A stretch of 38,189 bases of DNA, taken from positions 1 to 38,189 of the forward strand of contig CADDZJ010000033.1 in assembly GCA_902812415.1 (NCBI GenBank), read 5' to 3'. A program made the translations under genes and the position numbers. Origin of the DNA: Acidobacteriota bacterium. Lineage in GTDB: Bacteria; Acidobacteriota; Terriglobia; UBA7540. Shown here piece by piece: positions 1 to 38,189 of the stretch. The notes below the pieces were generated by a model. It saw only the letters and a list, made by a program, of their open reading frames with translations. It ran no database searches and had not been told where the DNA came from. Every line of letters starts with the position of its first letter. Within the stretch, counting starts at the first letter, position 1.

Positions 1-495
1 CTGGTGCGATACGCGCGCGATTTGCAAATGAGAGACCTTGAAAACAACAACCTGATCTTCCTGGGCAGTTCCTATTCCGATCCCTGGATCAGGGAGTTCG
101 ACGCCGAGCGGGAATTCGGCCTTGGCGTGGACGGGCCCAGCCGTCGCCTTTATTTCTTCAATAAGTCTCCGCAGCCGGGAGAAGCGGAGCGATATTACTC
201 CGGAGGCCGGAGCGGGAACACGGATGAAACCTACGGCTTGGTTACGTTTCTGCCCAACCTGCGCAACAGCGGCAACGTTCTGATTCTGGAAGGGACGAAC
301 AGCGAAGGAACCGAAGCGGCAGGGGATTTCATCACCGATCCTCACTATGCTTCGAACCTTCGCCAATACCTCGGATCGGAAAAGGGAAGGCCACTGCCCT
401 ACTTCCAATTATTACTGAAAACCACCGCTCTTGACGGCGCGCCGAGCAAACTGCAGGTGATCGCCCACCGAACGATTACTCCCCTCCAGCCGTGA
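1..495 (+). CDS. C-terminal part of an unidentified protein (5' end outside window)
   Basis: The reading frame is open from the first base of the window and stops at 495, so about 164 C-terminal residues are visible and the true start lies upstream. The visible part has NNLIFLGSSYSDPW near its start, then FLPNL and GNVLILEGT followed by GTEAAGDF. It has no signal peptide or membrane segment. From memory, similar LLGS...NPW / NVL.I.GT...TEAAG patterns occur at the C-terminus of acidobacterial proteins, some with an N-terminal helix-turn-helix, but I cannot confirm this without the missing half. No function is assigned. Confidence 0.6.
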   Translation: MVRYARDLQMRDLENNNLIFLGSSYSDPWIREFDAEREFGLGVDGPSRRLYFFNKSPQPGEAERYYSGGRSGNTDETYGLVTFLPNLRNSGNVLILEGTNSEGTEAAGDFITDPHYASNLRQYLGSEKGRPLPYFQLLLKTTALDGAPSKLQVIAHRTITPLQP

Positions 496-671
496 GCGCG
501 AAACAGCAACCTTCGGTTCAAACTGAAGCATTTCAACCCACAGCCATCGGAGGGTTACGATGTGAGTAGGTTCTACCAGGGCCTGTTGTGATTGATCTTC
601 CGGCGCTGCGAGTAGTAAAGTAGCAAGTTTTCTTATCGAAGCGGGAACTGCGCTGAAGCTAAGCGCGCTTG

Positions 672-714
672 GGATTCCCGTTGCGCGGGAATGACGAGCA
701 TGTGTGATTTTCGA
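672..714 (+). repeat. Short direct repeat, copy 1, upstream of mdh
   Basis: This 43-bp stretch begins with a GGATTCCCG / CGGGAAT hairpin and ends in GTGTGATTTTCGA. A very similar 44-bp copy in the same orientation lies at 1789-1832, so the two bracket the malate dehydrogenase gene. The copies differ by a few substitutions and one indel. The in-frame ATG at 704 falls inside this repeat, which argues against it as the mdh start. Confidence 0.7.
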
Positions 715-742
715 TGGGTGGAATTCTTACAGGAGCGGACTT

Positions 743-1669
743 ATGCGTAAAAAGGTAACGGTGATTGGCTCAGGCAATGTGGGCGCCACAGTGGCTCAAA
801 GACTGGCGGACAGGCAATTGGCCGACGTGGTGCTGGTGGATATCCTCGAAGGCGTGCCGCAGGGTAAGGGCTTGGATATGCTGGAGGCAGGCCCGATCGA
901 AGGATATGACGTTCGCATTATCGGCACGAACCGATATGAGGAAACAGCGAGTTCCAATGTGGTCGTGATGACCGCAGGGTTCCCACGCAAGCCGGGGATG
1001 AGCCGCGATGACCTGCTGAAGGCCAATCACGACGTGGTGAAAAGCGCCATTTCCGAAGCCGCCAGGCATTCGCCGCAGGCTATCCTGATCGTCGTCACAA
1101 ACCCGCTGGATGCGATGGCGCAGACGGCCCTGCGCGTGAGCGGATTCCCTAAACACCGCGTCCTTGGCATGGCCGGCGTGCTGGATACGGCCCGCTACCG
1201 GACGTTCATTGCCGAGGCGCTGAACGTCTCGGTGCAGAATGTGCAGGGATTCGTCTTGGGCGGGCACGGCGATACCATGGTCCCAGTGCCGCGTTATACG
1301 ACCGTGGCCGGAATTCCGGTCACCGAGTTGCTGCCTAAGGATAAACTCGAAGCCATCATCACCCGCACGCGCAACGGCGGAGCGGAGATTGTGAACCTGC
1401 TCAAGGCGGGGAGCGCTTATTACGCGCCTTCCGCAGCCGTCGTGGAAATGATTGAGGCCATCTTCCAGGACCGAAAGAAAATCCTTCCTTGCGCGGCGTA
1501 TCTGGAAGGTGAGTATGGCATCCAAGGGTTATTCGTGGGAGTGCCGGTGAAACTCGGCGCGCGAGGCATTGAAGAGATTATCGAAATCAAGCTGACGGCT
1601 GAAGAGCAGGCAGCCCTCCGGAAATCTGCCGAGGGTGTCAAGCAGTTGGTCAGCGTGATTGGCGTTTAA
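743..1669 (+). CDS. mdh: Malate dehydrogenase (LDH/MDH family)
   Basis: It catalyses NAD-dependent interconversion of malate and oxaloacetate in the cytoplasmic TCA cycle. The 308-residue product has the Rossmann motif GSGNVGA (about residues 9-15), the acidic end of strand 2 (VDILEG), the active-site loop [14 protein letters not shown] (about 80-93), VTNPLDAM (about 117) and GGHGDTMVP with the catalytic His (about 173). Arg rather than Gln in the substrate loop, in the PRKPGMSR context, favours malate over lactate. The ATG at 743 is chosen because AGGAG sits 7 bases upstream; the in-frame ATG at 704 lies in a repeat and adds residues not typical of the family. The length is normal for the LDH-like MDH clade. 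It stands alone, flanked by repeats. Confidence 0.95.
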
Positions 1670-1734
1670 CGTGTCGAGGACTCCTCATGGGCTGGCGGCT
1701 CACCCAAGGGGATGAAGATCCAATCGGGCGTCAC

Positions 1735-1768
1735 CCCCCGCGAAACTTCTTCTCCGCGAAGGCGGGGG
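1735..1768 (+). terminator. Possible mdh terminator hairpin
   Basis: CCCCCGC (1735-1741) pairs with GCGGGGG (1762-1768) across a 20-base loop, 66 bases after the mdh stop. No T-run follows, so this may equally be part of the surrounding repeat-rich DNA. Confidence 0.25.
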
Positions 1769-1788
1769 AGCGGGGCTAGCTCAGTGAT

Positions 1789-1832
1789 GGATTCCCGCTT
1801 GTGCGGGAATAACTGGCATGGGTGATTTTCGA
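1789..1832 (+). repeat. Short direct repeat, copy 2, downstream of mdh
   Basis: This is the second copy of the hairpin-headed repeat at 672-714, in the same orientation. It begins GGATTCCCG, has the matching GCGGGAAT arm, and ends GGGTGATTTTCGA. At about 1868-1903 it is followed by a further repeat half (TTCGCCTCGCTCAGAATGAC) of the family also seen at 7888, 15777 and 29653. Confidence 0.7.
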
Positions 1833-1908
1833 GAGAGCCTCTGTACTCTGCTATTCAGAGGAGCCGAAGGCGGTTCCTTCGCCTCGCTCAGAATGACAGG
1901 CGACCGCC

Positions 1909-2589
1909 CTAAGCTATCGCGCCGCCGCGGGAATCCACAATCACCACGCGACGCATGATGACCGGGCGCAGGGGTCGGTCGCGAACATCGCGCGGCGTCT
2001 TGCTGATGGCATCAACCCTATCCTGGCCCTCAACTACTTCGCCGAAGATGCTGTGCTTGTGGTCCAGCCAGGGAGTGGGCGCTACGGTAATGAAAAACTG
2101 CGCGCCATTCGTATCCGGGCCTGCATTCGCCATCGCCAGTTTGCCAGGCTCATCAAAAACCAGATCGGAGCTGAATTCGTCCCGGAACGTGTAGCCTACG
2201 CTGCCCGCTCCGTTCCCCATGTAGTCGCCGCCCTGGATCATGAAATCCGGAATCACGCGATGGAAGTTGAGGCCGTTATAATACGGCCGCTCTTCCCACA
2301 CGCGCTCCGCGACGTTGTACCACTTCCTGGTTCCCCGGGCCAACTCCACAAAATTCTGAACCGTAATCGGCGCCTTTTCAGGAAGCAGCCGGCAGACAAT
2401 CCGCCCCATCGTGGTCTCAAAAACGGCATAAAGTCCGGCAGGCTGGTTCAGTTCGATAAGAGCCTCAGCCGGTTGCGCCTCCTGTTCGGCGACGATCGTG
2501 CCGGCGGAATCCTTCGCGCGGGAAAAGAGCGCAGCCGCCCCCGCACCCCCTCCCCACAGGGCCCATTCCCGGATCAATGTAAAGCTCAC
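1909..2589 (-). CDS. Peptidyl-prolyl cis-trans isomerase, cyclophilin type
   Basis: Cyclophilins catalyse cis-trans isomerisation of Xaa-Pro bonds during protein folding. The 226-residue product has the cyclophilin core from about residue 50, with FHRVIPDFMIQGGD (catalytic Arg in FHRVI), NGAQFFITVAPTPWLDHKHS and FGEVVEGQDRVD. The roughly 50-residue N-terminal extension contains a weak hydrophobic stretch but no clear signal peptide, so its location is uncertain. The start is a GTG at 2589 with AAAGGAG four bases upstream. It follows the inositol-phosphate synthase gene by 26 bases on the same strand, so the two are probably co-transcribed. The specific paralogue name (ppiA or ppiB) cannot be settled from this sequence. 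Confidence 0.92.
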   Translation of the reverse strand: MSFTLIREWALWGGGAGAAALFSRAKDSAGTIVAEQEAQPAEALIELNQPAGLYAVFETTMGRIVCRLLPEKAPITVQNFVELARGTRKWYNVAERVWEERPYYNGLNFHRVIPDFMIQGGDYMGNGAGSVGYTFRDEFSSDLVFDEPGKLAMANAGPDTNGAQFFITVAPTPWLDHKHSIFGEVVEGQDRVDAISKTPRDVRDRPLRPVIMRRVVIVDSRGGAIA

Positions 2590-2615
2590 GGCGCTCCTTT
2601 CACCGCTCGGCGCGG

Positions 2616-3941
<1,326 letters not shown>

Positions 3942-4104
3942 TCGCTATCTCCTCTTTGCCTGTACAGTTTTCTTCCTCAGCCGAAAGCTCCAATCATCCG
4001 ACACTGCGTCTAGAATTGCAACGAAAATCAGTCCCGCGGGTTGTGAACATAGGGCGCTTACGAGATTCCTCGTGGCTTGCGGCTCCTCGGAATGACAGGT
4101 TGCA

Positions 4105-4123
4105 AAGGGTTTCCGCAACCCTT
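4105..4123 (-). terminator. Hairpin downstream of the methyltransferase gene
   Basis: AAGGGTT (4105-4111) pairs perfectly with AACCCTT (4117-4123) over a 5-base loop, 26 bases beyond the stop of the minus-strand methyltransferase. No clear T-run is present. It lies beside a CTCGGAATGACAGG repeat remnant (about 4086-4099). Confidence 0.3.
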
Positions 4124-4148
4124 GGAAGCCCACGTGAAAGAGACTTTG

Positions 4149-4769
4149 TCATTGCGGAATTGCAGTTCCCCACCAGCAGTAGGACCACGCCCTGGGGAAC
4201 TTGGCCAGGTACGCCGATTCGATTTGTTCAATCGTGAACCCTCCCTGGGCGATGAGTGAAGGCATGTCCCGCGTTACGTGGCAGCCTTGAAAGACGCGGA
4301 AGGGAATAGGCTCCGACAACTTCTGCCAGCGTTGCACTTTGGGGTCAGGCGAGAGCCCATGTTCGAAGAAGATGAACCTGCCCCCTGGCCGCAGAACTCG
4401 CCCCATGCCTCGAATGGCCGCTACCACGCCGGGAATCGTGCACAACGTGAAGGTGCTGACGACCGTATCGATCGAGCCATCCTGCAAGGGAATGCGTTCG
4501 CCCGGCAAGTTTAGAAATTCCACGCTCACCCTGCTGATGCGGCGCTGCGGTTCAGCCAGTCGAATCATCCCGGGGTTAGGTTCGAGCGCATAGACTTTCT
4601 CCACCTTGACGGGATCGTAGTGAACGAAGTTCACGCCGGGACCTGCGCCGATCTCGAGCACTTTCCCCTGCGCCAGAGGAATGATGCGCTGCCTGATCTC
4701 CCGGATCGGCTCTGGATCGCCCAGCGCGTTTACAAGGTGAGGGTAGATATGATCGCGATAAAAAGGCAT
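4149..4769 (-). CDS. Class I SAM-dependent methyltransferase
   Basis: The 206-residue protein has the SAM-binding motif I VLEIGAGPGVNF (about residues 37-48), the acidic residue ending strand 2 in YALEPNPGM (about 60-68), a motif II/III region (DGSIDTVVSTFTLCTI) and GMGRVLRPGGRFIFFEHG. This is a small single-domain enzyme of the Methyltransf_11 type, resembling METTL7-like proteins in layout. Its substrate cannot be told from the sequence. The ATG at 4769 has GGGAG six bases upstream. It stands alone between ino1 and the large FAD oxidoreductase, all on the minus strand but separated by more than 100 bases. Confidence 0.85.
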   Translation of the reverse strand: MPFYRDHIYPHLVNALGDPEPIREIRQRIIPLAQGKVLEIGAGPGVNFVHYDPVKVEKVYALEPNPGMIRLAEPQRRISRVSVEFLNLPGERIPLQDGSIDTVVSTFTLCTIPGVVAAIRGMGRVLRPGGRFIFFEHGLSPDPKVQRWQKLSEPIPFRVFQGCHVTRDMPSLIAQGGFTIEQIESAYLAKFPRAWSYCWWGTAIPQ

Positions 4770-4870
4770 GGTTGGCTCCCGCCGGCGTGGCCCTGTTCGA
4801 TTTCCTGATTGTACCGCCGGGTCTTTATGCCCGTCATGGTGCGATCAGGGATTGCTGGAAAACCCCACGC

Positions 4871-7792
4871 TTACCATGCCATCCGAATGAGTTCGGCAAG
4901 GTGCAGCGCGCGGCGGCCAGTAAGCTGGGCAATCTGCTCGCGGCAACTGAACCCATCGGCTACAATCAGCGTCCCTGGAAGCGCATTTCTGACGGCTGGC
5001 AGCAGAACTTGTTCCCCTGCTTTTAGGGAAACCTCGTAATGCTTCTTTTCAAAGCCAAAGCCGCCCGCCATGCCGCAGCAGCCCGAATCGAGCAATTCAA
5101 AATCCAGCCCCATCTGGCGCAGCACTTCTGCCTCACTCGTCATACCCATTAATGCCTTCTGATGGCAGTGTCCATGCACGAGAACTTTCTTCAGACCGCC
5201 TGTTGCGCTGTCTAATTCCGGGTGGGTATTCGCCGTGATTCGCGGCAGGCGGCAATCCCTTTGTGCCAGGAAATCGCTCAGCAGGAAGCACTGCGCGCTG
5301 AGCCGCCGGACGCACTCGTCTTTCGGAAAGAAATTCAACAACTCGTCGCGGAAGACCGAAACGCAGCCGGGCTCAAGACCTACCACCGGAACGCCTGCCT
5401 CGATATCCGGTTCAAGGGCTTTCAGGATTTCACGCAGCTTTTCCCGGGCAAGATCCAACATGCCGTAATCATAAAGCGGTCGCCCGCAGCAGAGAGGCTG
5501 AGGCGGCACGATGATCTGGAAGCCTGTCGCTTCAAGAACCTGTACGGCGGCTACGGCGATTTGAGGCGAAAAATAGTTGTTGAACGTATCGGCCCAGAGG
5601 ATCACTTTGGGCGCTTTGGGATTTCCCGGGGTTCTCTTGCCGAACCATGCTTTGAAGGTCTGCGGCGCGAATGTCGGCAACTTCCGCGCCGGGGCAATGC
5701 CGAGGACTGCTTTGATCGCGTCACTGAGGAGCGGCGATTGCGCGAAAAAGTTTGCAGTTCGAGGCGCCATCGAGGCCAGGCGCGCCCATCGAAAGACCAG
5801 GCCAAAAGCATAGGCTGAGAGCGGGCGAAGGCGGCCCTGATAATAATGCGAGAGGAACTCCGCCTTGTAAGTGGCCATGTCCACATTGACCGGGCATTCG
5901 GTCTTGCAACCCTTGCAGGCCAGACAAAGGTCGAGCGCCTCCCGCACATGAGGATCGCGCCACCGCCCCTGAATCACTTCGCCCTGGAGCATTTCAAAGA
6001 GCAGGCGCGCCCGACCGCGGGTGGAATGCTCTTCTTCTCGCGTGGCTCGGTAGCTGGGGCACATCGTGCCGCCGCGTTCCTGGCGGCATTTGCCAATGCC
6101 GATGCAACGCTGGATGGCCTGCTCAAAACTTCCGCGATCCTCCGGGAAAGCAAACCGCGTCTCCGGCTGCCACGGCTTGTAGTTCAGGCCCACGCGAAGA
6201 TTTTCATCCATGCGATAAGGGTCCACGAGCTTGCCGGGATTCATTCTGCCTTCGGGGTCCCAAATCGCCTTGAATTCGCGGAACGCCTGCACCAACTCCG
6301 GCCCGAACATTTTCGGATAAAGTTCGGCTCGCGACTGCCCGTCGCCATGCTCACCCGAGAGCGACCCTCCATAGCGCAGCGCCAGCTCAGCGGCTTCCTC
6401 CATGAAAGCGCGAAAGCGGCGAATGCCTTCCGCGCTTCTGAAATCGAAATTGATGCGCACATGAATGCAACCCTGGCCGAAATGGCCGTAGGTGTTGCCC
6501 CGGAAGTGATGAGCCTCCATCAGGCGGCGGAAATCGCGCAGGTAGTCTCCTAACTTTTCCGGCGGCACGGCAGCATCCTCCCAGCCACCCCAGAATTCCT
6601 GTCCCTGCTCGCCCCTTGAACTGGCAGCCAGCCCAGCCTCACGAATTTCCCAGATTTTTCTTGCCTCCGTTGCATCTTCAAAAAGCCTGATTGTGGGAGC
6701 AGACGGCAATTTGCGGAGAGAATCGATCAATTGGCGGGCAAGCCCCAAGGTCTCCTCCCGGCTGTCAGCTCCAAACTCAGCGAGCAACAAGCCATTGCCT
6801 TCCGGCAGCAGGGCGATCTTTTCACGAAGCGCGGAGTTCTGTTCCAGCGATGCCAGCATGGGGCGATCCAATCCCTCCAGAGCAATGGGCCGATGAGCCA
6901 GGATCGGCATGACGTAATCGGCGGCGATGGCAAGGTCGGGAAATCCCAACGTCACCAGGGAACGCGCGCGAGGGCTTGGGACCAGGCGGACCCTGGCCTC
7001 CAGCACCGTCACACAAGTGCCCTCCGTTCCGACCAAAGCCCTGGCAACATGGAATCCCTTTTCCGGCAGGAGTTGGTCAAGGTTGTAGCCGGAAATGCGC
7101 CGTGGAATGCGCGGAAAGCGAGCGCGAACCTGATCAGCGCAGCGATCCCGCAGATCGCGCAAGGCGGCATAGATGGCGCCGCGCCGGCCTCCATCGCAGA
7201 TGATCTGATTGAGTTCTTCATCCGACGTTCTGCCCACACGCAAGCGCAAGCCGTCATAGGTGAGGATTTCCAATTCCTCCACGTTATCCACCGTGTTGCC
7301 GCCCATCAGCGAGTGCGTGCCGCAGGAGTTGTTGCCGATCATGCCGCCCAAGGTGCACCGGCTGTGCGTGGAAGGATCAGGAGCGAAGGTCAAGCCAAAC
7401 TTTTCCGCGGCCTCGCGGAGACGGTCGAGCACGACGCCCGGCTGAATTCGGGCGATACTTTGGTCAGGGTTGATGTCCAGGATGCTTGTGAGATACTTTG
7501 AAGCATCCAAGACCACCGCCACATTGCAGCATTGGCCAGCCAGGCTCGTTCCGCCGCCTCGTACGAGCAATGGCGCATGAAATTCGCGGCAGACTGCAAC
7601 GGCCTGGATGATGTCTTCCACATCGCGCGGAATCACCACGCCGATGGGAACCTGGCGATAGTTCGAGCTGTCTGTAGCGTAAAGCGCGCGGCTCCCGGCA
7701 TCAAAGCGCACCTCGCCCCGTATTCTATGCCGAAGCTCGCCTGCGATTTGAGATGCGGTCGATAGAGACAAGGGAATATCCAATGGGCTCAT
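4871..7792 (-). CDS. FAD-linked oxidase with 4Fe-4S and CCG domains (GlcD-GlcF fusion, YdiJ/Dld-II type)
   Basis: This family oxidises a 2-hydroxy acid such as D-lactate, glycolate or D-2-hydroxyglutarate and passes electrons through Fe-S clusters. Domains in order: a PCMH-type FAD-binding domain (about residues 40-210; LLVRGGGTSLAGQ and GGMIGNNSCGTHS), the FAD-oxidase C-terminal domain (about 230-540), two 4Fe-4S cysteine clusters (CIGIGKCRQERGGTMCP near 560 and CLACKGCKTECP near 622), then two cysteine-rich CCG motifs (LCCGRPLYDYG near 767 and SGCCGMAGGFGFEKKHY near 902). The length of 973 residues fits the fused YdiJ-like class. An ATG at 7792 is preferred to the TTG immediately before it. 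The exact substrate is not decidable from sequence. Confidence 0.92.
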   Translation of the reverse strand: MSPLDIPLSLSTASQIAGELRHRIRGEVRFDAGSRALYATDSSNYRQVPIGVVIPRDVEDIIQAVAVCREFHAPLLVRGGGTSLAGQCCNVAVVLDASKYLTSILDINPDQSIARIQPGVVLDRLREAAEKFGLTFAPDPSTHSRCTLGGMIGNNSCGTHSLMGGNTVDNVEELEILTYDGLRLRVGRTSDEELNQIICDGGRRGAIYAALRDLRDRCADQVRARFPRIPRRISGYNLDQLLPEKGFHVARALVGTEGTCVTVLEARVRLVPSPRARSLVTLGFPDLAIAADYVMPILAHRPIALEGLDRPMLASLEQNSALREKIALLPEGNGLLLAEFGADSREETLGLARQLIDSLRKLPSAPTIRLFEDATEARKIWEIREAGLAASSRGEQGQEFWGGWEDAAVPPEKLGDYLRDFRRLMEAHHFRGNTYGHFGQGCIHVRINFDFRSAEGIRRFRAFMEEAAELALRYGGSLSGEHGDGQSRAELYPKMFGPELVQAFREFKAIWDPEGRMNPGKLVDPYRMDENLRVGLNYKPWQPETRFAFPEDRGSFEQAIQRCIGIGKCRQERGGTMCPSYRATREEEHSTRGRARLLFEMLQGEVIQGRWRDPHVREALDLCLACKGCKTECPVNVDMATYKAEFLSHYYQGRLRPLSAYAFGLVFRWARLASMAPRTANFFAQSPLLSDAIKAVLGIAPARKLPTFAPQTFKAWFGKRTPGNPKAPKVILWADTFNNYFSPQIAVAAVQVLEATGFQIIVPPQPLCCGRPLYDYGMLDLAREKLREILKALEPDIEAGVPVVGLEPGCVSVFRDELLNFFPKDECVRRLSAQCFLLSDFLAQRDCRLPRITANTHPELDSATGGLKKVLVHGHCHQKALMGMTSEAEVLRQMGLDFELLDSGCCGMAGGFGFEKKHYEVSLKAGEQVLLPAVRNALPGTLIVADGFSCREQIAQLTGRRALHLAELIRMAW

Positions 7793-7887
7793 CAAACCAG
7801 TGTTCTGTCACGGCCGGCCAGGGATTCAGTTGCCCTCGTTTTAAGAGCAAGATTCCTCGGGGAGTTTACCTGAGCCGAAATACAGGG

Positions 7888-7927
7888 ATTCTTCCGCCTC
7901 GCTGCGCTCGGCGTCAGAATGACAGGT
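7888..7927 (+). repeat. GATTCTTCCGCCTCGC...GAATGACAGG palindromic repeat fragment
   Basis: An intergenic copy of the small dispersed repeat with a CGCTGCGCTC core ending in CAGAATGACAGG. Related pieces occur near 1868, 15777, 23131 and 29653. It lies between two minus-strand genes. Confidence 0.5.
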
Positions 7928-7943
7928 CAATGGATCATTTCAA

Positions 7944-8744
7944 TCAGCCTACCAGGATATGAACTTCCGTGCCGCGGCCTGCCTGAAGAGTCCGGGCAGC
8001 CGAGGCGCGATTCTGCGCGATCTCCATGAATCCCGAGCTTCCAAGAATGGCGAAAAGTTCGGAGGGCTTGCCCAGGGCATACGAAGTGTAAAATTGCGCG
8101 ATTTCCTGCTGATTAACGGCGAGTCGGAAGGGCGGAGCATTCACCGTAAATAATTCCGGCGCATCCGCGGGGCCAATGTTTGTGATCAGATTGCCGAATT
8201 TATCCACTTTGATGACGACACCCTGAATCTGACCGTTTTCCAGGCGGCGCGGTTTCGGCGAGCTGAACGCGACAAAGTCCCGAATAGGCTCGCCGAACTT
8301 GTCGGCCTCCACGCCTTTGCTCAGCCATCCCGCCACCGGCGCGAAGATGTCCCGCCCATGAAATGTGTTGCTGACCGGCTTCAGGAAATAATGATCCGCC
8401 GTGATGTGGCGCACCACCGCCCCTTCCTCGCGTTCATAAATAAGTGAAAGGACGCCGTTATCCGGAGCCACGAACTTGTAATGCCGCGTCGCGACCAGAA
8501 TCGGACGCCGCGACGAGCCAACTCCGGGATCAACAACGATGAGATGGATGGAGTCAACCGGGAAGTATCGGTATGCCTGCGCAATGGTAAACGCTCCGTC
8601 AAAAATATCGTAAGAGCTCACCTGATGACTGATGTCCACGAACTGGACCGAGGGATTGATGGTTAACATGACTCCCTTCATCGTGCCCACAAAGTGGTCA
8701 CTGAGACCGAAATCCGTCGTGAGCGTTACGATGGCCTGTTGCAT
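7944..8744 (-). CDS. SAM hydroxide adenosyltransferase (DUF62 family)
   Basis: The family hydrolyses S-adenosylmethionine to adenosine and methionine and is related to fluorinases and chlorinases. The 266-residue product has the N-terminal TLTTDFGLSDHFVGTMKG, VVDPGVGSSRRPI, FVAPDNGVLSLI, TFHGRDIFAPVAGWLSKG and the C-terminal-domain VDKFGNLITNI. The start is an ATG at 8744 with GGAGG five bases upstream. Length and motifs fit the hydrolase rather than the halogenase branch, but distinguishing the halide-binding positions would need an alignment. The 259 bases to the divergent efflux adaptor gene should contain promoters for both; I see no strong consensus box there. Confidence 0.9.
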   Translation of the reverse strand: MQQAIVTLTTDFGLSDHFVGTMKGVMLTINPSVQFVDISHQVSSYDIFDGAFTIAQAYRYFPVDSIHLIVVDPGVGSSRRPILVATRHYKFVAPDNGVLSLIYEREEGAVVRHITADHYFLKPVSNTFHGRDIFAPVAGWLSKGVEADKFGEPIRDFVAFSSPKPRRLENGQIQGVVIKVDKFGNLITNIGPADAPELFTVNAPPFRLAVNQQEIAQFYTSYALGKPSELFAILGSSGFMEIAQNRASAARTLQAGRGTEVHILVG

Positions 8745-9003
8745 TACAACCTCCGCGATTTTTCAATAAGTTCTCCGTGCCCTGAACAAAAAAGCGATTT
8801 TAGACGAAATCCAGCGCTCAGGATAGACAGGCCCGCTAACCTCCCGTGCAAAACAACAGTCTAAATTCAACGGGAACTTTTTCTCCGCTTTCTTCGTATG
8901 CCAGCTTGAAGGCTATTGCGGCTCGGTCCGCAGGGGCCTTGTCATTCAGCAAGGCCGGTAGATGGGGTGACCCGAGAGCCGCGCCTGGCGAAGGACAACC
9001 GAA

Positions 9004-10212
9004 ATGAACCAGAACAACAAGCAGCGCCGCCGGCGCCGGTGGATTTTTATTGCCATCGCAGGGGCCTTATTATCAACCGCCATGATTGCCCTGACCGCCG
9101 CCCTGCGGCCTCACGTTCAGATCGATCCGTCGAAGCTCGCCACGGTAACCCGCGGAGACATCGCTCAAACGGTTGTGGCGACCGGAAAGATTGAGCCGCT
9201 GACGAAGGTGGAGGTGAAATCAAAGGCCAGTGGCATCGTGAAAAAGATTGATGTGGATTATGGCGACCGCGTCCGCCAGGGGCAGGTGCTGGTGGAGCTT
9301 GACCGCGAGGAGTTACGAGCGGAGGTTGAGGAAGCGCGCGCCAATCTGGCCGCCGCCCAGGCTGCGAAAGCTTCGGCCATGGCGACCTACCAGCGCAATC
9401 AAGTGGACGCCGAAGGGCCGGACGTTCCCTTCCTGAAGGCTGCCGTTCAACGCGATCGCCAGCTTGCGGCAGAAGGGATTCTTTCCGAATCCACGCTGGA
9501 TGATGCGGAAAAGTCCTATCAGCTTGCCTTGAACAAGAAAATGTCCGCCTTGCGGAACGTGGCCGTGAGCCGCGCCGACGTGGCCAAAGCCAAGGCTCAG
9601 GTTGAGCAGGCGCAGGCCGTGCTGGACCAGGTGGAAGAAAATCTGCGCAACGCCACGATCGTGAGCCCTATTAATGGCATCGTGCTTTCCCGCAACGTCG
9701 AAGTGGGCGACGCCGTGAGTTCCATCCTGGTGATGGGCTCGCAGGCCACTCTGGTGATGACGCTGGGCGACGTAAGCAGCGTCTACGTGAAAGGCAAAGT
9801 CGATCAGGCTGACATCGGCAAAGTCTACGTTGGGCAGCCGGCGCGCATCGTGGTGGAATCCTTCAAAGATAAAACATTTAAAGGCAAGGTCACGCGCATC
9901 TCCCCGATGGGGGTTGAAAAAGATAACGTCACCACTTTTGAAGTGCGGGTTTCCATCCAGAATCCCAACGGTGAATTGAAGGCCAACATGAGCGCCAACG
10001 CCCAGATCCTGCTGAATCAGAAAGATCATGTGCTGATGCTTCCCGAATCAGCCGTGATTTACGGGAAGGATCAGAAGACGGTTGTTGAGGTTCCGGACGC
10101 CCGAGCGGAACAGGGATGGAAAAAGATTCCCGTACGGCTGGGCATTTCCAACGGCATTCAGACTGAAGTTCTCACCGGATTGCGCGAGGGGCAACAGGTA
10201 ATTTTGCAGTGA
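9004..10212 (+). CDS. Efflux periplasmic adaptor (HlyD/MacA family)
   Basis: Adaptors of this family link an inner-membrane ABC transporter to an outer-membrane channel. The 402-residue product has an Arg/Lys-rich N-terminus followed by a single membrane anchor (about residues 15-35), a lipoyl half-motif VEVKSKASGIVKKIDVDYGD, an Ala/Glu-rich coiled-coil hairpin (about 100-210), the second lipoyl half ATIVSPINGIVLSRNVEVGD, and beta-barrel and membrane-proximal domains to the end. AAGGA lies 8-12 bases upstream of the ATG at 9004. Two MacB-type permease genes follow on the same strand, so this is the adaptor of that system. The substrate is unknown. Confidence 0.9.
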   Translation: MNQNNKQRRRRRWIFIAIAGALLSTAMIALTAALRPHVQIDPSKLATVTRGDIAQTVVATGKIEPLTKVEVKSKASGIVKKIDVDYGDRVRQGQVLVELDREELRAEVEEARANLAAAQAAKASAMATYQRNQVDAEGPDVPFLKAAVQRDRQLAAEGILSESTLDDAEKSYQLALNKKMSALRNVAVSRADVAKAKAQVEQAQAVLDQVEENLRNATIVSPINGIVLSRNVEVGDAVSSILVMGSQATLVMTLGDVSSVYVKGKVDQADIGKVYVGQPARIVVESFKDKTFKGKVTRISPMGVEKDNVTTFEVRVSIQNPNGELKANMSANAQILLNQKDHVLMLPESAVIYGKDQKTVVEVPDARAEQGWKKIPVRLGISNGIQTEVLTGLREGQQVILQ

Positions 10213-10281
10213 AGCAATCCGCCACGAGCCTTTCACGGAGGTCCGTAATCTCAGCGAACCCTCAGGCAACGATAGCGACTC

Positions 10282-11541
10282 ATGGCTCTTAAAGATCTTT
10301 TGAGCGACACCTTCCACACCCTGTGGTCTCATAAACTGCGAACTTTGCTTTCGATGTTTGGCATCGCCTGGGGCATGGTTTCAATCATTCTGATGGTGGC
10401 GGCTGGCGAAGGTCTGAGGGTGGGACAGCAGAAACAGATGCAGAATTTCGGCAAGGACATCATGATTGTTTTCGCCGGACGCACCAGCATGCAGGCAGGC
10501 GGAATGCGGGCGGGAAGGCCGCTCAATTGGCGGGATACGGACTACTTGCAAGTCGCCCAGGAGTCGCCTGCATGCCAATACGTTCTGCCGGAACTTGAAG
10601 GTGACAACACGCCCATCCGCAGCCGTTACAACAATGCCACCCTGCTGGTGGTCGGGTCGCTGCCACCTTTCGCCTACATACGCTCCATCGACGTCGCTCA
10701 GGGGCGCTTCTATGATTGGGGCGACCAGGATCATGGCCGCCGCGTGGCCTTCCTGGGCAGCGAAGCCAAAAAGCAACTCTTTGCGACGCGGAAGGCTGTG
10801 GGTGAGACGGTCTGGATCAAGGACTTGCCCTATACCGTCATCGGCGTTATGCGCGATAAAAGTCAGAACAACAGCTACGACGGATTTGATGTGAATAAGA
10901 TTTACATCCCCTTCAGCGCGATGGAGCGCGATCTTCCTCCCAAACCGCCGGAGTTGCCGAATACCGTGAGCCATCTTCTGGCCACTCCAAAGTCTGTCGA
11001 GGAAGACGATAACTGCCAGTGGCAGTTGCGTCGCTCGCTGGCCAGCCTTCATCGCTTTGATCCGCGCGACAGGCAGGCGGTGAGCATCTGGGACACGGTG
11101 GAAGAAGCGCGCAACTTTCGCGTAGTGGTGGATGGAATGAAGTATTTCCTGGGCGCGGTGGGCCTGGCCACGCTCTTTCTGGGAGGGCTGGGCGTGATGA
11201 ACGTCATGCTGGTGGCCGTGCGCGAGCGGACGCGTGAAATCGGCTTGCGAAAGGCCGTGGGCGCCACTTCGCGCAGCGTTCTTCAGCAGTTTTTCATGGA
11301 ATCCATGATGGTGGTGTTCCTGAGCGGCGGAATCGGGCTGGGAGTCGCCTATGGTCTTTGCGGCTTGATCGACCTCATTCCCATGCCCGCATTTTTCGCC
11401 GGCCTCATTCCCACTCTGCGCTCAGCGCTGCTGTCATTCGCGCTTCTGGGCGCTGTGGCGGTCGCCTCCGCCCTTTATCCAGCTCACCGCGCTGCCCGCG
11501 TTGATCCGATTGAGGCTTTGCGCTTTGAACCGGGAGGATAA
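10282..11541 (+). CDS. ABC transporter permease, MacB/FtsX type (first of two)
   Basis: A 419-residue inner-membrane permease with the MacB_PCD-FtsX layout: a first membrane segment after LRTLLSMFGIAWGMV, a long periplasmic domain (about residues 45-270) and three C-terminal membrane segments. The FtsX-like region has GLATLFLGGLGVMNVMLVAV followed by RERTREIGLRKAVGA, the cytoplasmic loop that contacts the ATPase. It ends in a basic stretch with DPIEALRFE. There is no fused nucleotide-binding domain. It lies 69 bases after the adaptor gene. The ATG at 10282 gives a normal N-terminus for the family, though no strong ribosome-binding site precedes it. Confidence 0.9.
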   Translation: MALKDLLSDTFHTLWSHKLRTLLSMFGIAWGMVSIILMVAAGEGLRVGQQKQMQNFGKDIMIVFAGRTSMQAGGMRAGRPLNWRDTDYLQVAQESPACQYVLPELEGDNTPIRSRYNNATLLVVGSLPPFAYIRSIDVAQGRFYDWGDQDHGRRVAFLGSEAKKQLFATRKAVGETVWIKDLPYTVIGVMRDKSQNNSYDGFDVNKIYIPFSAMERDLPPKPPELPNTVSHLLATPKSVEEDDNCQWQLRRSLASLHRFDPRDRQAVSIWDTVEEARNFRVVVDGMKYFLGAVGLATLFLGGLGVMNVMLVAVRERTREIGLRKAVGATSRSVLQQFFMESMMVVFLSGGIGLGVAYGLCGLIDLIPMPAFFAGLIPTLRSALLSFALLGAVAVASALYPAHRAARVDPIEALRFEPGG

Positions 11542-11559
11542 GGAGCGGTTGCCGCTCCT
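11541..11559 (+). other. Perfect 8-bp hairpin at the end of the first permease gene
   Basis: AGGAGCGG and CCGCTCCT flank a 3-base TTG loop, overlapping the last base of the permease stop codon and abutting the 107-bp repeat element. No T-run follows, so it is not a standard intrinsic terminator; it could slow decay of, or partly block, the transcript between the two permease genes. Confidence 0.5.
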
Positions 11560-11567
11560 GCTGAGGA

Positions 11568-11674
11568 TTACAAATTATAGTGACAACGAAAACTGTAGCG
11601 GCGCTGTCCCCAGCGCCGAAAAACGCCGGTGGAGACACCGGCGTTACAGGAAACGATGTCACCATAATTTGCAA
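11568..11674 (+). mobile_element. 107-bp inverted-repeat element, copy 1 (MITE-like)
   Basis: The core starts TTACAAATTATAGTGACA, and the right end is its reverse complement with two changes. The outer flanks (11558-11567 and 11675-11684) extend the match through CTGCTGAGGA/TCCTCAGCAG. The interior is also an imperfect inverted repeat carrying GTAGCGGCGCTGTCC and CACCGGCGTTACAG. Copies of exactly the same core length are at 12984-13090 (same orientation) and 22010-22116 (opposite). It has no coding capacity. It fills the gap between two permease genes and ends just before the second start. Confidence 0.85.
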
Positions 11675-11696
11675 TCCTCAGCAGATCATGGATCTT

Positions 11697-12950
11697 ATGT
11701 TGCGCGAAATTCTCGTTCAGGCCTGGGAGTCGCTCCGGCGTCAGCCCGTCCGCAGTTTTTTAACCATGCTGGGCATCGTCTGGGGCATCGTCGCCGTTAC
11801 GCTGCTTGTGGCCTATGGCTCCAGTTTTCGCGATGTTCTATTGGGTTCTTTCCAGGCTTTTGGAAATGACGTGGTAATCGGCTGGCCCGCAACCACCAGC
11901 CAGCAAACGGGAGGCGAGCGGGCCGGAAAAAAAGTCCTGCTGGAACAGGCGGATGAGGACCTGCTTCGCGCCCGGGCGACGCTGGTGAAACATGTATGCC
12001 GAGAAACCGTCCGCTGGCTCCCGATCTCCTTTGGCGACCGGATGGCGAACACTGCCATCCGCGGCGTGTGCCCGGCTTACGGCGAAATGCGGAATGAAGT
12101 CCCGAACGATGGCCGCTGGATCGATCCGGAAGATTTTGCCGAGCGGAGGCGCGTGGTGTTCCTCGGCTCAGAACTGAGGCGGAAGTTGTTCAGCGGCCGG
12201 CCTGCCGTGGGGCAAACCGTGAAGATCAGCGGCCTGCGCTTCATCGTGATCGGCTCGATGAGCCGCAAGATGCAGGATAGCAATTATTTTACCAGCGACG
12301 ACGATTCCGCGTTTATTCCCTACACGGCAGCCAGCGACCTCTGGGACACGCGCTACGCAAGCGTCCTGGTCTTTCAGCCGGTCGCGCCCCAATTTGAGAA
12401 AAAAGCGGAACAGCAGGTGCTCTCAATCATTGCGACGCGCCAGCGTTTTTCACCCACCGATCCGCGCGCTCTGGTGATGTTTGGCATGGAACAGTTCCGC
12501 CCGATCATTGACGGAATTACCATCGGCCTGGAACTTCTGCTCAGTTTCATCGGAGCGCTCACCTTGAGCATTGGCGGCATCGGGTTGATGAATATCATGC
12601 TGGTGTCGGTCGAGGAGAGAATTCGGGAGATCGGCCTTCGGCGAGCCGTGGGGGCAAGGCGCATTCACATCCTATGGCAGTTCCTGGCTGAAGCATTGAT
12701 GCTGACGGCGCTTGGCGGCGCCATCGGGCTGGGTCTCTCTTATCTCATTTCTGCCGCGGTGGGTACGCTCCCCCTGCTCGGCCCCCTTTATCAGGACACT
12801 TCCGGAAAAGGAGACATTCATCTCGCCATCTCGCCCGCGATCTTGGCCCTTTCGGCTGGAATCCTGATGCTGGTCGGAGTGATGAGCGGGCTTGCGCCGG
12901 CCGTGCGCGCATCGCGGCTGAGTCCGGTCGAAGCCTTAAGGTATGAATAA
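11697..12950 (+). CDS. ABC transporter permease, MacB/FtsX type (second of two)
   Basis: A permease of about 417 residues, paralogous to its neighbour. It starts MLREILVQAWESLRRQPV, has a first membrane segment with TMLGIVWGIVAVTLLVAYG, a periplasmic domain, and a C-terminal FtsX region with GALTLSIGGIGLMNIMLVSV, RIREIGLRRAVGA and a closing SRLSPVEALRYE. The frame is open upstream to 11580, but those 39 codons are translated repeat element, so the ATG at 11697 (or 11688) is preferred; neither has a strong ribosome-binding site. The gene is bracketed by two direct copies of the 107-bp element. Confidence 0.88.
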   Translation: MLREILVQAWESLRRQPVRSFLTMLGIVWGIVAVTLLVAYGSSFRDVLLGSFQAFGNDVVIGWPATTSQQTGGERAGKKVLLEQADEDLLRARATLVKHVCRETVRWLPISFGDRMANTAIRGVCPAYGEMRNEVPNDGRWIDPEDFAERRRVVFLGSELRRKLFSGRPAVGQTVKISGLRFIVIGSMSRKMQDSNYFTSDDDSAFIPYTAASDLWDTRYASVLVFQPVAPQFEKKAEQQVLSIIATRQRFSPTDPRALVMFGMEQFRPIIDGITIGLELLLSFIGALTLSIGGIGLMNIMLVSVEERIREIGLRRAVGARRIHILWQFLAEALMLTALGGAIGLGLSYLISAAVGTLPLLGPLYQDTSGKGDIHLAISPAILALSAGILMLVGVMSGLAPAVRASRLSPVEALRYE

Positions 12951-12983
12951 AAACAGAAAATCGAACGTCTAACTTATTGAAAA

Positions 12984-13090
12984 TTACAAATTATAGTGAC
13001 AACGAAAACTGTAGCGGCGCTGTCCCCCGCGCCGAAAAGCGCCGGTGAGGACACCGGCGCTACAGAAAACGATGTCACTATAATTTGTAA
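12984..13090 (+). mobile_element. 107-bp inverted-repeat element, copy 2 (MITE-like)
   Basis: Both ends carry a perfect 18-bp terminal inverted repeat, TTACAAATTATAGTGACA. The interior closely matches copy 1 in the same orientation, with AACGAAAACTGTAGCGGCGC on the left and ACCGGCGCTACAG on the right. It begins 33 bases after the stop of the second permease gene. In the right flank, ACCTCAGTAG resembles the outer flank of the other copies. Confidence 0.88.
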
Positions 13091-13183
13091 ACCTCAGTAG
13101 TTGAGTCTGAAACTTTTGCGGGTCGCCCTGACGCCAGTCCCTCGGCTGCGTTCAGGACAAATTCCGCGAAGGATTTGAAAGGC

Positions 13184-13250
13184 AGTGACAAGTGATAAGT
13201 GACGAGCCAAAGCAGCCACAACCTCGGATTGGTTCATTGTCACTCATCAG
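13184..13250 (+). repeat. Inverted flanking repeat, left copy (DUF4097 gene)
   Basis: A stretch starting AGTGACAAGTGATAAGTGAC, with GACGAGCCAAAGCAGCCACA and ending GTCACTCATCAG. A diverged copy in reverse orientation lies at 14586-14648, on the far side of the DUF4097 gene. Short related pieces (CACCTTGTCACTCGTCA) recur at about 13476 and 29748. Confidence 0.55.
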
Positions 13251-13274
13251 AAGGTGGGAAAAAATCTCGCTGTC

Positions 13275-13412
13275 GCGGCGATCTGCGATCGCCGAGGCCT
13301 GCGATCTGTGATCGCCGACGCCTGCGATTGGTGATCGCCGACGCCTGCGATTGGTGATCGCCGACGCCTGCGATTGGTGATCGCCGACGCCTGCGATTGG
13401 TGATCGCCGGGT
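13275..13412 (+). repeat. Tandem array of a 23-bp unit, about six copies
   Basis: The last four units are essentially identical, with consensus CCTGCGATTGGTGATCGCCG plus ACG, and begin at 13321, 13344, 13367 and 13390. Two diverged units precede them at about 13275 and 13298. Each unit holds GCGAT-TGGTG-ATCGC, a 5-bp hairpin with a 5-base loop, so the array could fold into a row of small stem-loops. It lies upstream of the DUF4097 gene in a non-coding gap. The frame open through it on the minus strand encodes only repetitive Arg/Ser/Ala peptides and is not taken as a gene. Confidence 0.85.
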
Positions 13413-13562
13413 TTTTGTTTTCAAAAGCTTCGGCGAACATAGTTCGCCGCTACAACGGCGCGGTTTAATTGATTTACACCTTGTCACTCGTCACTGTTTT
13501 TCGGCTCCCCGGAATGACGGCGCCCAGAATCGTTACTCACAACGTGCAAAGGAGGTTTTCAA

Positions 13563-14555
13563 ATGAACAAAGGGAAACTTTGTTCCTCGTTGTTCCTGAT
13601 GGTCGCATTGCTCGCGTCTGCGCCCTTTATTTGGGCATTTAGCGCTGAGGGTTCTTTCGATCGCACCTTGCGGGTCTCGGGCCCGGTGGAGCTTGAAGTG
13701 AGCACAGGTTCAGGCTCCATCGAGGTGGGAAGGGGCGACGCCTCGGAGGTGCGAGTTCACGGCGTCATCAAAGTGAATCATGGCTGGTGGGGCGGCGCTT
13801 CCAGCGATGCCGAGGCCAAAGTTCGGCAGCTTGAATCGAATCCGCCCATTCTTCAGCAAGGCAACTTCATTCGCATCGGACGCATTGAGGACCCGGAACT
13901 GCGCCGCAATGTTTCCATCAGCTATCAATTGGAAGTCCCCGAGGCCACGCAACTGAAGGCGGCGACCGGCTCAGGAAACGTAGCCGTAGACGGCGTGCAC
14001 GGGCCGGTCAAGGCCACCAGCGGGTCGGGCAATCTCAGAATCTCCAATATCGGCGATCAGTTGGTGGCCACGACCGGTTCCGGGGATGTCACGGCGTCCG
14101 CGGTTCAGGGTGGCGTTCATTTAACCACGGGCAGCGGCTCAATTCAGGCGACGAACGTGGCAGGGCAGTTTTTCATCAACACCGGCAGCGGCGACATCAC
14201 GCTGAAAGGGACTCACTCCGGAGGCGGCAGGGTGAGCACCGGGTCCGGAACCGTGCAGCTCAGCGGTGTTAATGGGTCTCTGCGGGTAGGCACGGGCAGC
14301 GGCGACATCACAGCGCAAGGCGAGCCTGCGGGAGATTGGACTCTGCATACAGGGTCTGGCAATATCGCCGTCCGGCTTCCTCAGGGGGCTTCCTTCGATG
14401 TGGATGCCCACACGGATTCAGGCCGCATCATCACCAAACTCCCCATTACCGTGCAGGGCAGCATTGCCCGAGGCACTTTGCGCGGCACGGTAGGAAAAGG
14501 CGGCCCAAGGCTTGAATTGCGGGCTGGCTCGGGAGACATTCAGATTGGCGGATAG
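13563..14555 (+). CDS. Secreted DUF4097-type beta-repeat protein
   Basis: A 330-residue protein with an N-terminal signal peptide (basic MNKGK, hydrophobic SLFLMVALLASAPFIWA, likely cleavage near residue 27). The mature part is built from about nine repeats spaced close to 19 residues, each centred on TGSG or SGSG and followed by a beta-strand-like segment (for example TTGSGDVTASAVQGG, NTGSGDITLKG, HTGSGNIAVRL). This is the pattern of DUF4097, a putative adhesin-like beta-solenoid. AAAGGAGGT lies 6 bases before the ATG at 13563, a very strong ribosome-binding site. It stands alone between inverted repeats. No enzymatic motif is visible; a cell-surface or periplasmic structural role is inferred. 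Confidence 0.85.
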   Translation: MNKGKLCSSLFLMVALLASAPFIWAFSAEGSFDRTLRVSGPVELEVSTGSGSIEVGRGDASEVRVHGVIKVNHGWWGGASSDAEAKVRQLESNPPILQQGNFIRIGRIEDPELRRNVSISYQLEVPEATQLKAATGSGNVAVDGVHGPVKATSGSGNLRISNIGDQLVATTGSGDVTASAVQGGVHLTTGSGSIQATNVAGQFFINTGSGDITLKGTHSGGGRVSTGSGTVQLSGVNGSLRVGTGSGDITAQGEPAGDWTLHTGSGNIAVRLPQGASFDVDAHTDSGRIITKLPITVQGSIARGTLRGTVGKGGPRLELRAGSGDIQIGG

Positions 14556-14585
14556 CGACGCGCCTGAGCGCGTTGCCGAAGAATA

Positions 14586-14648
14586 GTGATGAGTGAGGAG
14601 CAAAAAATCAACCTGGGGGTGTGGCTGCTTTTGCTCGTCACCTGTCAC
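14586..14648 (-). repeat. Inverted flanking repeat, right copy (DUF4097 gene)
   Basis: The reverse complement reads GTGACAGGTGACGAGCAAAA, then GCAGCCACAC and ends CTCACTCATCAC. It matches the repeat at 13184-13250 in inverted orientation with a few substitutions and indels. The two copies enclose the DUF4097 gene and the tandem array. Confidence 0.55.
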
Positions 14649-14705
14649 GGTCGTTAGGGTTCTTCGTGACCGTCCAGAATGCCAGGTCCGAAGAGTTTTT
14701 CAAAG

Positions 14706-15704
14706 TCAGCGCTTCGCCTCTGTCGCCACTTGCAAACTGCGCAGCTCTTTGGCGGCAGCCTCCGGAGGCAGAGGATTATAGTAGACTTCTTTGAGGCTGT
14801 AGGACTTGGACTTCGAAGCCAGCACCGGAAGAATCTCAAAATGCCAGTGGTAATCCTCGTCGAGGGTCTGCCAGTTGCCCATATTCTCATATCGGGCATT
14901 CATATTCGGCGACGTGTGCAGCACCAGATGGTAGGTGGGCGTGACGAATTCCAGCCGCTGAAGAATGGATTTCAGAAAACGCGCGAAATGAAGCTGATTC
15001 TCCCATGAAGTAAGGTCTTCCTCAAAATGGCAATGATGGTAGGCGGGCAGAACCCAGGTTTCATACGGGACTCGCGGGGCGAAGGGGCAAAAGGCTACAA
15101 ACAGGTCGTCGTGATCCACGGTGCGGAGTTCCTGGGTTAATTCCTGCTTGACCATATCGCAAATCAGGCACCGCTCTTTGAGGCGGAAATATCGCTGGGA
15201 AGACCGAAGCTCATAGCCGATGCGCCTGGGGATGAAGGGGGTGGCGGTGATCTCGGAATGGGGGTGCGCCAGGTCCTGTCCGGCCGCTTTCCCCTGGTTG
15301 CGGAACACCGTGACGTAACGGAATCGCCGGTCTTTCTTCAGATCGGCGATGCGCGAAACGTAGGCGCGGAGCACTTGCGCAACGTTTTCATCCATCTGTT
15401 GGGAGAGCGGCAGATAATGATCGCGGGTTTCCACCACAATCTCGTGCGCGCCCAAATTCCGCATCTTGTCGTATAAGCCTTCCGCGCGCCGCATCGCATC
15501 GCCCTCAATGCGATAGAGCGGATGAAGATGCGGGACGACTCTCACCTGCCACTCCGGGTGATCGTAGGGAAAACTGTAGATCGTGGGATGTACCAGAGCT
15601 TCCTGCCCCGGACACAGAGGACACGGGCCTTCTTCCGGAAGCGCTTCCTCCTCATCCTCCAGAATTACCCAACTCATCGTGATGGGGTCTTTACGAAGTT
15701 CCAT
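14706..15704 (-). CDS. galT: Galactose-1-phosphate uridylyltransferase family protein
   Basis: The family transfers UMP between UDP-glucose and galactose-1-phosphate (Leloir pathway), through a uridylylated histidine. The 332-residue product has the zinc-type CPLC (residues 28-31), the histidine-triad motif AHPHSEITATPFIPRR (His147 and His149), a second CLIC pair and a C-terminal NYHWHFE-like segment (DEDYHWHFEILP). In the well-studied E. coli enzyme the motif is HPHGQ; here the last residue is Glu151 rather than Gln. The ATG at 15704 has GGAG seven bases upstream; the longer frame to 15779 adds 25 atypical residues and is rejected. Other nucleotidyltransferases of the same fold (for example ADP-glucose phosphorylases) remain possible. 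Confidence 0.85.
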   Translation of the reverse strand: MELRKDPITMSWVILEDEEEALPEEGPCPLCPGQEALVHPTIYSFPYDHPEWQVRVVPHLHPLYRIEGDAMRRAEGLYDKMRNLGAHEIVVETRDHYLPLSQQMDENVAQVLRAYVSRIADLKKDRRFRYVTVFRNQGKAAGQDLAHPHSEITATPFIPRRIGYELRSSQRYFRLKERCLICDMVKQELTQELRTVDHDDLFVAFCPFAPRVPYETWVLPAYHHCHFEEDLTSWENQLHFARFLKSILQRLEFVTPTYHLVLHTSPNMNARYENMGNWQTLDEDYHWHFEILPVLASKSKSYSLKEVYYNPLPPEAAAKELRSLQVATEAKR

Positions 15705-16077
15705 ATTTTCTCCATAAAAAGTCGTGCGCGTTGATGGCGGCGCAACGCAGCCTCTGGCCGTAGCCCAAGGGACTGTCATTCTTCGCTTCGCTCAGAGTGA
15801 CAAGGCCCAGAGTTCTTGCCCCAAAAGCAAGGATTCACGATCTCTCAGCGCAGCGTCTTGAGCCGTTCATGAGCTTCGAGCAGCGCTTTTCCCGCACCCG
15901 AGGCGCTGATCATCAGTCTTTTGCGCTTGGCATGCCGTCTCCGTTGAGGGGCAGCCAGGAAACCGGGTCTTGCCGAAAATTTGGCTCGGCGCTGGCGCTG
16001 AAATGAAGCTTAGCCCAAAACATCTCGAATTGCCATATGATCATAGGCGGCAGGCGCGCATCACAAAGACTGCTTCT
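15705..16077. other. Divergent intergenic region between galT and the sugar kinase
   Basis: It should carry promoters for both divergent genes. The only clear structure is a palindromic repeat at about 15776-15802 (TGTCATTCTTCGCTTCGC, then TCAGAGTGACA), a member of the dispersed family seen at 1868, 7888 and 29653. I found no convincing -35/-10 pair. Confidence 0.4.
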
Positions 16078-17082
16078 ATGCGCTACTTTATCGGAATCGA
16101 CGGGGGAGGAACCCGGACGACGGCATGGCTGGCGGAGGAAAATGGCCGCATCCTCGGCCAATCCATGGCAGGCCCATCCAATCCTCTTAAAGTCGGAATT
16201 CAGGTTGCCGCGCGGCATTTAGTCGTCGCAGCGCGGCAAGCGCTGCGGCAGGCGCATCAGAAGCCCATCGCAGTGGAAGCCGTTTGTGCGGGCGTCGCCG
16301 GAGTGGATCGTTCCTCGCTTCATCGCTCGCTGCTCGCCGCCTTGCGGAAGCGGATTCCCGCAAGGCATTATCTGCTCACCCTCGACGCGGTGATTGCCTT
16401 GCAAAGCGCCGTGGGCTTTTCTCCGGGCATCATTGTGATTTCCGGAACAGGCTCCATCGCCTATGGCCGGGATGAACAAGGCTGCACTCTGCGCTGCGGA
16501 GGCTGGGGGTCAACCTTTGGCGATGAGGGATCGGGATACGATCTGGGCCGCAAAGCCGTGATGGCCGCCCTGAAGGATTTCGATGGTCGCGGCCCGCACA
16601 CTCAGCTTAGCGAGAGCATTTGCAAGGCGCTCCGGCTTACGAGCATCAACCAGGTGGTTCGAAAGCCGCTCACCGCCCCCCAGATTGCCGCGCTGTTTCC
16701 CGTGGTGTTGGATGCTGCAAACCGGGGAGATCCGGTTGCGCAAAGACTCTGTCGTGAGGCGGGGCAGGACCTTGCCGAATTAGCCTGGGTGCTTCTCAAA
16801 CGCCTGGATTCTCGCCGGCAGCCAATTCCTATCGTCTGCGCCGGAGGAGTCTTTAAGGCAAGCTTAACCGTACGGCAGAGCTTCGCTTCCCACTTGCGTC
16901 GAAAAGCCGGAAAGCGGATTCCTGTGAGCCTGCTTGAGCGCTCGCCGGTCGAGGGCGCGCTTGATCTTGCGCAGGCCGTGGCCGGGGGAAAATATGAAGC
17001 CGCGCGGGGCCGCAACCCATGTGGCACGGCCGTCTCGGCCGTGGGCGCGGGCGGGATGCCCCTGACAGGTAAGGAAAATTGA
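16078..17082 (+). CDS. N-acetylglucosamine kinase-like protein (BadF/BadG/BcrA/BcrD ATPase family)
   Basis: The product is 334 residues with the ASKHA fold. The phosphate-1 motif FIGIDGGGTRTTAW is at residues 4-17, followed by a GVAGVDRSS segment, the phosphate-2 region VISGTGSIAYG, GGWGSTFGDEGSGYDLG (a hallmark of eukaryotic-type GlcNAc kinases and bacterial relatives) and a C-terminal adenosine motif PIVCAGGVF. It probably phosphorylates an amino sugar; the deaminase-like SIS gene 147 bases downstream supports GlcNAc or glucosamine. The ATG at 16078 starts directly at the fold. The last 20 or so codons run through a perfect hairpin repeat (17025-17043), giving an odd tail TAVSAVGAGGMPLTG. 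Benzoyl-CoA reductase or 2-hydroxyacyl-CoA dehydratase activators share the fold but have a cysteine-liganded Fe-S cluster that is not seen here. Confidence 0.82.
   Translation: MRYFIGIDGGGTRTTAWLAEENGRILGQSMAGPSNPLKVGIQVAARHLVVAARQALRQAHQKPIAVEAVCAGVAGVDRSSLHRSLLAALRKRIPARHYLLTLDAVIALQSAVGFSPGIIVISGTGSIAYGRDEQGCTLRCGGWGSTFGDEGSGYDLGRKAVMAALKDFDGRGPHTQLSESICKALRLTSINQVVRKPLTAPQIAALFPVVLDAANRGDPVAQRLCREAGQDLAELAWVLLKRLDSRRQPIPIVCAGGVFKASLTVRQSFASHLRRKAGKRIPVSLLERSPVEGALDLAQAVAGGKYEAARGRNPCGTAVSAVGAGGMPLTGKEN
17025..17043 (+). repeat. GC-rich perfect hairpin inside the kinase 3' end
   Basis: CACGGCCG (17025-17032) and CGGCCGTG (17036-17043) pair perfectly over a TCT loop. The surrounding GTGGCACGGCCGTCTCGGCC resembles small dispersed repeats found in several bacterial phyla; here it is translated as the kinase C-terminus. 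Confidence 0.6.
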
Positions 17083-17229
17083 TGCAAGCCGCAAACATTT
17101 CGACCCTTAGTGGTACAAAGCTGCGCCAGGCATCCTTCATCTGGCAAGTTCGGGACCGCCTTCTTCGCGGTAGAATAGCCGCTCGTTTGATTTCTCATTT
17201 CCACACCTTGACGGAGATTCAGACCTGAT

Positions 17230-18264
17230 ATGTCCCTGATGATGAATGAAATTCTGGAGCAGCCCCAGGCTCTCCAGCGAACACTCAAGGCGGAGCGCGA
17301 CCATGCGCGCGATTTCAGCGCCTTTGCGCAAAAACGCAGATTTCGCCTGATTGTGCTGGTGGCGCGCGGAACTTCTGATAATGCCGCGCTTTTTGGGCGC
17401 TACCTTCTGGAGCTGACCACCGGCATTCCGGTTTCGTTATGCGCGCCGTCGATCCACACCATTTACCACGCCAGGCTCGATTTGCGGGAGACCTTGGTGG
17501 TGGGCATTTCCCAATCCGGCGAAGGCACCGACATCAATCTGGTGCTCGAATCGGCGCGACGCCAGGGCGCTTATACTGTAGGGATCACGAACGAGTCTCG
17601 GTCCGCTATGGCCCGCGTCGTTCACGAAGCATTTCTGGCGCGAGCCGGAAGGCAGCGATCCGTGGCGGCCACGAAGACCTACACCACGCAGCTTCTGCTT
17701 TTGTATATGCTTGCTTCGGCCCTGGGACATGAGATCACGCTTGCTGACATCAGCGAGCTTCCTGGCCGGGCCCGGGAAGCGCTGAAGCTGGCTCCCGCGA
17801 TCCGGGAATTGGTGGAACGCTACCGTTACATGCGGCAGTGCGTGGTGGTGGCTCGAGGTCTGAATTACGCCAACGCCTTTGAGCTTTCGCTGAAGCTGAT
17901 GGAGACCTGCTATGTGGTCGCCGAACGATTCTCCTCCGCGGATTTCCTGCACGGGCCGATCGCGCTGATTGAAAGAGATTTCCCGGTGCTTATCTTCATG
18001 CCGCCGGGTAAAACATTCAGCGGCATAAGAAAACTCGTGCAGCGATTGAAAGGGCTGCACGCCGAAACGCTGGTGATCACTTCCGCCCGGTCACAGTTGC
18101 CAGGGATGACGCGAGCCGTTCGGTTGCCCGGAGAAATTCCGGAGATTTATACCCCCATCCCCTACATCATTCCCGGACAGATCTTCGCCGCCATGCTCGC
18201 CGAAGTGAAGGGTCTTGATCCCGATAAGCCCCGCTCTCTCCAAATTGTGACTCAAACGAGATAA
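17230..18264 (+). CDS. SIS-domain glucosamine-6-phosphate deaminase-like protein (NagB-II / GlmS C-terminal type)
   Basis: A 344-residue protein with two SIS domains like the isomerase half of GlmS but without the N-terminal glutaminase domain. Visible features are VARGTSDNAALFGRYLLE (the GlmS GRGTS-like segment), GISQSGEGTDINLVLESARR and AATKTYTTQLLLLYMLAS, then a second SIS domain with FSSADFLHGPIALIE. Lack of the glutaminase domain favours deamination of glucosamine-6-phosphate to fructose-6-phosphate. It follows the GlcNAc-like kinase, which would supply the phosphorylated sugar. The ATG at 17230 has GGAG thirteen bases upstream; a start at 17242 is possible. A TAGAAT at 17171-17176 could be a -10 box. 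Confidence 0.85.
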   Translation: MSLMMNEILEQPQALQRTLKAERDHARDFSAFAQKRRFRLIVLVARGTSDNAALFGRYLLELTTGIPVSLCAPSIHTIYHARLDLRETLVVGISQSGEGTDINLVLESARRQGAYTVGITNESRSAMARVVHEAFLARAGRQRSVAATKTYTTQLLLLYMLASALGHEITLADISELPGRAREALKLAPAIRELVERYRYMRQCVVVARGLNYANAFELSLKLMETCYVVAERFSSADFLHGPIALIERDFPVLIFMPPGKTFSGIRKLVQRLKGLHAETLVITSARSQLPGMTRAVRLPGEIPEIYTPIPYIIPGQIFAAMLAEVKGLDPDKPRSLQIVTQTR

Positions 18265-18677
18265 TACCTGCCGAACCCAAGGCGGGGCTTTGGTATACCT
18301 GTTGAGGGGTAGTGATCCGGAGATATGCACGAAAACCAGCCTTGGAGCGGCGCTGTCCTCGGCAGATACTTACCTCCTGAGAGATAGTCCAATCGCCTCG
18401 ACAGGCTGAGATTACTTCAGCTTCCAACGATCTTTTGACCGCATTGCGAGCTTTCAAGGGTTTTTTAGTGATGAAGCCGTCCGGCTCACCTTTATCTGGT
18501 GCAGACCCGGGGGATCAACCCACGCAAGACTTGGCTTCCCGCGAGCCCAGCTCACCGGGAGGAATAACCGAGTTCCGTGGAATCTCCTTCCTTGCCGTGT
18601 CTCATGTCGCTACTTTCAGACGTTCGGCGGGCGCATATTCAAGAAGGTCAACTCGATGGGAAGCGGTCAGGAGCAAG

Positions 18678-18831
18678 TTAAGTCGGTCGAAAATGCCATC
18701 CGGTCATGTAATCAGGGTGAGAAATCGGTTGCACGACTTGACCGGTGGCTAGAATCTGACCGACCTCCTTGAGAGTAATAGGTGTGCGTTTGCACTCTAC
18801 GAAGGCGAGCTCTGTGCCTCGGCCCAGGCAC
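18678..18831 (-). pseudogene. Fragment resembling a PD-(D/E)xK nuclease domain
   Basis: On the minus strand, just outside the inverted-repeat element, the frame reads LGRGTELAFVECKRTPITLK, then EVGQILATGQVVQP and stops at 18678. The hydrophobic strand followed by VECKR matches the ExK half of PD-(D/E)xK nucleases, and the helix with VGQIL that follows is also typical. The upstream part is replaced by the element at 18832-18957 and no continuation is recognisable beyond it. I take it as a remnant; the short length makes chance resemblance possible. Confidence 0.35.
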
Positions 18832-18957
18832 TTACAGGTTGCTGAAAAATGTGTAGAGGCGGGTTTATCCCGCCATCGACGCCTTGAGAACATTGGAGTT
18901 CTAGCGACGTCAAGTCGCCGCGAGCACCAATTTTCGGAGTTTTTCAGCGACCTGTTA
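18832..18957 (+). mobile_element. 126-bp inverted-repeat element (MITE-like or IS remnant)
   Basis: The left end TTACAGGTTGCTGAAAAA matches the reverse complement of the right end (TTAACAGGTCGCTGAAAAA) with one substitution and one indel. CAGGTTGCTGAAAAA-type ends resemble those of insertion sequences, but there is no room for a transposase. The interior has a short hairpin (GGCGGGTTTATCCCGCC). It abuts the nuclease-like fragment on its left. Its ends differ from those of the 107-bp element, so it is a separate family. Confidence 0.6.
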
Positions 18958-19453
18958 AAAGTTGCCTGCTGTGTTGCGGGCCGATTTTACGACCCGGTTG
19001 CGACCTAAAAATGCGGAGCGCAAATCCGATGGCCCGCGCGACCGGTGCCGAAGTGGGAAAAAGTGTCTCAAATGTCTCATCCGTCTCCCTCGGTGCTGCC
19101 CGCTCTGCTATGCTGAAACCGCGATGAAATGCCAGGATGTGCTGCGGCTGGAAGGCCCTGGCGCAAGGGAAAGCGAACCGAGGATATGATTGAAAACACA
19201 GGGAGTTGGAAAAATAACATGCGAGTCCCGATTTGGATTCAAGGCCAGGGGCGAGAGCGTGCGCGCTGCGGTGGGTCTTGGGGCGAAGGCGGCGAAGAAT
19301 CTGGAACTGAGCGGTTAGCATGGAGTTGTCTTGTAGTTTCGTGCTTCCCTCGAGCACGAGAATCCGCCTGCGAGCCACTCTGCTCCCGGCACGCTCCCTG
19401 CATGATATACTGATTCTGAAGTCCTGATGGAGGCGAAGGGAGTCGTCGGAAGA

Positions 19454-20668
19454 ATGAGCAATCGATTTCGTTACCTGTTGATGGGCGTTTCGCTGGTGCT
19501 GGTTTTCTATATTGTCATCGGCGGGGTTCTCGGCAGCAGCAATTCGACCAACGAGCAAACCTACAAAGACCTTGGCGTTTACAGCGAAGTTCTCTCGCGC
19601 ATCAAAAGCGACTATGTGACTGAGCCAAGTTTGCCAAAGGTGACCAACGGCGCCATCCGCGGACTTCTGGAAGCCTTGGATCCTTACAGCACCTACTTCA
19701 CCCCCGAACAATTTAAAGAGTATCAGGAGCATCCCGATCCGGGGCCGGCAAGCGTGGGCCTCTTCGTCTCCAAGAAGTTCGGATTTGCGACCGTCATTTC
19801 GGTGCTGCCCGGCAGCCCGGCTGATAAAGCAGGCATCAAGCCTGCGGATTTGATTGACCGCATCAATGGCAAGCCCGTCCGTGAGCTTTCAGCGGTGCAA
19901 ATCGAGCGGAAGCTTGCCGGCGAAGCCGGGACAACTGTGGATATATGGGTGGTGAATGAATCGCGGGGCGAGCCTCAGAAAATGACCCTAACCCGCGTGG
20001 TTCTGGCCCCTCCGCCCGTTTCAGCCAAAATGGTGGACGACCATACCGCGTATGTGCGCGTGGATACCTTCAATCAGGGAAAAGCGGAGGAAGTTTCCGC
20101 CGCGCTCAAGAAGCTGATGGCGCAGGGAGCCAGCAAGATCGTGCTGGATTTGCGGGATTGCGCGGGCGGCGAAGTTGAAGAGGCGGTTAAAACCGCCAGC
20201 TTGTTTATCGATAAAGGTTTAATTACCTACACGCAGGGCCAGCGCAGCCCCCGCCATGATTTCATGGCTGAGCCGATGGGCACGGTTTTCAAACAGCCGC
20301 TGGCTGTGCTGATCAATCGCGCCACCGCCGGCCCGGCGGAGATTGTGGCGGCTGCTGTCCTGGGCGATAAACGCGGAGACGTGGTGGGCGTTCCCAGCTT
20401 TGGCGTCGGAGTGGTGCAGAAAACAATCCCTGTCGGCGACGGCTCCGGATTGCTCCTTTCCGTGGCGAAATACTACGGGCCTGACGGCAAGGTGATCGAG
20501 GATAACGGCGTCACACCCAACGTGATGGTCCCCAGCCCCGGCGAAGTGGCGAGCCTTAGTGGCGGCCCGCTGGTGACTCCGCAGCAGTTCGGCACCAAGG
20601 ATGATATTCAATTGCAGAAAGCGATTGAAGTTCTGAGGCAGGAATATACCCCCGCCAAAGCAGCCTGA
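19454..20668 (+). CDS. S41 (CtpA-like) C-terminal processing protease homologue lacking the catalytic dyad
   Basis: A 404-residue protein with an N-terminal membrane anchor (LLMGVSLVLVFYIVIGGVLG), a PDZ domain (about residues 90-160; VISVLPGSPADKAGIKPADL) and an S41 core (DLRDCAGGEVEEAV onward). Active relatives have TASAAE/SASASE followed 25 residues later by FGKG. Here these read TAGPAE (Gly293 for the Ser) and FGVG (Val318 for the Lys), while the surrounding residues AEIVAAAVLGD and VVGVPSFG are well conserved. It is therefore predicted to have no protease activity and to act as a scaffold or substrate-binding protein at the membrane. The ATG at 19454 is preferred; 19427 is an in-frame alternative. 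A YibQ-type deacetylase gene follows. Confidence 0.88.
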   Translation: MSNRFRYLLMGVSLVLVFYIVIGGVLGSSNSTNEQTYKDLGVYSEVLSRIKSDYVTEPSLPKVTNGAIRGLLEALDPYSTYFTPEQFKEYQEHPDPGPASVGLFVSKKFGFATVISVLPGSPADKAGIKPADLIDRINGKPVRELSAVQIERKLAGEAGTTVDIWVVNESRGEPQKMTLTRVVLAPPPVSAKMVDDHTAYVRVDTFNQGKAEEVSAALKKLMAQGASKIVLDLRDCAGGEVEEAVKTASLFIDKGLITYTQGQRSPRHDFMAEPMGTVFKQPLAVLINRATAGPAEIVAAAVLGDKRGDVVGVPSFGVGVVQKTIPVGDGSGLLLSVAKYYGPDGKVIEDNGVTPNVMVPSPGEVASLSGGPLVTPQQFGTKDDIQLQKAIEVLRQEYTPAKAA

Positions 20669-20781
20669 TGCAACGGGTAACCGGCGCCTGGAATTCAGGC
20701 GCGGCCAGCACAAACAATCCCAGGGGGGCTTGTGCGAGTCGGGAGCTACTCGCTTTCAGAGCTGCATAATCCATCATCGTA

Positions 20782-21972
20782 GTGAAACGACGTAAAAAGA
20801 AGGCTTCTTACCCCTACCGCTCGATTTTACTGATCTCCCTGTCTCTCACCGCTATCGTTGTTCTCAGCGTGTTTTTTATTACCCGACATCGCAGACGGCC
20901 CGTTTCGCGTCTAAAGCGCGGGCCGAGGGTTGCGACGCCTGCCCGCCGCATGATCCGCGCGGAAATAGCGGAGCGCTTTCACCGCAGGATTGAGGAAGCG
21001 GGCGGAGAGGATATCTGGATTCGGCGAGCGGCGTGTCCTGATACGCCCTCGTCTGATCCGGCGATGTTCTGGGATGTGATGGCGACGCCGCACGTTTACG
21101 ACAAAGTCCTGGCTGCCTTTGAGCAAGGCGCGCGGGAAGAGCATCTGGCGGTTCGTGAGAGGCGCGTGGCCACGTTGCCCAAAGGCCATCGTCTGACCGA
21201 GATCACGCTCTCCTCAGGCCGTGAAATGATTGGCGAATGGCAGTTGCGTGAAGCGCCTCAAATCGCGCGCATTGCGGTGGTCATTGATGATTTAGGCCAG
21301 AACCTTGCTGCGGCGCGGGCTTTACTGCGAATTCGCGCTCCTCTCACTTTTTCCATCATGCCTCACCTGCCTTATTCGGAGGAAACTGCCCGGGAGGCGC
21401 ATCAGCAAGGCGTTGAGGTGATGCTTCATCTGCCCATGCAGCCGCTGGCGGACTCAGCCCCCGACGTGAGCGCGCGTGAGATCAAAGTGGGAATGGGGCG
21501 GGATGAAGTGGCTCGGATTTTTGAAAATGATCTTGCTTCGGTGCCCTACGCATCGGGGGTGAACAACCACATGGGCTCGCGGGCCACAAGCGATCGCAGG
21601 CTGATGGAAGAGGTCATGAACCAGCTTGCCCGCCGGCGTCTCTTCTTTATCGATAGCCGCACCACGGCAGAGTCTGTCGCGCTCGACGTCGCCCGCGAGG
21701 ATCGGGTGCCTGCTTTCTATCGCTCGGTTTTTCTGGACGACACTCGAAGCGTGCCTTATACCCTCCGACAGTTTCATGAACTGGTCCGGGTGGCGCAGAA
21801 GAACGGGGTGGCGCTGGCGATTGGCCATCCTTATCCGACAACCATTGCCGCCCTCGCCCAGGCTCTGCCGGAACTGGAACGAGAGAATATCCAACTCGTC
21901 CGCGCTTCCGAACTCGTTCACTTGCCCGAAGTGGCTCATTTGATGCCGCCCCGCTCGCGCCCGCTGCTCTAA
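20782..21972 (+). CDS. Divergent polysaccharide deacetylase (YibQ / DUF610 family)
   Basis: The 396-residue product has a very basic N-terminus (MKRRKKK), a membrane anchor (about residues 12-34), a linker, and a C-terminal domain of about 220 residues starting IAVVIDDLGQNLAAARALL. It continues with FSIMPHLPYSEETAREAH, VEVMLHLPMQP, GVNNHMGSRAT, FFIDSRTT and LAIGHPYP, the conserved set of this NodB-related family; the Asp-Asp and His residues are present. It is probably exported and tethered, acting on an envelope polysaccharide. The start is a GTG at 20782 without a clear ribosome-binding site, 113 bases after the S41-like gene. In many bacteria ctpA and yibQ-type genes lie together behind envC; no envC is seen here. 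Confidence 0.88.
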   Translation: MKRRKKKASYPYRSILLISLSLTAIVVLSVFFITRHRRRPVSRLKRGPRVATPARRMIRAEIAERFHRRIEEAGGEDIWIRRAACPDTPSSDPAMFWDVMATPHVYDKVLAAFEQGAREEHLAVRERRVATLPKGHRLTEITLSSGREMIGEWQLREAPQIARIAVVIDDLGQNLAAARALLRIRAPLTFSIMPHLPYSEETAREAHQQGVEVMLHLPMQPLADSAPDVSAREIKVGMGRDEVARIFENDLASVPYASGVNNHMGSRATSDRRLMEEVMNQLARRRLFFIDSRTTAESVALDVAREDRVPAFYRSVFLDDTRSVPYTLRQFHELVRVAQKNGVALAIGHPYPTTIAALAQALPELERENIQLVRASELVHLPEVAHLMPPRSRPLL

Positions 21973-22009
21973 AATGTATCGGCATAGGCGCGCTACCCTC
22001 TACTGAGGT

Positions 22010-22116
22010 TTACAAATTATCGTGACACCGTTTTCTGTAGCGCCGCGGTCCTCATCGGCGTTTTTCGGCGCTGGGGACAGCGCCGCTACAGTTTTCGTTG
22101 TCACTATAATTTGTAA
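22010..22116 (-). mobile_element. 107-bp inverted-repeat element, copy 3 (MITE-like)
   Basis: Its ends are TTACAAATTATCGTGACA and the reverse complement of TTACAAATTATAGTGACA, one mismatch between arms. The interior is in reverse orientation relative to copies 1 and 2 (GTAGCGCCGCGGTCCTC on the left, GACAGCGCCGCTACAG on the right). The outer flanks CTACTGAGGT and ATTCTCAATAAT again resemble those of the other copies. It lies between the YibQ-type gene and hpnK. Confidence 0.85.
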
Positions 22117-22200
22117 TTCTCAATAATTTCCCCGGAGACCGTTCAATAGCACAATCCGCGGATATTCAAGCTATATTGAGAATGGAGTTGCGGAGAGAAT

Positions 22201-23106
22201 TTGAAGGCGCTGATCATTCACGGCGATGATTTTGGGCGCTCGCCGCAGGTGAACGCCGGCATCCTGCATGCGCATCGACGCGGGGTGTTGACCAGCGCCA
22301 GCCTGATGGTGGCTGAGCCGGCATGCGGAGAAGCGGTCGCTGCGGCTCGGGATTGCCCTGATCTGGATATTGGGCTTCACGTGGTGGCTTGCAATGGCCG
22401 CAGTCTGCTGCCCGCTCGCCATCTGCGGGGGCTGGTGGACGAGCAGGGATTTTTCCCTCGCAGCGAGGTATGGGCAGGCTTGCGATATATGTTCAACCGC
22501 AGCCTGTGCGCCAGATTGCGGGATGAGTTCCGAGCGCAGATTGAGCGACATCTGGAATTAGTAGGCTCTCTGAGTCACCTGGACGGCCATCATAACTTGA
22601 ATTTACATCCGGCTCTAGCCGATATTCTGATCGACCTTGCTGCGGAATATCGCGTGCCTTATTTTCGCCTGGTGCGCGAGCCCGTCATCACGACGCTCAG
22701 GCTTGCTTCCGATCATGCGCCGCGCAAGATCAGAGACTCTCTCCTGTTCCGCTGGCTCTCCGCTCGCGCCTGCCGGAAATTGCAAGAACGCGGTCTTGAG
22801 GGAAACGATTGGACCTTCGGCTTCCTTCAGACCGGCAACATGACGGAGCGCTACGTGTTGGGCGTGCTCGCGCGCTTGCCTGAAAATAGCGTAACGGTGT
22901 TCTATTTTCATCCGGCCCTTGAAGTGTCTCACCAGCCGCCATTATGGCCATCCCAAGCTGTTGAAACCCGAATACTGACCAGTGACAACATTCGCTCCGC
23001 GATCCGCCAACATCACATCGAGTTGACGACTTACCGCGCATTGGCAGGCATCAAAGCGCCTTCCGAACGGCTCCAAGACCTTCCAAGCCGTGCAACATCT
23101 TATTGA
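22201..23106 (+). CDS. hpnK: Hopanoid biosynthesis deacetylase HpnK (ChbG/YdjC family)
   Basis: In hopanoid producers HpnK removes the acetyl group from N-acetylglucosaminyl bacteriohopanetetrol made by HpnI. The 301-residue product has the ChbG/YdjC-type metal motif HGDDFGRSPQVNAGI at the N-terminus, IGLHVVACNGRSLLP, and LSHLDGHHNLNLHPALADIL with the metal-binding histidines, then FYFHPALE. The start is a TTG at 22201 with GGAG about six bases upstream. Assignment to HpnK rather than a chitooligosaccharide deacetylase rests on the overall pattern and on the HpnI-like gene nearby. The 107-bp element lies directly upstream. Confidence 0.85.
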   Translation: MKALIIHGDDFGRSPQVNAGILHAHRRGVLTSASLMVAEPACGEAVAAARDCPDLDIGLHVVACNGRSLLPARHLRGLVDEQGFFPRSEVWAGLRYMFNRSLCARLRDEFRAQIERHLELVGSLSHLDGHHNLNLHPALADILIDLAAEYRVPYFRLVREPVITTLRLASDHAPRKIRDSLLFRWLSARACRKLQERGLEGNDWTFGFLQTGNMTERYVLGVLARLPENSVTVFYFHPALEVSHQPPLWPSQAVETRILTSDNIRSAIRQHHIELTTYRALAGIKAPSERLQDLPSRATSY

Positions 23107-23130
23107 GGATTCATGCATCGCCACTCTGCC

Positions 23131-23207
23131 GTTCTGAGCGGCGGCGAAGAATCTCCGTATTTCGCTGAAAAAATATCGACGTCCTTCGCTGCGCTCGGGT
23201 GCAGGCG
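23131..23207 (+). repeat. Diverged palindromic repeat between hpnK and the HpnL-like gene
   Basis: The left arm TTCTGAGCGGCGGCGAAGAA and the right arm TCCTTCGCTGCGCTCGGG are roughly complementary. They resemble the arms of the 80-bp palindrome at 29653-29732. Confidence 0.45.
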
Positions 23208-23260
23208 TAGGGAGCGGTATGGCGTTAATACGGGGATATATCAAACACCACACCTGCCGA

Positions 23261-23266
23261 TATAAT
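23261..23266 (+). promoter_or_regulatory. Possible -10 box (TATAAT) for the HpnL-like gene
   Basis: A perfect TATAAT lies 27 bases before the TTG proposed as the start of the next gene. A good -35 is not visible at 16-18 bases upstream, so the promoter is tentative. Confidence 0.35.
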
Positions 23267-23293
23267 ACAGATGTGGACGTTAGCGGAGCACAA

Positions 23294-24301
23294 TTGAGCC
23301 TCGAACACACGCCGGAAGAAGAACCGCTCTTGGCGGGAAAGCCACCCGCCAGCAGGCGCATGAAATGGATTCAAAATATCCTGGCTTACGGTCTTGCCCT
23401 GGGAATTATCGTTTACCTCGCTCGCGGCACTTCATTGGGAGAATTTGCGGCCATTCTGCGCCACGCGAACCCCTGGTGGTTTCTGCTGGCGTGCGCAGGG
23501 TCGTTCGCCTTCTGGTTTTTAGGGGAAACTTATCTTTTTGCCAAACTTTTCAGCTATTTTCACGCGCGCACCACGTTTCGTGAGATGCTGCCCGCGAACG
23601 CCGCCCAATATTTTCTGCAGGCGATCAATCAAGTGGCGGGAGGCGCAGCCCTGGTGTTTTTCATGCGCCGGCGCAAGGGCGTGCCTCTATTTTCAGGCGG
23701 CGCAACCATGGCCTTCCTGGGGCTTGTCGACGTTCTGGTGATGGCGCTGATGGGATTGCTGGCGGCCATCCTGGTGCCGGGTTCACTCCTGCGCGCCGCC
23801 TGGTATTATCCGGTCGCCATCACGGCGGGAACCTGCCTGATTGCGTGGTTCTGGCTTCGTGGACGCCCTTCCTCCCGACTGCTGCGATGGATTTACGAGC
23901 GACCTTCGCTCCTCAGTTTCCGTCAGGCGCGCCTTTCGCACTGGGTGCGGCTGATGCTGATCCGCGCCCCAATCTTTGCCGCCCAGGGCTTTATGCTCTA
24001 TTACCAACTGGCCAGCTTCGGCATTCACGTGCCTTTGGTGCAGGTGTTGGCCTTCGAACCGGCAGAACTTTTCCTGAGCGCCCTTCCAATCACCCCTGCG
24101 GGTTTAGGCATCCTTCAGGCGGTGTTAATTCTGGGCTTCCATTCCTATGGTTCGCGCGCCACGTTGCTGACGGTGGGTCTTGCGATCAGCACGATGGGCA
24201 TTGTGATGCGCTTGCCTCTCGGCATTGGCGCAGCCGGAACGTTCGCTCGCGAAGTGACCCAGGCGCAAAAGCCACAGACCTTGGCCGCAGCCGAATCGTA
24301 G
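23294..24301 (+). CDS. hpnL: HpnL-like integral membrane protein (LPG synthase TM-domain family)
   Basis: A polytopic protein of 335 residues with about eight membrane segments and no catalytic synthase domain. It shows ILAYGLALGIIVYLARG, an NAAQYFLQAINQVAGG segment typical of UPF0104/YbhN-like proteins, and a C-terminal LPITPAGLGILQAVLIL. Proteins of this kind occur in hopanoid clusters as HpnL, with a proposed role in lipid transport. I choose the TTG at 23294 because GGAG lies five bases upstream and a TATAAT precedes it; an ATG at 23360 and the longer frame from 23219 are alternatives. The HpnL name rests largely on the neighbouring hpnK and hpnI. Confidence 0.75.
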   Translation: MSLEHTPEEEPLLAGKPPASRRMKWIQNILAYGLALGIIVYLARGTSLGEFAAILRHANPWWFLLACAGSFAFWFLGETYLFAKLFSYFHARTTFREMLPANAAQYFLQAINQVAGGAALVFFMRRRKGVPLFSGGATMAFLGLVDVLVMALMGLLAAILVPGSLLRAAWYYPVAITAGTCLIAWFWLRGRPSSRLLRWIYERPSLLSFRQARLSHWVRLMLIRAPIFAAQGFMLYYQLASFGIHVPLVQVLAFEPAELFLSALPITPAGLGILQAVLILGFHSYGSRATLLTVGLAISTMGIVMRLPLGIGAAGTFAREVTQAQKPQTLAAAES

Positions 24302-24341
24302 ATGTGGGGGTGGTGGGACCGGCAGGACTCTGGGGGCGCCT

Positions 24342-25493
24342 TCAACCAATCTCTTCCATTTCACCCGTGGGCAGCAACCGCAGTTTTCGCCCTCGCCATT
24401 CAACCGTATCGCCCTGGAGGCTTGCCAGCCAGACGATTTGCATAAGGAGGTCTTTGAAGGGCACAAGCAGAAGCTCTGAGATGCGCACCGGCAGGCGCAG
24501 AACGGCGGCATAAGTCCAAGCGGTGAGGCCCAGGCGCGCCGCGAGCGTCAATCCTGCAACGGCAACCCAGGGCATGCCGAAACCGGAGGCCAGCAGCAGC
24601 ATCAGCGCCCAGAAAGGCCCGTTAATCAGCATCCGAGCCAAGCTTAAGGGCCGGATCTTGCGATCCACGCGCGCCCAGCGCAGTTGGTGGTCCCAAAAAT
24701 CCCGAAAGGTCAGCTTCTCGGTCACCATGGTGACAATCGACCTGGAAAGCCGAATCCGGTAACCCTGAGCCGCCACCCTGCGCGCCAGGGCAAAATCATC
24801 ACCGAAGGAATTCTTCACCGCTTCAAGTCCGCCCGCCTCTTTCAAAACGCTTTGCCGGACCGCGACGGTCGAAGCGAAGGCGTGGCGCATGGGCTCCAGA
24901 TAATAAGAAAGGATCGCCGTGGGAGTGAAATCCGTATTGATGAAGAGCGCCTCAAGCTTCGCCCCAAAAGTGCTTTGTGGAGCGATAGCCTTGTAGGCGC
25001 ATGTGACCATTCCGATTTTCTTCGTCTCGTCAAGCTCTGCCACAATGCGCCGCAGGTAGTCGCGATCTACCCGCACGTCGGCATCGCTCATTACCAGGAT
25101 TTCTGACGCCGGCGGCTGGCGCAGCATGCGCAAAAGCTTGCCGACTTTACGATTGGTGGAATCTTCATCACCGACAGTTTCCGTGATTCGCGCTTCAGGA
25201 TAGAGTCGCCTGATCTCATCCAGCGCGCTTACGGCAGGATCGTCCTCGGTCGTGATGCCGAAGATGAATTCCTTGCCAGGATAATCCAGATCCATGAAGC
25301 TTTTGAGATTCGGAAGCAGGTGTTCATCCCAACCATGGAGCGGCTTGAGCAAGGCTACTGTAGGCGGGTCGGCGGGTAAGGGAGGCATCGTTGCAGCACG
25401 GCGGCTGAACAAAATTCCCGTCGCCCAAACCAAAAGATAATAAATCAGTGAGGCACAGCAGCCGAACAGGAAGAAGTCACGAAGAAGAGTCAA
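24342..25493 (-). CDS. hpnI: Glycosyltransferase HpnI (hopanoid N-acetylglucosaminyltransferase)
   Basis: HpnI adds N-acetylglucosamine to bacteriohopanetetrol at the membrane. The 383-residue product has an N-terminal membrane segment (FFLFGCCASLIYYLLVW), a GT2 ceramide-glucosyltransferase-type domain with VALLKPLHGWDEHLLPNL, the metal-binding SDADVRVDRDYL, NSFGDDFALARRVAAQGYRI and HQLRWARVDRKIRP (QxxRW equivalent), and C-terminal membrane helices. The start is a TTG at 25493 with AAAGGA just upstream. It converges on the HpnL-like gene with a 40-base gap. Ordinary ceramide-type glucosyltransferases are the alternative; the hpnK neighbour favours HpnI. Confidence 0.85.
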   Translation of the reverse strand: MTLLRDFFLFGCCASLIYYLLVWATGILFSRRAATMPPLPADPPTVALLKPLHGWDEHLLPNLKSFMDLDYPGKEFIFGITTEDDPAVSALDEIRRLYPEARITETVGDEDSTNRKVGKLLRMLRQPPASEILVMSDADVRVDRDYLRRIVAELDETKKIGMVTCAYKAIAPQSTFGAKLEALFINTDFTPTAILSYYLEPMRHAFASTVAVRQSVLKEAGGLEAVKNSFGDDFALARRVAAQGYRIRLSRSIVTMVTEKLTFRDFWDHQLRWARVDRKIRPLSLARMLINGPFWALMLLLASGFGMPWVAVAGLTLAARLGLTAWTYAAVLRLPVRISELLLVPFKDLLMQIVWLASLQGDTVEWRGRKLRLLPTGEMEEIG

Positions 25494-25852
25494 TAGCAGG
25501 TCCTTTTGTGAGATTGCTGTGTGTAAACAAGCAGCTTATCAATGACTTGGAACTTATGGCAAGCGTAATGAAGCACGAGTCGACCTCGCTCCGCGATTCG
25601 TCAGGCAAAGTTGCGGCGAGCCATACCCATATTATCAGGGAGTCCGGGAAGCCGTGGGGCGGCACATTGCGATTTTCCTCTTGACTTTTCGCTTTTTATT
25701 CGCCAACACTAGGGATGGAAAGTGGGCGGACGTCACGATGACTGACTCTCCGCGCAATATGACTCGTTTTGAGTCTTGATTCGAATACGCATTTCTGAGA
25801 TCTCACCGTGACTTATCTGGCGGCGGAGACTCGGGAATGTAGGGAGGCGCTT
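25494..25852. other. Intergenic region between hpnI and lexA (divergent)
   Basis: It should hold the promoters of both genes. A TTGACT at 25681 could be a -35 for lexA but the -10 is weak. A short perfect palindrome lies at 25761-25775. No coding sequence is recognised. Confidence 0.4.
25761..25775 (+). promoter_or_regulatory. Perfect palindrome upstream of lexA, candidate operator
   Basis: GACTC-GTTTT-GAGTC forms perfect 5-base arms 78 bases before the lexA ATG. LexA usually represses its own gene through a palindromic site in this position. The sequence does not match the Gram-positive (GAAC-N4-GTTC) or E. coli (CTGT-N8-ACAG) boxes, so the assignment is a guess from position and symmetry. 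Confidence 0.3.
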
Positions 25853-26542
25853 ATGGCCCTCACACGACGCCAAAAACAGGTGCTGGATTTTCTGGTTGAG
25901 TTCATCAGCCAACGGGGCTATTCACCCAGTTTCGAGGAGATCGGGGAATCTCTGGGCCTTTCCTCACTGGCTACAGTTCATAAGCATATTGAGAACCTCG
26001 AAAAGAAAGGGTTCATCCGGCGCGGCTACAACCGGAGCCGCTCGATTGATGTGTTGGCGATGCCGGGCCCTGTACCGTTTACCAAGGCTTCCCTGCGCCC
26101 CGGCTTGCGCAAGAAAGGCAGCCTCAGCGCAGCTGAAGCTGCGCCGGGCAACCCCCTCATTGCGTTGGAGTTCCCCCTGCTCGGCAGAATCGCAGCCGGC
26201 CATCCGGTGGAAGCTTATCCCACTGCTGAGACGTTTTCTTTGGGGGAATTTGCAAGAAGCAACGGCGAAATTTTCGTTCTCAGGGTCAAAGGTGATTCTA
26301 TGGTTGACGATCACATCTGCGATGGCGATTATATTCTGGTGCAGCGCGCCCAGGATGCGAGCAACGGCGAAATTGTCGTGGCCCTGATCGAAGGCACAGA
26401 CGCCACTTTGAAGCGTTTCTTCCGGGAATCGAATGGCCAAGTGCGGCTCCAGCCTGCAAATTCGCAAATGGACCCTATCATTCTTCCCGCAGCCCGCGTC
26501 AAAATTCAGGGACGCGTCATCGGCGTGCTACGAAAATACTAA
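25853..26542 (+). CDS. lexA: LexA repressor
   Basis: LexA represses SOS genes and cleaves itself when stimulated by RecA filaments. The 229-residue product has a winged-helix N-terminus (TRRQKQVLDFLVEFISQRGY; LSSLATVHKHIENLEKKGFI as recognition region), a linker, and an S24 peptidase domain. The cleavage site is Ala115-Gly116 in GRIAAGHPVEA, the nucleophile Ser149 in VKGDSMVDD and the general base Lys187 in DATLKRFF. The ATG at 25853 has AGGGAGG five bases upstream; the in-frame GTG at 25808 is rejected for that reason. The linker between the two domains, about 35 residues, is somewhat long. Confidence 0.95.
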   Translation: MALTRRQKQVLDFLVEFISQRGYSPSFEEIGESLGLSSLATVHKHIENLEKKGFIRRGYNRSRSIDVLAMPGPVPFTKASLRPGLRKKGSLSAAEAAPGNPLIALEFPLLGRIAAGHPVEAYPTAETFSLGEFARSNGEIFVLRVKGDSMVDDHICDGDYILVQRAQDASNGEIVVALIEGTDATLKRFFRESNGQVRLQPANSQMDPIILPAARVKIQGRVIGVLRKY

Positions 26543-26622
26543 AGCGCAGGACACCGGTTATGGCCTCACAGCCTGCGGAGGCGTCGCCTGCGAAAAATCT
26601 TCGTTGAGGAAACCTACATCTT

Positions 26623-27726
26623 ATGACCAAATTTACGCGTCGGGACTATATCCAGGGAACTCTGGCTATGCTGGCTGCGGCAGGCATACCATCCTCGGCG
26701 AGCGAAGCGGCGACCCCGATTCGCCGGGCCCCGCTTCAAAATGATCGCGGCATCAAGCTCGCCCTGATGCTCAGCCCCGGCCAAAATTCACGATTCCGCC
26801 TTGCCCGCCAAATGGGCGTCACTCATGCCATTGTCGGCGTCGAAGGCGAGTTGAGCAAGGTTCCCAGCAGCCAGTACGCCGAAACTCTGGCCAAGATCAA
26901 GGCGGAATTCAATGCGGCAGGGCTTACGATTGCAGGCGTCGAAAGCCATCCGGTGCCTGCGGAGAAGATCAAGCTGGGGGAGCCTGGACGCGATGAGGAA
27001 ATCCGAAACTACTGCGCGGCGATTGAGGCTCTCAGCCAGGTCGGGATTCCCATGATCTGCTACAATTTCATGGCCGGCATCGGCTGGTACCGCACCAACG
27101 TGGAGGTTCCGGCGCGTGGCGGCGCGCTGACCAGCGAGTTTGACTACCAGGTTGCCGAAAAGCAGGGACTCACAAAATGGGGCAGGATCAGCGAAGAACA
27201 GGTGTGGCAGAATCTCGAATATTTTCTGAAAGCGGTCATCCCGGTCGCCGAAAAAGCCAACATCCAGATGGCGCTGCACCCGGATGATCCGCCCATCTCG
27301 CCTCTACGCGGCATCGGCCGAATTCTGATCAGCGGCGCGAACTTCCGCCGGGTGCTCAATATCGTGCCCAGTCCCGTGAATGGCATCACTTTCTGCCAGG
27401 CAAACTTTAAGCTGATGGGGGAGGATATTGAAGCGCTGGCGCGCGAATGGTGCGCCCAGCAAAAAATCTTCTTTGTGCATTTCCGGGATATCCAGGGCGC
27501 CCGCGAGCACTTTGTGGAGACGTTCCACGATAACGGCCCCACCGATATGCCCCATATGCTTCAGGTTTATCACGAATCCGGCTTTAACGGTCCGATGCGG
27601 CCCGATCACGCCCCGACGATGGAAGGTGAATCGAACGAACATCCCGGATATGCCATCCTTGGCAAGCTTTTTGCCATCGGCTATATGAAAGGCGCCATGG
27701 ATGGGCTTCATATCCCTTACGCATAA
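26623..27726 (+). CDS. Mannonate dehydratase-like TIM-barrel protein with Tat-type signal
   Basis: UxuA-type enzymes dehydrate D-mannonate to 2-keto-3-deoxygluconate in hexuronate breakdown. The 367-residue product starts with a twin-arginine signal (TRRDYIQGTLAMLAAAGI). It then shows the family segments GIPMICYNFMAGIGW, MALHPDDPPISPLRGIGRI, FCQANFKLMGED, FFVHFRDIQG, FVETFHDNGPTDMPHML and GPMRPDHAPTMEGE, with the metal-binding His, Cys and Asp residues in expected contexts. A Tat signal is unusual for UxuA, which is cytoplasmic, and suggests a periplasmic variant. It is followed 83 bases later by a Tat-signal double cupin. A related sugar-acid dehydratase activity is possible. Confidence 0.82.
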   Translation: MTKFTRRDYIQGTLAMLAAAGIPSSASEAATPIRRAPLQNDRGIKLALMLSPGQNSRFRLARQMGVTHAIVGVEGELSKVPSSQYAETLAKIKAEFNAAGLTIAGVESHPVPAEKIKLGEPGRDEEIRNYCAAIEALSQVGIPMICYNFMAGIGWYRTNVEVPARGGALTSEFDYQVAEKQGLTKWGRISEEQVWQNLEYFLKAVIPVAEKANIQMALHPDDPPISPLRGIGRILISGANFRRVLNIVPSPVNGITFCQANFKLMGEDIEALAREWCAQQKIFFVHFRDIQGAREHFVETFHDNGPTDMPHMLQVYHESGFNGPMRPDHAPTMEGESNEHPGYAILGKLFAIGYMKGAMDGLHIPYA

Positions 27727-27809
27727 TTTGCCTCAGCCTATCTTCAGCTCTCCGCTCAGCGGTACGCCAGAGCGGAAATCGAGCGGCGCCGGGTAAGGCC
27801 AACTGAAAG

Positions 27810-28694
27810 ATGAAGCGCAGAACTTATTTGAAGACCATGCTGGCGGGAGCCGGTTCATTGGCTTTGCCAACGCTCGCATCGGAACCGCTTGCCGAACGCA
27901 TCCGGCATACCGATCCCAGTCAGTATCGGCTCAGCCGGTCGCATCATGGCGCGGGTGAGATGGCGTGCCAGCGCCTCCTATCGAGCGACGCGTTGATGAC
28001 CAATTTCTTTTTCATTGACCGTTGCCAGATCATGCCGCAAGGAGGCGTGGGGCATCACTTTCATAACCGTTGTGAGGAGATGTTCGTCATTTTCGACGGC
28101 GAGGCTCAGTTTACGATTGATGGCCGTACATCCGCATTGAAAGGCCCGGCCGGGGCGCCCTGCCGCATGGGTCACTCCCACGCCATCTATAATCCTTCCA
28201 GCAAACCGGTTGAGTTCATGAACATCAATGTGTCTGCCGTCAAGGGGAAATACGACGCGTTCAATCTGGATGACCCGCGCATGGGCGTGCCCCTTGATCC
28301 GATTCCGGTTTTCATGACCATGCGATTAGACAAGGCCCTGCTCGAGCCCGCTGAGAATTATCTGGGCGGCCAGGGCGTTGCACAGTATCGTCGCGCGCTA
28401 CACCCGGAGGTCTTTCTTACCAACTGGTCTTATGTTGACCACCTGCTTTTGCCCTCCGGAACGTCTGAGGGCCGTCATCGGCATACCAGCGTTGAAGAAA
28501 TCTACTATGTCCTGAACGGCAAGGGTGAGGCGCAAGTGAATGGCCAGAGCGCCGCGATTCGCAAAGGCGATGCTGTGCCAATACGCCTTGCGGAAGCGCA
28601 CTCATTCCGCGCCACGGGCTCCCAAGACCTTGAACTGATGATCATCGGCATTGCGGCGCAGAAGTGGGTTCTGGATACCGAGGAAGTGAAATGA
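27810..28694 (+). CDS. Double-cupin protein with Tat-type signal
   Basis: A 294-residue bicupin. The N-terminus MKRRTYLKTMLAGAG resembles a Tat signal. The first cupin has HHFHNRCEEMFVIFDGEAQF and the second has GRHRHTSVEEIYYVLNGKGE, both keeping the HxH...E metal pattern, followed by KGDAVPIRLAEAHSF. It lies tail-to-tail with a close paralogue (28701-29567), with only six bases between the stop codons. The paralogue is strongly similar throughout the first cupin but lacks the signal. The substrate is unknown; bicupins include dioxygenases, isomerases and sugar-binding proteins, and the adjacent mannonate dehydratase-like gene hints at a sugar-acid pathway. Confidence 0.8.
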   Translation: MKRRTYLKTMLAGAGSLALPTLASEPLAERIRHTDPSQYRLSRSHHGAGEMACQRLLSSDALMTNFFFIDRCQIMPQGGVGHHFHNRCEEMFVIFDGEAQFTIDGRTSALKGPAGAPCRMGHSHAIYNPSSKPVEFMNINVSAVKGKYDAFNLDDPRMGVPLDPIPVFMTMRLDKALLEPAENYLGGQGVAQYRRALHPEVFLTNWSYVDHLLLPSGTSEGRHRHTSVEEIYYVLNGKGEAQVNGQSAAIRKGDAVPIRLAEAHSFRATGSQDLELMIIGIAAQKWVLDTEEVK

Positions 28695-28700
28695 GGCGAC

Positions 28701-29567
28701 TCAGGCAGAAGAAAGGGTTTTGACGTCAATCGTATCGATGACTTTTTCTCTTTCGCTTGCAATGCCCACCACCATCAATTCCAGCGGCTGGCTGCCCGAA
28801 TTCTCAAAGGAATGGATCTCCATGAGTTCTACCGGGACGGCGTCGCCTTCGCGGATCGAGGCGGTTTCCTCAGGCAGTCGCTCGCCCATTCTTTGGCCTG
28901 CCAGCTTTGCTGTGCCCTCGCCGCTCATCACGTAGAAAATTTCGGTGACTCGAGCGTGCATGTGAGCGCCCACAGAAGCTCCGGGTGGAAGCAATAAGTG
29001 GTCAACGTATGCCCAGGAACTTTCAAAAACTGTGGGACCCAGGGCGCGGCGATATCCCACCGCGCCTTTTCCGCCATCCATTTGCGCCACGGGATGAAGC
29101 AACCCGCGCGAGAGCGGCATCGTCATGAAAACCGGAATCGGATCAAGGGGCACGCCCACGCGCGGATCATCCAGATTGAAGGCGTCATAAGCTCCTTTGA
29201 CCGCTGACACGTTGATGTTCATCCATTGAACCGGCCTGTCTGAGGCGTTATAGATGGCATGGGAATGACCCATGCGGCAGGGCGCCCCGGCTGGGCCTTT
29301 CAATACCGACGTGCGGCCGTCAATCGTAAACTGAGCTTCGCCATCGAAGATGACGAACATCTCCTCGCAGCGGTTATGAAAGTGATGGCCGATTCCGCTC
29401 CGCGGATGAAGGACGCCTCGGTGCATAAACTCCAGATTGGTATCCAGGGAATGGGAATCGAGCAGGTACATAAACCCCATTTCGCCCGCTCCGTTGTGAA
29501 CGTTCTTATACAGGCGATACTTCGCCGGGTCAGTATGCGCGATCCGTTCTGTGAGCGATCCGTTCAT
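28701..29567 (-). CDS. Double-cupin protein, cytoplasmic paralogue
   Basis: A 288-residue bicupin without an export signal (MNGSLTERIAHTDPAKYRLY). It shares HHFHNRCEEMFVIFDGEAQF and LKGPAGAPCRMGHSHAIYN with the convergent gene at 27810-28694, and the second cupin has GAHMHARVTEIFYVMSGEG and EGDAVPVELMEIHSFEN. At DNA level a stretch of roughly 145 bases is about nine-tenths identical in inverted orientation (near 28050-28200 and 29250-29395), indicating duplication or gene conversion. It may be the last gene of the minus-strand set led by the NCS1 permease, although a palindromic repeat and about 200 bases separate it from the ABM gene. Confidence 0.82.
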   Translation of the reverse strand: MNGSLTERIAHTDPAKYRLYKNVHNGAGEMGFMYLLDSHSLDTNLEFMHRGVLHPRSGIGHHFHNRCEEMFVIFDGEAQFTIDGRTSVLKGPAGAPCRMGHSHAIYNASDRPVQWMNINVSAVKGAYDAFNLDDPRVGVPLDPIPVFMTMPLSRGLLHPVAQMDGGKGAVGYRRALGPTVFESSWAYVDHLLLPPGASVGAHMHARVTEIFYVMSGEGTAKLAGQRMGERLPEETASIREGDAVPVELMEIHSFENSGSQPLELMVVGIASEREKVIDTIDVKTLSSA

Positions 29568-29652
29568 GCCTTTTCAATGGGCTTGTTTGTAGGCGGCACT
29601 AAAGAGTTTCGCACCTGAAGCGATGCCGCAGAAGGTGTAAAATATCGAATAC

Positions 29653-29732
29653 GTCATGCTGAACGCAGTGAAGCATCCCGGTATTTTACGGAAAACAAAA
29701 TGCCGGGATCCTTCGCTATCGCTCAGGATGAC
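29653..29732. repeat. 80-bp long palindromic repeat
   Basis: The left arm (GTCATGCTGAACGCAGTGAA, then GCATCCCGGTATTTTA) pairs with the right arm, whose reverse complement is GTCATCCTGAGCGATAGCGA, then AGGATCCCGGCATTTT. It is the most complete copy of a family with shorter relatives at about 1868, 7888, 15777 and 23131. It sits between the ABM-fold gene and the cytoplasmic cupin gene on the minus strand and could form a long RNA hairpin. Confidence 0.75.
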
Positions 29733-29766
29733 AGCCACCCTTTATTGATTCACACCTTCTCACTCG

Positions 29767-30051
29767 TCAAACCGTCTCATAGTAATTTATAGAATATTGG
29801 GCGCAGTGGCTCTCCATTTGAGGCCATACTTGCTGGTGCAAATCGGTCGCCACCCATTTCTGCTGTAAAGGTTGGCTATCAAAGGCGATGGTGAGCCGAT
29901 AATCCTGTCCATTTTCCTGAGGGCGCAGCAGGCTCACGCCGCCAAATCCCTCCTGCCGGGAAATCGCCGGCCGAAAGACTTCATTAAAGGTCTTCTCCAG
30001 GGCTTTCTGGGAGTCTGCTTTCAATTTCAAATCAACGTGCAGCACAAACAT
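29767..30051 (-). CDS. Antibiotic biosynthesis monooxygenase (ABM)-fold protein
   Basis: A small 94-residue protein with the ferredoxin-like ABM pattern: FVLHVDLKLKADSQKALEKT, a helix with FNEVFRPAISRQEGFGGVSL, then YRLTIAFDSQPLQQKWVATD and a C-terminal strand. Members include monooxygenases acting on quinone-like substrates and many proteins of unknown role. The ATG at 30051 with GAGG six bases upstream is preferred to the GTG two codons earlier. The upstream amidohydrolase gene ends eight bases before, so the two are probably translated together. The function is not assigned. Confidence 0.7.
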   Translation of the reverse strand: MFVLHVDLKLKADSQKALEKTFNEVFRPAISRQEGFGGVSLLRPQENGQDYRLTIAFDSQPLQQKWVATDLHQQVWPQMESHCAQYSINYYETV

Positions 30052-30058
30052 AATCACC

Positions 30059-30811
30059 TCACGAAAAGAGCTTGAATACTTCGATAGCTGTACCCCCCAT
30101 CACCTGGGCGTAGACCTCCGGTGGAAGATCGAGCGCCTTGTACTTGGCAAATTCGACTGGAACGTTGCTGGGTAGGTCGGAGCCCATCATCACGCGGTCC
30201 GGACCAATGGTTGAGATCATCCAGCGGATATCTTCGCCCAGGCACCAGGAAGTTTCGAGGTAGAGATTGCCGCATACGGAAGCGGCTACCTGCGCCTCGG
30301 CTGAAAAAACGGCGAATCCGGCATGGGCCAGTATGATCTTCAAGCCGGGGTATTTCTGGGCGGCAGGTATGCAGAGCGAGGGCAGAGCGAACGGTATGCC
30401 AGGGCCGGTGTGGACCATGGCCGGAATCCCCAGGTCGTGCGCCGTCTGAAATACAAAGTCTCCGTCTTCAGTGAGCGGATTCACTCCATGGCCAATCGTG
30501 TGCAGCTTTACGCCGACAAACTTCAAGTCCCGAACACAGCGCTCCACTTCCCGCCGGTAGGCGTCGTGATTGCCGTGGGGACTGACGCTGGCCAGACCAA
30601 AGAAACGCCCGGGGTGTTTCGCGCACAACTCCGCGATCCGGTCGTGAGTTTTGGCGGCTTCTTTGGCTCCGGGATAGGGTTGGACGATGGTAGCGTCGAC
30701 TCCGCATTCGTCCATCCGGCGGAGCAATTCCTCTTCAGTGCTCAGCAGACCAAAAACGCAGCATTCTCCTAAATGAGCGTGAGTATCGATGATCTTCGAC
30801 GTTTTCGCCAT
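30059..30811 (-). CDS. Amidohydrolase-family protein (amidohydrolase 2 / decarboxylase type)
   Basis: A 250-residue TIM-barrel metal-dependent hydrolase. The N-terminal IIDTHAHLGE gives the HxH pair; later come VGVKLHTIGHG, GIPAMVHTGPG, IILAHAGFAVF and a C-terminal MMGSDLPSNVP with the conserved Asp. Families with this layout include 2-pyrone-4,6-dicarboxylate lactonase and ACMSD-like decarboxylases as well as unassigned hydrolases. The ATG at 30811 has GGGAGG eight bases upstream. It lies 66 bases after the NCS1 permease gene and just before the ABM gene, so these three look like an operon handling one imported compound. Confidence 0.85.
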   Translation of the reverse strand: MAKTSKIIDTHAHLGECCVFGLLSTEEELLRRMDECGVDATIVQPYPGAKEAAKTHDRIAELCAKHPGRFFGLASVSPHGNHDAYRREVERCVRDLKFVGVKLHTIGHGVNPLTEDGDFVFQTAHDLGIPAMVHTGPGIPFALPSLCIPAAQKYPGLKIILAHAGFAVFSAEAQVAASVCGNLYLETSWCLGEDIRWMISTIGPDRVMMGSDLPSNVPVEFAKYKALDLPPEVYAQVMGGTAIEVFKLFS

Positions 30812-30877
30812 GAATACAGCCTCCCTTTAAACCTTCGGTGGTGGATTGATATTTGTTCGCAGACGGCATTTTGCACA

Positions 30878-32230
30878 TCATTGGGTATGGCCTGGAGCAG
30901 CCATGCCAGGGATCATTTCTTTGCCGCTCATAACGGGCGGGCGCAGTCCCGCCTTGGCAAGAATCAGATAGATAACAAATCCTACGCCAAATGAACACAG
31001 CACAGATGGATTATCCGCCTTCACCCAGGAAGCCGGTATTCCTGGCAAGTGATCGGGGATGCCCACCAGAAAACCGATCGCCCAGGCGACGTATCCCGCC
31101 CAATTGATCCCCAGGCGCGGCCCGGACCAACGCTTGCCCGCCAAGACATAATCCGCCGCCATAGCGCCGCAAATGGGGCCAAAAGACGCTCCCACAATTG
31201 TGAAAAATCCCACCAAATCATTGGCAACGCCGGTGATGGCCAGGATGGCGCTGATGGTCACGCCAGCAAGAGTCGAGACGCTGCGCGGGATCTTGGGCAA
31301 CATCGTGCTGAAACTGTTGGAGGCAATAAACGATGAAAAGCAGGTCGGCACCAAAGAGGCGGCGGCAAAGAGAAAGAACATGGCAGGCGCTAGAGCTCCC
31401 ACGCTGGCAATCGCTGCCGTGTAGTCATAGCTCGGCGGACCGGCGGCGCGGCCGAGATAACCGGCTACAGAAAGGATGGGAAGGCCGCCGGCGATCAAAG
31501 CGCCGAGAACGATGCCACAGACTCCGCCCAGAATAATGTCTTTGCGGTTGCGGTTGTTCATGCCAAAATCCGCGCCGGCTGCGCCTGCGGTGGCGAAAAA
31601 GCCAATCACAATCGTCAGCGCATTCAGGAAGCCGGATAGCGGCGCATGTTGAGGAGCCTGATAATGGGAGATGCCTTCGCGGTTGGCCCAGAACACAATG
31701 AGAATCATAATCAGGGGAACCCAATTCAGAAACTTGGCTGCCTGGCCGACATAACGAATGCCTTTAATGGCAACCCACGCGAGGCTGTAGATCCACACCA
31801 CAACGATAACCGTGAAAAGGGCTTTTGCGGTTTGATTGAGTCCCTTCATGATAAAGTCAGCGGCTACTGATGTGACAACGGCAACCCAGCCGATCTGCAA
31901 AAACCCCATGAGCAGGCCCGGCATCAGGTAGCCTCCGGTCGTCCCAAACGTGGAGCTGCCCACGACATACAGGGAATGTCCGGTCTGCATCCCGAGCATT
32001 GCGGGCACGTAATAATAAAGAGCAAAGCAGAGAAATCCCGCCACCAGAAGTCCCCAAAGGCAGATGCCAACATCGGCATAGCCAATCGTCGGCGCGGCGA
32101 GCTTCAGGTAAAATCCCACCCAAAGAAAAATGCCAATGTAAGTCGGAAAGGTATTCTTATACCACGGCGCTCGACTAGTGAGGGGAACAGGAACGGAAAG
32201 TTTGACGTATTTAGGCGCCATACGCTCCAT
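30878..32230 (-). CDS. NCS1-family purine/cytosine permease-like transporter
   Basis: A 450-residue integral membrane protein with about 12 hydrophobic segments. The N-terminal region PWYKNTFPTYIGIFLWVGFY, the segment TFGTTGGYLMPGLLMGFLQIGW, the central FATAGAAGADFGMNNRNRKD and IVGASFGPICGAMAADYVL match the nucleobase:cation symporter-1 family. Substrates of the family are nucleobases, hydantoins, allantoin and related ring compounds. The ATG at 32230 has GAGGA five bases upstream. It is the first gene of a minus-strand group with the amidohydrolase and ABM genes and is divergent from the TPR gene. Confidence 0.88.
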   Translation of the reverse strand: MERMAPKYVKLSVPVPLTSRAPWYKNTFPTYIGIFLWVGFYLKLAAPTIGYADVGICLWGLLVAGFLCFALYYYVPAMLGMQTGHSLYVVGSSTFGTTGGYLMPGLLMGFLQIGWVAVVTSVAADFIMKGLNQTAKALFTVIVVVWIYSLAWVAIKGIRYVGQAAKFLNWVPLIMILIVFWANREGISHYQAPQHAPLSGFLNALTIVIGFFATAGAAGADFGMNNRNRKDIILGGVCGIVLGALIAGGLPILSVAGYLGRAAGPPSYDYTAAIASVGALAPAMFFLFAAASLVPTCFSSFIASNSFSTMLPKIPRSVSTLAGVTISAILAITGVANDLVGFFTIVGASFGPICGAMAADYVLAGKRWSGPRLGINWAGYVAWAIGFLVGIPDHLPGIPASWVKADNPSVLCSFGVGFVIYLILAKAGLRPPVMSGKEMIPGMAAPGHTQ

Positions 32231-32278
32231 GGCAATCCTCGAATCAACACTTTAATCTACGATAAAATGAAACCCATC

Positions 32279-32291
32279 TTGAACAGGTCAA
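32279..32291 (+). promoter_or_regulatory. Short palindrome in the permease/TPR divergent region
   Basis: TTGA-ACAGG-TCAA, inside a wider ACCCAT...ATGGGT inverted repeat (32272-32301), lies between the two divergent starts. A TAAAAT at 32263-32268 could be a -10 for the TPR gene. This is a candidate operator only. Confidence 0.25.
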
Positions 32292-32307
32292 ACGAAATGG
32301 GTGGGAA

Positions 32308-33606
32308 ATGCTGAAACCAGCCCGCGCCAAACAAACCCCAGATGGGGTTATTTTCCATTGGATTGCAATGAGTCTGGGGCTGCTTTTGTTTGCATCCTCA
32401 AATTTCAACGCCCAGAACAGCAGCCGGCCCGCCGTTATCCATGAGTTCCAGGAAGCGCGTGCAGCGGAACAACAAGGTCATTATGCTGCCGCCCTGACTT
32501 ATTACCAGCAAATTCTCACGCTTAACCCGCGAATCGCTCAAGTTTACAGCAACATGGGCCTGGATTATTACCGGCTGAAGCGTTACCCTCAAGCTGCGGA
32601 ATCGCTTAAGGGCGCGCTGAAGCTTCAACCCGATCTTCTTGGCGCGCAGGTCATGCTGGGGCTTACCGAATTCAAACTCGGACAATTTGAAAGTTCGCTC
32701 GGTCACTTGAAGGAAGCCTTAAAGGTTCGGCCCGCAAACCGCGAGGTCCGCCTTTTCCTCATTCAAGACCAGATGGCGCTCGACCGCTTCGACCTGGCGT
32801 TTGCCCAACAAACATTGCAACGGTTTCCAAAGGACGCGGAACTTAATTACACCATCGGACTGGCCGCTCTCGAACGCATCCGGGACATTGCTCATCACGC
32901 CAACTCGCTGGGCGAGAAATCGCCCGTTTTTCAATGGATCAGTCTGCGGCAGGATGAACAACAACAAAACTGGCAGGGCGCCGAAAAACATCGGGCCATC
33001 CTGAAGAAGCTTGGCGCCACAACCATTCCGCCCCCCCTGGTGCGCGAGTATGATGCGTTGACATCCCTCGTTAAAGAGTGTTTCACAACTGTTCTGGAAT
33101 CATCTCCTGACTCAACCTATGCGCACAGCGTGCGAGGGTACATGGATGAGTCTCAAAATCGTGTGACCGCAGCTCTGGTTGAATATCGAAAGGCAGGCAA
33201 CCATTTTGCCGCCGGCAGATTGCTAGCGCAGAACCTTCGCCTTTCCGAGGCCGCAAAAGAACTGAGAGCAGCCGTTGACGCAGAGCCGGAAAATCGCCTG
33301 GCTCTTGCTGAATTGGCTCAGGTATACGTGCAACAGCACCGGCCTGCCGCGGCCCTTCCCATTCTCAGGAAGATCCTCACCGAGTATCCCACCGATGCCG
33401 AAGCCTGGGCCGACCTCGGAAAGGCCCAGATTTCTCTGAATCAAATCACAGAAGGAATCCACTCCCTTCAAACTGCATTAAAGATAGACCCTACGCAAGT
33501 CAGCCTGCATTACGAACTGGCTATGGCTTACCGCAAGCTCGGCGATACCAGTCTCGCCGCGCAGGAGATTCAGAAATTCCGCCAAGCCAGTCTGGAGAAT
33601 CACTGA
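32308..33606 (+). CDS. TPR-repeat protein, probably exported
   Basis: A 432-residue protein with an N-terminal hydrophobic segment (WIAMSLGLLLFASSNFNA) that can serve as a signal peptide or anchor. At least four tetratricopeptide repeats are visible in the first half (for example GHYAAALTYYQQILTLNP, VYSNMGLDYYRLKRYPQAAE, VMLGLTEFKLGQFESSLGHL) and more in the last third (PAAALPILRKILTEYPTD, AWADLGKAQISLNQITEG). TPR proteins are scaffolds for protein-protein contacts. The next gene, on the other strand, is a TonB-dependent receptor, and the two genes converge with a 37-base gap. The role is not known. Confidence 0.85.
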   Translation: MLKPARAKQTPDGVIFHWIAMSLGLLLFASSNFNAQNSSRPAVIHEFQEARAAEQQGHYAAALTYYQQILTLNPRIAQVYSNMGLDYYRLKRYPQAAESLKGALKLQPDLLGAQVMLGLTEFKLGQFESSLGHLKEALKVRPANREVRLFLIQDQMALDRFDLAFAQQTLQRFPKDAELNYTIGLAALERIRDIAHHANSLGEKSPVFQWISLRQDEQQQNWQGAEKHRAILKKLGATTIPPPLVREYDALTSLVKECFTTVLESSPDSTYAHSVRGYMDESQNRVTAALVEYRKAGNHFAAGRLLAQNLRLSEAAKELRAAVDAEPENRLALAELAQVYVQQHRPAAALPILRKILTEYPTDAEAWADLGKAQISLNQITEGIHSLQTALKIDPTQVSLHYELAMAYRKLGDTSLAAQEIQKFRQASLENH

Positions 33607-33643
33607 GGAGCCCATCGTTCTCGACGGCGCTGAAAGCTCTGAA

Positions 33644-36600
33644 CTACCAGGATACAGTTGCCGAAAGCTGGCCTGTGCGTGGCGAAGCGGCGCTAAAGAT
33701 TCCTCCAAAGCTGGGATTATTAATGTCGGTTACAGGCGGCCCGAAATTGACGGTATTCAACGCGTTGAAAAACTCGCCTTTCAGGCTCAAACTGACGCGC
33801 TCGGTGATCGGTATCTTTTTGATCAGCGCCATATCCCATTCTCGAGTCCCAAAGGACCGAATCTGATCGAAGAGCGGCGGCGCATTTCCAAAGCTGAAGG
33901 GCGGCGGCGGAGCGAAAGCGTTGATGTTGAGGTAGAGGTTCTTTGCAGGATCAAACGAACCGCGATTTCTATTGATATAAAACGCCTGGCCGGGAACCAC
34001 ATCAGGCCGTATGCTTCCGATGGCAGGCAAAGAAAGCTCGGTCGAGATTCCCACGGGAACACCGCTCTGCAACGTGATGATTCCCGACGTAGTCCATCCG
34101 CCGAGAATCCTATCTGCCAGGGGATTACTCAAATTCAGCAGCTTGCCCTTGCCGATCGGCAAGTCGTAGGTGTAGGCTGCGACAAACGCTTGCGGAACGT
34201 CGAAGCTTGCCACGGCCTTTTCAGCCCTCAAATTATAGTAGTTCTGAGCCCCACCCAGGAACGCGCCTCCGCCGTATCCGGGCGAATCGGTCAAATCCTT
34301 TGAGACCGTGTAGGTGATGAGGAATGAGATGCCATCGCTCAGGCGCTTTTGCGCGCGAACCTGCAAGGAGTTGTAGTTGTTATTGCCAACCGGGTCAGAG
34401 GAAAGAGTAACTCCTTGATACTGTGGAAACGGGCGCAAGGCTTGAGCTACAGTGCCGCTGAAACCAGCATACGGCGACGCAATTCCGGCTGATTGCGCCT
34501 GCGGCGAGTTAATATCACTTTGCAGGACAGACCCCAGAGCCAGATAGCGCGGATCGAGCTGATTATAATTAAGCGCTCCGTTCAGCATGTGGTGAGCGGC
34601 TGTTCCCACATAAGCCGCATCCACCACCAGCCCGCCCCACAATTCTTTTTGGATTCCAACATTCCAATTTTCAACAAGCGGCAACCGGGCCCCGTTCGGC
34701 TGAAAATAGGCCGTTGATCCTCCATTGGCAAATGTAGGAGTGAAGTAAGGTCCAAGGGGGACAGGAGGAAAACCCGTATTCCAGTTAAACGCAGGGGTTA
34801 CGCCGCCGTTCAAGCTTTGCAGTGTGGCGTTGGTAAAGAAGCCCTGCTGATTCATGAAGATCGCCGGACCGGAATTCGTGTCATACATCACGCCGTAGGC
34901 CGCGCGAAACACAGTTCGAGCGGAGGGGGCGTAAGCGATGCCAAGCCGCGGCCCGAAACCGCGATGCCACGAATCGGCAAACTGCGCTTTCCCGCTGCGC
35001 CCTGGACCGCTTCCTGCAAAAACCAGAGCGCCCGGCAGGTTCCCTGCGCCGGGATTTGGCAGAGTCGGATCCAGGTTTGCAATCCGATCCTGCCGATCGG
35101 TGATCGGCGAAGAGTAGCCCCATCGCAGGCCGTAAGAGAGCGTGAGATTGTGCCGAAGTTTCCAGTGGTCCTGCGCATAGAGCGCCCAATAGGGCATCAC
35201 CCAGGCTTGGGAAGGCTGCTGGCCAAACGTCCCAATATCGACATCGCCCAGCAAAAAGCTCGCCACTGAAAAGCCTGTGGCCGCATTCCCAGGAAGGCCG
35301 GTTTCCTGCGGGCCAAAGACGAAAGATCCAAAGGGCGTGATGCGGCCTGCCGGTCCGCCAGCCAGTTGCAGACCGATGGTGTAAAAGCGCGTCGTATTAA
35401 ATCCAAACTGCATCTGATGGCTTCCTTGAATCCAACTGAAGTCGTCGCCGATTTCCCCGTCCGAATGTGAAATCTTGTTGACTGCTCCACCGACGCCCAG
35501 GTAGTACGGCCCCACGGTCATCAAAGCTTCACCCGAAGTGTCCAGAATCCCGCCAAGTCCTGCCTGAGCGTTAAGGTTTGATCCTTTGGAAAGACTCTGT
35601 TGCTTCCCATAGTGGTTGAAAAAAGCCCAGCGGTTGTAGGAAAGCAGCACGTGGTTGAGCTTATTGCTGGAAATGGGCTTATCCCAATTCACGATGGCTC
35701 GATATCCGTGATTAATTCCATTTGTACCACTGAGCGTTGGACCAAACGCGCCATCGCTGATGGTGGGTTCGCGCATGAAGCTGAAGCTTCCGGAGAGCCG
35801 CGAACCGGAGCCAATGTTGTGATCGATTTTGACAAGAAACTGATCGCTGTTATTAACGGTTGTGGAAGTTCCAATGTAATTGTTGGTTAGACCCGGCAGA
35901 TTTGGATTCGGAAATAGCGCGGCGAAATGGGCGGAGATCGAGCTGATCCTGTCAGGGCAAATCACGTTCAGAGCGCCGTTGCACGAGAACTGCTGCCGTG
36001 TGAAGCCTCCCTGAGCATTCGCAATGGTCGTCGCAGGATCGTAGATCGGGGGGATGCCTGCGGCAGTGAAGTCACCCGCTTTCATCGCCGGGGTCAACAC
36101 GCTATAAAAAGTGGCGGGATTTGAGTTAGTGTACCGGAAGCCATCGTAATAGCCATAAAAAAATGTCTTGTCTCGCCGAATCGGGCCTCCCAGCTCGAAC
36201 CCGAACTCATTCTGGCGGTCAAGCCCGCGATCCGCACTGAAGAAGTTGCGCGCGTCGTAGACTTCGTTTCGGTTATATTCAAAAGCCATCCCGTGCAAAT
36301 CATTCGTGCCTGATTTGAAAACGTACTTGATCGCCCCGGTTGAGGTCCGCCCATACTGAGCATCAACGTTGTCGCCGATCACCTGAAACTCCTGGACTGC
36401 AAAGCTTGGCACGGTCATTTGACTTCCCTGGATTCCGGTTCCGAAGCCTACCGGAGAAACATTGGCGCCGTCAATTAACACTTCCTGATCAAGCCCGTCC
36501 CCGCCATTCAGGTTGGCCTCAAAGGAATTTCCCTGATAGCCCGGAGTAAGTTTTAAAAAGTCGGCGGAATTCCGCATTCCGCCTGCCACTTCAACCGGAA

Positions 36601-37054
36601 GCGTTGACACCAGATCGTTGCCGACTGTCGTTTGGACCGAAGACTCGTTTGGCGTGATTAAGGGAGAAACCTGGCCCTGCACCTGCACGACGGTTTTGGA
36701 CGTGGCCACCTGAAGGTGAAAGTCAATGCCAACATCCGCTCCTACCGTGATGGTCACATTCGTCCGCACAGTCTCCCTGAAACCTGTGCGGCTGGCGGCA
36801 ATTTCATAAATTCCCACCGGCAGTTGCAGCAGATAGTAACCGCTCGCGTTGCTACGAGTCATGCTCACAACATTTGTGCTGAGGTCGCGCGCCTTGATTT
36901 GAACGTCGGGAATCGCCGCTCCCGATGGATCTGTGACTTGGCCGCTCACCCGCCCGCCGGGATTCTGAGCGAAATCAGGAAGCGAGATTAGCCCCATGGC
37001 AACCAGGAGAACCAGGGTCAGGAACTGGGATGGGATAAGCCGTTGGCGGCACAT
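33644..37054 (-). CDS. Oar-like TonB-dependent receptor with carboxypeptidase-regulatory-like domain
   Basis: A 1136-residue outer-membrane protein. It has a signal peptide (FLTLVLLVAMGLISLPDFAQ), a carboxypeptidase-regulatory-like domain (about residues 34-120, GRVSGQVTDPSGAAIPDV), a plug domain with VLIDGANVSPVGFGTG, VQEFQVIGDNVDAQYGRTS and YVFKSGTNDLHG, and a long beta-barrel ending in a Trp (TGQLSATVSW). Such receptors import siderophores, glycans or other large ligands using TonB energy and are greatly expanded in Acidobacteriota. The ATG at 37054 has AGGAGGT nine bases upstream; the frame open to 37186 adds 44 residues overlapping the ThuA gene and is rejected. The ligand is unknown. 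Confidence 0.92.
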   Translation of the reverse strand: MCRQRLIPSQFLTLVLLVAMGLISLPDFAQNPGGRVSGQVTDPSGAAIPDVQIKARDLSTNVVSMTRSNASGYYLLQLPVGIYEIAASRTGFRETVRTNVTITVGADVGIDFHLQVATSKTVVQVQGQVSPLITPNESSVQTTVGNDLVSTLPVEVAGGMRNSADFLKLTPGYQGNSFEANLNGGDGLDQEVLIDGANVSPVGFGTGIQGSQMTVPSFAVQEFQVIGDNVDAQYGRTSTGAIKYVFKSGTNDLHGMAFEYNRNEVYDARNFFSADRGLDRQNEFGFELGGPIRRDKTFFYGYYDGFRYTNSNPATFYSVLTPAMKAGDFTAAGIPPIYDPATTIANAQGGFTRQQFSCNGALNVICPDRISSISAHFAALFPNPNLPGLTNNYIGTSTTVNNSDQFLVKIDHNIGSGSRLSGSFSFMREPTISDGAFGPTLSGTNGINHGYRAIVNWDKPISSNKLNHVLLSYNRWAFFNHYGKQQSLSKGSNLNAQAGLGGILDTSGEALMTVGPYYLGVGGAVNKISHSDGEIGDDFSWIQGSHQMQFGFNTTRFYTIGLQLAGGPAGRITPFGSFVFGPQETGLPGNAATGFSVASFLLGDVDIGTFGQQPSQAWVMPYWALYAQDHWKLRHNLTLSYGLRWGYSSPITDRQDRIANLDPTLPNPGAGNLPGALVFAGSGPGRSGKAQFADSWHRGFGPRLGIAYAPSARTVFRAAYGVMYDTNSGPAIFMNQQGFFTNATLQSLNGGVTPAFNWNTGFPPVPLGPYFTPTFANGGSTAYFQPNGARLPLVENWNVGIQKELWGGLVVDAAYVGTAAHHMLNGALNYNQLDPRYLALGSVLQSDINSPQAQSAGIASPYAGFSGTVAQALRPFPQYQGVTLSSDPVGNNNYNSLQVRAQKRLSDGISFLITYTVSKDLTDSPGYGGGAFLGGAQNYYNLRAEKAVASFDVPQAFVAAYTYDLPIGKGKLLNLSNPLADRILGGWTTSGIITLQSGVPVGISTELSLPAIGSIRPDVVPGQAFYINRNRGSFDPAKNLYLNINAFAPPPPFSFGNAPPLFDQIRSFGTREWDMALIKKIPITERVSLSLKGEFFNALNTVNFGPPVTDINNPSFGGIFSAASPRTGQLSATVSW

Positions 37055-37122
37055 AGGCAAAACCTCCTGAACTGAATTTCCTCCCCGATAAGCTGCAGTA
37101 CTACAGTTCCGGGGAATAAGGG

Positions 37123-38010
37123 CTATGCCATTTTCAATAACCATCGAACGGCGTTCTTTTGCAGCTTGAAATATTCCGGCTGCCACATCGCGGGATTGTT
37201 GTGGCCCACAGCCGTAAACACGACGCGGCCTTTGCCGTATTCATACGCCCAGCCGCTGATGGATTGGGTTCCGTGGTGTTCGTAGGCAAGGCCGTCGATG
37301 TTCTCTGCCCGGAGAATGATGTTTTTGGGATCTTTATCATAGGCCACGTAGTGCTGTTCATCATTCACCATAAAATCTTCCACGCCCTGCGTGATGGGGT
37401 GGCCTCTATTCACAACCCTCACTTTGAATGGGCGCAAGGGAGGATGTCCGATGTATGCGCCGCCCATGACGTCGCGATAATTCTTTGAAGAGAGTGAAAT
37501 GTGGCTGCTGTTGTGCAGCGCATAAAACCCGTTTCCCGCCGTCACAAAATCTTTAATCGCCTCGCCTTGCTCCTCCGTGATCCAGCTTTTGGGAGTCTCT
37601 TTTGAAGATGTTGGACGCTCCCAGTTGAAGCCGACTTCCAGAAAACGCTCGTAGTCGCTATAAGCGTCAGGGCCCAAATAGCCATCCGGCCAGATCATTC
37701 CATCGCGCAGGCAAACGAAAAGCTGATAATTTCGTAATAGGTTTCGTGAAATGCGGTCATAGTTGGTGGTGTAGTCTACCGGAAGACCCAGCTCATGAAA
37801 GAGCCGGTCCAAACTGACACGGATATAATCAGAGTTATGATAGCGATCTCCGATCAACGCCAAGACGCGCGGGTGGCCGCCTGCCTCGCCGATATCGACC
37901 TCCCCTGGAGCGATAGTAGGTTTTCCAGCCCACGCCGCCATTCCAGTCGCCAACGCTCCCATACCCTGCAAAAGATTCCTTCTCGACAATGATTTCGCGC
38001 GGTTTTTCAT
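37123..38010 (-). CDS. ThuA-like domain protein with Tat signal
   Basis: A 295-residue protein with a clear twin-arginine signal (SLSRRNLLQGMGALATGMAA). The rest is a ThuA-type glutamine amidotransferase-like fold: RVLALIGDRYHNSDYIRVSL, GNGFYALHNSSHISLS, VRVVNRGHPITQGVEDFMVN, DEQHYVAY and GKGRVVFTAVGHNNP. ThuA proteins are linked to trehalose/maltose-type sugar utilisation in rhizobia, and their chemistry is unclear. It precedes the TonB-dependent receptor gene by 68 bases on the same strand, so co-transcription and a shared role in uptake and processing of a glycan-like substrate are plausible. The ATG at 38010 is used; AAGGGG lies about ten bases upstream. Confidence 0.85.
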   Translation of the reverse strand: MKNRAKSLSRRNLLQGMGALATGMAAWAGKPTIAPGEVDIGEAGGHPRVLALIGDRYHNSDYIRVSLDRLFHELGLPVDYTTNYDRISRNLLRNYQLFVCLRDGMIWPDGYLGPDAYSDYERFLEVGFNWERPTSSKETPKSWITEEQGEAIKDFVTAGNGFYALHNSSHISLSSKNYRDVMGGAYIGHPPLRPFKVRVVNRGHPITQGVEDFMVNDEQHYVAYDKDPKNIILRAENIDGLAYEHHGTQSISGWAYEYGKGRVVFTAVGHNNPAMWQPEYFKLQKNAVRWLLKMA

Positions 38011-38065
38011 ATAATCAGCCCCTTATATCCACCAGAATGGATGACCTCCCTCTGTGGCGTTGAGA

Positions 38066-38189
38066 TCAAAGGCTTCGATTCTGCATTCCGATGATCAGCA
38101 CGCCACTTTTTGTGATGACGTTGAAGACAGCCAAGCCATTCCCGTACTCTGCGCTAAAGTTGTGTGTGTCAAGGTCGACTTCCTGAATA
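38066..38189 (-). pseudogene. Truncated TonB-dependent receptor plug fragment (continues outside window)
   Basis: On the minus strand the frame entering from the window edge reads IQEVDLDTHNFSAEYGNGLA, then VFNVITKSG, followed by VLIIGMQNRSL and a stop at 38066. The first part is the conserved plug-domain region of Oar-like receptors (compare VQEFQV...DAQYGRTS...FKSGTNDLHG in the receptor at 33644). In an intact receptor, TKSG is followed by TN..HG and more than 800 further residues. Here the match ends abruptly after TKSG, so the gene is broken or rearranged at about 38100. It lies just upstream of the ThuA gene. Confidence 0.7.

Follow-up and report, generated by a model that had tools for sequence, protein, structure and literature searches.

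The window, meaning the whole 38,189-nucleotide stretch of DNA analysed here, is contig 33 of the draft genome of a soil Acidobacteriota bacterium (4.84 Mb in 261 contigs), whose nearest named relatives are metagenome-assembled genomes of Terriglobia and Acidobacteriota. It carries a gene for a member of the S41 C-terminal processing peptidases (CtpA/Prc), followed by a gene for a YibQ-type deacetylase (Table 1). The family assignment is based on the S41 core and PDZ domain, and on the NCBIfam model prc (TIGR00225), which the protein matches at 1e-66 with 225 bits, above the cut-off of 218.6. The open frame comprises 413 codons, and the methionine at codon 10 is taken as the likely start because it is invariant among aligned relatives, making a product of 404 residues more likely. 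Residue numbers are those of the 413-residue frame, which coincides by chance with the numbering of Pseudomonas aeruginosa CtpA (S302, K327, Q331); Gly302 and Val327 are the Gly293 and Val318 of an earlier, sequence-only reading of this DNA.

Table 1. Coordinates of the S41 gene, its parts and the adjacent deacetylase gene in the window
Feature	Coordinates	Strand	Basis or remark
Gene for the predicted S41/CtpA-family pseudoprotease	19454..20668	+	Conserved start at 19454; open frame from 19427
N-terminal hydrophobic helix, probable inner-membrane anchor	19454..19540	+	Sequence; AlphaFold helix 12-35
PDZ domain, residues about 107-195	19745..20011	+	Pfam PDZ_6 (1.8e-10)/PDZ_2; structural match to PDZ of CTP and DegS
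S41 core domain, residues 207-367	20045..20527	+	Pfam Peptidase_S41 (PF03572), 2.4e-40
Tyr87 replacing the CtpA His84 equivalent	19685..19687	+	
Gly302 codon GGC replacing catalytic Ser	20330..20332	+	
Val327 codon GTC replacing catalytic Lys	20405..20407	+	
YibQ/SddA-type divergent polysaccharide deacetylase	20782..21972	+	113 bp downstream of the S41 gene; Pfam Polysacc_deac_2, 5.1e-78

The deacetylase gene has the IDD and H motifs of its family (VVIDDLG, MLHLPMQP, NNHMGSR and GHPYP), and lies downstream of the S41 gene on the same strand, as in an operon of the envC-ctpA-yibQ type. The sequence-only reading had described such a trio as a conserved envelope gene group in many bacteria. A single operon of envC, ctpA and a YibQ orthologue is documented in P. 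aeruginosa (PMC12569750), but in Escherichia coli envC adjoins yibQ and ctpA is missing from the pair, and no EnvC gene flanks the S41 gene of the window, the nearest recognised upstream gene being that of a SIS-domain protein (17230-18264). The E. coli YibQ protein (SddA) deacetylates denuded glycan strands (PMC12440217).

Further upstream, the region 15970-18264 holds N-acetylglucosamine kinase-like and NagB-II/GlmS-SIS-like genes, an arrangement that fits amino-sugar recycling, and the 1.1 kb or so before the S41 frame (18265-19426) contains no recognised gene, Rfam family or above-chance promoter pattern. On the other side, the S41/YibQ pair adjoins genes of hopanoid type, encoding an HpnK-like YdjC deacetylase (22201-23106), an LPG-synthase-TM flippase-like protein (23219-24301) and, on the opposite strand, an HpnI-like glycosyltransferase (24342-25493). 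Rfam and tRNA scans of the window returned nothing, and promoter and terminator patterns in it were no more frequent than expected by chance. No PBP gene lies near the S41 gene of the window; the two Transgly genes of the genome are on other contigs (C4 and C56).

Active S41 peptidases carry a serine in the motif (S/T)AS(A/S)AE and a lysine in FGKG. The corresponding motifs of the window protein, TAGPAE and FGVG, align to those that hold the catalytic Ser and Lys in solved structures of CtpA, with Gly302 at Ser302 and Val327 at Lys327 of P. aeruginosa CtpA, and with Gln331 retained. The loss of both catalytic residues claimed from the sequence is thus borne out, and the S41 alignment offers no different invariant Ser/Cys/Lys pair in their place. 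Two points absent from the sequence-only reading can be added: the window protein has Tyr87 at the position of CtpA His84, where 24 of the 25 intact-type S41 paralogues in Acidobacteriota keep a histidine, and the LDLRxNPGG motif reads LDLRDCAGG. In P. aeruginosa CtpA, S302A or K327A singly abolishes activity in vivo, H84A lowers activity, and Q331A has little effect (PMC11021448). Judged by its residues, the window protein is a well-supported candidate for a pseudoprotease, an S41 protein of CtpA/Prc type that has lost catalysis. The same genome encodes three further S41 proteins (L002, L003 and L004) that keep both Ser and Lys and are 28-39% identical to the window protein, so the cell is not without Ctp activity.

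The sequence-only reading had also held that the surroundings of the two motifs are well kept and do not reflect random decay, and here the evidence is in agreement. The frame is open, and between members of the genus and family the rough dN/dS is 0.07-0.16, of which only the order of magnitude is safe given a dS (1.3-2.9) near saturation. The gene is under purifying selection, and it evolves more slowly than its YibQ neighbour (dN of 0.14-0.26 versus 0.36-0.53). An AlphaFold model computed with 55 relatives (pLDDT 80.5, with low confidence at residues 30-71 and 372-383) has the CTP fold, matching the CtpA structures of Helicobacter pylori and P. aeruginosa with Z scores of 36-38 over about 330 residues, and includes a C-terminal helix at residues 394-406. 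A draft genome in 261 contigs could in principle yield a decaying pseudogene or an assembly error, but about 150 independent genomes, including some assembled in one or a few contigs, show the identical dead state, and together with the dN/dS these relatives reduce that explanation to a negligible probability.

The dead form is far more widespread than the sequence-only reading supposed, extending across much of the phylum. Of 299 genomes sampled from the class, 280 contain a close homologue at E <= 1e-60; of 297 sampled from the phylum, 141 contain one at E <= 1e-55. In the family of the window, each of the 29 relatives examined carries Gly302 together with V, M, I or E in place of the lysine, so the Gly/Val state is not due to chance. 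Likewise, in a scan of a separate collection of genomes, the best 80 matches were all from Acidobacteriota, and its 80 named loci without exception have Gly at 302 and lack Lys at 327. For 20 genomes belonging to other families in the phylum, the best matches have Gly in 19 cases and Lys in none.

For a sample of 166 distinct sequences, ranked by similarity to the window protein and so descriptive of its clade rather than of all S41 proteins, neither catalytic residue is present in 149, both in 12, Ser only in four and Lys only in one. With the dN/dS given above, this is the pattern of a pseudoenzyme under selection. Position 302 is Gly in 150 sequences and Ser in 16, whereas position 327 may be Asp, Val, Ile, Ala, Glu, Ser, Leu, Thr or others; Glu305, Gly326 and Arg243 are invariant. 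As for the fixed Gly/Val pair that the sequence-only reading suggested looking for, the dead state is fixed in a clade and Gly very nearly so, but Val is not. Because all four GGN codons are used for Gly302 within the clade, the glycine is retained by selection. The alignment indicates a nucleophile position nearly fixed as Gly and a base position that has been released and has drifted, and Gly302 probably matters for the present function, for instance because it makes room in the former active-site cleft for a chain to bind.

In a tree built without the two motif columns, the dead clade is split from the intact S41 paralogues of the phylum at 100/99 support, and under a two-state model the clade ancestor had Gly at 0.998 and a residue other than Lys at about 1.0. 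By this tree, the dead form is one old clade that arose by one ancient loss. Ser-bearing members fall at four places within it. In family f8 (loci L048, L056, L175-L179, L181-L183, L186, L187, L190 and L191), which is nested within the dead clade, Ser and Lys are both found in 12 of 12 genomes, one of them a single-contig assembly. A loss-only model requires 15 losses of Ser and 13 of Lys, and is worse than a model that allows regain by 15.2 (Ser) and 12.2 (Lys) log units; these models are simple and refer to a single tree that leaves the joint placement of f8 and f9 ambiguous. Since 15 separate Ser losses would otherwise be needed, both residues were probably regained in f8, and activity may have returned with them. 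All Ser codons within the clade are TCN, as opposed to AGY in 21 of 24 intact paralogues, which agrees, if softly, with a fresh origin of the serine, although three intact paralogues also use TCN and a GGN to AGY change takes fewer steps. Members of f8 have Tyr for His84, and their second oxyanion Gly is replaced by Glu, Asp or His. A fuller course of events, in which a single loss of the active site at the base of this phylum-wide clade was followed by rebuilding, with Ser first, in the f8 and f9 ancestor, and Lys later, in f8, giving a possibly active protease with Tyr for His84 and an altered oxyanion motif, is tentative and on balance unlikely. A few genomes of the window's family also encode members of a separate S41 clade (L072 and L073) of a half-dyad type, in which Ser and His are kept and Lys is replaced by Thr (FGTGTVL).

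The genes next to the dead form differ between families, as counted in named loci and coded genomes that may overlap, such that the counts are not independent. In the window's family (f1), YibQ follows the S41 gene in 25 of the 31 genomes that could be used and is absent beside it in the other six; it also follows in some genomes of f6, f9 and f12. In f10, Acidobacteriaceae and Korobacteraceae, the next gene in 31 of 35 usable loci is instead a class A PBP (PBP1a) that combines a Transgly with a Transpeptidase domain. It usually lies on the same strand at a distance of 28-364 bp and is often followed by a PASTA protein; YibQ is not nearby in these 31 loci. The two settings are joined at a locus of the window's family (L095), which has PBP1a directly upstream and YibQ downstream. 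Neither PBP nor YibQ was found as a shared neighbour in f4, f5, f7, f8, f13 or other classes, and a mixed Pfam scan of downstream genes in the other classes, where longest-frame calls are unreliable at high G+C, gave no common partner. The proposal that the inactive homologue stays beside YibQ is consequently true of the window's family and parts of a few others, and these counts rule out YibQ as a universal partner. In part of the window's family (L080, L085 and L089), the S41 gene is directly preceded by genes for an LptD-N-like protein of about 790 aa, encoded on the minus strand, and for an RDD-domain protein.

With its dyad and histidine lost, its fold kept under selection since an ancient origin, and its gene repeatedly linked to peptidoglycan genes, the protein has about an even chance of being a non-proteolytic, membrane-anchored PDZ/S41 binder that serves peptidoglycan synthesis or remodelling, with a PBP or YibQ as client. 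The gene neighbours make a binding or scaffold role the most likely one. The N-terminal helix would hold the protein to the inner membrane, with the PDZ and S41 domains in the periplasm, where the PDZ domain and the old substrate cleft could bind C-terminal tails or unfolded segments of peptidoglycan enzymes. Enzymes so bound would be held, sequestered or positioned rather than cut, making the protein an adaptor, anchor or decoy; likely clients would be the class A PBP in Acidobacteriaceae-type genomes and the YibQ/SddA-type deacetylase in the window's family. Proteolysis in the window cell would be covered by the three intact S41 paralogues, and relatives of CtpA and Prc are known to act on peptidoglycan hydrolases (PMC11021448, PMC6050968, PMC5686067). 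The client could be something else, as several families have neither neighbour, and it also counts against this reading that YibQ, the second proposed client, evolves faster and is missing beside the S41 gene in six of 31 f1 genomes.

The main rival to such a binder is a dead regulatory subunit that joins oligomers of the cell's active S41 proteases, gating them or recruiting their substrates. A dead partner fits the CtpA hexamer, in which one subunit per dimer is switched on (PMC11021448), and the modelled C-terminal helix and three intact S41 proteins of the genome are in keeping with it, but the window protein shares little identity with these paralogues (28-39%) and is not encoded beside them, so that this role is unlikely. 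The sequence-only reading had proposed a special case of the binder, a scaffold presenting an envelope substrate specifically to YibQ. The adjacency in f1 and in parts of f6, f9 and f12 speaks for it; the six f1 genomes without YibQ alongside count against it, and since the yibQ neighbour is not general and PBP linkage is frequent, a deacetylase-only role is less likely than a broader peptidoglycan role and must be considered improbable. It is more improbable still that the protein cuts by a displaced or different nucleophile, for example Cys245 beside the oxyanion glycines, or Lys332. In favour of this, Cys245 is fixed in f1, and both Gln331 and Lys332 occur often. However, just 86 of 166 sequences have Cys at position 245 (otherwise Ser, Ala, Asn, Val or Thr), and Cys245 was rejected because its conservation is limited to f1 and some Terriglobales. 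The clade has no other invariant Ser/Cys/Lys pair, and at the first oxyanion/P1 Gly (CtpA G246), where a change to Met severely impairs CtpA (PMC11021448), about 60% have Glu, Ser, Asp, Ala or another residue.

By degrading hydrolases, proteases of the CtpA/Prc type adjust the growth of the cell wall. That an abundant soil phylum keeps a dead CtpA form beside a cell-wall synthase or a deacetylase of glycan strands suggests a level of control that works without proteolysis, and its dead, half-dead and re-armed relatives provide a clean natural set for asking whether enzymatic function can be rebuilt after loss. Natural S41 pseudoenzymes are known as a kind, but no description of an Acidobacteriota S41 pseudoprotease was found in the open-access papers searched, where this clade is apparently undescribed; one may exist elsewhere. 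What could go beyond known pseudoenzymes is family f8, in which Ser and Lys appear to have been rebuilt.

Among known systems, CtpA of the P. aeruginosa LbcA-CtpA pair (PDB 7rpq/8sxe) has the same domain order and fold as the window protein (about 35% identity, Z about 36) and is likewise encoded beside a YibQ orthologue, but Ser302, Lys327 and His84 are replaced in the window protein by Gly, Val and Tyr, and its gene has no EnvC gene adjacent. The best structural match to the model, H. pylori CtpA (Z 37-38), is an active protease, and its S300A/K325A/Q329A triple mutant is man-made. An S41 fold that binds ligands with no protease function is seen in the interphotoreceptor retinoid-binding protein (IRBP/RBP3), which matches the model at Z 19; IRBP, however, is a vertebrate protein that binds retinoids and lacks the CTP arrangement with a PDZ domain. 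Closest in proposed role are the NlpI and LbcA adaptors of Prc and CtpA, which bind peptidoglycan enzymes without cutting them, yet these are outer-membrane TPR lipoproteins whose fold is unrelated to that of the window protein.
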